Assembly: GCA_003229115.1 (NCBI GenBank)
Contig: QIHT01000075.1
Location: 1 to 34,334 of the forward strand
Reading direction: 5' to 3'
DNA length: 34,334 nt
From: Gammaproteobacteria bacterium
Lineage (GTDB): Bacteria; Pseudomonadota; Gammaproteobacteria; SZUA-229
Positions within the stretch are counted from its first letter, which is position 1. The number at the start of each line of letters is the position of its first letter. The notes beneath the pieces were generated by a model, which searched no databases, had not been told where the DNA came from, and was given only the letters and a program-made list of their open reading frames with translations. Of the stretch, positions 1 through 34,334 are shown one piece after another. The position numbers were made by a program, and so were the translations under genes.

Positions 1-454
1 AAACTGCAACGGCAAATCAATATCCGATGCTTTTAACATCGACATCACCTCTTGCAGGTGATCGCGTTTTTTACCCGTTACCCTTACCTGCTCGCCTTGA
101 ATCGCAGCCTGTACTTTCATTTTCGAATCTTTAATGAGTTTTACGACTTTTTTTGCATCTTCTTTACCGATACCCTGCTTTACCGCAATAATCTGGTAGG
201 CACGTAAACCTCTTTCTTCGACTAAACCACGATCAAGACAACGCGTATCTATTTTTCGCTTGGAAAACTTGTTAACCATAATGTCACGCATTTGTTTTAT
301 CTGGAAATCACTGGTGGCTTCAAACGTCATTACAAACTCTTTCAAGCCTACTTTTGCATCGCTGCCTTTAAGTGGTAACTTCCCGGTTTATTTGATCCAC
401 CGCATTCATTAATTCATGTTTATCAACTTCGGAAACTACGTCAAAAGAAGGCAT
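1..454 (-). pseudogene. yajQ: YajQ family nucleotide-binding protein, frameshifted
   Basis: The reverse strand encodes nearly all of a YajQ/UPF0234 protein, a family reported to bind nucleotides including cyclic di-GMP. The N-terminus starts at 454 with [10 protein letters not shown]. The C-terminus, ending in DIDLPLQF, reaches base 1, so only the stop codon lies outside the window. The two halves are in different frames. After REVTT (near 371) a TAA at 370-368 stops the frame, and the protein resumes as KGSDA one frame over. Compared with the family motif TR(Y/F)DFKGS, about 11 bases are missing and R-(Y/F)-D-F is lost. The remainder is well conserved, so this is either a very recent lesion or a sequencing or assembly error. 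The next gene to the right is divergent. Confidence 0.85.
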
Positions 455-509
455 GCAATTATTCCTCAATATATTTACAATGGGCATATAACAAAACAAA
501 GGGGACTGA

Positions 510-908
510 ATGTCAAATCCATTTATTGGGAACATATTTATTGGTTTGGGCGCACTCAATGCTTTCATCTCGGTAGGCTTTGGCGCTTTTGCGGCACACA
601 AGCTCAAGCTGAGCCTGCCGTCCGACCAACTGGCCATCATACATACCGCAGCTGATTACCAGCTCTACCACGCACTTGGCCTGATTCTGGTTGGGCTTCT
701 TATTCAGCGAAGCAACACCAAATGCAACAAGCGGGCCGGCTGGTTTATGTTGGTTGGCATTGTTTTGTTCAGCGGCAGCCTTTACATACTCGGGTTAACC
801 GGTATTAAATGGCTAGGCATGATCACACCTGTCGGTGGTGTGTTTTTTTTGACAGCATGGCTCATACTAATGTTTGCTCACCTGTGGCCACAGGACGAAA
901 CCTCATGA
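510..908 (+). CDS. DUF423 family small membrane protein
   Basis: This 132-residue protein is typical in size and sequence for DUF423 (YgdD-like) inner-membrane proteins. Near the N-terminus it carries the family's recognisable G-A-F-G/A-A-H-type stretch, seen here as [10 protein letters not shown]. Hydrophobicity suggests four membrane helices, roughly at residues 8-28, 48-65, 75-95 and 100-124. A good ribosome binding site (AAAGGGG, 498-504) precedes the ATG at 510. The family's biochemical role is unknown; it is often linked to envelope function. The stop lies 22 bases before the next gene's start, so the two are probably co-transcribed. Confidence 0.85.
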
Positions 909-930
909 TTTCTTACCCAGGAGAATATGC

Positions 931-1374
931 ATGACAACTATTTACCACCAGGTAGGAATCAAGGCACCTGTTGAAAAAGTTTTTAATGCCATTGCTACTC
1001 TCGAAGGTGTTTCAGGCTGGTGGACGCTAACCACAGGCGAACCGACTATTAATGGTGACCTCACCTTCAGCTTTGGTGAGCATGACGTTTTTGCAAAAGT
1101 CACTGCATACGATGACAACAAGCATGTTGAGTGGACAGTTCAGAGCAAAGAAGGCGATGAATGGCGCAATACTCGCATCTGTTTTGATCTTGACGAGAAA
1201 GAAGATCAGGTTATGGTTAATTTTCAACATGCTGACTGGAAACAGGCAACTAGCTTTCTTGCACATTGCAGCACGAAATGGGGCGTGTTTATGGTTAGCT
1301 TAAAAGAGTATGTCGAAACCGGAACGGGTATGTCTTTTCCTGATGATATTCATATTAACCACTCATCGTTTTAA
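931..1374 (+). CDS. SRPBCC / AHSA1-like domain protein
   Basis: This 147-residue protein resembles the START-like SRPBCC (AHSA1) fold: an N-terminal strand with KAPVEKVFNAI, then GVSGWW, a central beta sheet, and a C-terminal helix with CSTKWGVFMVSLKEYVETG. These proteins form a hydrophobic cavity that binds small ligands, but the ligand cannot be read from the sequence. The ATG at 931 is preferred over the upstream in-frame ATG at 874 because AGGAG (919-923) lies just before it and the 874 start would overlap the DUF423 gene. Probably the second gene of a two-gene operon. Confidence 0.8.
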   Translation: MTTIYHQVGIKAPVEKVFNAIATLEGVSGWWTLTTGEPTINGDLTFSFGEHDVFAKVTAYDDNKHVEWTVQSKEGDEWRNTRICFDLDEKEDQVMVNFQHADWKQATSFLAHCSTKWGVFMVSLKEYVETGTGMSFPDDIHINHSSF

Positions 1375-1380
1375 CATTTG

Positions 1381-1540
1381 AAAAGCTTTCACCGCAGAGG
1401 GGCTTTATTACGTAGGAGCGGCTTTAGCCGCGAACAGGGGTTGCGTGTTAACAAACATTCGCGGCTAAAGCCGCTCCTACAAAACTCTAATGCATTTAGG
1501 TTTTCTCCGCGCCCTCTGCGTCTCTGCGGTGAAAGCTTTT
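1381..1540. repeat. Nested palindrome (CACAGAG-type outer arms, GTAGGAGCGG inner arms)
   Basis: The outer arms (1381-1399 and 1522-1540) are perfect 19-base inverted repeats containing TTTCACCGCAGAG. Inside them is a second, perfect 23-base inverted repeat (1412-1434 and 1458-1480) containing GGAGCGGCTTTAGCC, itself partly palindromic. The element lies between the SRPBCC gene and the 3' end of trmJ, which run convergently, and could fold into a long cruciform or act as a bidirectional terminator-like structure. A sibling with the same inner arms lies at 7927-7997. Confidence 0.9.
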
Positions 1541-1542
1541 TA

Positions 1543-2283
1543 TTATTCTTTTCTCGCAGACTTACGACCTTGCGATGCCGAAAATATTCCACGTAAGATA
1601 TTTACCTCACGCTTAGTGATATGTGTACGACTAAATAAACCCTTTAATCGTCGCATAACAATCTCGGGGTTATTGGTACCAAAGAATCCTATATCTTCGA
1701 GCATTTGCGACAGGTGGTCATACATACCTTCTACCTGGTCTGCTGTGGCGGGGCTATCGGCTTCTGACTTTTCTATCGGCGAAGGCTCTATCAACTCTCC
1801 CAGCGAGGCGATGCGCAATTCGTAACACAATACTTGCACTGCTGCGGCAACATTGAGTGAGCTGTACTCTGGATTGGTTGGAATACAAACCAGTGCATGA
1901 CACAACTCTAACTCTTCATTGGTCAGTCCTGTTCTTTCCCGGCCGAACACGATAGCGACTTTACCCGATCTACTCTGCTCCACACTTTTTTCCGCACACT
2001 CACGCGGTTGCATTATTGGCCATTCCACCGTGCGCTCGCGTGCACTGGTGCCCATCACCCAGGAGCAGCCTGTTAGCGCCTCGGACAATGTCGAAACCAC
2101 CGTCGCATCACCCAAAACATCATCCGCGCCCGAGGCACGGCTGTAGGCTTCAAAGCTTGGATGGTCTTTGGGATCAACCAGCACCAGCTTTGTCAGCCCC
2201 ATATTTTTCATGGCGCGCGCAGTAGCGCCGATATTTCCGGGATGGGAAGTATTCACCAGTACGATTCTTATATTTTCAAGCAT
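1543..2283 (-). CDS. trmJ: tRNA (cytidine/uridine-32-2'-O)-methyltransferase TrmJ
   Basis: TrmJ methylates the ribose 2'-OH of nucleotide 32 in the anticodon loop of several tRNAs, using S-adenosylmethionine. The 246-residue protein shows the SPOUT (SpoU) pattern: N-terminal IRIVLVNTSHPGNIGATARA, then MGLTKLVLVDP, and the knotted SAM-binding C-terminal half with FGRERTGLTNEEL and IPTNPEYSSLNVAAAVQ (roughly residues 112-150). Its length matches the E. coli enzyme of about 246 residues. It is divergent from suhB, a common gammaproteobacterial arrangement, with a repeat element occupying the spacer. The stop lies two bases from the inverted repeat at 1381-1540. Confidence 0.95.
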   Translation of the reverse strand: MLENIRIVLVNTSHPGNIGATARAMKNMGLTKLVLVDPKDHPSFEAYSRASGADDVLGDATVVSTLSEALTGCSWVMGTSARERTVEWPIMQPRECAEKSVEQSRSGKVAIVFGRERTGLTNEELELCHALVCIPTNPEYSSLNVAAAVQVLCYELRIASLGELIEPSPIEKSEADSPATADQVEGMYDHLSQMLEDIGFFGTNNPEIVMRRLKGLFSRTHITKREVNILRGIFSASQGRKSARKE

Positions 2284-2310
2284 GGTCTATTCTATCAATC
2301 TTTTGTTTTT

Positions 2311-2480
2311 GCCACAGAGGTCACAGAGCACACAGAGAAAAGTTAAGCTCTGGTTTTCGATTATGTTTTTACGTCATCCCGAACGAATGTGAGGGATCTG
2401 ATGCGACATCGCAAAAGATCCCTCACATTCGTTCGGGATGACATGATATAACCTCTGCGTGCTCTGTGTCCTCTGTGGCT
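2311..2480. repeat. Nested palindrome (CACAGAG outer arms, 27-base GTCATCCCGAACG inner arms)
   Basis: The outer imperfect arms contain GCCACAGAGGTCACAGAG (from 2311) and CTCTGTGTCCTCTGTGGC (to 2479). Inside is a perfect 27-base inverted repeat (2373-2399 and 2416-2442) beginning GTCATCCCGAACG and ending GAGGGATCT. It fills the spacer between the divergent trmJ and suhB genes, so it may separate or modify their promoters. A degraded relative of the inner arms is at 5537-5622. Confidence 0.9.
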
Positions 2481-2569
2481 AAAAGGCTTTTCCACAACTG
2501 CCATCATGAAATAAGTCAGCCAGTCTGTTAAACTCTGCGGCGAGTTAAACCGTTCTTTAAAAATTTGCC

Positions 2570-3388
2570 ATGCACCCAACAGTTAACATTGCTGTACGCG
2601 CCGCGCGTGCGGCCGGCGATATCATCGCCCGTAATATGGACCGAATCGATCGGCTCAAGATTACAACCAAGAAAACCAACGACTTTGTCACCAATGTCGA
2701 TCAGAAAGCTGAAGCTGCCATCATTGATATATTGCAGCAGGCTTATCCCGAGCATGGCATTCTCGCCGAGGAAAGCGGTCTTCATGGCGAAGGTGCCGAG
2801 TATCAGTGGATTATCGACCCGCTGGATGGCACCACCAATTTCCTGCATGGCTTTCCCCAGTTTGCGGTTTCCATCGCACTCAAACACAAAAATCGTCTTG
2901 AAACCGGCGTTATTTATGACCCTGTTTCACAGGAATTATTTACCGCATCGCGCGGTGAAGGTGCGCAGCTCAATGGCAAAAAAATCAGGGTATCCGGTCA
3001 GATAGGCATAGCTGGATCTCTACTAAGCACCGGTTTTCCGTATCACGATCAGAGCTACCTGGACACTTATATTGAAACCATGAAAACCCTGATGGCAACT
3101 GCAGCCGGTATTCGCCGACCGGGTTCAGCCGCACTTGATCTTGCCTGGTTAGCGGCCGGGCGAACCGACGGCTTCTGGGAATTCAATCTCAACGCCTGGG
3201 ACATTGCTGCGGGTATATTAATCGTCCGCGAAGCCGGTGGCATCATTACCGACTTTCAGGGCAATGATAATTACCTGAAAACGGGCGACATCATTGCCGC
3301 CAGCCCCAGGGTATTTCCTGAAATGTTAAAGATAATTTCAGAAAAAATTAGCGGCAGTGCCTACGAAGAACAAACAACCAGGAAGTAA
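2570..3388 (+). CDS. suhB: Inositol-1-monophosphatase SuhB
   Basis: SuhB hydrolyses inositol monophosphate in a Mg-dependent reaction. In E. coli it also takes part in rRNA antitermination complexes. The 272-residue protein contains the family metal-binding motifs: EES (E67-E68), the D83-P-L-D86-G-T-T core followed by NFLHGFPQFAVS, and the C-terminal WDIAAGILIVREAGG. Length matches the family at about 267 residues. It starts at ATG 2570 with MHPTVNIAVRAAR, like the E. coli protein. It is divergent from trmJ, and a beta-barrel gene follows 31 bases downstream. Confidence 0.95.
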   Translation: MHPTVNIAVRAARAAGDIIARNMDRIDRLKITTKKTNDFVTNVDQKAEAAIIDILQQAYPEHGILAEESGLHGEGAEYQWIIDPLDGTTNFLHGFPQFAVSIALKHKNRLETGVIYDPVSQELFTASRGEGAQLNGKKIRVSGQIGIAGSLLSTGFPYHDQSYLDTYIETMKTLMATAAGIRRPGSAALDLAWLAAGRTDGFWEFNLNAWDIAAGILIVREAGGIITDFQGNDNYLKTGDIIAASPRVFPEMLKIISEKISGSAYEEQTTRK

Positions 3389-3419
3389 TTCCTGCAACAA
3401 ATATCTGAAAAAAAACAAG

Positions 3420-4094
3420 ATGAAACCCAACTATAAAATACATACCAAAATTCTTCTTGCTGTTTGCCTGTTGTTCACCATGAATGCAGCCGCAAAAAAC
3501 TTTAGTTCTCGCGCCGAAACATGGGAGTTTTTCCTTGCCCCGCAATTTACCAACTCAAAACTCTTGCAATTTGATAACGGCGCTGAGGCCAACATCAACG
3601 AAACTTCCAGCTTAAGTTTTGGACTTGGATACAACATGAACAGTCAAACAGAACTATCAGTACTCTTTACAAATAGCGATACTAACTACAGTGGTAAACG
3701 AATTATTGATGACGGCTCCAATACACCAGAAAAATTTACCGCAAATCTACTGACTAGTAGCATCAATTTCGGCCTTACATACAACCTTTTTAAAACCGCT
3801 TTCACGCCTTATATTTCAACCCATTTAGGCTGGTCCTTTATCGACTCAGGAATTCCTACAGGAAGCATCACTGGTAACTGCTGGTGGGATCCCTGGTGGG
3901 GATATACCTGCTCATCACGAGCAGAAACTTTCACAACAACAGAGCTGAATTATGGCGCCGGTCTTGGCTTGCGGTTCGACGTCAACCAGTCTTTTTACCT
4001 TAAAGGTGGTGTTTCTAAAAATTACATCGACCTGAACAGCAGCAACACCGCTGATTTCACCACCTATCAGTTTATTTTTGGCTTTAAGTTCTAG
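3420..4094 (+). CDS. Outer-membrane beta-barrel protein, function unknown
   Basis: This 224-residue protein has a signal peptide (residues 1 to about 24, hydrophobic ILLAVCLLFTMNAAA) and then alternating polar/aromatic strands such as SSLSFGLGYNMNSQTELSVL and LNYGAGLGLRFDVNQSFYLKGGV. The C-terminus is FIFGFKF, a terminal aromatic residue of the kind recognised by the BAM complex. These features support an 8-stranded-type porin-like barrel of the OmpW/OmpA-barrel size class. An insert, CWWDPWWGYTC (about residue 155), places two cysteines close together, possibly a disulfide in an extracellular loop. ATG 3420 is preferred over 3357 because the signal peptide begins there and the longer form overlaps suhB. 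Confidence 0.75.
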   Translation: MKPNYKIHTKILLAVCLLFTMNAAAKNFSSRAETWEFFLAPQFTNSKLLQFDNGAEANINETSSLSFGLGYNMNSQTELSVLFTNSDTNYSGKRIIDDGSNTPEKFTANLLTSSINFGLTYNLFKTAFTPYISTHLGWSFIDSGIPTGSITGNCWWDPWWGYTCSSRAETFTTTELNYGAGLGLRFDVNQSFYLKGGVSKNYIDLNSSNTADFTTYQFIFGFKF

Positions 4095-4126
4095 CGCGTA
4101 CGGCGTAACAACTAACGAGCAATACG

Positions 4127-4363
4127 CTATTGCTCTGCCCACTCGCTTTTGGTGTATGCCTTGATGGTTAGCGCATGGATAGCGCCGCTTTGAATATGTT
4201 CGTTTACCGTAGCATAAACCATTTTCTGTTTAGCCAATAACGTCTTGCCTTCAAATTCATCCGACACCACGATAGTCGTATACTTACCGCCATCTGCCGT
4301 TACCTGAGCCTCGCAATCCGCAATGCCCGCCTCTATAATCTGTTTAACTTCTTCAGTTTCCAT
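4127..4363 (-). CDS. ibaG: BolA/IbaG-type protein
   Basis: This 78-residue BolA-family protein has the short IbaG-like form: N-terminal EEVKQIIEAGI, the central FEGKTLLAKQKMVYATV, and C-terminal GAIHALTIKAYTKSEW. The conserved His in the I-H-A-L-T-I-K motif is a usual ligand when BolA proteins share an iron-sulfur cluster with a monothiol glutaredoxin. The KAYTPxEW-type ending distinguishes IbaG (YrbA) from BolA proper. The gene is divergent from rlmM and not next to mla or murA genes as it is in E. coli, so its role is inferred only from the family. Confidence 0.88.
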   Translation of the reverse strand: METEEVKQIIEAGIADCEAQVTADGGKYTTIVVSDEFEGKTLLAKQKMVYATVNEHIQSGAIHALTIKAYTKSEWAEQ

Positions 4364-4440
4364 AGCACACCTCGTTATAATGGGCGCATGTTACAACGCC
4401 TGCACACCTATAACACCGTATTTTTTATAATGCTTCTGCC

Positions 4441-5505
4441 ATGAGTATCTGCACACGGCTTTTACTTCTTTGTCGCCCGGGTTTTGAAAAAGAGTGCGCC
4501 GGGGAAATCATCGATGCTGCAAATGCTGCAGGCTTCCCGGCATATATCCAGACGAATGACAACAGCGGGTATGTATTACTCATTGGCACCTCAGAACAGG
4601 ATACCAGTGAACTGTTCAAGCTATTGCAATTTGGTGACCTGATTTTTACGCGGCAGTGGTTTTCAGTTTTACCTAAACTCGATAACTTGCCTGAAAAAAA
4701 TCGCATCGATCCTTTGATGACTGCCATTAAAAAATTAAAAACCAGCTTTCACGATAGTCACTTTAATTATGCAGACACCAACGAGGGCAAGTCACTCAGC
4801 CGTTTTTGCAAACAATTCAAACCACATCTATTAACTGCGCTAAAAAAACAACAACTGCTGTCTGCCCATGCCAGTCAGCGGTTACATATACTATTTCTGG
4901 ATTCACAAAATGCTTACGTTGGTACAGCACCTGTTGAAAACAGCGCCAGCAACCCAATGGGCATTCCGCGATTACGCATGCCCTCTTCTGCCCCCAGTCG
5001 CTCAACATTAAAACTCGAAGAAGCGATTCACTGGTTTGTGCCCGATGAACAGCAATATTTCAAAGCGGGCATGTCTGCGGTTGACCTCGGCGCTGCACCG
5101 GGTGGCTGGACATGGCAGTTAACGAAACGGGGTTTGTTAGTGTCCGCCATCGATAACGGCCCGATGGATGAAGACTTGATGCGTGACGGTATGGTAGAAC
5201 ATTACAGAACCGATGCCTTCAAATTCATGCCAGACAAACCTGTCGACTGGCTGGTCTGCGACATGGTCGAACGACCTCACCTGGTCACTCAATTGATCAT
5301 CGGCTGGTTTAAGCGCAAACAGTGCAAAAACGCCATCTTCAACCTCAAACTACCCATGAAAAAGCGACTGAAAACCGTGCAGGAGTGTAAAGCACTCATC
5401 GAACAGGAGCTGGCAAATAGCAACGTCAGCTGCACCATCCGCATGAAACAGCTCTATCACGACCGCGAAGAAATCACCGCGTGTATATTAACCGCAAAGC
5501 TCTAA
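4441..5505 (+). CDS. rlmM: 23S rRNA (cytidine-2498-2'-O)-methyltransferase RlmM
   Basis: RlmM methylates the 2'-OH of C2498 in the peptidyl-transferase loop of 23S rRNA. The 354-residue protein begins with a THUMP-like N-terminal domain (LLLLCRPGFEKECAGEI) and has a Rossmann methyltransferase domain with DLGAAPGGWTW (about residue 214 onward), DNGPMDEDL, and DWLVCDMVERP. Towards the C-terminus comes FNLKLPMKKR, which supplies the catalytic lysine. Length is close to the E. coli protein (366). It starts at 4441; the divergent ibaG ends its 5' side 77 bases upstream, so the spacer should hold both promoters. Confidence 0.95.
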   Translation: MSICTRLLLLCRPGFEKECAGEIIDAANAAGFPAYIQTNDNSGYVLLIGTSEQDTSELFKLLQFGDLIFTRQWFSVLPKLDNLPEKNRIDPLMTAIKKLKTSFHDSHFNYADTNEGKSLSRFCKQFKPHLLTALKKQQLLSAHASQRLHILFLDSQNAYVGTAPVENSASNPMGIPRLRMPSSAPSRSTLKLEEAIHWFVPDEQQYFKAGMSAVDLGAAPGGWTWQLTKRGLLVSAIDNGPMDEDLMRDGMVEHYRTDAFKFMPDKPVDWLVCDMVERPHLVTQLIIGWFKRKQCKNAIFNLKLPMKKRLKTVQECKALIEQELANSNVSCTIRMKQLYHDREEITACILTAKL

Positions 5506-5536
5506 TTCATGCATTTCATATGAGATTTTGTATCCT

Positions 5537-5622
5537 GTCATCTCGAACGAACGTGAGAGATCTTGCATTTATTAAGGTAGAAGATTCCTCACACTCACAC
5601 AAAACACTCGGTTCGGAATGAC
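5537..5622. repeat. Degenerate copy of the GTCATCCCGAACG inverted repeat
   Basis: The left arm GTCATCTCGAACGAACGTG (from 5537) and the right end GGTTCGGAATGAC (to 5622) match the inner arms of the element at 2373-2442, but with substitutions and an insertion in the right arm. It is an aged, imperfect palindrome in the spacer between rlmM and sbcB. Confidence 0.7.
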
Positions 5623-5698
5623 AACAGAAAGACAATTCTGTAGTAAATTAATAAATCGGTTAGCATTACAACAATATCAGGGATAAGGAATCCACGAA

Positions 5699-7144
5699 AT
5701 GACCAACTCTATATACTGGTACGACTACGAAACCTTCGGCATCAATTCCCGTTTTGACCGCCTCGCGCAATTTGGCGGCATACGCACCGACGAAAAACTG
5801 AACATCATCAGTGACCCGCTGGTAATCTATTGCAAACCCGCCGATGACATGTTGCCTGACCCGCAAGCCTGCCTCATTACCGGCATCACCCCGCAAAAAG
5901 CACTAGCTGAGGGTTTAATTGAAGCCGAGTTCATTCACACTATCCATAAGGAGTTCTCACAACCCGGTACCTGCATTGCGGGATACAACAGCATTCGGTT
6001 TGACGATGAATTCACCCGCAATGCCTTGTACAGGAATTTCTTTAATCCCTACGCGCACGAATGGCAACACGGAAACTCACGATGGGATCTGATCGATATT
6101 GTCAGACTCACTCGCGCGTTGCGTCCCGAAGGTATCCAGTGGCCAGTAGGAGACAACGGTAAACCCAGCATGAGACTTGAGCTGTTAACCAAAGAAAACA
6201 ATATCAGTCACGAAGATGCACACGATGCCATGTCGGATGTCTACGCCACTATTGAAATGGCTCGACTGGTTCGTGACAGGCAACCACGTTTGTTTGACTA
6301 TATGTATAAACACCGCAAAAAATCTGAAATTAGCCAGCTACTCAACCTTCGCACTCACGATGCCGTGCTTCATGTTTCATCGCGCTACTCCGCTGAACGT
6401 GGTGCCATTGCCATGGTGATGCCCTTATGTGCGCACCCCACGAATAAAAACAGCATTGTGGTTTACGATCTCAGTAATGACCCCGGCGATTTTTTAGCCA
6501 TCGATGCGGAGGAAGTCTCGGCCCGGTTATATACGAGAACAGAAGACCTGCCTGAGGGTGTGGAACGTATCCCTATAAAAGAAGTACATATTAACAAGTG
6601 CCCTGTCATCGTACCTCTGAAAACGATGGATGCCGCATCGGCTAAAAGACTCAACATCGATATCGAGAGCTGCGAAGCCCATCGCCAAACCATTCTCGAT
6701 AATATCGACGTGCTTAGCGAAAAAATACGCCAGGTATTCAGCCATCAGGATTACCCCGAGGTCACCGACCCAGATGCACAAATCTATTCGGGCGGATTTT
6801 TCAGTGAGGCTGATAATGGCCGCATGGAGCGCATCAGAAAAAGCAGCCCGCAGGAGCTAGGTAAACTTAATCTCGTCTTTGACGATAAACGTCTGCCCGA
6901 AATGCTGTTCCGCTACCGCGCCAGAAACTTCCCCGAAACTCTCGATGCTGAAGAAAAACAACGTTGGGATGAATATCGACATGCCCGTTTCAACGACCCC
7001 GCACAGACCAAACGTACCCTGAATCGCTATTTAGCCGATATTGAAGCTCTTCAAAACGGCCCTGAAACCACCGGACAACAGTTGGTCATCCTTCAGGAAC
7101 TCATAGACTATGCCAATCAACACCTTTCCTTAAATCATAACTAA
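5699..7144 (+). CDS. sbcB: Exodeoxyribonuclease I (ExoI)
   Basis: ExoI degrades single-stranded DNA 3' to 5' and acts in mismatch repair and recombination control. The 481-residue protein has the DEDDh exonuclease signature: D9 and E11 in WYDYETFG, then YNSIRFDDEFTRNALYRNF, and H-x4-D in HEDAHDAMSDVYATI. The SH3-like and C-terminal helical domains follow, with YSGGFFSEADNGRMERI and RYRARNFPETLDAEEKQRW, both typical of SbcB. Length matches the family (475-480). The ATG at 5699 follows a GGATAAGGA-like binding site. It appears monocistronic. Confidence 0.96.
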   Translation: MTNSIYWYDYETFGINSRFDRLAQFGGIRTDEKLNIISDPLVIYCKPADDMLPDPQACLITGITPQKALAEGLIEAEFIHTIHKEFSQPGTCIAGYNSIRFDDEFTRNALYRNFFNPYAHEWQHGNSRWDLIDIVRLTRALRPEGIQWPVGDNGKPSMRLELLTKENNISHEDAHDAMSDVYATIEMARLVRDRQPRLFDYMYKHRKKSEISQLLNLRTHDAVLHVSSRYSAERGAIAMVMPLCAHPTNKNSIVVYDLSNDPGDFLAIDAEEVSARLYTRTEDLPEGVERIPIKEVHINKCPVIVPLKTMDAASAKRLNIDIESCEAHRQTILDNIDVLSEKIRQVFSHQDYPEVTDPDAQIYSGGFFSEADNGRMERIRKSSPQELGKLNLVFDDKRLPEMLFRYRARNFPETLDAEEKQRWDEYRHARFNDPAQTKRTLNRYLADIEALQNGPETTGQQLVILQELIDYANQHLSLNHN

Positions 7145-7171
7145 CTGTTTTTATTGATTTTAAAAAGAAAC

Positions 7172-7189
7172 CTTAAATATAACTTAAAT
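7172..7189 (+). promoter_or_regulatory. Direct repeat CTTAAAT-N4-CTTAAAT upstream of the SGP1 promoter
   Basis: Two CTTAAAT units (7172-7178 and 7183-7189) start 11 bases apart, one helical turn, just upstream of the -35 at 7195. This geometry is typical of OmpR/PhoB-family response-regulator sites and resembles the PmrA box pattern (YTTAAK-N5-YTTAAK). The same arrangement precedes SGP2, with a different spacer. The regulator is not in the window. Confidence 0.4.
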
Positions 7190-7194
7190 AATTA

Positions 7195-7224
7195 TTGACT
7201 TATATTAGAATTTTATAATATAAT
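7195..7224 (+). promoter_or_regulatory. Sigma70-type promoter of SGP1
   Basis: TTGACT (7195-7200) and TATAAT (7219-7224) are separated by 18 bases. A one-base shift in the -10 (ATATAA) would give 17. The box is in an AT-rich stretch. Transcription would begin close to 7231, immediately before the leader hairpin. Confidence 0.75.
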
Positions 7225-7231
7225 ACTTCCA

Positions 7232-7272
7232 TTGGTCGTACAGGCCAAGCGCATGAAACTAATTATTTGCTG
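7232..7272 (+). promoter_or_regulatory. SGP leader element: 5' hairpin, GCGCATGA, TTTGCTG
   Basis: The stem TTGGTC/GGCCAA (7232-7237 and 7243-7248) encloses the five-base loop GTACA. GCGCATGA follows at 7249-7256 and TTTGCTG at 7266-7272. The same three blocks occur before SGP2, SGP3 and SGP5. The SGP5 copy uses TTGGTT/AACCAA, so both sides of the stem change together. The hairpin would sit at or near the 5' end of the mRNA, where such structures can protect a transcript from decay; that function is inferred. Confidence 0.65.
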
Positions 7273-7299
7273 TTAAACAAAAACTTTTAGGAAATTATT

Positions 7300-7683
7300 A
7301 TGAAAACATTACAAATCATCGCTGCTGCTGCAGTACTTGCTGCTTCTACCTCTGCTAACGCTTGGTGGGGTCCTTTTGACAACAACAGTTACAACAACGG
7401 TTCACAAAACGGTTACGGTTCACAAAATGGTAACGGTAACGGTGCTGCTGACGGCGCTGTAGACGGCGACTTCGACACCAGCTTCTCTTTCGGTATGAAA
7501 GCTTCTGGTAAAGGTCGTGGTAACGGAAACGGCAACGGTTACGGCTACAATGACTACCGCGGCCAGAATGGCTACAACGGTTCTAACGGTTACAATGGCT
7601 ACAACGGCCACGCACCTTACGGTTACGCTCCTGTAGCTCCAGTTGCACCAGCTCCTGCTGCTCCGGCTACTGTAACTAAGTAA
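7300..7683 (+). CDS. SGP1: sulfur globule family-like secreted Gly/Asn/Tyr-rich protein
   Basis: This 127-residue protein has a Sec signal peptide (residues 1-21, ending ANA before WWGPFD). The mature part is low complexity and lacks cysteine: an Asn/Gly/Ser linker, a core with DGDFDTSFSFGMKASGKGRG (about residues 51-70), N-G-Y repeats, and a Pro/Ala tail with APYGYAPVAP. Composition, size, signal peptide and lack of cysteine match the sulfur globule proteins of purple and colourless sulfur bacteria, which coat periplasmic sulfur globules. The assignment is by resemblance, not by alignment. An AGGA site (7289-7292) fixes the start. It has its own promoter, leader and terminator. SGP2 is a near-identical paralogue about 7.95 kb downstream in the same orientation. 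Confidence 0.7.
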   Translation: MKTLQIIAAAAVLAASTSANAWWGPFDNNSYNNGSQNGYGSQNGNGNGAADGAVDGDFDTSFSFGMKASGKGRGNGNGNGYGYNDYRGQNGYNGSNGYNGYNGHAPYGYAPVAPVAPAPAAPATVTK

Positions 7684-7704
7684 TTAGTTACCAATAGCTA
7701 AAAA

Positions 7705-7736
7705 AACCGGCCACCTTCGGGTGGCCGGTTTTTTTT
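7705..7736 (+). terminator. Rho-independent terminator of SGP1
   Basis: An 11-base-pair stem, AACCGGCCACC/GGTGGCCGGTT, with a TTCG tetraloop is followed by a T-run. It ends the SGP1 transcript and shares its stem core with the SGP2, SGP3 and SGP4 terminators. Confidence 0.95.
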
Positions 7737-7818
7737 CGCCTGTGAAAAACACACAGGATACGAGAAGATCTTTCACTCAGGAGATCCACAAGTGATCATA
7801 TATATTTACCTCACCACG

Positions 7819-8125
7819 AGCGACCGCTTCCGACCCATAACGTACTGTCAAAATCTTTAAAAGTAATTTGCCACAGAGGTCACAGAGCACACAGAGAAAA
7901 GCTTATATTGAATAAGACCTGTTTACGTAGGAGCGGCTTTAGCCGCGAATGATTGCAAGTCTGCTGCATTGTTCGCGGCGGCTAAAGCCGCTCCTACAAA
8001 CTCACTTATTAAAATAAATGTTTTCCCTCTGTGAGCTCAGGGCTACGTAGTACTTCGCCCATACAAGCTGTGACCTCTGTGGCAAAAGTTTTTGACTTTG
8101 TTTTTGAACTGAAAAAAATGGCCAT
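7819..8125. repeat. Nested palindromic intergenic repeat, left flank of the czc block
   Basis: The element opens with GACCGCTTCCGACCC and ACTGTCAAAA, then GCCACAGAGGTCACAG. It contains the GTAGGAGCGG inner palindrome (7927-7949 and 7972-7997, the right arm with three extra bases). It closes with TGACCTCTGTGGC (8071-8083) and TTTTTGAACTGAAAAAAATGG. The same opening and closing sequences occur at 14529-14726, to the right of czcA. The right arm is interrupted near 8035-8070. I see no gene in 7741-8212. Confidence 0.8.
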
Positions 8126-8212
8126 TGTCAGACACTCAATAAGGAAAGTGCTGCTACCAATGCATGATCCATCAACTTGAACACTATCTAGATAACCGAT
8201 AGACTCCCACTC

Positions 8213-8632
8213 ATGGCTAAAATCCATAACAATTCGACGTTCAAATATCTACTGGTTCTGTGCCTCAGCTTCACGCTGTTACTGTCACAGGCCGATAGAT
8301 TACATATGCATCTTGTGCATGATGATCATTCCGTGTCATCAGGACATATCATTGGCGTACACCCGGAATCAACATTGCATGATTTTGACCTGACGAATCA
8401 CCATGGCGAACATCAGGATAATCATTCTGCTGTTGCGATTGATATAAGCATTGACCAACTAGCGAAGAAAGCAAATTTACTCGACCTGCTGGCCATTGCT
8501 CTACTTTTCATCGTGCTCTTTCTGATTACCCCTCGCCTGAGACGTGTGAGCAAACAGAAACTTTGCAAAGTTCCCGTTAGCTCCTGTTATTACTTACTCC
8601 AGCCACCGCTACGCGCACCACCTGTAAAATAA
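8213..8632 (+). CDS. Small His-rich membrane protein, CzcI-like
   Basis: This 139-residue protein has an N-terminal hydrophobic segment or signal (residues 11-27), then a histidine-rich periplasmic stretch with HMHLVHDDH and HHGEHQDNH. A second membrane helix (about residues 88-107, LLDLLAIALLFIVLFLI) and a short basic tail ending PPLRAPPVK follow. Small proteins of this size and layout are often found upstream of czcCBA operons and are annotated CzcI or as related metal-resistance proteins. The His motifs and the position support a role in sensing or delivering metal to the efflux pump. No strong ribosome binding site precedes the ATG, so the exact start is uncertain. A short palindrome, TATCTAGATA (8186-8195), lies upstream. 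Confidence 0.6.
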   Translation: MAKIHNNSTFKYLLVLCLSFTLLLSQADRLHMHLVHDDHSVSSGHIIGVHPESTLHDFDLTNHHGEHQDNHSAVAIDISIDQLAKKANLLDLLAIALLFIVLFLITPRLRRVSKQKLCKVPVSSCYYLLQPPLRAPPVK

Positions 8633-8809
8633 ATCCGGGCTTCTCGCCCCGAATACAATCATACCGTAATAGATTGTCTGCCATAAATCTGCATGGGTTT
8701 ATGCATTGCACATCATTATTAAAATATTGTAATTAAAACTCAGTCAAATTGCGACAAATCGTTGCTGTGTATTTACTGATTTTGAAACCACACAGGAGAT
8801 AACGCTCTG

Positions 8810-10099
8810 ATGTTATCCAAATTTAGAAATCATTGTTTCGGCTATATACTGCTATTTTTCAGTAGCGTGTTATCAGCAGAAACGAGCCCAAATTATGACC
8901 CGTCGAATACCCGTTCGCAGAACATAAATTTACCGCAGGCTATAAGCAAAACATTTACGCATAACCCGGCATTAAAAGCTTTTAGCTATGAAGTTAAAGC
9001 GCAACAAGGTCGCGAACTCCAGGCGGGGATGTCTGCCAGTCCTGAATTTAATATTGCTGTTGAAGATGCCCTGGGATCAGGTGCTTTTAAAAGTGCAGAT
9101 AGCGCGCAGTTCACCTTGAATATTGGCTGGGTACTGGAAGGTGAAATTCGCCAGAGTTATATTGATGAAGCACGAGCAGGTGCCTTATCACTTTCGACTG
9201 AGACAAACATCAAACGACTAGATGCGGCCGCTGAAACCGCGCGCCTGTATCTTATCTGCCTGGCACAACAGGCTCGCCTGATCAATGCGGATAAAACCTG
9301 GAAACTCGCCAATGAAACCGTGATTGCGGTCAATAAGCGAGTGACGGCAGGTAAAACACCTGACGCAGAACTGGAAAGAGCCAGAGCAGAGCTAGCGAGA
9401 AGAAATCTTGATCGTGAAAAAATTACCTACCAGCTGAGTTCGGCGATTCGTTTATTAGCCGCGCAATGGGGTGAAACTGATCCTGAATTTACAAAAGTTG
9501 AGGGTGATATTTTTAATACACCTCAAGCCCTGTCTTTTGAAACCCTTAAAAACCGTCTCGAACAGAGTCCCGATTTTCTTCGTCTGATGTCGGACAAACG
9601 CCTGAAAAAGACCCGCTTAAAACTGGCACAGTCTCAAAGCAATCCGGAATGGAAAGTGAATCTTGGCGTACGCCATTTTGAACGGACGAATGATCAGGCG
9701 CTGGTCGCGGACATTAGCATACCCTTTGGCGAACGCAGTCGAAATAGTGGGCGTATTCGCACGGCACAGGAAAATTTATCGCAAACGCAAGCTCTACAGG
9801 ATGAACTAAGGGTACGTATCGAAACCACGCTGTTTATTTTATCTCAGGAACTGCAGCACAGCCTGCATCGGGTTGAAACCTATCGCGAGAAAATTATTCC
9901 CCGACTTGAAACCGCATTAAGTCAAACCCGCCGAGCCTATGATTTAGGTCGCTACAGTTATCTCGAATGGCGTAGCGTGCAGGCGGAATTACTCAATGCA
10001 CGCACCTCGTTAATTGAAGACAGTATCGCGGCACATTTAAAAGTGATTGAAATTGAACGTTTAACCGGCGTATCTATGATTAAACCGGCAGGTAAATAA
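8810..10099 (+). CDS. czcC: CzcC-type outer-membrane efflux protein (TolC family)
   Basis: This 429-residue protein has a signal peptide (about residues 1-23) and the two-fold TolC-like pattern of long helices: LPQAISKTFTHNPALKAF near the N-terminus, an alpha-hairpin around LAAQWGETDPEF, and the second repeat from LEQSPDFLRL through RRAYDLGRYSYLEWRSVQ. CzcC forms the outer-membrane channel for the CzcA pump. An ACAGGAGAT site precedes the ATG at 8810. The czcB start lies two bases past the stop, so the genes are translationally close and in one operon. Confidence 0.88.
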   Translation: MLSKFRNHCFGYILLFFSSVLSAETSPNYDPSNTRSQNINLPQAISKTFTHNPALKAFSYEVKAQQGRELQAGMSASPEFNIAVEDALGSGAFKSADSAQFTLNIGWVLEGEIRQSYIDEARAGALSLSTETNIKRLDAAAETARLYLICLAQQARLINADKTWKLANETVIAVNKRVTAGKTPDAELERARAELARRNLDREKITYQLSSAIRLLAAQWGETDPEFTKVEGDIFNTPQALSFETLKNRLEQSPDFLRLMSDKRLKKTRLKLAQSQSNPEWKVNLGVRHFERTNDQALVADISIPFGERSRNSGRIRTAQENLSQTQALQDELRVRIETTLFILSQELQHSLHRVETYREKIIPRLETALSQTRRAYDLGRYSYLEWRSVQAELLNARTSLIEDSIAAHLKVIEIERLTGVSMIKPAGK

Positions 10100-10101
10100 T
10101 T

Positions 10102-11367
10102 ATGAAAAACACGATGAAACTATTTAACACGAAGTTGCTATTTATAAGTCTGCTGATCATTTGTTCAGGCTTGCTACTAAGCGCATGTGGAAATTCAGAA
10201 GACGAACATCACAACGCAACCCATAATGCCCATCACGCCCCCATTGAAAAAGGTTCACACGGTGGTCGTTTACTAAGCCGTGATGATTTCACTATCGAAT
10301 TATCTATTTTTGAAACCGGTGCGCTCCCTAAATTTCGTGCCTGGGCCAGTTATGAAGGCAAACCATTAAAACCATCAGATGTCGAACTTAAAATTACTCT
10401 GTCGCGTCTGGGCGGAAAAGTGGATGAAATAAACTTTAAACCTCACAACGATGCAATGCGGGGTGATAGCGTTATTTATGAACCTCATTCATTTATTGTG
10501 AATATTGCTGCAAAACATAACGACATTAAATATAACTGGCAATACGACAACATTGAAGGCCGTACAAAAATTGAATCAGCCGTCGCTAAAGCACTGGAAA
10601 TCAGCACAGACACTGCCGGGCCAGTTGTGTTACAACAAACCGTTAATGTGTTTGGAAAAATCACCGCCAATACTGAACGCATGAGTCAGGTGAGTGCACG
10701 TTTTTCAGGAGTAGTTAAATCCATTTCTGTATCGATAGGTGACACGGTTCGCAAGGGCCAGACATTGGCCAGCGTAGAAAGCAACGAAAGCCTTAAACTG
10801 TACACTATCAAAGCCCCCATCAGTGGCACTATTACCCAGCGCAATGCCAATATCGGCGAACAGGTAAACGCACAAACTCTGTTTATCATTGCTGACACTT
10901 CAAATGTATGGGTGGATTTATCTATATTCCCGGCAGATCAACAACGCGTCAAACCAGGTGTGCCCGTCAGTTTTTCACTGGTAAATCAGGCTAAATCTTT
11001 TGCAGGAAAAATTACTCTGATCAATGTACTGGCAGAAGCAAACCAGTCGGTTATTGCACGCGCGGTTATTGATAACAAAAACGGCCAGCTTTTACCCGGC
11101 AGTTTTGTGAAGGCAAAAATCAAAGTCGATGAAGTTGCCGTCCCTCTGGCGGTAAAACGTTCGGGCTTGCAGGCCTATAGAGATTTTGCCGTGGTTTATG
11201 AACAAATTGGTGATGAGTATGAAGTGCGCATGCTGGAACTGGGTCGGCAGGATGATGAATGGGTGGAAGTGTTAGGTGGCCTGCAAGCAGGTGCCACTTA
11301 CGTTGTTGAAAACAGCTATGTGATTAAAGCCGATATTGAAAAATCCGGCGCCACGCATGACCATTAA
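10102..11367 (+). CDS. czcB: CzcB-type periplasmic adaptor (membrane fusion) lipoprotein
   Basis: This 421-residue adaptor begins with a lipoprotein signal whose lipobox LLSAC places the acylated Cys at residue 29. A histidine-rich segment follows (HHNATHNAHHAP), likely to bind metal. The next section, PIEKGSHGGRLL through the WQYDNIEG stretch, is the CzcB-type N-terminal beta domain. Then come the lipoyl/barrel-sandwich halves (FSGVVKSISVSIGDTVRKGQ and IKAPISGTITQRNANIGEQV) and the beta-barrel domain with PADQQRVKPGVPVSFSL. It links CzcA to CzcC. A second ATG at 10114 is possible. The czcA gene follows 35 bases downstream. Confidence 0.9.
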   Translation: MKNTMKLFNTKLLFISLLIICSGLLLSACGNSEDEHHNATHNAHHAPIEKGSHGGRLLSRDDFTIELSIFETGALPKFRAWASYEGKPLKPSDVELKITLSRLGGKVDEINFKPHNDAMRGDSVIYEPHSFIVNIAAKHNDIKYNWQYDNIEGRTKIESAVAKALEISTDTAGPVVLQQTVNVFGKITANTERMSQVSARFSGVVKSISVSIGDTVRKGQTLASVESNESLKLYTIKAPISGTITQRNANIGEQVNAQTLFIIADTSNVWVDLSIFPADQQRVKPGVPVSFSLVNQAKSFAGKITLINVLAEANQSVIARAVIDNKNGQLLPGSFVKAKIKVDEVAVPLAVKRSGLQAYRDFAVVYEQIGDEYEVRMLELGRQDDEWVEVLGGLQAGATYVVENSYVIKADIEKSGATHDH

Positions 11368-11402
11368 TTCAGCAGCCATTCATTCAGCTATGGAAAATTA
11401 TT

Positions 11403-14400
11403 ATGCTTGAAAAAATTATACAACTCTCCCTTTCTCGACGAGTGCTGGTGATTGTGCTGGTACTAATGATAATGGGTCTGGGTGCATGGAAATTCACCCA
11501 GCTGCCGATTGATGCGGTGCCAGACATTACCAATATTCAGGTGGTGATTAACACCGAAGCCCCTGGTTACACTCCACTTGAAACCGAACAACGAGTGAGT
11601 TTTCCGATAGAAACCGCCATGGCCGGTTTACCCAAATTATCCTACACCCGCTCTATTTCACGTTATGGCCTGTCTCAGGTCACCATTGTGTTTGTCGAAG
11701 GCACGGATATTTATTTTGCACGTCAGTTAGTCGGCGAACGCTTAAGTACTGCGAAAAGCAATATACCGAAAGACTTAGAACCAACCATGGGCCCCATCGC
11801 AACCGGTTTAGGTGAGATTTTTATGTTCACCGTGGATGCAGAACCCGGCGTTAAAAATGCCGATGGCAGTTTAGTCACGCCCACTGATTTACGTTCGGTG
11901 CATGACTGGATTATTCGTCCTCAATTAATGCGTGTGCCCGGCGTGGTGGAAGTGAACCCGATTGGCGGTTACAAAAAACAAATACTGGTTGCGCCCGAGC
12001 CCGCCAAACTCCTGTCCTATGGCATTAACTACAGCGATGTGGTGAATGCAGTAGAACAAAACAATGATAATCGTGGTGTTGGTTTTATTGAACACAACGG
12101 CGCACAGTGGTTAATGCGCGTACCCGGTCAGGCCAGTAATTTACAGGATCTTGAAAATATTATTATTCAACAACAGCAAGGCTTGCCCATTCGTATAAAA
12201 GACGTTGCAACGGTAAGTCTGGGTAAAGAATTAAGAACAGGCGCAGCCACTCAAAATGGTCGTGAAGTAGTGATGAGTACCGTGTTTATGTTGACCGGTG
12301 AGAACAGTCGCACGGTGGCCAATAATGTGGCAATAAAACTCGAAGAAATTAAAACCAGTTTACCCGACGGCATTACTGCCAACGCAGTTTACAATCGCAC
12401 TAGCCTGGTGGATAAAACCCTGGTCACAGTGCAAAAAAACCTGCTGGAAGGTGCCTTGCTAGTAATTGTGGTCTTGTTTCTGTTACTGGGAAACATACGC
12501 GCCGCATTATTAACCGCAGCGGTAATTCCTATTGCTATGTTAATGACCATCACCGGCATGGTGCAGACTAAAGTCAGCGCCAACTTAATGAGCCTCGGCG
12601 CACTGGATTTTGGTTTGATCATTGATGGTGCGGTAATTATTGTAGAAAACTGTTTACGCAAATTAAGTCAGGCCGGCACGAAACCACTACCTCTCAATGA
12701 ACGCTTAACACTGGTGTTCGATGCCACCCGCGAAGTGATACGCCCGGCATTGTTTGGTGTATTTATTATTACTGCCGTCTACATTCCCATTTTTGCGCTC
12801 GATGGTGTAGAAGGAAAAATGTTTCACCCTATGGCGCTAACAGTAATCATTGCCCTGATTAGTGCAATGATTTTATCCGTGACATTTGTGCCTGCCGCGA
12901 TTGCGCTTTTATTTAGCAAACCGATACAGGAAAAAGAAAACAGAATTATTAAAGCCGCACGGTCTGCCTATCAACCCATTTTAATGTTGTCACTAAGATT
13001 TCGTTGGGCGATAGTGTCAATGGCGGTGTTGTTGGTCCTGCTTTCTGCCACACTCATTCCCAAACTGGGTTCAGAATTTATGCCTAATTTAGATGAAGGT
13101 GACATTGTTATGCATGCACTGCGCATACCCGGCACCTCATTGCAGCAGGCAATACGTTTACAACAGGGCCTGGAAAATGAAATCAAAAAACTAGCGGAAG
13201 TGAAACTGGTGTTTGCAAAAATAGGCACAGCTGAAATAGCCACCGATGCTGTGCCCCCCAGTGTTGCCGATAATTTTATTATTCTTAAACCCCGTGATCA
13301 ATGGCCGGATCCTGATAAACCAAAATTGCAGGTAGTGGCAGAGCTCGAAGCACTGGTCACACCGATTCCCGGCAATCGCTATGAATTTTTACAACCGATT
13401 CAAATGCGCTTTAATGAATTAATCTCAGGCGTTCGTGCAGAACTTGCTATCAAAGTATTCGGTGATGATTTTGATCAACTAATTAGCCTCGGCTCTGAAA
13501 TTGAAAAAGCCCTTAAAAAAGTTTCAGGGGCGGCGGATGTAGCCGTAGAACAGGCCACCGGTTTACCCGTCATGACCATACAGCCAAAGCGTGAAGCCAT
13601 GGCTCGCTATGGATTGAGTATTGCTGAATTACAGAGCGTACTGGCTACCGCATTAGGTGGCAGCGTGGCCAGTCAGTTTTATGAAGGTGATCGTCGTTCT
13701 GACATTGTGGTGCGTTTGGCAGAACATTTACGTACCGACATGGTTGCCCTGTCCAGCTTACCGGTGATGCTTGCCAATGGTGATTATGTACCATTAGGAG
13801 AAGTTGCTGAGCTTAATTTAGTCACCGGCTATAACCAGATTTACCGGGAAAATAGCAAACGGCGCATAGTCGTTACCAGCAATGTACGGGGGCGCGATCT
13901 GGGATCATTTGTAAGTGCTGTACAGCAGTCGGTTACAGACAATGTTAAAATACCGGCAGGTTACTGGATTGAATACGCGGGCACTTATGAAAAACTGCAA
14001 TCCGCAACGCAACGCCTGTCGATTGTAGTGCCATTAACCCTGGCGCTGGTCATCGGTTTGCTGATTATGGCATTGGCTTCGATTAAGGATGCGGCCATTA
14101 TTTTCTCCGGCGTACCGCTGGCACTCACCGGCGGCATCGTCGCTTTGCTATTGCGCGACATTCCCTTTTCAATATCCGCCGCGGTTGGTTTTATTGCATT
14201 ATCCGGCATCGCTGTGCTCAATGGTTTAGTCATGGTGTCCTTCATTCGTGATTTACGCATGCATGGTCGAGACTTAAATGACGCGATTATTGATGGCGCG
14301 CTTACACGATTGCGCCCTGTTTTAATGACAGCCCTGGTGGCAGCCCTGGGTTTTGTTCCCATGGCACTCAATACAGGCATTGGCTCGGAAGTTCAGCGAC

Positions 14401-14531
14401 CGCTGGCAACTGTGGTCATAGGTGGCATTATCTCCTCTACCCTGCTCACACTGGTGGTCTTACCGGCCCTGTATCAGTTGGTGCATGGGCGAGAGAAGAA
14501 AGAGGCCAGAGATTTGCCGCATAATGAGTGA
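11403..14531 (+). CDS. czcA: CzcA-type heavy-metal efflux RND transporter
   Basis: The 1042-residue inner-membrane pump uses the proton gradient to export divalent cations. It has the RND layout of 12 helices and two large periplasmic loops. Helix 4 carries LDFGLIIDGAVIIVEN (about residues 401-416), matching the DFG-x3-DGA-x4-EN signature of the cobalt/zinc/cadmium (HME1) branch rather than the copper/silver branch. The start MLEKIIQLSLSRRVLVI and the motif QLPIDAVPDITNIQV are typical. Substrates are inferred from the motif. The TGA stop (14529-14531) is also the first three bases of a MITE-like repeat, so the last few residues (about KKEARDLPHNE) may have been altered by that insertion; length is still normal. 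Confidence 0.94.
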   Translation: MLEKIIQLSLSRRVLVIVLVLMIMGLGAWKFTQLPIDAVPDITNIQVVINTEAPGYTPLETEQRVSFPIETAMAGLPKLSYTRSISRYGLSQVTIVFVEGTDIYFARQLVGERLSTAKSNIPKDLEPTMGPIATGLGEIFMFTVDAEPGVKNADGSLVTPTDLRSVHDWIIRPQLMRVPGVVEVNPIGGYKKQILVAPEPAKLLSYGINYSDVVNAVEQNNDNRGVGFIEHNGAQWLMRVPGQASNLQDLENIIIQQQQGLPIRIKDVATVSLGKELRTGAATQNGREVVMSTVFMLTGENSRTVANNVAIKLEEIKTSLPDGITANAVYNRTSLVDKTLVTVQKNLLEGALLVIVVLFLLLGNIRAALLTAAVIPIAMLMTITGMVQTKVSANLMSLGALDFGLIIDGAVIIVENCLRKLSQAGTKPLPLNERLTLVFDATREVIRPALFGVFIITAVYIPIFALDGVEGKMFHPMALTVIIALISAMILSVTFVPAAIALLFSKPIQEKENRIIKAARSAYQPILMLSLRFRWAIVSMAVLLVLLSATLIPKLGSEFMPNLDEGDIVMHALRIPGTSLQQAIRLQQGLENEIKKLAEVKLVFAKIGTAEIATDAVPPSVADNFIILKPRDQWPDPDKPKLQVVAELEALVTPIPGNRYEFLQPIQMRFNELISGVRAELAIKVFGDDFDQLISLGSEIEKALKKVSGAADVAVEQATGLPVMTIQPKREAMARYGLSIAELQSVLATALGGSVASQFYEGDRRSDIVVRLAEHLRTDMVALSSLPVMLANGDYVPLGEVAELNLVTGYNQIYRENSKRRIVVTSNVRGRDLGSFVSAVQQSVTDNVKIPAGYWIEYAGTYEKLQSATQRLSIVVPLTLALVIGLLIMALASIKDAAIIFSGVPLALTGGIVALLLRDIPFSISAAVGFIALSGIAVLNGLVMVSFIRDLRMHGRDLNDAIIDGALTRLRPVLMTALVAALGFVPMALNTGIGSEVQRPLATVVIGGIISSTLLTLVVLPALYQLVHGREKKEARDLPHNE

Positions 14532-14726
14532 CCGCTTACGACCCTTGATGGACTGTCAAAAACTTTAAAAGCTATTCACCACAGAGGCACAGAGAGCACA
14601 GAGGTTTTTATTGTTAGCTACGCCGTAGGCGTCGCTAACAATAAAAAGGCTTTCTCTGTGCCTCTGTGGTGAAAGTTTTTTGGCATTGTTTTTGAACTGA
14701 CAAAAATGGCCGATAACGGGCGGTCA
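14529..14726. repeat. MITE-like element with TGACCGC ends and nested palindromes
   Basis: The termini TGACCGC (14529-14535) and GCGGTCA (14720-14726) are inverted. Further in, TTCACCACAGAGGCACAGAG (14575-14594) pairs perfectly with its complement at 14654-14673. The core (14605-14647) is a third hairpin, TATTGTTAGC...GCTAACAATA around ACGCCGTAGGCGT. It contains no open reading frame. Its left end supplies the stop codon of czcA. Confidence 0.8.
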
Positions 14727-14759
14727 AAACAACACCAACTCGACTGCTCAGACAAGCCC

Positions 14760-14841
14760 GTAGGTTGGGGTGAGGCACGAACCCCAACATATACTAATTT
14801 GAACGCTAAAATGTTGGGGTTCCTTCGTCACCCCAACCTAC
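14760..14841. repeat. GTAGGTTGGGG inverted repeat
   Basis: Imperfect 31-base arms at 14760-14790 (GTAGGTTGGGGTGAGGC...) and 14811-14841 (...CACCCCAACCTAC) enclose a 20-base centre. The arms match those of the palindrome at 34201-34304 beyond ispG. It lies between two copies of the CACAGAG element, apparently inserted at their junction. Confidence 0.88.
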
Positions 14842-14844
14842 TAA

Positions 14845-15050
14845 CTGTCAAAAGCTTTAAAAGCTATTTACCACAGAGGCACAGAGGACACAGAGAAAAA
14901 CTTTTTATTGTTAGCAACGCCGTAGGCGTCGCTAACAAAATAAACCTCTGTGTTCTCTGTGCCTCTGTGGTGAAAGTTTTTGACTTTATTTTTGAGTTGA
15001 CAAAAATGGTCAATAACGAACTATCAAAACAACACCAACTCGACTGTTCA
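14845..15050. repeat. Second tandem copy of the CACAGAG element
   Basis: This is a direct, diverged duplicate of 14552-14752: CTGTCAAAAGCTTTAAAAGC, arms CCACAGAGGCACAGAGG (from 14871, complement ending 14970), the same TTGTTAGC...GCCGTAGGCG core hairpin, and the same tail (CAAAACAACACCAACTCGAC). No gene lies between the end of czcA and SGP2; this stretch is repeats throughout. Confidence 0.85.
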
Positions 15051-15122
15051 GCCAGGCTATAGTCACCATCATAAAAATCACGACGTTCTAACTAGTTGTA
15101 TTTATTAACAATAGTTACAAAC

Positions 15123-15140
15123 CTTAAATTTAACTTAAAT
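15123..15140 (+). promoter_or_regulatory. Direct repeat CTTAAAT-N4-CTTAAAT upstream of the SGP2 promoter
   Basis: CTTAAAT units at 15123-15129 and 15134-15140 have the same 11-base spacing and the same distance to the -35 as before SGP1. Because the SGP1 and SGP2 blocks are recent duplicates, this conservation alone is weak support. Confidence 0.4.
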
Positions 15141-15145
15141 AATGA

Positions 15146-15175
15146 TTGACTTATATTAGAATTTTATAATATAAT
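15146..15175 (+). promoter_or_regulatory. Sigma70-type promoter of SGP2
   Basis: TTGACT (15146-15151) and TATAAT (15170-15175) lie 18 bases apart, with the whole box nearly identical to the SGP1 promoter. Confidence 0.75.
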
Positions 15176-15183
15176 TCTACTCG

Positions 15184-15222
15184 TTGGTCGTACAGGCCAG
15201 GCGCATGAAATTAAATTTGCTG
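15184..15222 (+). promoter_or_regulatory. SGP leader element (SGP2 copy)
   Basis: Stem TTGGTC/GGCCAG (15184-15189 and 15195-15200), loop GTACA, GCGCATGA (15201-15208) and TTTGCTG (15216-15222). The outer pair becomes a T-G wobble compared with SGP1. Confidence 0.65.
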
Positions 15223-15253
15223 TTAAATGAACAAAACTTATAGGAAAAACATT

Positions 15254-15619
15254 ATGAAAACATTATCAATTATTGCTGCTGCTGCAGTACTTGCTGCTTC
15301 TACCTCTGCTAATGCCTGGGGTCCTTTTAACGACAACGGTTCTAACAACTGGAACAACAACGGTTACGGTTCACAGAATGGTTACGGCAACGGTGCTGGT
15401 GATGGCGCTGTAGACGGCGACTTCGACACAAGCTTCTCTTTCGGTATGAAAGCTTCTGGTAAAGGTCGTGCTAACGGAAACGGCAACGGTTATGGCTACA
15501 ATGACTACCGCGGTCAAAACGGTTACAACGGTGCTAACGGTTACAACAGAGGCTACGCTCCTTACGGTTACGCTCCAGTTGCACCAGCTCCTGCTGCTCC
15601 AGTTACTGAAACCAAGTAA
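15254..15619 (+). CDS. SGP2: sulfur globule family-like secreted protein
   Basis: This 121-residue paralogue of SGP1 has the same signal peptide (residues 1-21, ANA before WGPFND), an Asn/Gly linker, the DGDFDTSFSFGMKASGKGRA core, N-G-Y-N repeats and an APYGYAPVAPAPAAP tail. It has no cysteine. ATG 15254 is chosen over 15227 because it follows AGGAAA and begins the conserved MKTL...signal peptide. Similarity to SGP1 extends from just upstream of the promoter (about 7168 and 15118) through the coding region to the terminator, showing duplication of a whole transcription unit. Confidence 0.7.
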   Translation: MKTLSIIAAAAVLAASTSANAWGPFNDNGSNNWNNNGYGSQNGYGNGAGDGAVDGDFDTSFSFGMKASGKGRANGNGNGYGYNDYRGQNGYNGANGYNRGYAPYGYAPVAPAPAAPVTETK

Positions 15620-15640
15620 GACTGTTTTAGTATCAGAAAA

Positions 15641-15688
15641 AGCCGGTCACCTCAGGGTATTATCACCCCAGGGTAGCCGGCTTTTTTT
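15641..15688 (+). terminator. Terminator between SGP2 and coiled-coil gene A
   Basis: AGCCGG...CCGGCT with additional internal pairing (CACC...GGGT and GGGT...ACCC) precedes eight Ts. The stem is longer and less perfect than at SGP1. Since coiled-coil gene A starts 37 bases later with no clear promoter, partial read-through is likely. Confidence 0.85.
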
Positions 15689-15724
15689 TCCACAGAATTT
15701 TATTTAGATATTCGGAGAAAACTC

Positions 15725-16399
15725 ATGGCCACTGCCAGTAAAAAAGAGACGGTTGAAAGCAAAATAGAAACAACCGAAGAGAGTCAACAGGAAGAAGTAC
15801 AACAAGATTCTATTTCTGATCGTAAAGTAATACTCGCACCCCTGGCCAAATATGGCGCAGTTGCTGTGGTTATTGTCGGCATCATTGTAACTACAGCCAT
15901 TATGATGAATCGGGAATTTAATGAAATCGACGCGCAGGTAGCAGCATTGGAAATTGAAATTGCACAGCAAAATCAACCAAAGCTGCAAACAGAACAGGAA
16001 GTCACTAAAACAACTGCTGAGCCAGTAGAAACACTTGCAAACAATGATGAAGCTACACCAGTAACCACATTAGCTGAAGTTATTCAGCCGGTCGCAACCG
16101 AGGCTGCTGTATCTGTATCTGCTCCTGTTTCAATTCCTGCGCAACCAGTGTCCAGAACATTAGATGCCAAAACGCGTATCGCTAAATTCCATGAGTTAAT
16201 GGCACAGCAGGATCAGAAACAGCTTGATACCTACAAGCTCAACCAGGCCAGACAAATCGAGATGCTACGTGCGCAGTTAACCAGGCAACAGGAAAGAATC
16301 GAAGCTATCGAAAAGAGAAATCAGGAATCCTACGCAATTCGTGAGGCCGCTGTAAAAAGAATGCAGCACACCCGCGAACAATCGCTGAACCGCATATAA
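15725..16399 (+). CDS. Coiled-coil protein A: membrane-anchored, periplasmic coiled coil
   Basis: I do not recognise this 224-residue protein as a named family. It has a charged Glu/Gln-rich cytoplasmic N-terminus (residues 1-35), a single membrane helix (about 40-62, AVAVVIVGIIVTTAIMM), a Thr/Val/Pro-rich linker (about 75-145), and a C-terminal helix rich in Gln, Arg and Glu (about 150-224) with heptad-like spacing, ending SLNRI. It has no cysteine. A GGAG site (15713-15716) precedes ATG 15725. Coiled-coil protein B (17969-18655) has the same layout and also ends in NRI. Position after SGP2 suggests a partner that anchors or organises the secreted protein at the inner membrane; this is inference. 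Confidence 0.75.
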   Translation: MATASKKETVESKIETTEESQQEEVQQDSISDRKVILAPLAKYGAVAVVIVGIIVTTAIMMNREFNEIDAQVAALEIEIAQQNQPKLQTEQEVTKTTAEPVETLANNDEATPVTTLAEVIQPVATEAAVSVSAPVSIPAQPVSRTLDAKTRIAKFHELMAQQDQKQLDTYKLNQARQIEMLRAQLTRQQERIEAIEKRNQESYAIREAAVKRMQHTREQSLNRI

Positions 16400-16423
16400 A
16401 GTCAGACGACTTCTGGAAACCGA

Positions 16424-16456
16424 GGCTATAGCACAGCGTGCTATAGCCTTTTTTTT
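16424..16456 (+). terminator. Terminator after coiled-coil gene A
   Basis: A perfect 11-base-pair stem, GGCTATAGCAC/GTGCTATAGCC, with a three-base loop is followed by eight Ts. Confidence 0.95.
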
Positions 16457-16508
16457 GAGCTAGATCAACCTGTCGCGTGATAATTGCACCACTTTCCTTC
16501 GAGACATA

Positions 16509-16561
16509 AAATATCTATCTAGTTGTTTTATATGGTTATTTATAGATCACCGTAGATATTT
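16509..16561. promoter_or_regulatory. Inverted repeat upstream of the SGP3 promoter
   Basis: AAATATCTA (16509-16517) and TAGATATTT (16553-16561) are perfect inverted repeats 28 bases upstream of the -35. This could be a regulator site or chance in AT-rich DNA. It differs from the direct repeats upstream of SGP1 and SGP2. Confidence 0.3.
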
Positions 16562-16588
16562 AATGTATCAAATAGATAAAAACACTAT

Positions 16589-16617
16589 TTGACTATATTC
16601 TGATTCTCTAATATTAT
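16589..16617 (+). promoter_or_regulatory. Sigma70-type promoter of SGP3
   Basis: TTGACT (16589-16594) and TATTAT (16612-16617) are separated by 17 bases, the ideal spacing. Start of transcription is expected near 16624. Confidence 0.75.
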
Positions 16618-16625
16618 ATTGCCCA

Positions 16626-16664
16626 TGGTTACATACGAACCAGGCGCATGAAAGTACTTTGCTG
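16626..16664 (+). promoter_or_regulatory. SGP leader element (SGP3 copy)
   Basis: Stem TGGTT/AACCA (16626-16630 and 16638-16642), loop ACATACG, GCGCATGA (16644-16651) and TTTGCTG (16658-16664). Compared with SGP1 the last stem positions change on both sides, preserving pairing, while the surrounding DNA has diverged. Confidence 0.65.
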
Positions 16665-16690
16665 AACAACAAAATTTTGAGGATTTTAAA

Positions 16691-17053
16691 ATGAAAACAT
16701 TAAAAATTATCGCTGCAGCTGCAGTTTTGGTGGCTTCTACTTCTGCTAACGCATGGTGGGGTCCTTTCGATAACAACAATGGTTATAACAACGGTTACAA
16801 CAATGGCTCCAGCAACTGGAACAACAACGATTTCGGTGACTTCATGGGCGACATGATGGGTGACATGGATATGGACTTTCAATTTAAAATGAAAGCAAAA
16901 GGTCGTGGTAACGGTAATGGCTACGGTTACAACAACATGAATGGTTATAACGGCTACAACGGATATAACGGTTACAATAGTTATAACGGTAATGCGCCTT
17001 ATGGTTATGCTCCTGCAACACCTGCTCAGGCTCCTGCAACGACTGCGCAGTAA
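16691..17053 (+). CDS. SGP3: sulfur globule family-like secreted protein
   Basis: This 120-residue protein has the signal peptide MKTLKIIAAAAVLVASTSANA (cleavage after residue 21) and a mature start WWGPFDNN. The core differs from SGP1 and SGP2: GDFMGDMMGDMDMDFQFKMKA (about residues 53-72) is rich in Asp and Met, followed by the shared KGRGNGNGYGY and N-G-Y repeats and an APYGYAPATPAQAPA tail. It has no cysteine. A GAGGA site (16679-16683) lies eight bases before ATG 16691. It is its own transcription unit with promoter, leader and terminator. The Asp-rich stretch could bind cations; that is speculative. Confidence 0.7.
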   Translation: MKTLKIIAAAAVLVASTSANAWWGPFDNNNGYNNGYNNGSSNWNNNDFGDFMGDMMGDMDMDFQFKMKAKGRGNGNGYGYNNMNGYNGYNGYNGYNSYNGNAPYGYAPATPAQAPATTAQ

Positions 17054-17071
17054 GCAACAAAAATTGCGAAC

Positions 17072-17107
17072 AAAGCCGATCACCCCGGGTGGTCGGCTTT
17101 TTTTTGA
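17072..17107 (+). terminator. Terminator of SGP3
   Basis: A 13-base-pair stem, AAAGCCGATCACC/GGTGGTCGGCTTT (one T-G wobble), with a three-base loop is followed by a T-run. It shares the CACC/GGTG core with the SGP1 and SGP4 terminators. Confidence 0.95.
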
Positions 17108-17217
17108 CTTCGTTATTCTGAATCTGACATGAACCTTAAAATCAGATGATTTAAATCAATTTGCCGTCATCTAAGCCCCTCACAGACTTGATAACTCCGA
17201 ATAACACAACGAAAATA

Positions 17218-17246
17218 CTTAACACCTAGTTCGTACCAGGTATAAT
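17218..17246 (+). promoter_or_regulatory. Candidate new promoter of SGP4
   Basis: A consensus TATAAT (17241-17246) has a weak CTTAAC -35 (17218-17223) 17 bases upstream. Transcription from here gives a leader of about 155 bases containing hairpins such as GAAGG-GAG-CCTTC near 17260, unlike the short leaders of the other SGP genes. Confidence 0.5.
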
Positions 17247-17300
17247 AGTTATTCACGGAAGGGAGCCTTCACTTTGCCTCTAAGAGCTGTAGAAGGGCTA

Positions 17301-17377
17301 TCGAAAATATCAGTTTTTTTCTAAATACTGTTTTGTGCTCTTGTTTATCTAACCCGCAGCACATAAATATTTTGTTG
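17301..17377 (+). promoter_or_regulatory. Decayed SGP promoter and leader upstream of SGP4
   Basis: The stretch lines up with the SGP5 promoter and leader but has lost the key positions: TCGAAA for TTGACA, AATACT-like for the -10, TTGTTTATCTAACC for the hairpin, GCACATAA (17359-17366) for GCGCATGA, and TTTGTTG (17371-17377) for TTTGCTG. It looks like an inherited element no longer under full constraint. Confidence 0.45.
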
Positions 17378-17407
17378 TATAAACGTGTTTCTTAAGAGGA
17401 ATTGCAT

Positions 17408-17869
17408 ATGAAAGTATTAAGAGTACTAGCAGCTGCTACCATTCTACTGACTGCCACATCTGCTAACGCATGGTGGGGTAACAACGGTAACAATGGTTGG
17501 GGCAACAATAGTGGTAACTGGAACAACACTGGCGATGGCTACGGCTATGGTGACGGAAGTGGTTACGGTGACGGCAGCGGCGACATGGACGGCGATTTTT
17601 CATTCAATATGAATGCCAAAGGCAGCGGTCGTGGGCGTGGTGATGGTTATGGTTATAACAACTACCGCGGCAACAACAACTGGAGCGGCAATCAGGGTTA
17701 CTACGGCAACCAGGGGTACGGTAATCATGGATACGGCAACCAGTATAATCGAAACTACGGCCCTCGACCGGGTTATGGATATCCTCCTCAGCGCCCATAC
17801 TATGGTCCGGGTCCGGGTTACGGTGCACCGCCACCTGCACAGGCTCCTGCGCCAGCTCCAGCCAAATAA
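17408..17869 (+). CDS. SGP4: larger sulfur globule family-like secreted protein
   Basis: This 153-residue protein has a diverged signal peptide (MKVLRVLAAATILLTATSANA) before WWGNNGNNGW. Repeated G-D-G-S-G-Y units lead to the family core DMDGDFSFNMNAKGSGRGRG (about residues 60-79). Then come Tyr/Asn/Gly repeats (GNQGYGNHGYGNQ) and a Pro-rich end (YPPQRPYYGPGPGYGAPPP). It has no cysteine. ATG 17408 is preferred over the TTG at 17402 because AAGAGGA (17394-17400) is spaced correctly for it. It is the most diverged member in both coding and upstream sequence and is followed by coiled-coil gene B. Confidence 0.7.
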   Translation: MKVLRVLAAATILLTATSANAWWGNNGNNGWGNNSGNWNNTGDGYGYGDGSGYGDGSGDMDGDFSFNMNAKGSGRGRGDGYGYNNYRGNNNWSGNQGYYGNQGYGNHGYGNQYNRNYGPRPGYGYPPQRPYYGPGPGYGAPPPAQAPAPAPAK

Positions 17870-17897
17870 TAAAACGAGCTCAGAGCTGACCTGAAAA

Positions 17898-17927
17898 ACA
17901 GGTCACCGTCAGGTGGCCTGTTTTTTT
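17898..17927 (+). terminator. Terminator between SGP4 and coiled-coil gene B
   Basis: A 10-base-pair stem, ACAGGTCACC/GGTGGCCTGT, with loop GTCA is followed by a T-run. Coiled-coil gene B begins 42 bases later, repeating the SGP2-terminator-gene A arrangement. Confidence 0.93.
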
Positions 17928-17968
17928 GCATAATAAAAATTATACTTGAATTTTATTTTGGAAAAATT

Positions 17969-18655
17969 ATGACTGATCAAGATGTAAGCAAAGACAAAGC
18001 TGCTGAAGTAGCGCCCTATCTGATTACTAATAAAAAAGATAAGAATGACATAAGCAGCAAAACAAACAGGCTGGTCCCGGTGATTATCATCCTGGTAGTA
18101 GCCATTGTGATTGTCGCCAGTTTCTTTGAAGATGAATACAAATCTCTGATGGCAGGCTTTAATCCTGAAGCTAACACAGGTGAAGAAGTCATCACCGCAG
18201 AAACCCCGGATAGCACTATTGGAAACAATGTAGAAACACCTGTCGCAAACACATATACGCTAGAAACAAAAAAACCTGTTGAGCTGATGACAACATCACT
18301 GGACACAACAGTTAATACTCAAGTCACTATAACGGCGGCGGCAACACCAACCACATCTCAACCCGGATTGATCACCGTGTATAACCCCTACCTCAGACCC
18401 TATCCTCAGGTGTATGCACCCATTCCTCCACAACTGCCTTATGCTATGCCGCCAAAACAGGCAAAAGCCTATACCGAAATGATACAAAAACGCCAGAAAG
18501 CAGTGGCAGAAATGATTGAGATGCGCAATGCCGCAATGTTGCGCATGGAAAAAAATCGCATGGAGAGAATTCAACGCATAGAGCAACAACGAGCACAGGC
18601 TCAAAAAACCTATGTAGAAATGCTAAAAAGACGACAGGAAGCTAACAGAATCTAG
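17969..18655 (+). CDS. Coiled-coil protein B: membrane-anchored, periplasmic coiled coil
   Basis: This 228-residue protein is not recognised as a named family but is laid out like coiled-coil protein A. It has a charged cytoplasmic N-terminus (residues 1-30), one membrane helix (about 32-51, LVPVIIILVVAIVIVASFF), a Thr/Pro linker (about 60-165) with YNPYLRPYPQVYAPIPPQLP, and a long basic/Gln-rich helix (about 168-228) with many Met and Arg, ending in NRI. It has no cysteine. The upstream GGAAAA is a weak binding site. It has no obvious promoter of its own, so it probably depends on read-through from SGP4. The Pro/Tyr linker resembles SGP tails and may contact them. Confidence 0.75.
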   Translation: MTDQDVSKDKAAEVAPYLITNKKDKNDISSKTNRLVPVIIILVVAIVIVASFFEDEYKSLMAGFNPEANTGEEVITAETPDSTIGNNVETPVANTYTLETKKPVELMTTSLDTTVNTQVTITAAATPTTSQPGLITVYNPYLRPYPQVYAPIPPQLPYAMPPKQAKAYTEMIQKRQKAVAEMIEMRNAAMLRMEKNRMERIQRIEQQRAQAQKTYVEMLKRRQEANRI

Positions 18656-18680
18656 CTGTTGCACCGTTTTATATCATCTA

Positions 18681-18708
18681 AAAAAGGCGCGAGTTTCGCG
18701 CCTTTTTT
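18681..18708 (+). terminator. Terminator after coiled-coil gene B
   Basis: AAAAAGGCGCGA/TCGCGCCTTTTTT forms a strong hairpin with a three-base loop, ending in Ts. The A-run on the left could make it work in both directions. Confidence 0.93.
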
Positions 18709-18770
18709 CTCTATACTCAATGAATTCAATTGGTTATCGTTAAAAATCCGGCAAAAAAGCAATAAACTGA

Positions 18771-18799
18771 TTGACAATATAATTAAATTCTAATATTAT
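18771..18799 (+). promoter_or_regulatory. Sigma70-type promoter of SGP5
   Basis: A perfect TTGACA (18771-18776) and TATTAT (18794-18799) are separated by 17 bases. This is the best promoter match of the set. Confidence 0.8.
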
Positions 18800-18807
18800 A
18801 ACGCACC

Positions 18808-18846
18808 TTGGTTCTTATTAACCAAAAGCGCATGACACATTTGCTG
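18808..18846 (+). promoter_or_regulatory. SGP leader element (SGP5 copy)
   Basis: A perfect six-base-pair stem TTGGTT/AACCAA (18808-18813 and 18820-18825) with loop CTTATT, then GCGCATGA (18828-18835) and TTTGCTG (18840-18846). Relative to SGP1 (TTGGTC/GGCCAA) the closing positions differ on both arms but still pair. Confidence 0.68.
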
Positions 18847-18871
18847 ATAAACACTATTTGAGGGTATTTAA

Positions 18872-19498
18872 ATGAAAATTTTGAAAATTATTGCTGCTAC
18901 TGCAATTCTTGCTGCTGCAACTTCTGCACAGGCATGGAACGACAATGGCAACTACAACGGTAACGGTTACGGTTCACACAATGGCGCTGGCAACGGTGCT
19001 ACTGATGGCACTGTAGACGGTGACTTCGACACAAGCTTCTCTTTCGGTATGAAAGCCAGCGGTCGTGGACATGGTAACGGCAACGGTTACGGCTACAACG
19101 ACTACAATGGTTACAATGGCTATAACGGCAGCAACGGTTACAACAATGGCTATGCTCCTAATGGTTATGCACCTGCTCCTGTTTTGACTGAAGAGCAACA
19201 AGCTGAAATGAAAAAACAGCAGGAAGCTTTCCAGACAGCACAGAAAGAAGCTTTTGAACGTCAACAGAAAGCAATGAAAAACGGCCAGGCTTTTGCTCCA
19301 GTAGCTCGCCCTGCTACTACCTTCCAGGTACCGGCTAACATCGCAGAGCGTCGCGCTGAAATGCAAAAGCAAATGGAAGAACGTCGCAAACAAGCTGAAG
19401 CTCGTCGTGAAGCATTCATCAAAAGAATGAACGAAGCACGTGCACCTAAGGCTGTTGAAGAAGCACCTAAAGCAGTAGAAGCTGACAAAAAGAGCTAA
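18872..19498 (+). CDS. SGP5: SGP-like domain fused to a charged coiled-coil tail
   Basis: The 208-residue protein joins the two protein types of this cluster. Residues 1-21 are the signal peptide (ending SAQA before WNDNG). Residues about 22-105 are SGP-like, with DGDFDTSFSFGMKASGRGHG and N-G-Y repeats to APNGYAPAP. Residues about 108-195 are a charged helix rich in Glu, Gln, Lys and Arg (EEQQAEMKKQQEAFQTAQKE and AERRAEMQKQMEERRKQAEA) with a short Pro break (PVARPATTFQVP), followed by an Ala/Lys-rich end. The tail resembles in composition those of coiled-coil proteins A and B. It has no cysteine and no membrane helix after the signal. GAGGG (18860-18864) precedes the ATG. Confidence 0.72.
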   Translation: MKILKIIAATAILAAATSAQAWNDNGNYNGNGYGSHNGAGNGATDGTVDGDFDTSFSFGMKASGRGHGNGNGYGYNDYNGYNGYNGSNGYNNGYAPNGYAPAPVLTEEQQAEMKKQQEAFQTAQKEAFERQQKAMKNGQAFAPVARPATTFQVPANIAERRAEMQKQMEERRKQAEARREAFIKRMNEARAPKAVEEAPKAVEADKKS

Positions 19499-19577
19499 GC
19501 CAAAAAGCTTAGCTCACGCATCTGAATAAGATGCAGAAATGACTCCTGTAGCTTGAAAGTTCGGGGGTCTTTTTTTT
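19492..19577 (+). terminator. Stacked hairpins and terminator after SGP5
   Basis: Three hairpins follow each other: GAGCTAAGC/GCTTAGCTC (19492-19500 and 19507-19515, overlapping the stop codon), GCATCT/AGATGC (19518-19534), and GACTCC/GGGGTC (19541-19569) with a run of eight Ts. The first two lack T-runs and may instead protect the 3' end. Confidence 0.75.
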
Positions 19578-19596
19578 AAAAAATACATCGCGTGGT

Positions 19597-19677
19597 ATAG
19601 CTAATTGCGGTTAAAAATTAGCGGCAATCATGCGCTGCTAGGGCACGGAGACTTCGGTTTTCGTGCCCGTTTTTTTA
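19597..19677 (+). ncRNA. Candidate small RNA ending in a terminator
   Basis: Between the SGP5 terminator and the DUF2892 gene there is no open reading frame, yet 19641-19676 is a good terminator (GGGCACG/CGTGCCC, then Ts). Upstream is a hairpin CTAATT/AATTAG (about 19601-19621), and TGGTATAGCT near 19595 could be an extended -10. A short RNA is one explanation; a second, back-up terminator for SGP5 is the simpler one. Confidence 0.3.
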
Positions 19678-19751
19678 GCTCGAAAAAAAGGCCAGTTTTA
19701 AACCGACCTCTTAATTTCCCGCTACTTCTTTTGGAGCTTGTATTAAACCAA

Positions 19752-19979
19752 CTACATGCTGCATCCAGATTGCCTGTCTTTCAAACCAATGGCATATAAT
19801 ACTTTTGTAGCAGGACAAAACCCGGTGAACCCCATCTGGAACAGATTCGCACCTACGAAGAAGGTAAGCCAAAGCCAGCTCATTTCCATCAGGTTAATTT
19901 GTCCCGTCAAATGTGCTGTGATCAGGCTACCCATAATGACAGCGCCCGCAAAAATGCCAATAATACTAAAAACTTTCAT
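19752..19979 (-). CDS. DUF2892 (YgaP membrane-domain-like) protein
   Basis: This 75-residue protein has two membrane helices (about residues 4-24 and 30-50) and the DUF2892 signature [17 protein letters not shown], as in the membrane part of the YgaP rhodanese. The Cys in GFCP is conserved in the family. The C-terminus has another Cys. Stand-alone DUF2892 proteins are common; the link to sulfur chemistry comes from their frequent fusion to or neighbourhood with rhodanese domains. Here it is next to the SGP cluster but convergent with it, so co-function is only suggested. Confidence 0.85.
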
Positions 19980-20084
19980 ATTCTTTACTCGATATTGATT
20001 TAAATACAGATCAAATACTCAACTCACATTATACAATATATTAGCATTTAATTATATAGATAAACCAGATGTGATATTTTGCGG

Positions 20085-20783
20085 CTACTTCCTATCACCA
20101 AAAATAGCTGTACCAATTCTCACCATGGTTGAACCTTCCTGAATCGCAATGGCATAATCGCTCGACATGCCCATTGATAATTGATCAAAGTCTTTTAACC
20201 CTGATGTTCGCTGACATTTATTAAGAAGATTTCTCAATGCAGAAAATGCCTTCCCGGTTTGCACTTTATTTCCCTGCACGCCTATTGTCATCAAACCTCT
20301 CCAGTTAAGACCCGGCAACTTTTGTTGCAACAGTTCATCCAATAAGAGTATGACTTCATTCTCCGCCAAGCCTGATTTGGAAGTTTGCTCGGCAACATTG
20401 ACCTGCAGCAAACAATTAAGCTCAAAATTTTCATGATGGCGAGCCATTTCAGCTGAAAGCTTTTGCGCCAGTTTTAAACTATCTACCGAATGCAACCACT
20501 TAAAATTTCCCGGGATATGTTTAGATTTTTTAGATTGCAGGTGGCCAATAAAATGCCAGTCGATATTATGCTCAGTAAGTTCCGGTATTTTTGTCAGCGC
20601 ATCCTGTATCGTGTTTTCTCCAAAGTCGCATTGCCCGCCACCAATAGTCTGTTGCACCTCTTGTATTGATCTTGTTTTAGAAACAGCGATAAGTTTTACA
20701 GCATCGTCTGCACGACCTGACATCAAGCTCAACTCTTTAATACGGTGTTTTACAACAGAGAGATTTTCGGTAATGACTGACAT
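20085..20783 (-). CDS. yggS: Pyridoxal-phosphate homeostasis protein YggS
   Basis: This 232-residue protein matches the PLPBP/YggS family, which binds pyridoxal 5'-phosphate and keeps the free cofactor in balance. The N-terminal VKLIAVSKTRS carries the cofactor lysine (K36). The motifs FGENTIQDALTK, WHFIGHLQSKK, QVNVAEQTSKSG, GLMTIG and LSMGMSSDY appear in the expected order along the alanine-racemase-like barrel. Length matches the E. coli protein at 234. It begins 21 bases after alaA, so the two are probably one operon. Confidence 0.95.
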   Translation of the reverse strand: MSVITENLSVVKHRIKELSLMSGRADDAVKLIAVSKTRSIQEVQQTIGGGQCDFGENTIQDALTKIPELTEHNIDWHFIGHLQSKKSKHIPGNFKWLHSVDSLKLAQKLSAEMARHHENFELNCLLQVNVAEQTSKSGLAENEVILLLDELLQQKLPGLNWRGLMTIGVQGNKVQTGKAFSALRNLLNKCQRTSGLKDFDQLSMGMSSDYAIAIQEGSTMVRIGTAIFGDRK

Positions 20784-20804
20784 GTTCAGTCCTGTTAAAA
20801 GAAA

Positions 20805-22019
20805 CTATTGTTCGTAGCTTCCGAGGAAATGTCCGATACGCTGGATTGCATCTTCTAATTCATCTTGTCTGGACAAAAAAACAATACGGAAGTGATCAGT
20901 GCCTGGCCAGTTAAATGCTGAGCCCTGTACTACAAGAATTTTTTCCTGAACTAACAGGTCGAGAACCATTTTCTCATCATCTTTTATCTTATGTACTGAC
21001 GGATCCATTTTTGCAAATAGATACATGGCCCCTTTTGGTTTTACACAACTGATACCCGGAATACTGGTAATCAGATCATGTGCAAAATTACGTTGCTCAA
21101 ACAGGCGACCACCGGGTGTAATAAGTTCATTGATGCTTTGATAACCGCCCAGTGCAGTTTGAATGGCATGTTGGCCCGGCACGTTAGAACACAAACGCAT
21201 GGAAGCCAGCAACTCAATACCTTCTATGTAATCCGTAGCAGTTGCCTTGGCACCACTAATGACCATCCAGCCGGCGCGAAAACCTGCCACGCGGTAAGCC
21301 TTCGACAGGCCGTTATAAGTAATGAAAACAATATCGTCAGCCAGTGAGGCGGTAGCAACATGTTTTTCATCGTCGTAAACAATTTTGTCGTAAATCTCAT
21401 CGGAGAAAATAATGAGTTGATGCTGACGCGCTAACTCGATAATGGCTTCGAGTACTTCGGGTGGATACAGTGCACCGGTCGGGTTATTGGGATTAATAAT
21501 AACAATGCCACGCGTCCTGTCGGTGATTTTGCTTTTGATATCTTCGATGTCCGGATACCATTCAGCCTGTTCGTCACAAATGTAATGTATCGGCTTGCCG
21601 CCCGAAAGACTGACCGATGCAGTCCACAAAGGATAATCGGGTGCCGGTATTAAAATTTCATCGCCATTATTTAGTAGTGCCTGCATTGACATAACGATGA
21701 GTTCACTGACTCCATTACCCAGATAGATATCTTCAATTTCTACGTTCTCGATACTTTTTTGCTGGCAGTACTGCATCACCGCCTTGCGCCCCGAATACAG
21801 ACCTTTTGAATCACTGTATCCCTGGGAAACCGGCACGTTATGAATCATGTCCTGTACTATTTCTTCGGGGGCTTCGAAACCAAAAGACGCCGGATTGCCG
21901 ATGTTCAACTTCAGTATTTTGTGGCCTTCTTCTTCCAGTATGCGCGCCTGACGCAACACCGGGCCACGGATGTCGTAACAGACATCGTCAAGCTTATGTG
22001 ATTTGTTAACAGGTTTCAT
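20805..22019 (-). CDS. alaA: Alanine aminotransferase AlaA
   Basis: The 404-residue fold-type I aminotransferase makes alanine from pyruvate and glutamate. Similarity to E. coli AlaA is evident along its whole length: CYDIRGPVLRQARILEEEGH, LNIGNPASFGFEAPEEI, PAPDYPLWTASVSLSGGK, IINPNNPTGA, FSDEIYDKIVYDD, and the cofactor site NGLSKAYRVAGFRAGWM with K240. Length is the same as the E. coli enzyme. yggS lies just downstream. Together they make a plausible PLP-related operon. Confidence 0.95.
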   Translation of the reverse strand: MKPVNKSHKLDDVCYDIRGPVLRQARILEEEGHKILKLNIGNPASFGFEAPEEIVQDMIHNVPVSQGYSDSKGLYSGRKAVMQYCQQKSIENVEIEDIYLGNGVSELIVMSMQALLNNGDEILIPAPDYPLWTASVSLSGGKPIHYICDEQAEWYPDIEDIKSKITDRTRGIVIINPNNPTGALYPPEVLEAIIELARQHQLIIFSDEIYDKIVYDDEKHVATASLADDIVFITYNGLSKAYRVAGFRAGWMVISGAKATATDYIEGIELLASMRLCSNVPGQHAIQTALGGYQSINELITPGGRLFEQRNFAHDLITSIPGISCVKPKGAMYLFAKMDPSVHKIKDDEKMVLDLLVQEKILVVQGSAFNWPGTDHFRIVFLSRQDELEDAIQRIGHFLGSYEQ

Positions 22020-22100
22020 TCAGCGAATTCAATATGTTAGTAAGCATTTATAGAATACTTAGTATATATGTTTCTGCGGGGAATGAGTTATGATCTGCCA

Positions 22101-22126
22101 AAAAAAGACCGGCTTTTCAGCCGGCT
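22101..22126 (-). terminator. Terminator after the YbaK-like gene pair
   Basis: Read on the minus strand, AGCCGGC-TGAAAA-GCCGGTCT is followed by six Ts. It ends the transcript of the two YbaK-type genes before alaA, which therefore needs its own promoter in 22020-22100. Confidence 0.88.
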
Positions 22127-22152
22127 CAGGCGCGTCTCGCACAAGACTGCTT

Positions 22153-22623
22153 TTATGCAGGCCGGGTGAACGAGGCTCGTTCAGCGTTCTGCATCAGGCA
22201 ATCAAAAGCATCGGCCGCCACGTGTATCAGCTCTTCATGGTCACCTGCTTCGAAATAGACATCAGATTCAGACAGCAGTTTTTCATCGATGACCACTTCA
22301 ATATCGTAAACCTCTCCAATCGGTGGCACCGCTCCCAGTACACAGTCACCGAGTAAATCTGCCAGTTCCTGTTCACTGGCAAATTCGAGTCGGCGGTTAA
22401 TTTGTCGATACAGGTTGCCGAGCTTGATTCGACTGGAAGCCGGGCAGACAGCCATCACATAACCACCTTCATCTTCCAGCATGACGCATTTGGCAATTTT
22501 TTCCGGTGGCACATGCGCTTCGCGTGCGACATCCATGCTGGTACTTGCATAGGGATGGTCTATCAGCTCGTATTCCACATCCAGACTATCCAGATAATGT
22601 TTTAGCGTCATCGCCATCCCCAT
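22153..22623 (-). CDS. YbaK/aminoacyl-tRNA deacylase domain protein (copy 1)
   Basis: This 156-residue protein has the YbaK/prolyl-tRNA-editing fold: KIAKCVMLEDEGGYVMAVCP, RIKLGNLYRQINRR, the loop CVLGAVPPIGEVYDIEV, and EAGDHEELIHV. Such free-standing domains hydrolyse mischarged tRNA. The GAVPPIG loop is the usual substrate-recognition segment. A GGAG site is seven bases upstream of the ATG at 22623. It follows a diverged paralogue, 30 bases apart, and the pair probably arose by tandem duplication. Specificity cannot be read from sequence. Confidence 0.85.
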   Translation of the reverse strand: MGMAMTLKHYLDSLDVEYELIDHPYASTSMDVAREAHVPPEKIAKCVMLEDEGGYVMAVCPASSRIKLGNLYRQINRRLEFASEQELADLLGDCVLGAVPPIGEVYDIEVVIDEKLLSESDVYFEAGDHEELIHVAADAFDCLMQNAERASFTRPA

Positions 22624-22653
22624 AATATATCTCCTGCCTTTATTATTGGTTCG

Positions 22654-23124
22654 TCACATGTGTCGACTAAACTCACCGTGGGACACGTTGCCCATTAGCG
22701 CTCTAAAATCCTTGCCGGTTACATGCACCAGATCAGTATGATCGCCCGCTTCAAAATAAATATCCTGGCACTCATTCAGATGGTCATCAAAAATCACTTC
22801 GATGTTGTAGGCTTTTCCAATGGGAGGCACCGCGCCTACGCTACAATCCGCAAACAATTCGTGCAAATCTTTCTCGTCTGCCAGTGATAAATATCTTTGA
22901 TATTTTTTTCTCAACTTTCCGAGCTGTACATGATGAGTCGCCGGTATGACAGCCATGATGTAGCCATCTCCATCGTGAAGCACAACACCTTTGGCAAGTT
23001 CCTCACCCGAAACATGCGCGCCCTCAGCCGTCCTCAGACTTGTCACCGAATAGGGGTGTTCAATGAGATCGTATCTCACACCTTCAGTTTCAAGGTAATC
23101 TTTTAACGTAATCGCAATAGCCAT
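22654..23124 (-). CDS. YbaK/aminoacyl-tRNA deacylase domain protein (copy 2)
   Basis: This 156-residue paralogue of copy 1 has the same landmarks: ELAKGVVLHDGDGYIMAVIP, HVQLGKLRKKYQRYL, CSVGAVPPIGKAYNIEV and EAGDHTDLVHV. The ATG at 23124 is chosen because AGGAGGG (23131-23137) lies six bases before it; an in-frame TTG at 23130 is less likely. The two copies differ in many surface positions, so specialisation for different mischarged tRNAs or thioester substrates is possible. The 231 bases upstream, to apeB, show no gene. Confidence 0.85.
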   Translation of the reverse strand: MAIAITLKDYLETEGVRYDLIEHPYSVTSLRTAEGAHVSGEELAKGVVLHDGDGYIMAVIPATHHVQLGKLRKKYQRYLSLADEKDLHELFADCSVGAVPPIGKAYNIEVIFDDHLNECQDIYFEAGDHTDLVHVTGKDFRALMGNVSHGEFSRHM

Positions 23125-23355
23125 GACCAACCCTCCTTAACTGATTAACCACTCTCTGGGCTTTAAATTCGTTCGGAAACAGAAACAATAGTCTTCGTAA
23201 CATGAGCCACCCCCCCAGCAGACCTGGCACAGAACCCGGAAGCTGACATCCCTGCATCTGAACCAGCCACAACGCCACGTCACAACTACAAGAATAAGAA
23301 TCCGCGTTTCGAAGTCAACACTTTCCTTTAGTGATTTTGATCATCGGACTGTAAG

Positions 23356-24642
23356 CTATTGAAAGTACTCACGCAGGGCGCGATAGAGATAATAACCGTC
23401 CCAGCGCCCGGCCAGCTCCCTGATGGAATGCATGGCAAATGTAGGCACACCCACATCCAGTGTGCGTACCCCGATTTCACTGGCGGTGATTGGCCCGATG
23501 GTGCTACCGCAGGCCATGTCTGTTCTCACCACGAATGACTGTACCGGCACATCCGCCTCATCGCAGATGATACGAAATGCTGCACTGGTTTCACTGTTGC
23601 TGGCATAACGTTGACTGGCATTGACCTTGATGACAGGCCCCTGATTGAGGATTGGGCCATGATTAGCGTCATGCTTATCTGCATAGTTCGGGTGTACGCC
23701 ATGCGCATTATCGGCTGAAATCAGCATCGACTGGTCGATCGTGCGCGCCAGTTCTTCGGGCGTTATGCATAAACGTTCGAGCACTGAACGTAAAAACTGC
23801 CCCTGTGCCCCGGCCGCTGACATGCTGCCAACTTCTTCATGGTCATTACAGACCAGCAAACAATTCTGTTTTTCACTGGCTTTCAACAAACTCATCAAAC
23901 CTGTGTAACAACTCAGTAAATTATCCAGACGTGCGCTGGCAATAAAATCCTGGTGCAAACCAATCACTGCGGGAGGCTGTACATCGTAAAAACTCAACTC
24001 GTAGTCCAGAACTTTTTCTACTGATAAATCCGGCTGCTGTTTGCGTAAAAGGTGTAGCAACATTTCACGGAAATCCGGAGCATCGGTATTGTCGTTCGGC
24101 ATCTTCATCAAGATGGGCGGGATGTGTTTTTGTTTGTTAACCGTATGTTTCTCGTTCGCTTTGCGATCAAGGTGAATAGCCAGACTCGGAATCACCGCAA
24201 CCGGTTTTTTAAAATCGATAAGTGCGTTGCTCACTTCTCCGTTTTTGGTAACATAACTCACCCTGCCGGCCAGTGAAAGATCACGATCAAACCACGGATT
24301 AAGTAACGCACCACCGTACACTTCCACACCCAACTGTAAATAGGATTCTTTAATGATTTCCGGATTGGGTTTTACTTTCAGACAAGGGCTGTCGGTATGC
24401 GCGCCGACCATGCGTAAACCTTTTTCAACCAGACTGCCGCCTAAAGTAAAAGCAATAATGGAAGAATCATTACGTGTTACATAATATTTTCCGGGATTCG
24501 AACATTGCCATGCATCTGCTTCCCTGAGTTGTTGAAAGCCTGCATCATCAAGTATCGATGACATCTGCTCAACCGCATGAAAAGGCGTGGGTGATGATTG
24601 TATAAAGCTCAACAAACCATCAACAAATTCTGAATCTTGCAT
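23356..24642 (-). CDS. apeB: M18 family aminopeptidase
   Basis: This 428-residue protein matches the M18 (aspartyl/DAP) aminopeptidases, cytosolic tetrahedral zinc enzymes that remove N-terminal acidic and other residues. Motifs in order: GAHTDSP (zinc ligand H82), RLDNLLSCY (bridging Asp), NDHEEVGS (catalytic Glu and ligand Glu), [12 protein letters not shown], and the C-terminal [14 protein letters not shown] (last zinc His). It has the usual length. No operon partner is obvious; a PDC sensor gene ends 69 bases beyond its own start on the same strand. Confidence 0.95.
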
Positions 24643-24683
24643 AGCTACCTCAAATATATTTCACCGTCATTGCGAACCATAAG

Positions 24684-24706
24684 TTGGCGGACAATGCCCG
24701 CCCTAC
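24684..24706. repeat. Single arm of the GTAGGGCGGGC palindrome
   Basis: TGGCGGACAATGCCCGCCCTAC is a short imperfect palindrome matching the arms of the element at 31257-31326. Here only one arm is present, between apeB and the PDC sensor gene. Confidence 0.7.
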
Positions 24707-24710
24707 GAAA

Positions 24711-25661
24711 CTAACCGCCAAACCAGAACATCATATTCTTTTCAAGAAATTCGTCATAACTCATGTAGTGTGAACCATCACATGAAAAATTTAGCCCTAC
24801 CATGCCATTTACCACATTCAGTGAAGCCGCGCGTAAATATATCGTTTCATCGGCAAAGCGCAATGCTTTGAACTGCTGAAAAATCAGGCTGATTTTTTCT
24901 GGCTCGACGATAGCCTTCTCAAAATATGCCTGGTGACGAAATGCCAGACAAATGTCGGGGTCACTAAGTTCATCGAAATTCAAAATTTGATAAACAAACG
25001 GATTTTCAACTCGCCAGAGAGTGGCGCGACTACTGGAAAAATGCAACTTGGCATGGAACACACCCTGAACCAGTATCAACTCTTCCACCAGGCTAAGCAC
25101 ATCATCAATCTGTGCATCCATCGCACTTTCTATGCGCTGTTGTGAAAACAATCCGCTGCGAATTGCCGGATCACCTTTTACCTGTAACCAGTTTTTTTCA
25201 TCTTTGTATTCTGTCGTAGTTTGAGGAAGTTCTCGCAAATCAAAATCAGCACCTAAGTAGCCAATGGCTTTGCCATCAACGTTATAGATAGTCTTAACAG
25301 CAGTTAAAGAAGGACGTTTACTATTGCGACTAATATAAGCTTCAGATAAATAATAATCATCACCTTTCAAAGCACGTTGCAAATAAGGTCTTGCAGCGCG
25401 GTCGCGCCCAATCTGACCTGACTTAAAACCTGTGCAGGTAACATCTTCTGTTATCTGACGACCTGCTTTATCGACAACCCAGAGATATTTACAAAACTCG
25501 GCTTTTTCCATTTCTCCAGTAAGAAGAGCTTCCAGAGCCTGGCGGTTATCCATTATATCGGCACAGGCTTTTGCCAGTTCAGACATTGACTCGGATAATA
25601 ATGCCGTTAGCATTTCCCGTTGCTTGCTTACCGTTTTTTGTAATGTCGTTTCGTTAACCAT
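24711..25661 (-). CDS. PDC/Cache sensor-domain protein without membrane or output domain
   Basis: This 316-residue protein has an N-terminal helical segment (residues 1-50), then a PDC/Cache-like fold: LWVVDKAGRQITEDV, RDRAARPYLQRALKGDDYYLSEAYISR, RPSLTAVKTIYNVDGKAIGYLGADFDLREL (about 62-145). The remainder (about 165-316) includes LHFSSSRATLWRVENPFVYQ and a conserved-looking end, FLEKNMMFWFGG. Cache domains usually sit in the periplasm of receptors and bind small ligands. Here there is no signal peptide, membrane helix, HAMP, kinase or GGDEF domain, so it is probably cytosolic. Signal and partner are unknown. Confidence 0.7.
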   Translation of the reverse strand: MVNETTLQKTVSKQREMLTALLSESMSELAKACADIMDNRQALEALLTGEMEKAEFCKYLWVVDKAGRQITEDVTCTGFKSGQIGRDRAARPYLQRALKGDDYYLSEAYISRNSKRPSLTAVKTIYNVDGKAIGYLGADFDLRELPQTTTEYKDEKNWLQVKGDPAIRSGLFSQQRIESAMDAQIDDVLSLVEELILVQGVFHAKLHFSSSRATLWRVENPFVYQILNFDELSDPDICLAFRHQAYFEKAIVEPEKISLIFQQFKALRFADETIYLRAASLNVVNGMVGLNFSCDGSHYMSYDEFLEKNMMFWFGG

Positions 25662-25746
25662 CGATTGTTTTCACTGTTAAATGTAAATCATCTTCCTGGT
25701 AATGTGCACATAACTCTGACACAGGATTGCTGGCCTTTTCTGCCTG

Positions 25747-26382
25747 TCAGGATTTAAAGCGAAACCGAGGCAATTTGATATTGTAATAAATTGCCAGCAA
25801 GCGGGATATAAAAATACTGAGTCCAGCAATAATGGCAGCCTGAGTGATATCCAGATTCAATTGCAACAGAGCAATAAATAACAGCGAACCTGCCCACGAT
25901 ACGGTGGCATAAAGCGGACTATGAAATACAATGGGCGGCTCGTTGCATAACACATCACGAAAAATACCTCCCATAATACCGGTCATGACTCCCATAAAAC
26001 TGGCAATCAGCCAGGGCGTACCCACCATCAGTGAAACCAGTGTACCCGCCACGGCAAAAGTTGCTAATCCCGCAGCATCAGGAATCAGGAAAAATTTATG
26101 TGAAATGGTCATCAGGCGTGCCGCAAGAAACACTGCAATCGCACTGCCGAATGAGACCATAAAAAACATCTGGTCTCGAATCCAGAATACTTCCCTGTCC
26201 AGCAACATGTCTCGAAGTGAACCACCACCCAATCCAGTGACAATCGCGATGATAATCACACCAAATAAATCAAATTGCTTGAAGCCCGCTTTAAGTACCG
26301 CTGAGGCCGAAGAGACAATAACAGCGAACAGAGTAATCCAGTACAGATTATCCAGTAAGATTGGAGTTGGGTCTAAAATCAT
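25747..26382 (-). CDS. TRIC family cation channel-like membrane protein (UPF0126)
   Basis: This 211-residue inner-membrane protein has seven likely helices in a duplicated pattern. Each half carries the glycine-rich signature: GLGGGSLRDMLLDREVFW (about residues 49-66) and GIMGGIFRDVLCNEPPIVF (about 134-152). This matches the YadS/YicG (TRIC) family, whose bacterial members form trimeric cation channels. The physiological ion here is not known. It lies in a minus-strand run with other membrane proteins. Confidence 0.9.
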   Translation of the reverse strand: MILDPTPILLDNLYWITLFAVIVSSASAVLKAGFKQFDLFGVIIIAIVTGLGGGSLRDMLLDREVFWIRDQMFFMVSFGSAIAVFLAARLMTISHKFFLIPDAAGLATFAVAGTLVSLMVGTPWLIASFMGVMTGIMGGIFRDVLCNEPPIVFHSPLYATVSWAGSLLFIALLQLNLDITQAAIIAGLSIFISRLLAIYYNIKLPRFRFKS

Positions 26383-26464
26383 GGGCGGTTATTTTCAACA
26401 TGTCCAGCTTCTGAAGACAGTAATGATATTACTACAGGTAAGGCTACCTACGGAAACTGTCAAT

Positions 26465-27199
26465 TCACGACTTGTCTTTTTTCGTTTCCATACGGAATAT
26501 ATCTTCCAATGCCAGTCCGGTCATGCCATGGATCGTGCGCCACAGGTAATAAAAAATAGCCAGCATCATCACCATGGAGGGAATAGCAATCATTGGGTAA
26601 CTGAGCAAAGTCATTTGTCCCAGTTGTTCGTTAAACTCAACGCTGCCTGCCGGGCTTGTCACAATCCAGCGGGCAATAATGTAGTTCATCACCGCCGAGA
26701 ATAAAAAAGTACCCGCCAGCAGGTAAGTAGCATTCATCAGGCGAGCCTCAAACACTGCTGTACTACCATGCTCATCCAGTTTCTGGCTAATCTTGTCAAC
26801 ATTCAAAATTTTTGGGTTGTAGAGCAAGGTTTTTATTAATGGATAACGTGTTTGCGTAGAAACCAGCACGGCCAGCCCAATCAACCCCGGAATCGCCGCT
26901 TCCTTGATGGCTAACCACTGCGTATCCAGTTGCAGTAAACCAATACCACCGGTAAGCAATACGCTGATTAAACCCAACAAAGCAATGAAATTGAATTTTC
27001 TGTACCTGACCAGTTCATATAAACCCCAGCCTATGGGGAAAGCCAGTGCCACGATCAGGGCGCCGGTTGCACCGAGATCATTTTCACCGCTTAATTTCAT
27101 CAGAATAACGGAAGGAATAACAATGCTGAGTAACAGATCAACCAGTGGACGCGGCTTATGCTCAGGCACGTTATGTGAGGGTGCAGCTATTTTTGTCAT
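26465..27199 (-). CDS. VC0807-like integral membrane protein
   Basis: This 244-residue protein has about six membrane segments. The N-terminal half has PSVILMKLSGENDLGATGAL, ALAFPIGWGLYELVRYRKFN and SVLLTGGIGLLQLDTQWLAI, sequences I associate with the VC0807 family of unknown function. A polar stretch (about 125-150, LYNPKILNVDKISQKL) separates these from the last helices. The C-terminal tail is charged (RMETKKDKS). A start at 27199 gives a Pro-rich cytoplasmic leader. The rhodanese lipoprotein gene lies just upstream on the same strand (31-base gap). Confidence 0.7.
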   Translation of the reverse strand: MTKIAAPSHNVPEHKPRPLVDLLLSIVIPSVILMKLSGENDLGATGALIVALAFPIGWGLYELVRYRKFNFIALLGLISVLLTGGIGLLQLDTQWLAIKEAAIPGLIGLAVLVSTQTRYPLIKTLLYNPKILNVDKISQKLDEHGSTAVFEARLMNATYLLAGTFLFSAVMNYIIARWIVTSPAGSVEFNEQLGQMTLLSYPMIAIPSMVMMLAIFYYLWRTIHGMTGLALEDIFRMETKKDKS

Positions 27200-27230
27200 A
27201 CGGTACTCTTATAATATAGTGTTAACACTT

Positions 27231-27638
27231 TTACAAACGCGTGACCGGTTGTCCATCGCGAATCCATTGTTTGATGCCATTACGCACATTATACACCTGA
27301 GAAAACCCCATGTTCTCAACCAGGTGGCGCGCTAACGTGCTGGTGCGACTGCCGGTGCGGCAGATCAGGATGACCGGGTCATGATTGCCCACAGCCGTAG
27401 TGAACTGGCTGATGAAATCGGGCATTAGACGCCCATTGGCATTCACAAAGGTTAATAGCCGACTGCCAGCAACCACACCGGTTTGACGCCATTCCTCGGG
27501 GCGGCGTATATCATACATCGGCACGCCCTGTTCGAGCAGAGTTTTTAACTGCTCATTATCCAGATTATTGTAAGGTGGTTCAGAGCAACCTGATAACATG
27601 AACACCCAGAGTAGAACTCCGGCATTTCGAAAAAACAT
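27231..27638 (-). CDS. Rhodanese-domain lipoprotein
   Basis: This 135-residue protein has a lipoprotein signal with lipobox MLSGC (lipidated C18) and a single rhodanese domain: MYDIRRPEEWRQTGVV, then the active-site loop ICRTGSRTS with C93, and MGFSQVYNVRNGIKQWI. The active loop has the usual six residues (CRTGSR), consistent with sulfurtransferase activity. The signal puts it in the periplasm, attached to a membrane. Given the SGP cluster, handling of periplasmic reduced sulfur is possible but not shown. Confidence 0.85.
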   Translation of the reverse strand: MFFRNAGVLLWVFMLSGCSEPPYNNLDNEQLKTLLEQGVPMYDIRRPEEWRQTGVVAGSRLLTFVNANGRLMPDFISQFTTAVGNHDPVILICRTGSRTSTLARHLVENMGFSQVYNVRNGIKQWIRDGQPVTRL

Positions 27639-27714
27639 GGTGCTTACTCTATGTGAATTAAGTTGTCGATCATGCGCTTGCTCATTCCCCAGTCTACATC
27701 AACGGAAAAACACA

Positions 27715-28941
27715 TCATCGCATGACTTTTTCCTTATTTGAATACTCAATATGGGTAACGTCTGTTGCAAGCATCTGGTAATCAATACTGATGCGCTCCC
27801 CCGCCACCGGACGAAATAGCTTATCAGCAAAAGCCACGTGTTCAGGGTGTTCACGGTAGCTATCAACGACTGCAAGATGGCAGAAACGTACCAGCCATGT
27901 GTATTGATACTCTGCATCATTTTGCACCGCTTCACCAGTGAACACTTCACGCACACCCGGAATGGCAGAGAGTATCCGCCGACCTTCAGCGATCATGGTT
28001 TCTGCCCCGGCTTTACCCACACCATGAACATTGTAGACAATCAGATGCTCCACTGGCATCCAGGCCTGGCAGTGCGACAGTAATTCGTCGGCGCGGCCGG
28101 CAGCACCCCACTGATGCATGCAGCGTTCTACCTCGGTGGCAATTGTGGCGCAAAGATGTTTCACCAGGCCGGTATAACCACTGCCAGTATCTGTTTTAGT
28201 ATTTTCATTAATTTGTTTTGCTGCTGCATCCGACAGCGCCGTGTAATAATTGATTTTAGCTACGCCATTGGCGATTAACTGACGAAACTGATCATCGGAA
28301 AGCCCGGTGCCGCCATGGATGACCAACGGAATACCCAGAACTTCATTGATTTGCTGCAAGCGCTGGAAATCCAGCCTGGGCTCGCCTTTCATACGACCAT
28401 GTACCGTGCCGATGGAAACAGCGAGGAAATCCACACCGCTTTGTTCCACGTAGGCTCCAGCCTGCTCAGGCGTGGTGTAGGCAACTTCGCCGGGATGGCG
28501 CTCTGCATCTTCGCCCTCAACTCCCGGCACATAACCCAGTTCACCTTCCACAGGAACACCGCAGGCATGCGCCATATCAACCACGGCACGCGTCGCCTGA
28601 ATGTTGTCGGATAATGGCTGGCTGGACGCATCAACCATGACCCCGTTACAACCGTACCTGATGGCCGTTACTGCCGACGCCAGACTGCCACCATGATCAA
28701 GATGAATAGCCACCGGCACCGAAGCCCGCCTCGCCGCCGCCTCTACCGCAGGCATAACCAGTTCAAAATCGAAGTATTCAAAGTGAGATTCTGCCAGGCT
28801 CAAAATAACCGGTGCACGACTTCGTTCCGCCGCTGTCATAATTCCCTCCAGGAAATCCAGACTGACCAGATCAAACGCGCCTACCGCGTAACCATGACGA
28901 TAGGCGTGATTGAGCATATCCTTCATATCAACCAATGGCAT
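27715..28941 (-). CDS. Class II fructose-bisphosphate-type aldolase fused to a Dabb domain
   Basis: Residues 1 to about 285 form a class II aldolase barrel: VGAFDLVSLDF, IHLDHGG (H80, D82, H83; zinc and catalytic sites), GVPVEGELG, SIGTVHG (H181), VIHGGTG (H209) and INYYTAL. This family cleaves or joins ketose bisphosphates such as fructose-1,6- or tagatose-1,6-bisphosphate. Residues about 295-395 look like a Dabb (stress-responsive alpha-beta barrel) domain: VEHLIVYNVHG, IPGVREVFTGEAV, YTWLVRFCHLAVVDSYREHP and HVAFADKLFRPVAGER. At 408 residues it is about 100 longer than a plain aldolase. The domain's role here is unknown. Confidence 0.85.
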   Translation of the reverse strand: MPLVDMKDMLNHAYRHGYAVGAFDLVSLDFLEGIMTAAERSRAPVILSLAESHFEYFDFELVMPAVEAAARRASVPVAIHLDHGGSLASAVTAIRYGCNGVMVDASSQPLSDNIQATRAVVDMAHACGVPVEGELGYVPGVEGEDAERHPGEVAYTTPEQAGAYVEQSGVDFLAVSIGTVHGRMKGEPRLDFQRLQQINEVLGIPLVIHGGTGLSDDQFRQLIANGVAKINYYTALSDAAAKQINENTKTDTGSGYTGLVKHLCATIATEVERCMHQWGAAGRADELLSHCQAWMPVEHLIVYNVHGVGKAGAETMIAEGRRILSAIPGVREVFTGEAVQNDAEYQYTWLVRFCHLAVVDSYREHPEHVAFADKLFRPVAGERISIDYQMLATDVTHIEYSNKEKVMR

Positions 28942-28969
28942 CGTAACTTACCTTATGAAATAGCTGGAG

Positions 28970-29635
28970 CTACTCACTATTGTTAAACGCACCCAGTAGA
29001 TGCAACAGGCTGGTAAACAGGTTGAAAATGGAAACAAACAGAGTGACGGTTGCCATAATGTAATTGGTTTCGCCACCGTGAATAATCGCACTGGTCTGAT
29101 ACAGAATCAGGCCCGCCATCAGCAGTACGAACATGGAAGAAACCGCCAGTGACAAGGCAGGCATCTCAAATAATACCGCGCCCAGTCCCGCCATGAAGGC
29201 CACCAGAATACCCGCCATCAGGAAACCACCCATGAAGCTGAAATCCTTACGACTGGTCAGTGCGTAACCCGAGAGACCGAGGAAGATGGCACCCGTACCA
29301 CCCATCGCTGTCATGACTATCTGACTACCATTGGGCAATGCCAGGTAACTGTTAAGAATCGGCCCCAGGGTGTAACCCATAAAACCGGTGAGAGCGAACA
29401 CAAAAACCAGCCCCAGGCTGCTGTTGCGAAATTTGCTGGTGGCGAACAACAGGCCAAAATACCCTGCAAAGGTAAATAATAAGCCCGGATGAGGCAGGTT
29501 CAGTGTCATCGACGCACCCGCTGTCAGCGCACTAAATAGCAAAGTCATGGAGAGCAAGGTATAAGTATTGCGAATGACCTTGTTGGTCGCGAGCGCCGCG
29601 ACCTGACTCTGTTTGAGTGTAAATGTATTGTTCAT
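28970..29635 (-). CDS. Bax inhibitor-1 / YccA family membrane protein
   Basis: This 221-residue protein has seven hydrophobic helices and the BI-1 pattern: VIRNTYTLLSMTLLFSALTA, GLLFATSKFRNSSLGLVFVF, TAMGGTGAIFLGLSGYALTS, and a C-terminal ILYQTSAIIHGGETNYIMAT followed by LFVSIFNLFTSLLHLLG. The paired acidic/His positions near the end match the family pore region. In E. coli YccA is a substrate and modulator of the FtsH protease. A short Thr/Gln-rich N-terminus precedes the first helix. Confidence 0.92.
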   Translation of the reverse strand: MNNTFTLKQSQVAALATNKVIRNTYTLLSMTLLFSALTAGASMTLNLPHPGLLFTFAGYFGLLFATSKFRNSSLGLVFVFALTGFMGYTLGPILNSYLALPNGSQIVMTAMGGTGAIFLGLSGYALTSRKDFSFMGGFLMAGILVAFMAGLGAVLFEMPALSLAVSSMFVLLMAGLILYQTSAIIHGGETNYIMATVTLFVSIFNLFTSLLHLLGAFNNSE

Positions 29636-29665
29636 AATGATATCTCTATTGAATGTGTAAAAACG

Positions 29666-30019
29666 CTAGTCTGAAAAATGTACAGCCGATTCCATCGAAT
29701 GTTTTCGTCTAAGCTGAGACTGCTGGCGGCCAAGCTTGCGCACCAGTGTGCGCCTTGCGCGATCAACCGCACGATCAATGGCAACGTACAAATCAACCTC
29801 GGTATCTTCGATCACCACATCGGGCAAACCGGCCAACACTATTTGCAGGTGGCAATGCATATCTGCACCACCACGCGGGCCGTTGATGTCCGATAAGCGC
29901 ATGACAACCCGTTGTATATGCTCATCAAAACAAGTCAGTGCAAAACGCAGGCGTCTTTCCGCATGGTTGCGTAAAGCCTCAGTCAGGGAAAAATGTCGGG
30001 TCTGTATGTCGATCTGCAT
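29666..30019 (-). CDS. HPF/RaiA-type ribosome-associated protein
   Basis: This 117-residue protein has the beta-alpha-beta-beta-beta-alpha pattern of the short ribosome-hibernation family: MQIDIQTRHFSLTEALRNHA, RVVMRLSDINGPRGGADMHC, DVVIEDTEVDLYVAIDRAVD and RTLVRKLGRQ. These proteins bind the 30S decoding region during stress and stationary phase. It lacks the long C-terminal dimerisation domain of long HPF. The divergent nhaR gene lies 122 bases away. Confidence 0.87.
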   Translation of the reverse strand: MQIDIQTRHFSLTEALRNHAERRLRFALTCFDEHIQRVVMRLSDINGPRGGADMHCHLQIVLAGLPDVVIEDTEVDLYVAIDRAVDRARRTLVRKLGRQQSQLRRKHSMESAVHFSD

Positions 30020-30141
30020 AAGTTTCTCCTTTAGGTCGCATTTTGTGTTTAATGGACAAACATAGTAGGAAGGTATGATTATCTTGAAAAGTCGATTATT
30101 ATTGACTTATTATTCGATTTTTTCGAACTATTGGAAAACTT

Positions 30142-31041
30142 ATGGTTAACTACAAACACCTGCGTTACTTCTGGGCGGTAGCCAGAGAAGGCGGCGTAGC
30201 CCGGGCTAGCGAATACCTGCACCTGACACCACAAACCATCAGCGGGCAACTGAGTTTGCTGGAAGAACAGCTTGGTACAGCACTGTTCAACCGGGTCGGA
30301 CGCAATCTGGAAATTACCGAGACGGGACGACTGGTGCTGAGTTATGCCGAGGAGATCTTCTCACTGGGAGGCGAACTGGAAGAAGTCATCCATCAACTAC
30401 CGGAAAGCCTCCCCCAGCTTTTCAGGGTCGGCGTGGTTGATGTATTACCCAAGTCCATAGCGCACCGCATTCTGGAACCCGCACTAAAACTGCCGGAACC
30501 CGTGCGCATGATCTGCCGCGAGGCCAGTCTCGATACGCTACTGGCAGAACTGGCCGTACACCGCCTTGACCTGGTGCTGGCTGACCGCCCTATTCCAGCT
30601 ACAGTGAGTACACGCGGTTTCAGTCACAAGCTTGGCGAATGCGGAATCAGCTTTTTTGCCACAGAAAAACTGAAAAAAAAATTAGACGGTAATTTCCCCG
30701 CCTGCCTCGACGGTGCACCACTATTGTTACCAGGTAGTGGCACCCAACTGCGTTCGGGCATTGATCAGTGGCTTACTAAACATCGCATTCATCCACGAAT
30801 AACTGCCGAGTTTGATGATAGCGCTCTGATGAAAGTATTTGGAGCCGCAGGTGCAGGAATTTTCATTGCGCCTACCGCCATAGAAGTGGAAGTGGAGCGA
30901 CAGCACCAGGTAACAGCTATTGGCAAAACCGATAAGGTGAAAGAGCATTTTTATGCCATCTCCATCGAACGCCGGGTTAGGCATCCGGTAGTTTCTGCCG
31001 TGATGGAGTCCGCCCGTGAAACTTTGTTTGCGAATGTTTAA
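30142..31041 (+). CDS. nhaR: LysR-family regulator NhaR
   Basis: This 299-residue regulator has the LysR winged helix at the N-terminus (residues 5-63, YKHLRYFWAVAREGGVARAS and LTPQTISGQLSLLEEQLG) and the effector domain after that. It aligns well with E. coli NhaR through VGVVDVLPKSIAHRIL, LDLVLADRPIP, GECGISFFAT, FPACLDGAPLLLPG and FDDSALMKVFGAAGAGIFIAPT. NhaR activates the Na/H antiporter gene nhaA in response to Na and pH; no nhaA is in this window. A divergent promoter with raiA is probable, as is usual for LysR genes. Confidence 0.92.
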   Translation: MVNYKHLRYFWAVAREGGVARASEYLHLTPQTISGQLSLLEEQLGTALFNRVGRNLEITETGRLVLSYAEEIFSLGGELEEVIHQLPESLPQLFRVGVVDVLPKSIAHRILEPALKLPEPVRMICREASLDTLLAELAVHRLDLVLADRPIPATVSTRGFSHKLGECGISFFATEKLKKKLDGNFPACLDGAPLLLPGSGTQLRSGIDQWLTKHRIHPRITAEFDDSALMKVFGAAGAGIFIAPTAIEVEVERQHQVTAIGKTDKVKEHFYAISIERRVRHPVVSAVMESARETLFANV

Positions 31042-31076
31042 TCAGCTTTACCAACGATCAAAAATTAAAAGCTTTT

Positions 31077-31652
31077 TAGCCGCGAACAACGCAAAAGGCG
31101 CGAAGAAAAACAAAACATCTTTGTTGGCCGGAATATGTAATGGCGCTTTCAGTTTCTGGTTCCCACGGTCTTCCGTGGGAGCCTGGGCCCGGTTCGCAAA
31201 CTATGCATTCCCACGCAGGAGCGTGGGAATGAGGTAAGACGCGAAGAAAAGTTTTGTAGGGCGGGCATTGCCCGCCAGCTTACAGTGTGGCATTAACAGG
31301 GTAAACGGTGGGCAATGCCCACCCTACGAAGCTTTAAGGGCACCTCTATTAATTGCTTGTGCCGCGAAGGACGCAAAAGGCGCAAAGAAAAGCAAAACAT
31401 CTTTGTAGGCTGGAATAAGCGATAGCGTTTCCGGCAACCCAGAGCAAACCAGCAATTGTAATAAACCATCCCGCCGCAAGCGGGCGGGGTATTAATTGTA
31501 GGTGCGAATTCATTCGCACAATGCTGCCAATATTCACGCACATCGTGCGAATGAATTCGCACCTACAGAATACGTGGCAAGCCACGGGGAATGACACCCA
31601 CAGTGATTCAAAAAAAATATTCTTTGCGCATTTTGCGTCCTTCGCGGCAAAT
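31077..31652. repeat. Block of nested and tandem palindromes
   Basis: The gap between nhaR and the NAD-kinase-like gene is filled by repeats. Outer arms GCCGCGAACAACGCAAAAGG (from 31079) and the complement of GCCGCGAAGGACGCAAAATG (ending about 31650) enclose the block. A direct copy of the left arm and its neighbour recurs at 31361-31436. Inside are CCCACG/CGTGGG hairpins (31160-31231), GTAGGGCGGGCATTGCC arms (31257-31326) and GTAGGTGCGAATTCATTCGC arms (31499-31566). I see no credible gene here. Confidence 0.9.
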
Positions 31653-31677
31653 AACGGTTTTTGTTAATTGAGACGCC

Positions 31678-32799
31678 TCAATTAATTTTATATAAAGTCC
31701 GTTGCTCAAACCCGGTAATAACCTGTTTCAGGCCACACAGTTTTTTATCCAGTTCAACATCACCTGTGTCCACCAATAAAGGCCGCCCCTGCAACGAATG
31801 CAATTTTTCATTGGTGGCAATAATAACAATGTTATTAATACCGACTTTCTCTATCACTTTCGGACTAAATTGTTGATTGCCTCGGCCGAACACATGCCCC
31901 TGTCCACCAATCGCTGTTACAATTATTTTTGCAGGCCTGTCTGCAAGAAAAGACAACAAGGTTTTTTCATCGACATCACTGGCGAGCAATTCACACTTCA
32001 AAACCACATCAACACCCAAAAGTGTATTCGCTAAACCCAGTTCTGCCATCACTGCGGCCGTGGTAGAACCCGCACCCATGAAATACAGGCAGTCGTCTTC
32101 CATATTTTCAACAACATCTGCGGCAATATCCTGCACCGTCAACGCATCAGAATTTACTCTACCCTGCTTTACCGCCTGCATTCTTGCGTCATCCTTTGGT
32201 ACTTGCAGGTATCCATAACAACTCGCTTTGAGCTGACCTGACCGAAAAGCCTCTTCATCCAGGTCCATAACTTCTGCTGCCTGCATATTTAAAGGCTGAC
32301 CCTGAACTAATTTGACTAACAACTCGCCCGCCTGGGTCGGTGATACTGCATAAACTGCCGAGTGAATTTTACAGCCCGCTGGAATTCCGATGACCGGCAA
32401 GCGTTCCTCCTCTCCACATTCTTTTAACGCATCCAGTACATCACGCGCTGTGCCGTCACCGCCCGCGAATATCAACAAATCGATACCATTAGCGCATAGT
32501 TGACGCACAGCCTGGTGCGTATCAACAGCCGAGGTCGTTTTAATAGAAGGCTCAAACACAGCCTGGTTTTTGATACCCAGACTATTCAAAACAGTAGCTC
32601 CCATATCCCCAGCCACCGTAAAAATAGCCTCTACAGGCATATCTGCCAAAGCTTTCAAAGCTTCACACGCCCTTTCCTGAGCCAAAGGTTTAGCCCCTTT
32701 CGCTAAAGCTTGTGCAACTATTTCCTCACCATCACTGCCCTTAAGCGCGACTCTGCCTCCGATACCCGCCATTGGGTTGACGATAAAACCAAGTTTCAT
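31678..32799 (-). CDS. ATP-NAD kinase-like protein (COG3199 type)
   Basis: This 373-residue protein starts at 32799 (MKLGFIVNPMAGIGGRVALK); an upstream in-frame ATG at 32871 would add 24 residues with no similarity. It has the NAD-kinase-type diacylglycerol-kinase-like fold motifs: NPMAGIGG, FAGGDGTARDV (GGDGT at 113-117), GIPAGCKIHSAVYA, then FMGAGSTTAAVMAELG and TAIGGQGHVFGRGNQQF. It belongs to the longer family related to, but separate from, NadK. The substrate is not known; some members sit with acetoin catabolism genes (AcoX-like), which are not seen here. Confidence 0.82.
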   Translation of the reverse strand: MKLGFIVNPMAGIGGRVALKGSDGEEIVAQALAKGAKPLAQERACEALKALADMPVEAIFTVAGDMGATVLNSLGIKNQAVFEPSIKTTSAVDTHQAVRQLCANGIDLLIFAGGDGTARDVLDALKECGEEERLPVIGIPAGCKIHSAVYAVSPTQAGELLVKLVQGQPLNMQAAEVMDLDEEAFRSGQLKASCYGYLQVPKDDARMQAVKQGRVNSDALTVQDIAADVVENMEDDCLYFMGAGSTTAAVMAELGLANTLLGVDVVLKCELLASDVDEKTLLSFLADRPAKIIVTAIGGQGHVFGRGNQQFSPKVIEKVGINNIVIIATNEKLHSLQGRPLLVDTGDVELDKKLCGLKQVITGFEQRTLYKIN

Positions 32800-32914
32800 G
32801 ACAGCTGAATATTCCAAAATATAAGATAAACCCGCATTGTATCGAGCTATCTCCGTGCAGGCTATGGGCAAGCAATGCTAAAATCCGGTTGTTTGAATTT
32901 ACCACTGGTCAGCA

Positions 32915-34147
32915 ATGAAATTTCCCGAAGTTTTTGAACCACGCAGAACCTCAATCTCAGTAGATATCGATGGCATTATCGTTGGCGGCGAAGCGCCTAT
33001 TGTGGTCCAGTCGATGACCAATACGGACACGGCTGATATTAAGGCGACGACTGATCAAATTCTGCAGCTCGCCATCACCGGCTCGGAACTGGTACGAATT
33101 ACGGTTAATGATAGCAACGCTGCGGCGAGTGTCATAAAAATTCGCGAAGCCCTCGATCAAAAAAACTGTTCAGTACCCTTAATCGGTGATTTTCATTTCA
33201 ATGGTCACAAACTACTGGATGAACATCCCGAATGTGGAGAAGCACTCGCTAAATACCGCATCAATCCCGGCAATGTCGGCAAAGGCAGTAAACGCGATGC
33301 ACAGTTTGCCACCATGATTGAACATGCCTGCAAAAATAACAAAGCGGTAAGAATCGGCGTCAACTGGGGAAGCATGGATCAGGCACTGCTTGCCAGTCTC
33401 ATGGATGAAAATGCAAAACGCAGTGAGCCTTACGATGCTCACGATGTCATGATTGAAACCGTGATTCGCTCCGCACTGGAAAGCGCAGAGCAAGCCAGGG
33501 AACTGGGCCTGCCGGAAAACAAAATCATCCTGTCATGCAAGATGAGCGTGGTACAGGATTTAATCACCGTCTACCGTTCAATAGCACAACGTAGCAACTA
33601 CGCCTTGCATCTTGGCTTAACCGAAGCCGGTATAGGTTCCAAAGGTATCGTTGCTTCAACAGCCGCACTCGGTATTTTGTTGCACGATGGTATCGGCGAC
33701 ACCATACGCATTTCGCTCACACCCGAACCGGGAGCGCCGAGAGAAAAAGAAGTCATAGTCGCACAGGAAATATTACAAACCATGGGACTACGCTCGTTTG
33801 TTCCTCTGGTCACCGCCTGCCCGGGATGCGGTCGCACCACCAGTACATTTTTTCAGGAACTCGCCTCGCAGGTACAAAGTTACTTACGCAATCAAATGCC
33901 TGTCTGGAAAAAAGAATATATAGGAGTCGAAGATATGTCTGTCGCAGTAATGGGCTGCGTGGTCAACGGCCCCGGAGAAAGCAAACACGCCAACATCGGC
34001 ATTAGTTTACCGGGTAGCGGAGAAAAACCTGTAGCACCGGTTTATGAAGATGGTAAAAAAACAGTGACATTAAAAGGCGATAACATTGCTGATGAGTTTG
34101 AAGCGATTATTGATGCTTATGTAAGCAATAGTTATTCAAGAAAATAA
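32915..34147 (+). CDS. ispG: 4-hydroxy-3-methylbut-2-enyl diphosphate synthase IspG
   Basis: IspG carries out the reductive ring opening of MEcPP to HMBPP in the non-mevalonate isoprenoid pathway, using a [4Fe-4S] cluster. The 410-residue protein has the TIM-barrel start [47 protein letters not shown], and the cluster-binding end: ACPGCGRTT (C302, C305) and [11 protein letters not shown] (C348, E355). It is longer than E. coli IspG (372), as in the longer beta/gammaproteobacterial forms with an insert. In many relatives hisS follows ispG. Confidence 0.96.
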
Positions 34148-34200
34148 TTATTGGGATTGTAATGCCAAAACAGAAAAAACTCTTTTTTGAGATGAGGCGA

Positions 34201-34304
34201 ATTGTTGGGGTTCGTGCCTCACCCCAACCTACAGGATGTTTTATTGCCATCATCATAAACCAGGCCATAACCCGTAGGTTGGGGTGAGGCACGAACCCCA
34301 ACAT
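34201..34304. repeat. GTAGGTTGGGG inverted repeat (second copy)
   Basis: Arms at 34201-34232 (ending CACCCCAACCTAC) and 34274-34304 (GTAGGTTGGGGTGAGGC...) are nearly perfect complements. They match the arms at 14760-14841 in opposite order. The element separates ispG from the next gene. Confidence 0.9.
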
Positions 34305-34331
34305 ATTATAATCAAACCACAAGGATGTGTA

Positions 34332-34334
34332 ATG
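34332..34334 (+). other. Possible start codon of the next gene
   Basis: AAGGATGTGTAATG at the right edge has an AAGGA site seven to eight bases before the final ATG. Only the start codon is visible. hisS would fit ispG synteny, but this cannot be confirmed. Confidence 0.3.

Follow-up and report, generated by a model that had tools for sequence, protein, structure and literature searches.

Two apparently undescribed families of predicted membrane-anchored helix proteins encoded beside sulfur-globule coat genes

The proteins of bacterial sulfur globules described so far are coat proteins. Besides SgpA, SgpB and SgpC and the sulfur-globule proteins (SGPs) of Pfam family PF17228, with their Gly/Asn/Tyr-rich bodies, there is SgpD of Allochromatium vinosum (Alvin_2515), a helix-containing, extracytoplasmic protein of the globule system that has no SGP domain and coats the globules after export (PMC10386293). 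Globules of Beggiatoa alba and Thiothrix are reported to be periplasmic and housed in cytoplasmic-membrane invaginations (summary in PMC6995342). How might a globule in such a place be connected to the rest of the cell? For other inclusions, proteins of this kind are described. PhaM, PhaF, PhaH and AlgP link a storage granule to a landmark of the cell, and granule proteins of this type connect PHB granules and polyphosphate granules with the nucleoid (PMC13052382, PMC3556143). The magnetosome, a mineral organelle, is fixed in place by membrane or helical proteins, MamJ, MamY and the Mad coiled-coil proteins (PMC13052382). A recent review of the positioning of bacterial organelles leaves sulfur unmentioned (PMC13052382), and a search of the open literature, outside of which most subscription journals lie so that an earlier description is possible, brought up no membrane-anchored coiled-coil protein of sulfur globules. 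Here, we describe two genes, A and B, whose products apparently represent an undescribed pair of families in this system.

A and B lie on a contig of a 2.3-Mb draft genome (252 contigs), and "the window" means the whole stretch of 34,334 nucleotides that was analysed. The genome carries dsrA (profile score 633.8 bits against a cut-off of 392.9); therefore, the organism is probably a sulfur oxidiser of the sulfur-storing kind. The window holds five SGP genes, S1 to S5 (Table 1), four of which exceed the cut-off of PF17228; S4 scores 12.7 bits against that cut-off of 26.7 and is recognised by a clade SGP profile whose training set included the SGPs of the window. A and B are interspersed with S2 to S5, and each follows an SGP gene, as originally observed: A begins 105 nt after the stop codon of S2 and B 99 nt after that of S4. 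They are thus encoded in the same cluster as the SGPs and presumably belong to the same organelle, but they have neither an SGP domain nor a Gly/Asn/Tyr-rich body. An Rfam search over the SGP cluster gave zero matches. Judged by eye, a CusABC-like efflux operon lies next to the cluster.

Table 1. Positions of the SGP genes, of A and B with their predicted helices, and of terminator-like hairpins in the window
Feature	Positions	Strand	Basis
S1, outlying SGP gene	7300..7683	+	PF17228 44.0 bits; promoter region like S2, S3, S5
S2, SGP gene before A; likely start 15254	15227..15619	+	PF17228 45.1 bits
Terminator-like hairpin and T run between S2 and A	15638..15689	+	-26.7 kcal/mol hairpin
Gene A, membrane-anchored helix protein (predicted)	15725..16399	+	ORF, 16-member family, AlphaFold2 model
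A membrane helix, aa 43-61	15851..15907	+	Hydropathy; best conserved region of A family
A C-terminal helix, aa 142-223	16148..16393	+	AlphaFold2, pLDDT mostly 96-98
Terminator-like hairpin behind A	16422..16450	+	Pattern scan
S3, SGP gene	16691..17053	+	PF17228 38.2 bits
S4, SGP-like gene before B; likely start 17408	17402..17869	+	Clade SGP profile 2e-30
Terminator-like hairpin and T run between S4 and B	17895..17927	+	-20.2 kcal/mol hairpin
Gene B, membrane-anchored helix protein (predicted)	17969..18655	+	ORF, 17-member family, AlphaFold2 model
B membrane helix, aa 35-53	18071..18127	+	Hydropathy
B C-terminal helix, aa 162-227; ca. aa 189-227 match S5 tail	18452..18649	+	AlphaFold2; hhalign
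S5, SGP gene with C-terminal charged helix, candidate partner of B	18872..19498	+	PF17228 36.3 bits

Both reading frames are real, start with ATG and encode 224 (A) and 228 (B) amino acids. Hydropathy, composition and AlphaFold2 bear out the layout of the original prediction, with one membrane helix, a Thr-rich linker (18% Thr in A, 29% in B) and a Gln/Arg/Glu-rich helix, the C-terminal regions consisting of ca. 45% Gln/Arg/Glu/Lys. Modelled as single chains, each protein shows an anchor helix, a disordered stretch and a long C-terminal helix: in A a helix of residues 34-93 runs through the membrane, disorder extends to 141 and the second helix covers 142-223 (mean pLDDT 68), and in B the corresponding parts are 32-63, up to 161 and 162-227 (mean pLDDT 64). 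The pLDDT of the C-terminal helices is mostly 93-99, while much of the remaining model is low. Are these helices coiled coils, as had been proposed? Long charged helices are predicted, but a heptad is not shown: the best hydrophobicity period is 3.6 in both, not 3.5, and it is significant for B alone (p = 0.02; p = 0.17 for A). "Long charged helix" is the safer label. Remote-homology searches led to SGP-linked homologues and to no convincing family in Pfam, NCBIfam or PDB. For the two window proteins, a Pfam search up to E = 1 gave zero families, PF17228 included, and Pfam and NCBIfam matches of the relatives were scattered, below cut-off and different from member to member. Against solved structures in PDB, the A profile matched helices alone (E 0.04 or worse) and the B profile a pilin at 0.17, and a fold search with the model of A gave zero matches.

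The A family comprises 16 full-length proteins with 26-40% identity to the window protein, and the database records that contain relatives of A are MAGs labelled Thiotrichaceae (NORP24), Thiotrichales (bin102), unclassified Gammaproteobacteria and unclassified Pseudomonadota. Conservation in this family is highest in the membrane helix and its flank (PL.KY...IIVTTA.M; mean 0.75), followed by the C-terminal helix (0.56), and the linker (0.30) and N-tail (0.26) are variable; the 17 proteins of the B family, with 19-30% identity to window B, show the same ranking of regions at lower values. Some B matches in other families were set aside: two (G137 and G260; L233, L234) were rejected as resembling pilin-type membrane segments, and a third (G120; L232) is a secreted helix protein of SgpD-like layout. 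Outside the order, a protein of 420 amino acids with a membrane helix and a C-terminal helix (G341; L231), convergent with an SGP gene, is a possible distant relative.

What is the relation between A and B? The idea that they share one design stands as far as the layout is concerned, but they are two separate families with helices weakly alike in profile comparison, and the helix of B is closer to the tail of S5 than to A. Their low direct similarity had been noted and was found again (BLASTP E = 0.20). The profile comparison aligns part of the C-terminal helices alone, with a score of 27.4 against a maximum of 20.6 in 300 shuffles and a rather close 24.1 in the reversed control. Homology over the full length was rejected on these two grounds, and a weak relation is possible. 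The common ending NRI, to which attention had also been drawn, is present in both window proteins, and three identical last letters have a chance of about 7e-4 for this composition, but it is not a signature common to the families. Among A proteins, RI is found in 15 of 16, I in all 16 and NRI in eight; B proteins end in I (11 of 17), M (four) or S or T (two), with NRI in window B alone. Selection seems to favour a hydrophobic last residue in both families and RI in A alone, so that the NRI common to the window proteins would be partly chance. A sorting signal common to both proteins was rejected for B, whose relatives end otherwise.

Each family member has one membrane segment, and in all 33 the positive residues among the 15 before it are at least as many as among the 15 after. 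Therefore, by the positive-inside rule, the N-tail is predicted to be cytoplasmic and the C-terminal helix periplasmic in both families; a cytoplasmic C-terminus is predicted for no member, none having more positive residues behind the helix than in front. Is this helix retained in the membrane? If it were a cleaved signal peptide, A and B would be coat proteins like SgpD, with their helices on the globule surface. SgpD, an exported coat protein with helices, offers a precedent (PMC10386293), and the clade does contain S5-type proteins, as well as secreted helix-only proteins, with related tails. However, the N-tails ahead of the segment have 16-100 residues, long for a signal peptide, a reading of the A and B alignments revealed no cleavage motif common to the members, and the neighbouring SGPs have ordinary short signal peptides. 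The length of the tails and the absence of a common motif argue against cleavage; the membrane helix is apparently uncleaved, and we consider an SgpD-like coat role distinctly improbable. SgpD has a cleavable signal peptide and its own transcription unit, whereas in A and B a long N-tail precedes the membrane helix, and their genes come after an SGP terminator; it is to be noted that they were set apart from SgpD by description, not by sequence.

Within the scope of the searches, both families occur almost only beside sulfur-globule coat genes. Of the 54 genomes surveyed in the order, 39 have SGP genes, 17 have A and 24 have B. All 26 with A and/or B are SGP-positive; the co-occurrence probability of 4e-6 treats the genomes as independent and is a guide only, since that independence does not hold and part of the genomes are incomplete. 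Homologues are not scattered over unrelated contexts: 31 of the 33 aligned members start 49-296 nt after the stop codon of an SGP gene and the other two (G007, G019) lie directly before SGP genes. In a class sample of 369 genomes, 55 of them with SGP, the sole A match outside the order is a 42-residue helix at 1.5e-5, short and weak. An anchored-helix gene stands behind 39 of 78 SGPs in the order and behind none of 58 SGPs of other families (37 of which had a same-strand ORF in range); as the loci in the order were partly chosen for holding A or B, the zero outside it is the informative figure. It might be argued that A and B serve the envelope in some unrelated way, for example in the cell wall or in efflux, and are merely co-located with SGP genes; a few members have weak matches to FtsL and GltJ, and the efflux operon judged by eye adjoins the cluster. 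Yet all 15 SGP-negative genomes in the order are free of A and B, and the SGP linkage persists across many genera at 19-40% identity. We give this view hardly any credence. On the other hand, A and B are undetected in some of the SGP-positive genomes within the order, and most lineages of the class that bear SGP do without them; thus, globules do not generally need them.

The gene order suggests how A and B may be expressed. Terminator-like hairpins are present in 27 of 31 gaps between an SGP gene and A or B, and in the window a strong hairpin with its T run precedes the ATGs of A and B by ca. 35-45 nt. A promoter-like region is common to S1, S2, S3 and S5, as is a leader containing a TTTGCTG element; A and B do not have this arrangement. 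Since the window copies leave little room for a promoter between hairpin and ATG, the mRNA of A and B most likely arises by read-through of the SGP terminator.

A possible binding partner of B is encoded behind it. In hhalign, the helix of B aligns without gaps over 39 columns with the tail of S5 (ca. aa 156-191) at a score of 39.6, while the best of 150 column shuffles reached 21.4, the best of 150 shuffles keeping the seven-residue register 23.7 and the reversed control 25.0; charged helices resemble one another by composition, and bias remains a worry for this match. A gave no match to the S5 tail in hhalign. Tails like that of S5 recur elsewhere: some SGPs of other families have them, as do secreted helix-only proteins encoded behind B in genus g11, and in genus g4 they are carried by two anchored proteins that follow SGPs. 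Run against ca. 3,800 mechanical ORFs, every one taken from an SGP or A/B locus, profiles of the tail matched almost exclusively SGP-type or SGP-linked proteins. From this we infer a common helix module in anchors and secreted coat proteins that could let the two bind one another.

How can these features be put together? We favour, with no more than middling confidence, a role of A and B in anchoring the globule coat to the membrane. The N-tail would stay in the cytoplasm, one uncleaved helix would span the inner membrane, the flexible linker would cross the periplasmic space, and the charged helix of ca. 65-80 residues would bind the coat, B probably docking through its matching helix onto S5, a secreted coat protein. 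In this way A and B would keep globules in the periplasm attached to the inner membrane, or collect coat protein at that membrane, and terminator read-through would yield anchors at a fraction of the coat dose. A flexible membrane anchor tipped with a helix, its gene lying with those of the coat, would suit a tether from inner membrane to coat. The periplasmic scaffold or tether originally proposed is thus partly supported, by the SGP linkage and the predicted periplasmic C-terminus; what was computed is the two families and their SGP linkage, the topology from charge, the helices and disorder as predicted, the hairpins and the B-S5 similarity, and the periplasmic location, the docking and tethering and the low dose are our interpretation of these.

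The main rival is an assembly factor or chaperone bound to the membrane, which accounts for the findings almost equally well. Periplasmic proteins such as PpiD and Skp act on other periplasmic proteins, and the helix of A or B might similarly keep an exported, disordered SGP at the membrane and pass it to the growing globule. The linkage and topology would be the same as for a tether, a low dose would suit a catalyst, and the conservation of the A membrane segment (0.75) is above what a plain anchor needs and hints at a partner in the membrane. The profile of OmpH (Skp) matches one of 11 A members, but weakly (0.0039), and window A and B not at all; moreover, the models have no folded chaperone domain, and the B-S5 match points to a binding pair and not to a general holdase. 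We therefore hold the chaperone role to be rather unlikely.

The membrane anchors that we favour may have a further function in some relatives of B. Several of them, in genera g9 and g11, have basic N-tails with a net charge of +6 to +14, some with KPKA (Lys-Pro-Ala) repeats, and an APY[LMI] motif often follows these tails and is also found in window B. Two basic-tailed genes of B type (L114, L115) stand without an SGP gene beside them in the stretch that was read. PhaF, PhaM and AlgP carry basic Lys-Pro-Ala repeats that resemble these tails, and by this analogy a linkage to the nucleoid may be a lead. The B family might then be a trans-envelope device for positioning periplasmic sulfur globules, in which the cytoplasmic tail, in some relatives with its repeats, is followed by the membrane helix and a periplasmic helix zipped to the coat, and chromosome segregation would share out the stored sulfur; this idea is very unlikely to be right. 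PhaM, PhaF, PhaH and AlgP are cytoplasmic and bind the nucleoid, whereas A and B are predicted membrane proteins, and the window copies are free of Lys/Ala/Pro-rich basic repeats. MamJ, MamY and the Mad proteins belong to another organelle and another compartment, and are likened to A and B as membrane or helical proteins, not on grounds of sequence.

Two SGP-linked families of anchored proteins, one of them with a helix matching a coat protein, would provide candidates for the link between membrane and globule and a docking pair that can be tested. In addition, the order of SGP gene, terminator and anchor gene suggests a simple route by which the cell may make much coat and little anchor.

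At four of the sulfur globule protein (SGP) genes of the window, a promoter-like region recurs together with its leader (…TATAAT…GCGCATGA…TTTGCTG). This stretch, for which an Rfam search gave no match, possibly serves joint regulation or is an mRNA stabilising element. Between the SGP cluster and the efflux operon adjoining it, which is CusABC-like by eye, lie intergenic direct and inverted repeats of 81, 52, 43 and 29 nt, 83-100% alike and spaced by ~300 nt; sgpD of Allochromatium vinosum has likewise been reported to adjoin an exporter gene (PMC10386293). Elsewhere, tandem genes encode two similar small proteins of 156 and 158 aa, YbaK-like by eye.

Directly 3′ of the gene for the membrane-anchored helix protein B, genus g11 has, in the position of the secreted SGP S5, secreted helix-only proteins without an SGP domain, whose layout resembles that of SgpD. 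Six listed B-type relatives carry, ahead of the membrane helix, basic N-tails, partly of KPKA repeats, resembling nucleoid-binding granule proteins. A 420-aa protein from another family, with a membrane helix and a C-terminal helix, is possibly a distant B relative; its gene is convergent with an SGP gene.

Loci in the window and in other genomes (L, own coordinates)
Feature	Position
Promoter-like region/leader, S1	window 7185-7302
Same, S2	window 15140-15256
Same, S3	window 16583-16693
Same, S5	window 18765-18874
Efflux operon	window 8810-14531
Intergenic repeats	window 14552-15057
Tandem small-protein genes	window 22153-23130
Helix-only protein, g11	L031:11995-12558
Helix-only protein, g11	L026:11043-11537
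Helix-only protein, g11	L104:2932-3396
Helix-only protein, g11	L106:3031-3564
Helix-only protein, g11	L109:1790-2278
B-type, basic N-tail	L114:4784-5566
B-type, basic N-tail	L115:4800-5510
B-type, basic N-tail	L104:3856-4806
B-type, basic N-tail	L035:9375-10475
B-type, basic N-tail	L110:1480-2193
B-type, basic N-tail	L038:8841-9659
420-aa protein (G341)	L231:706-1968
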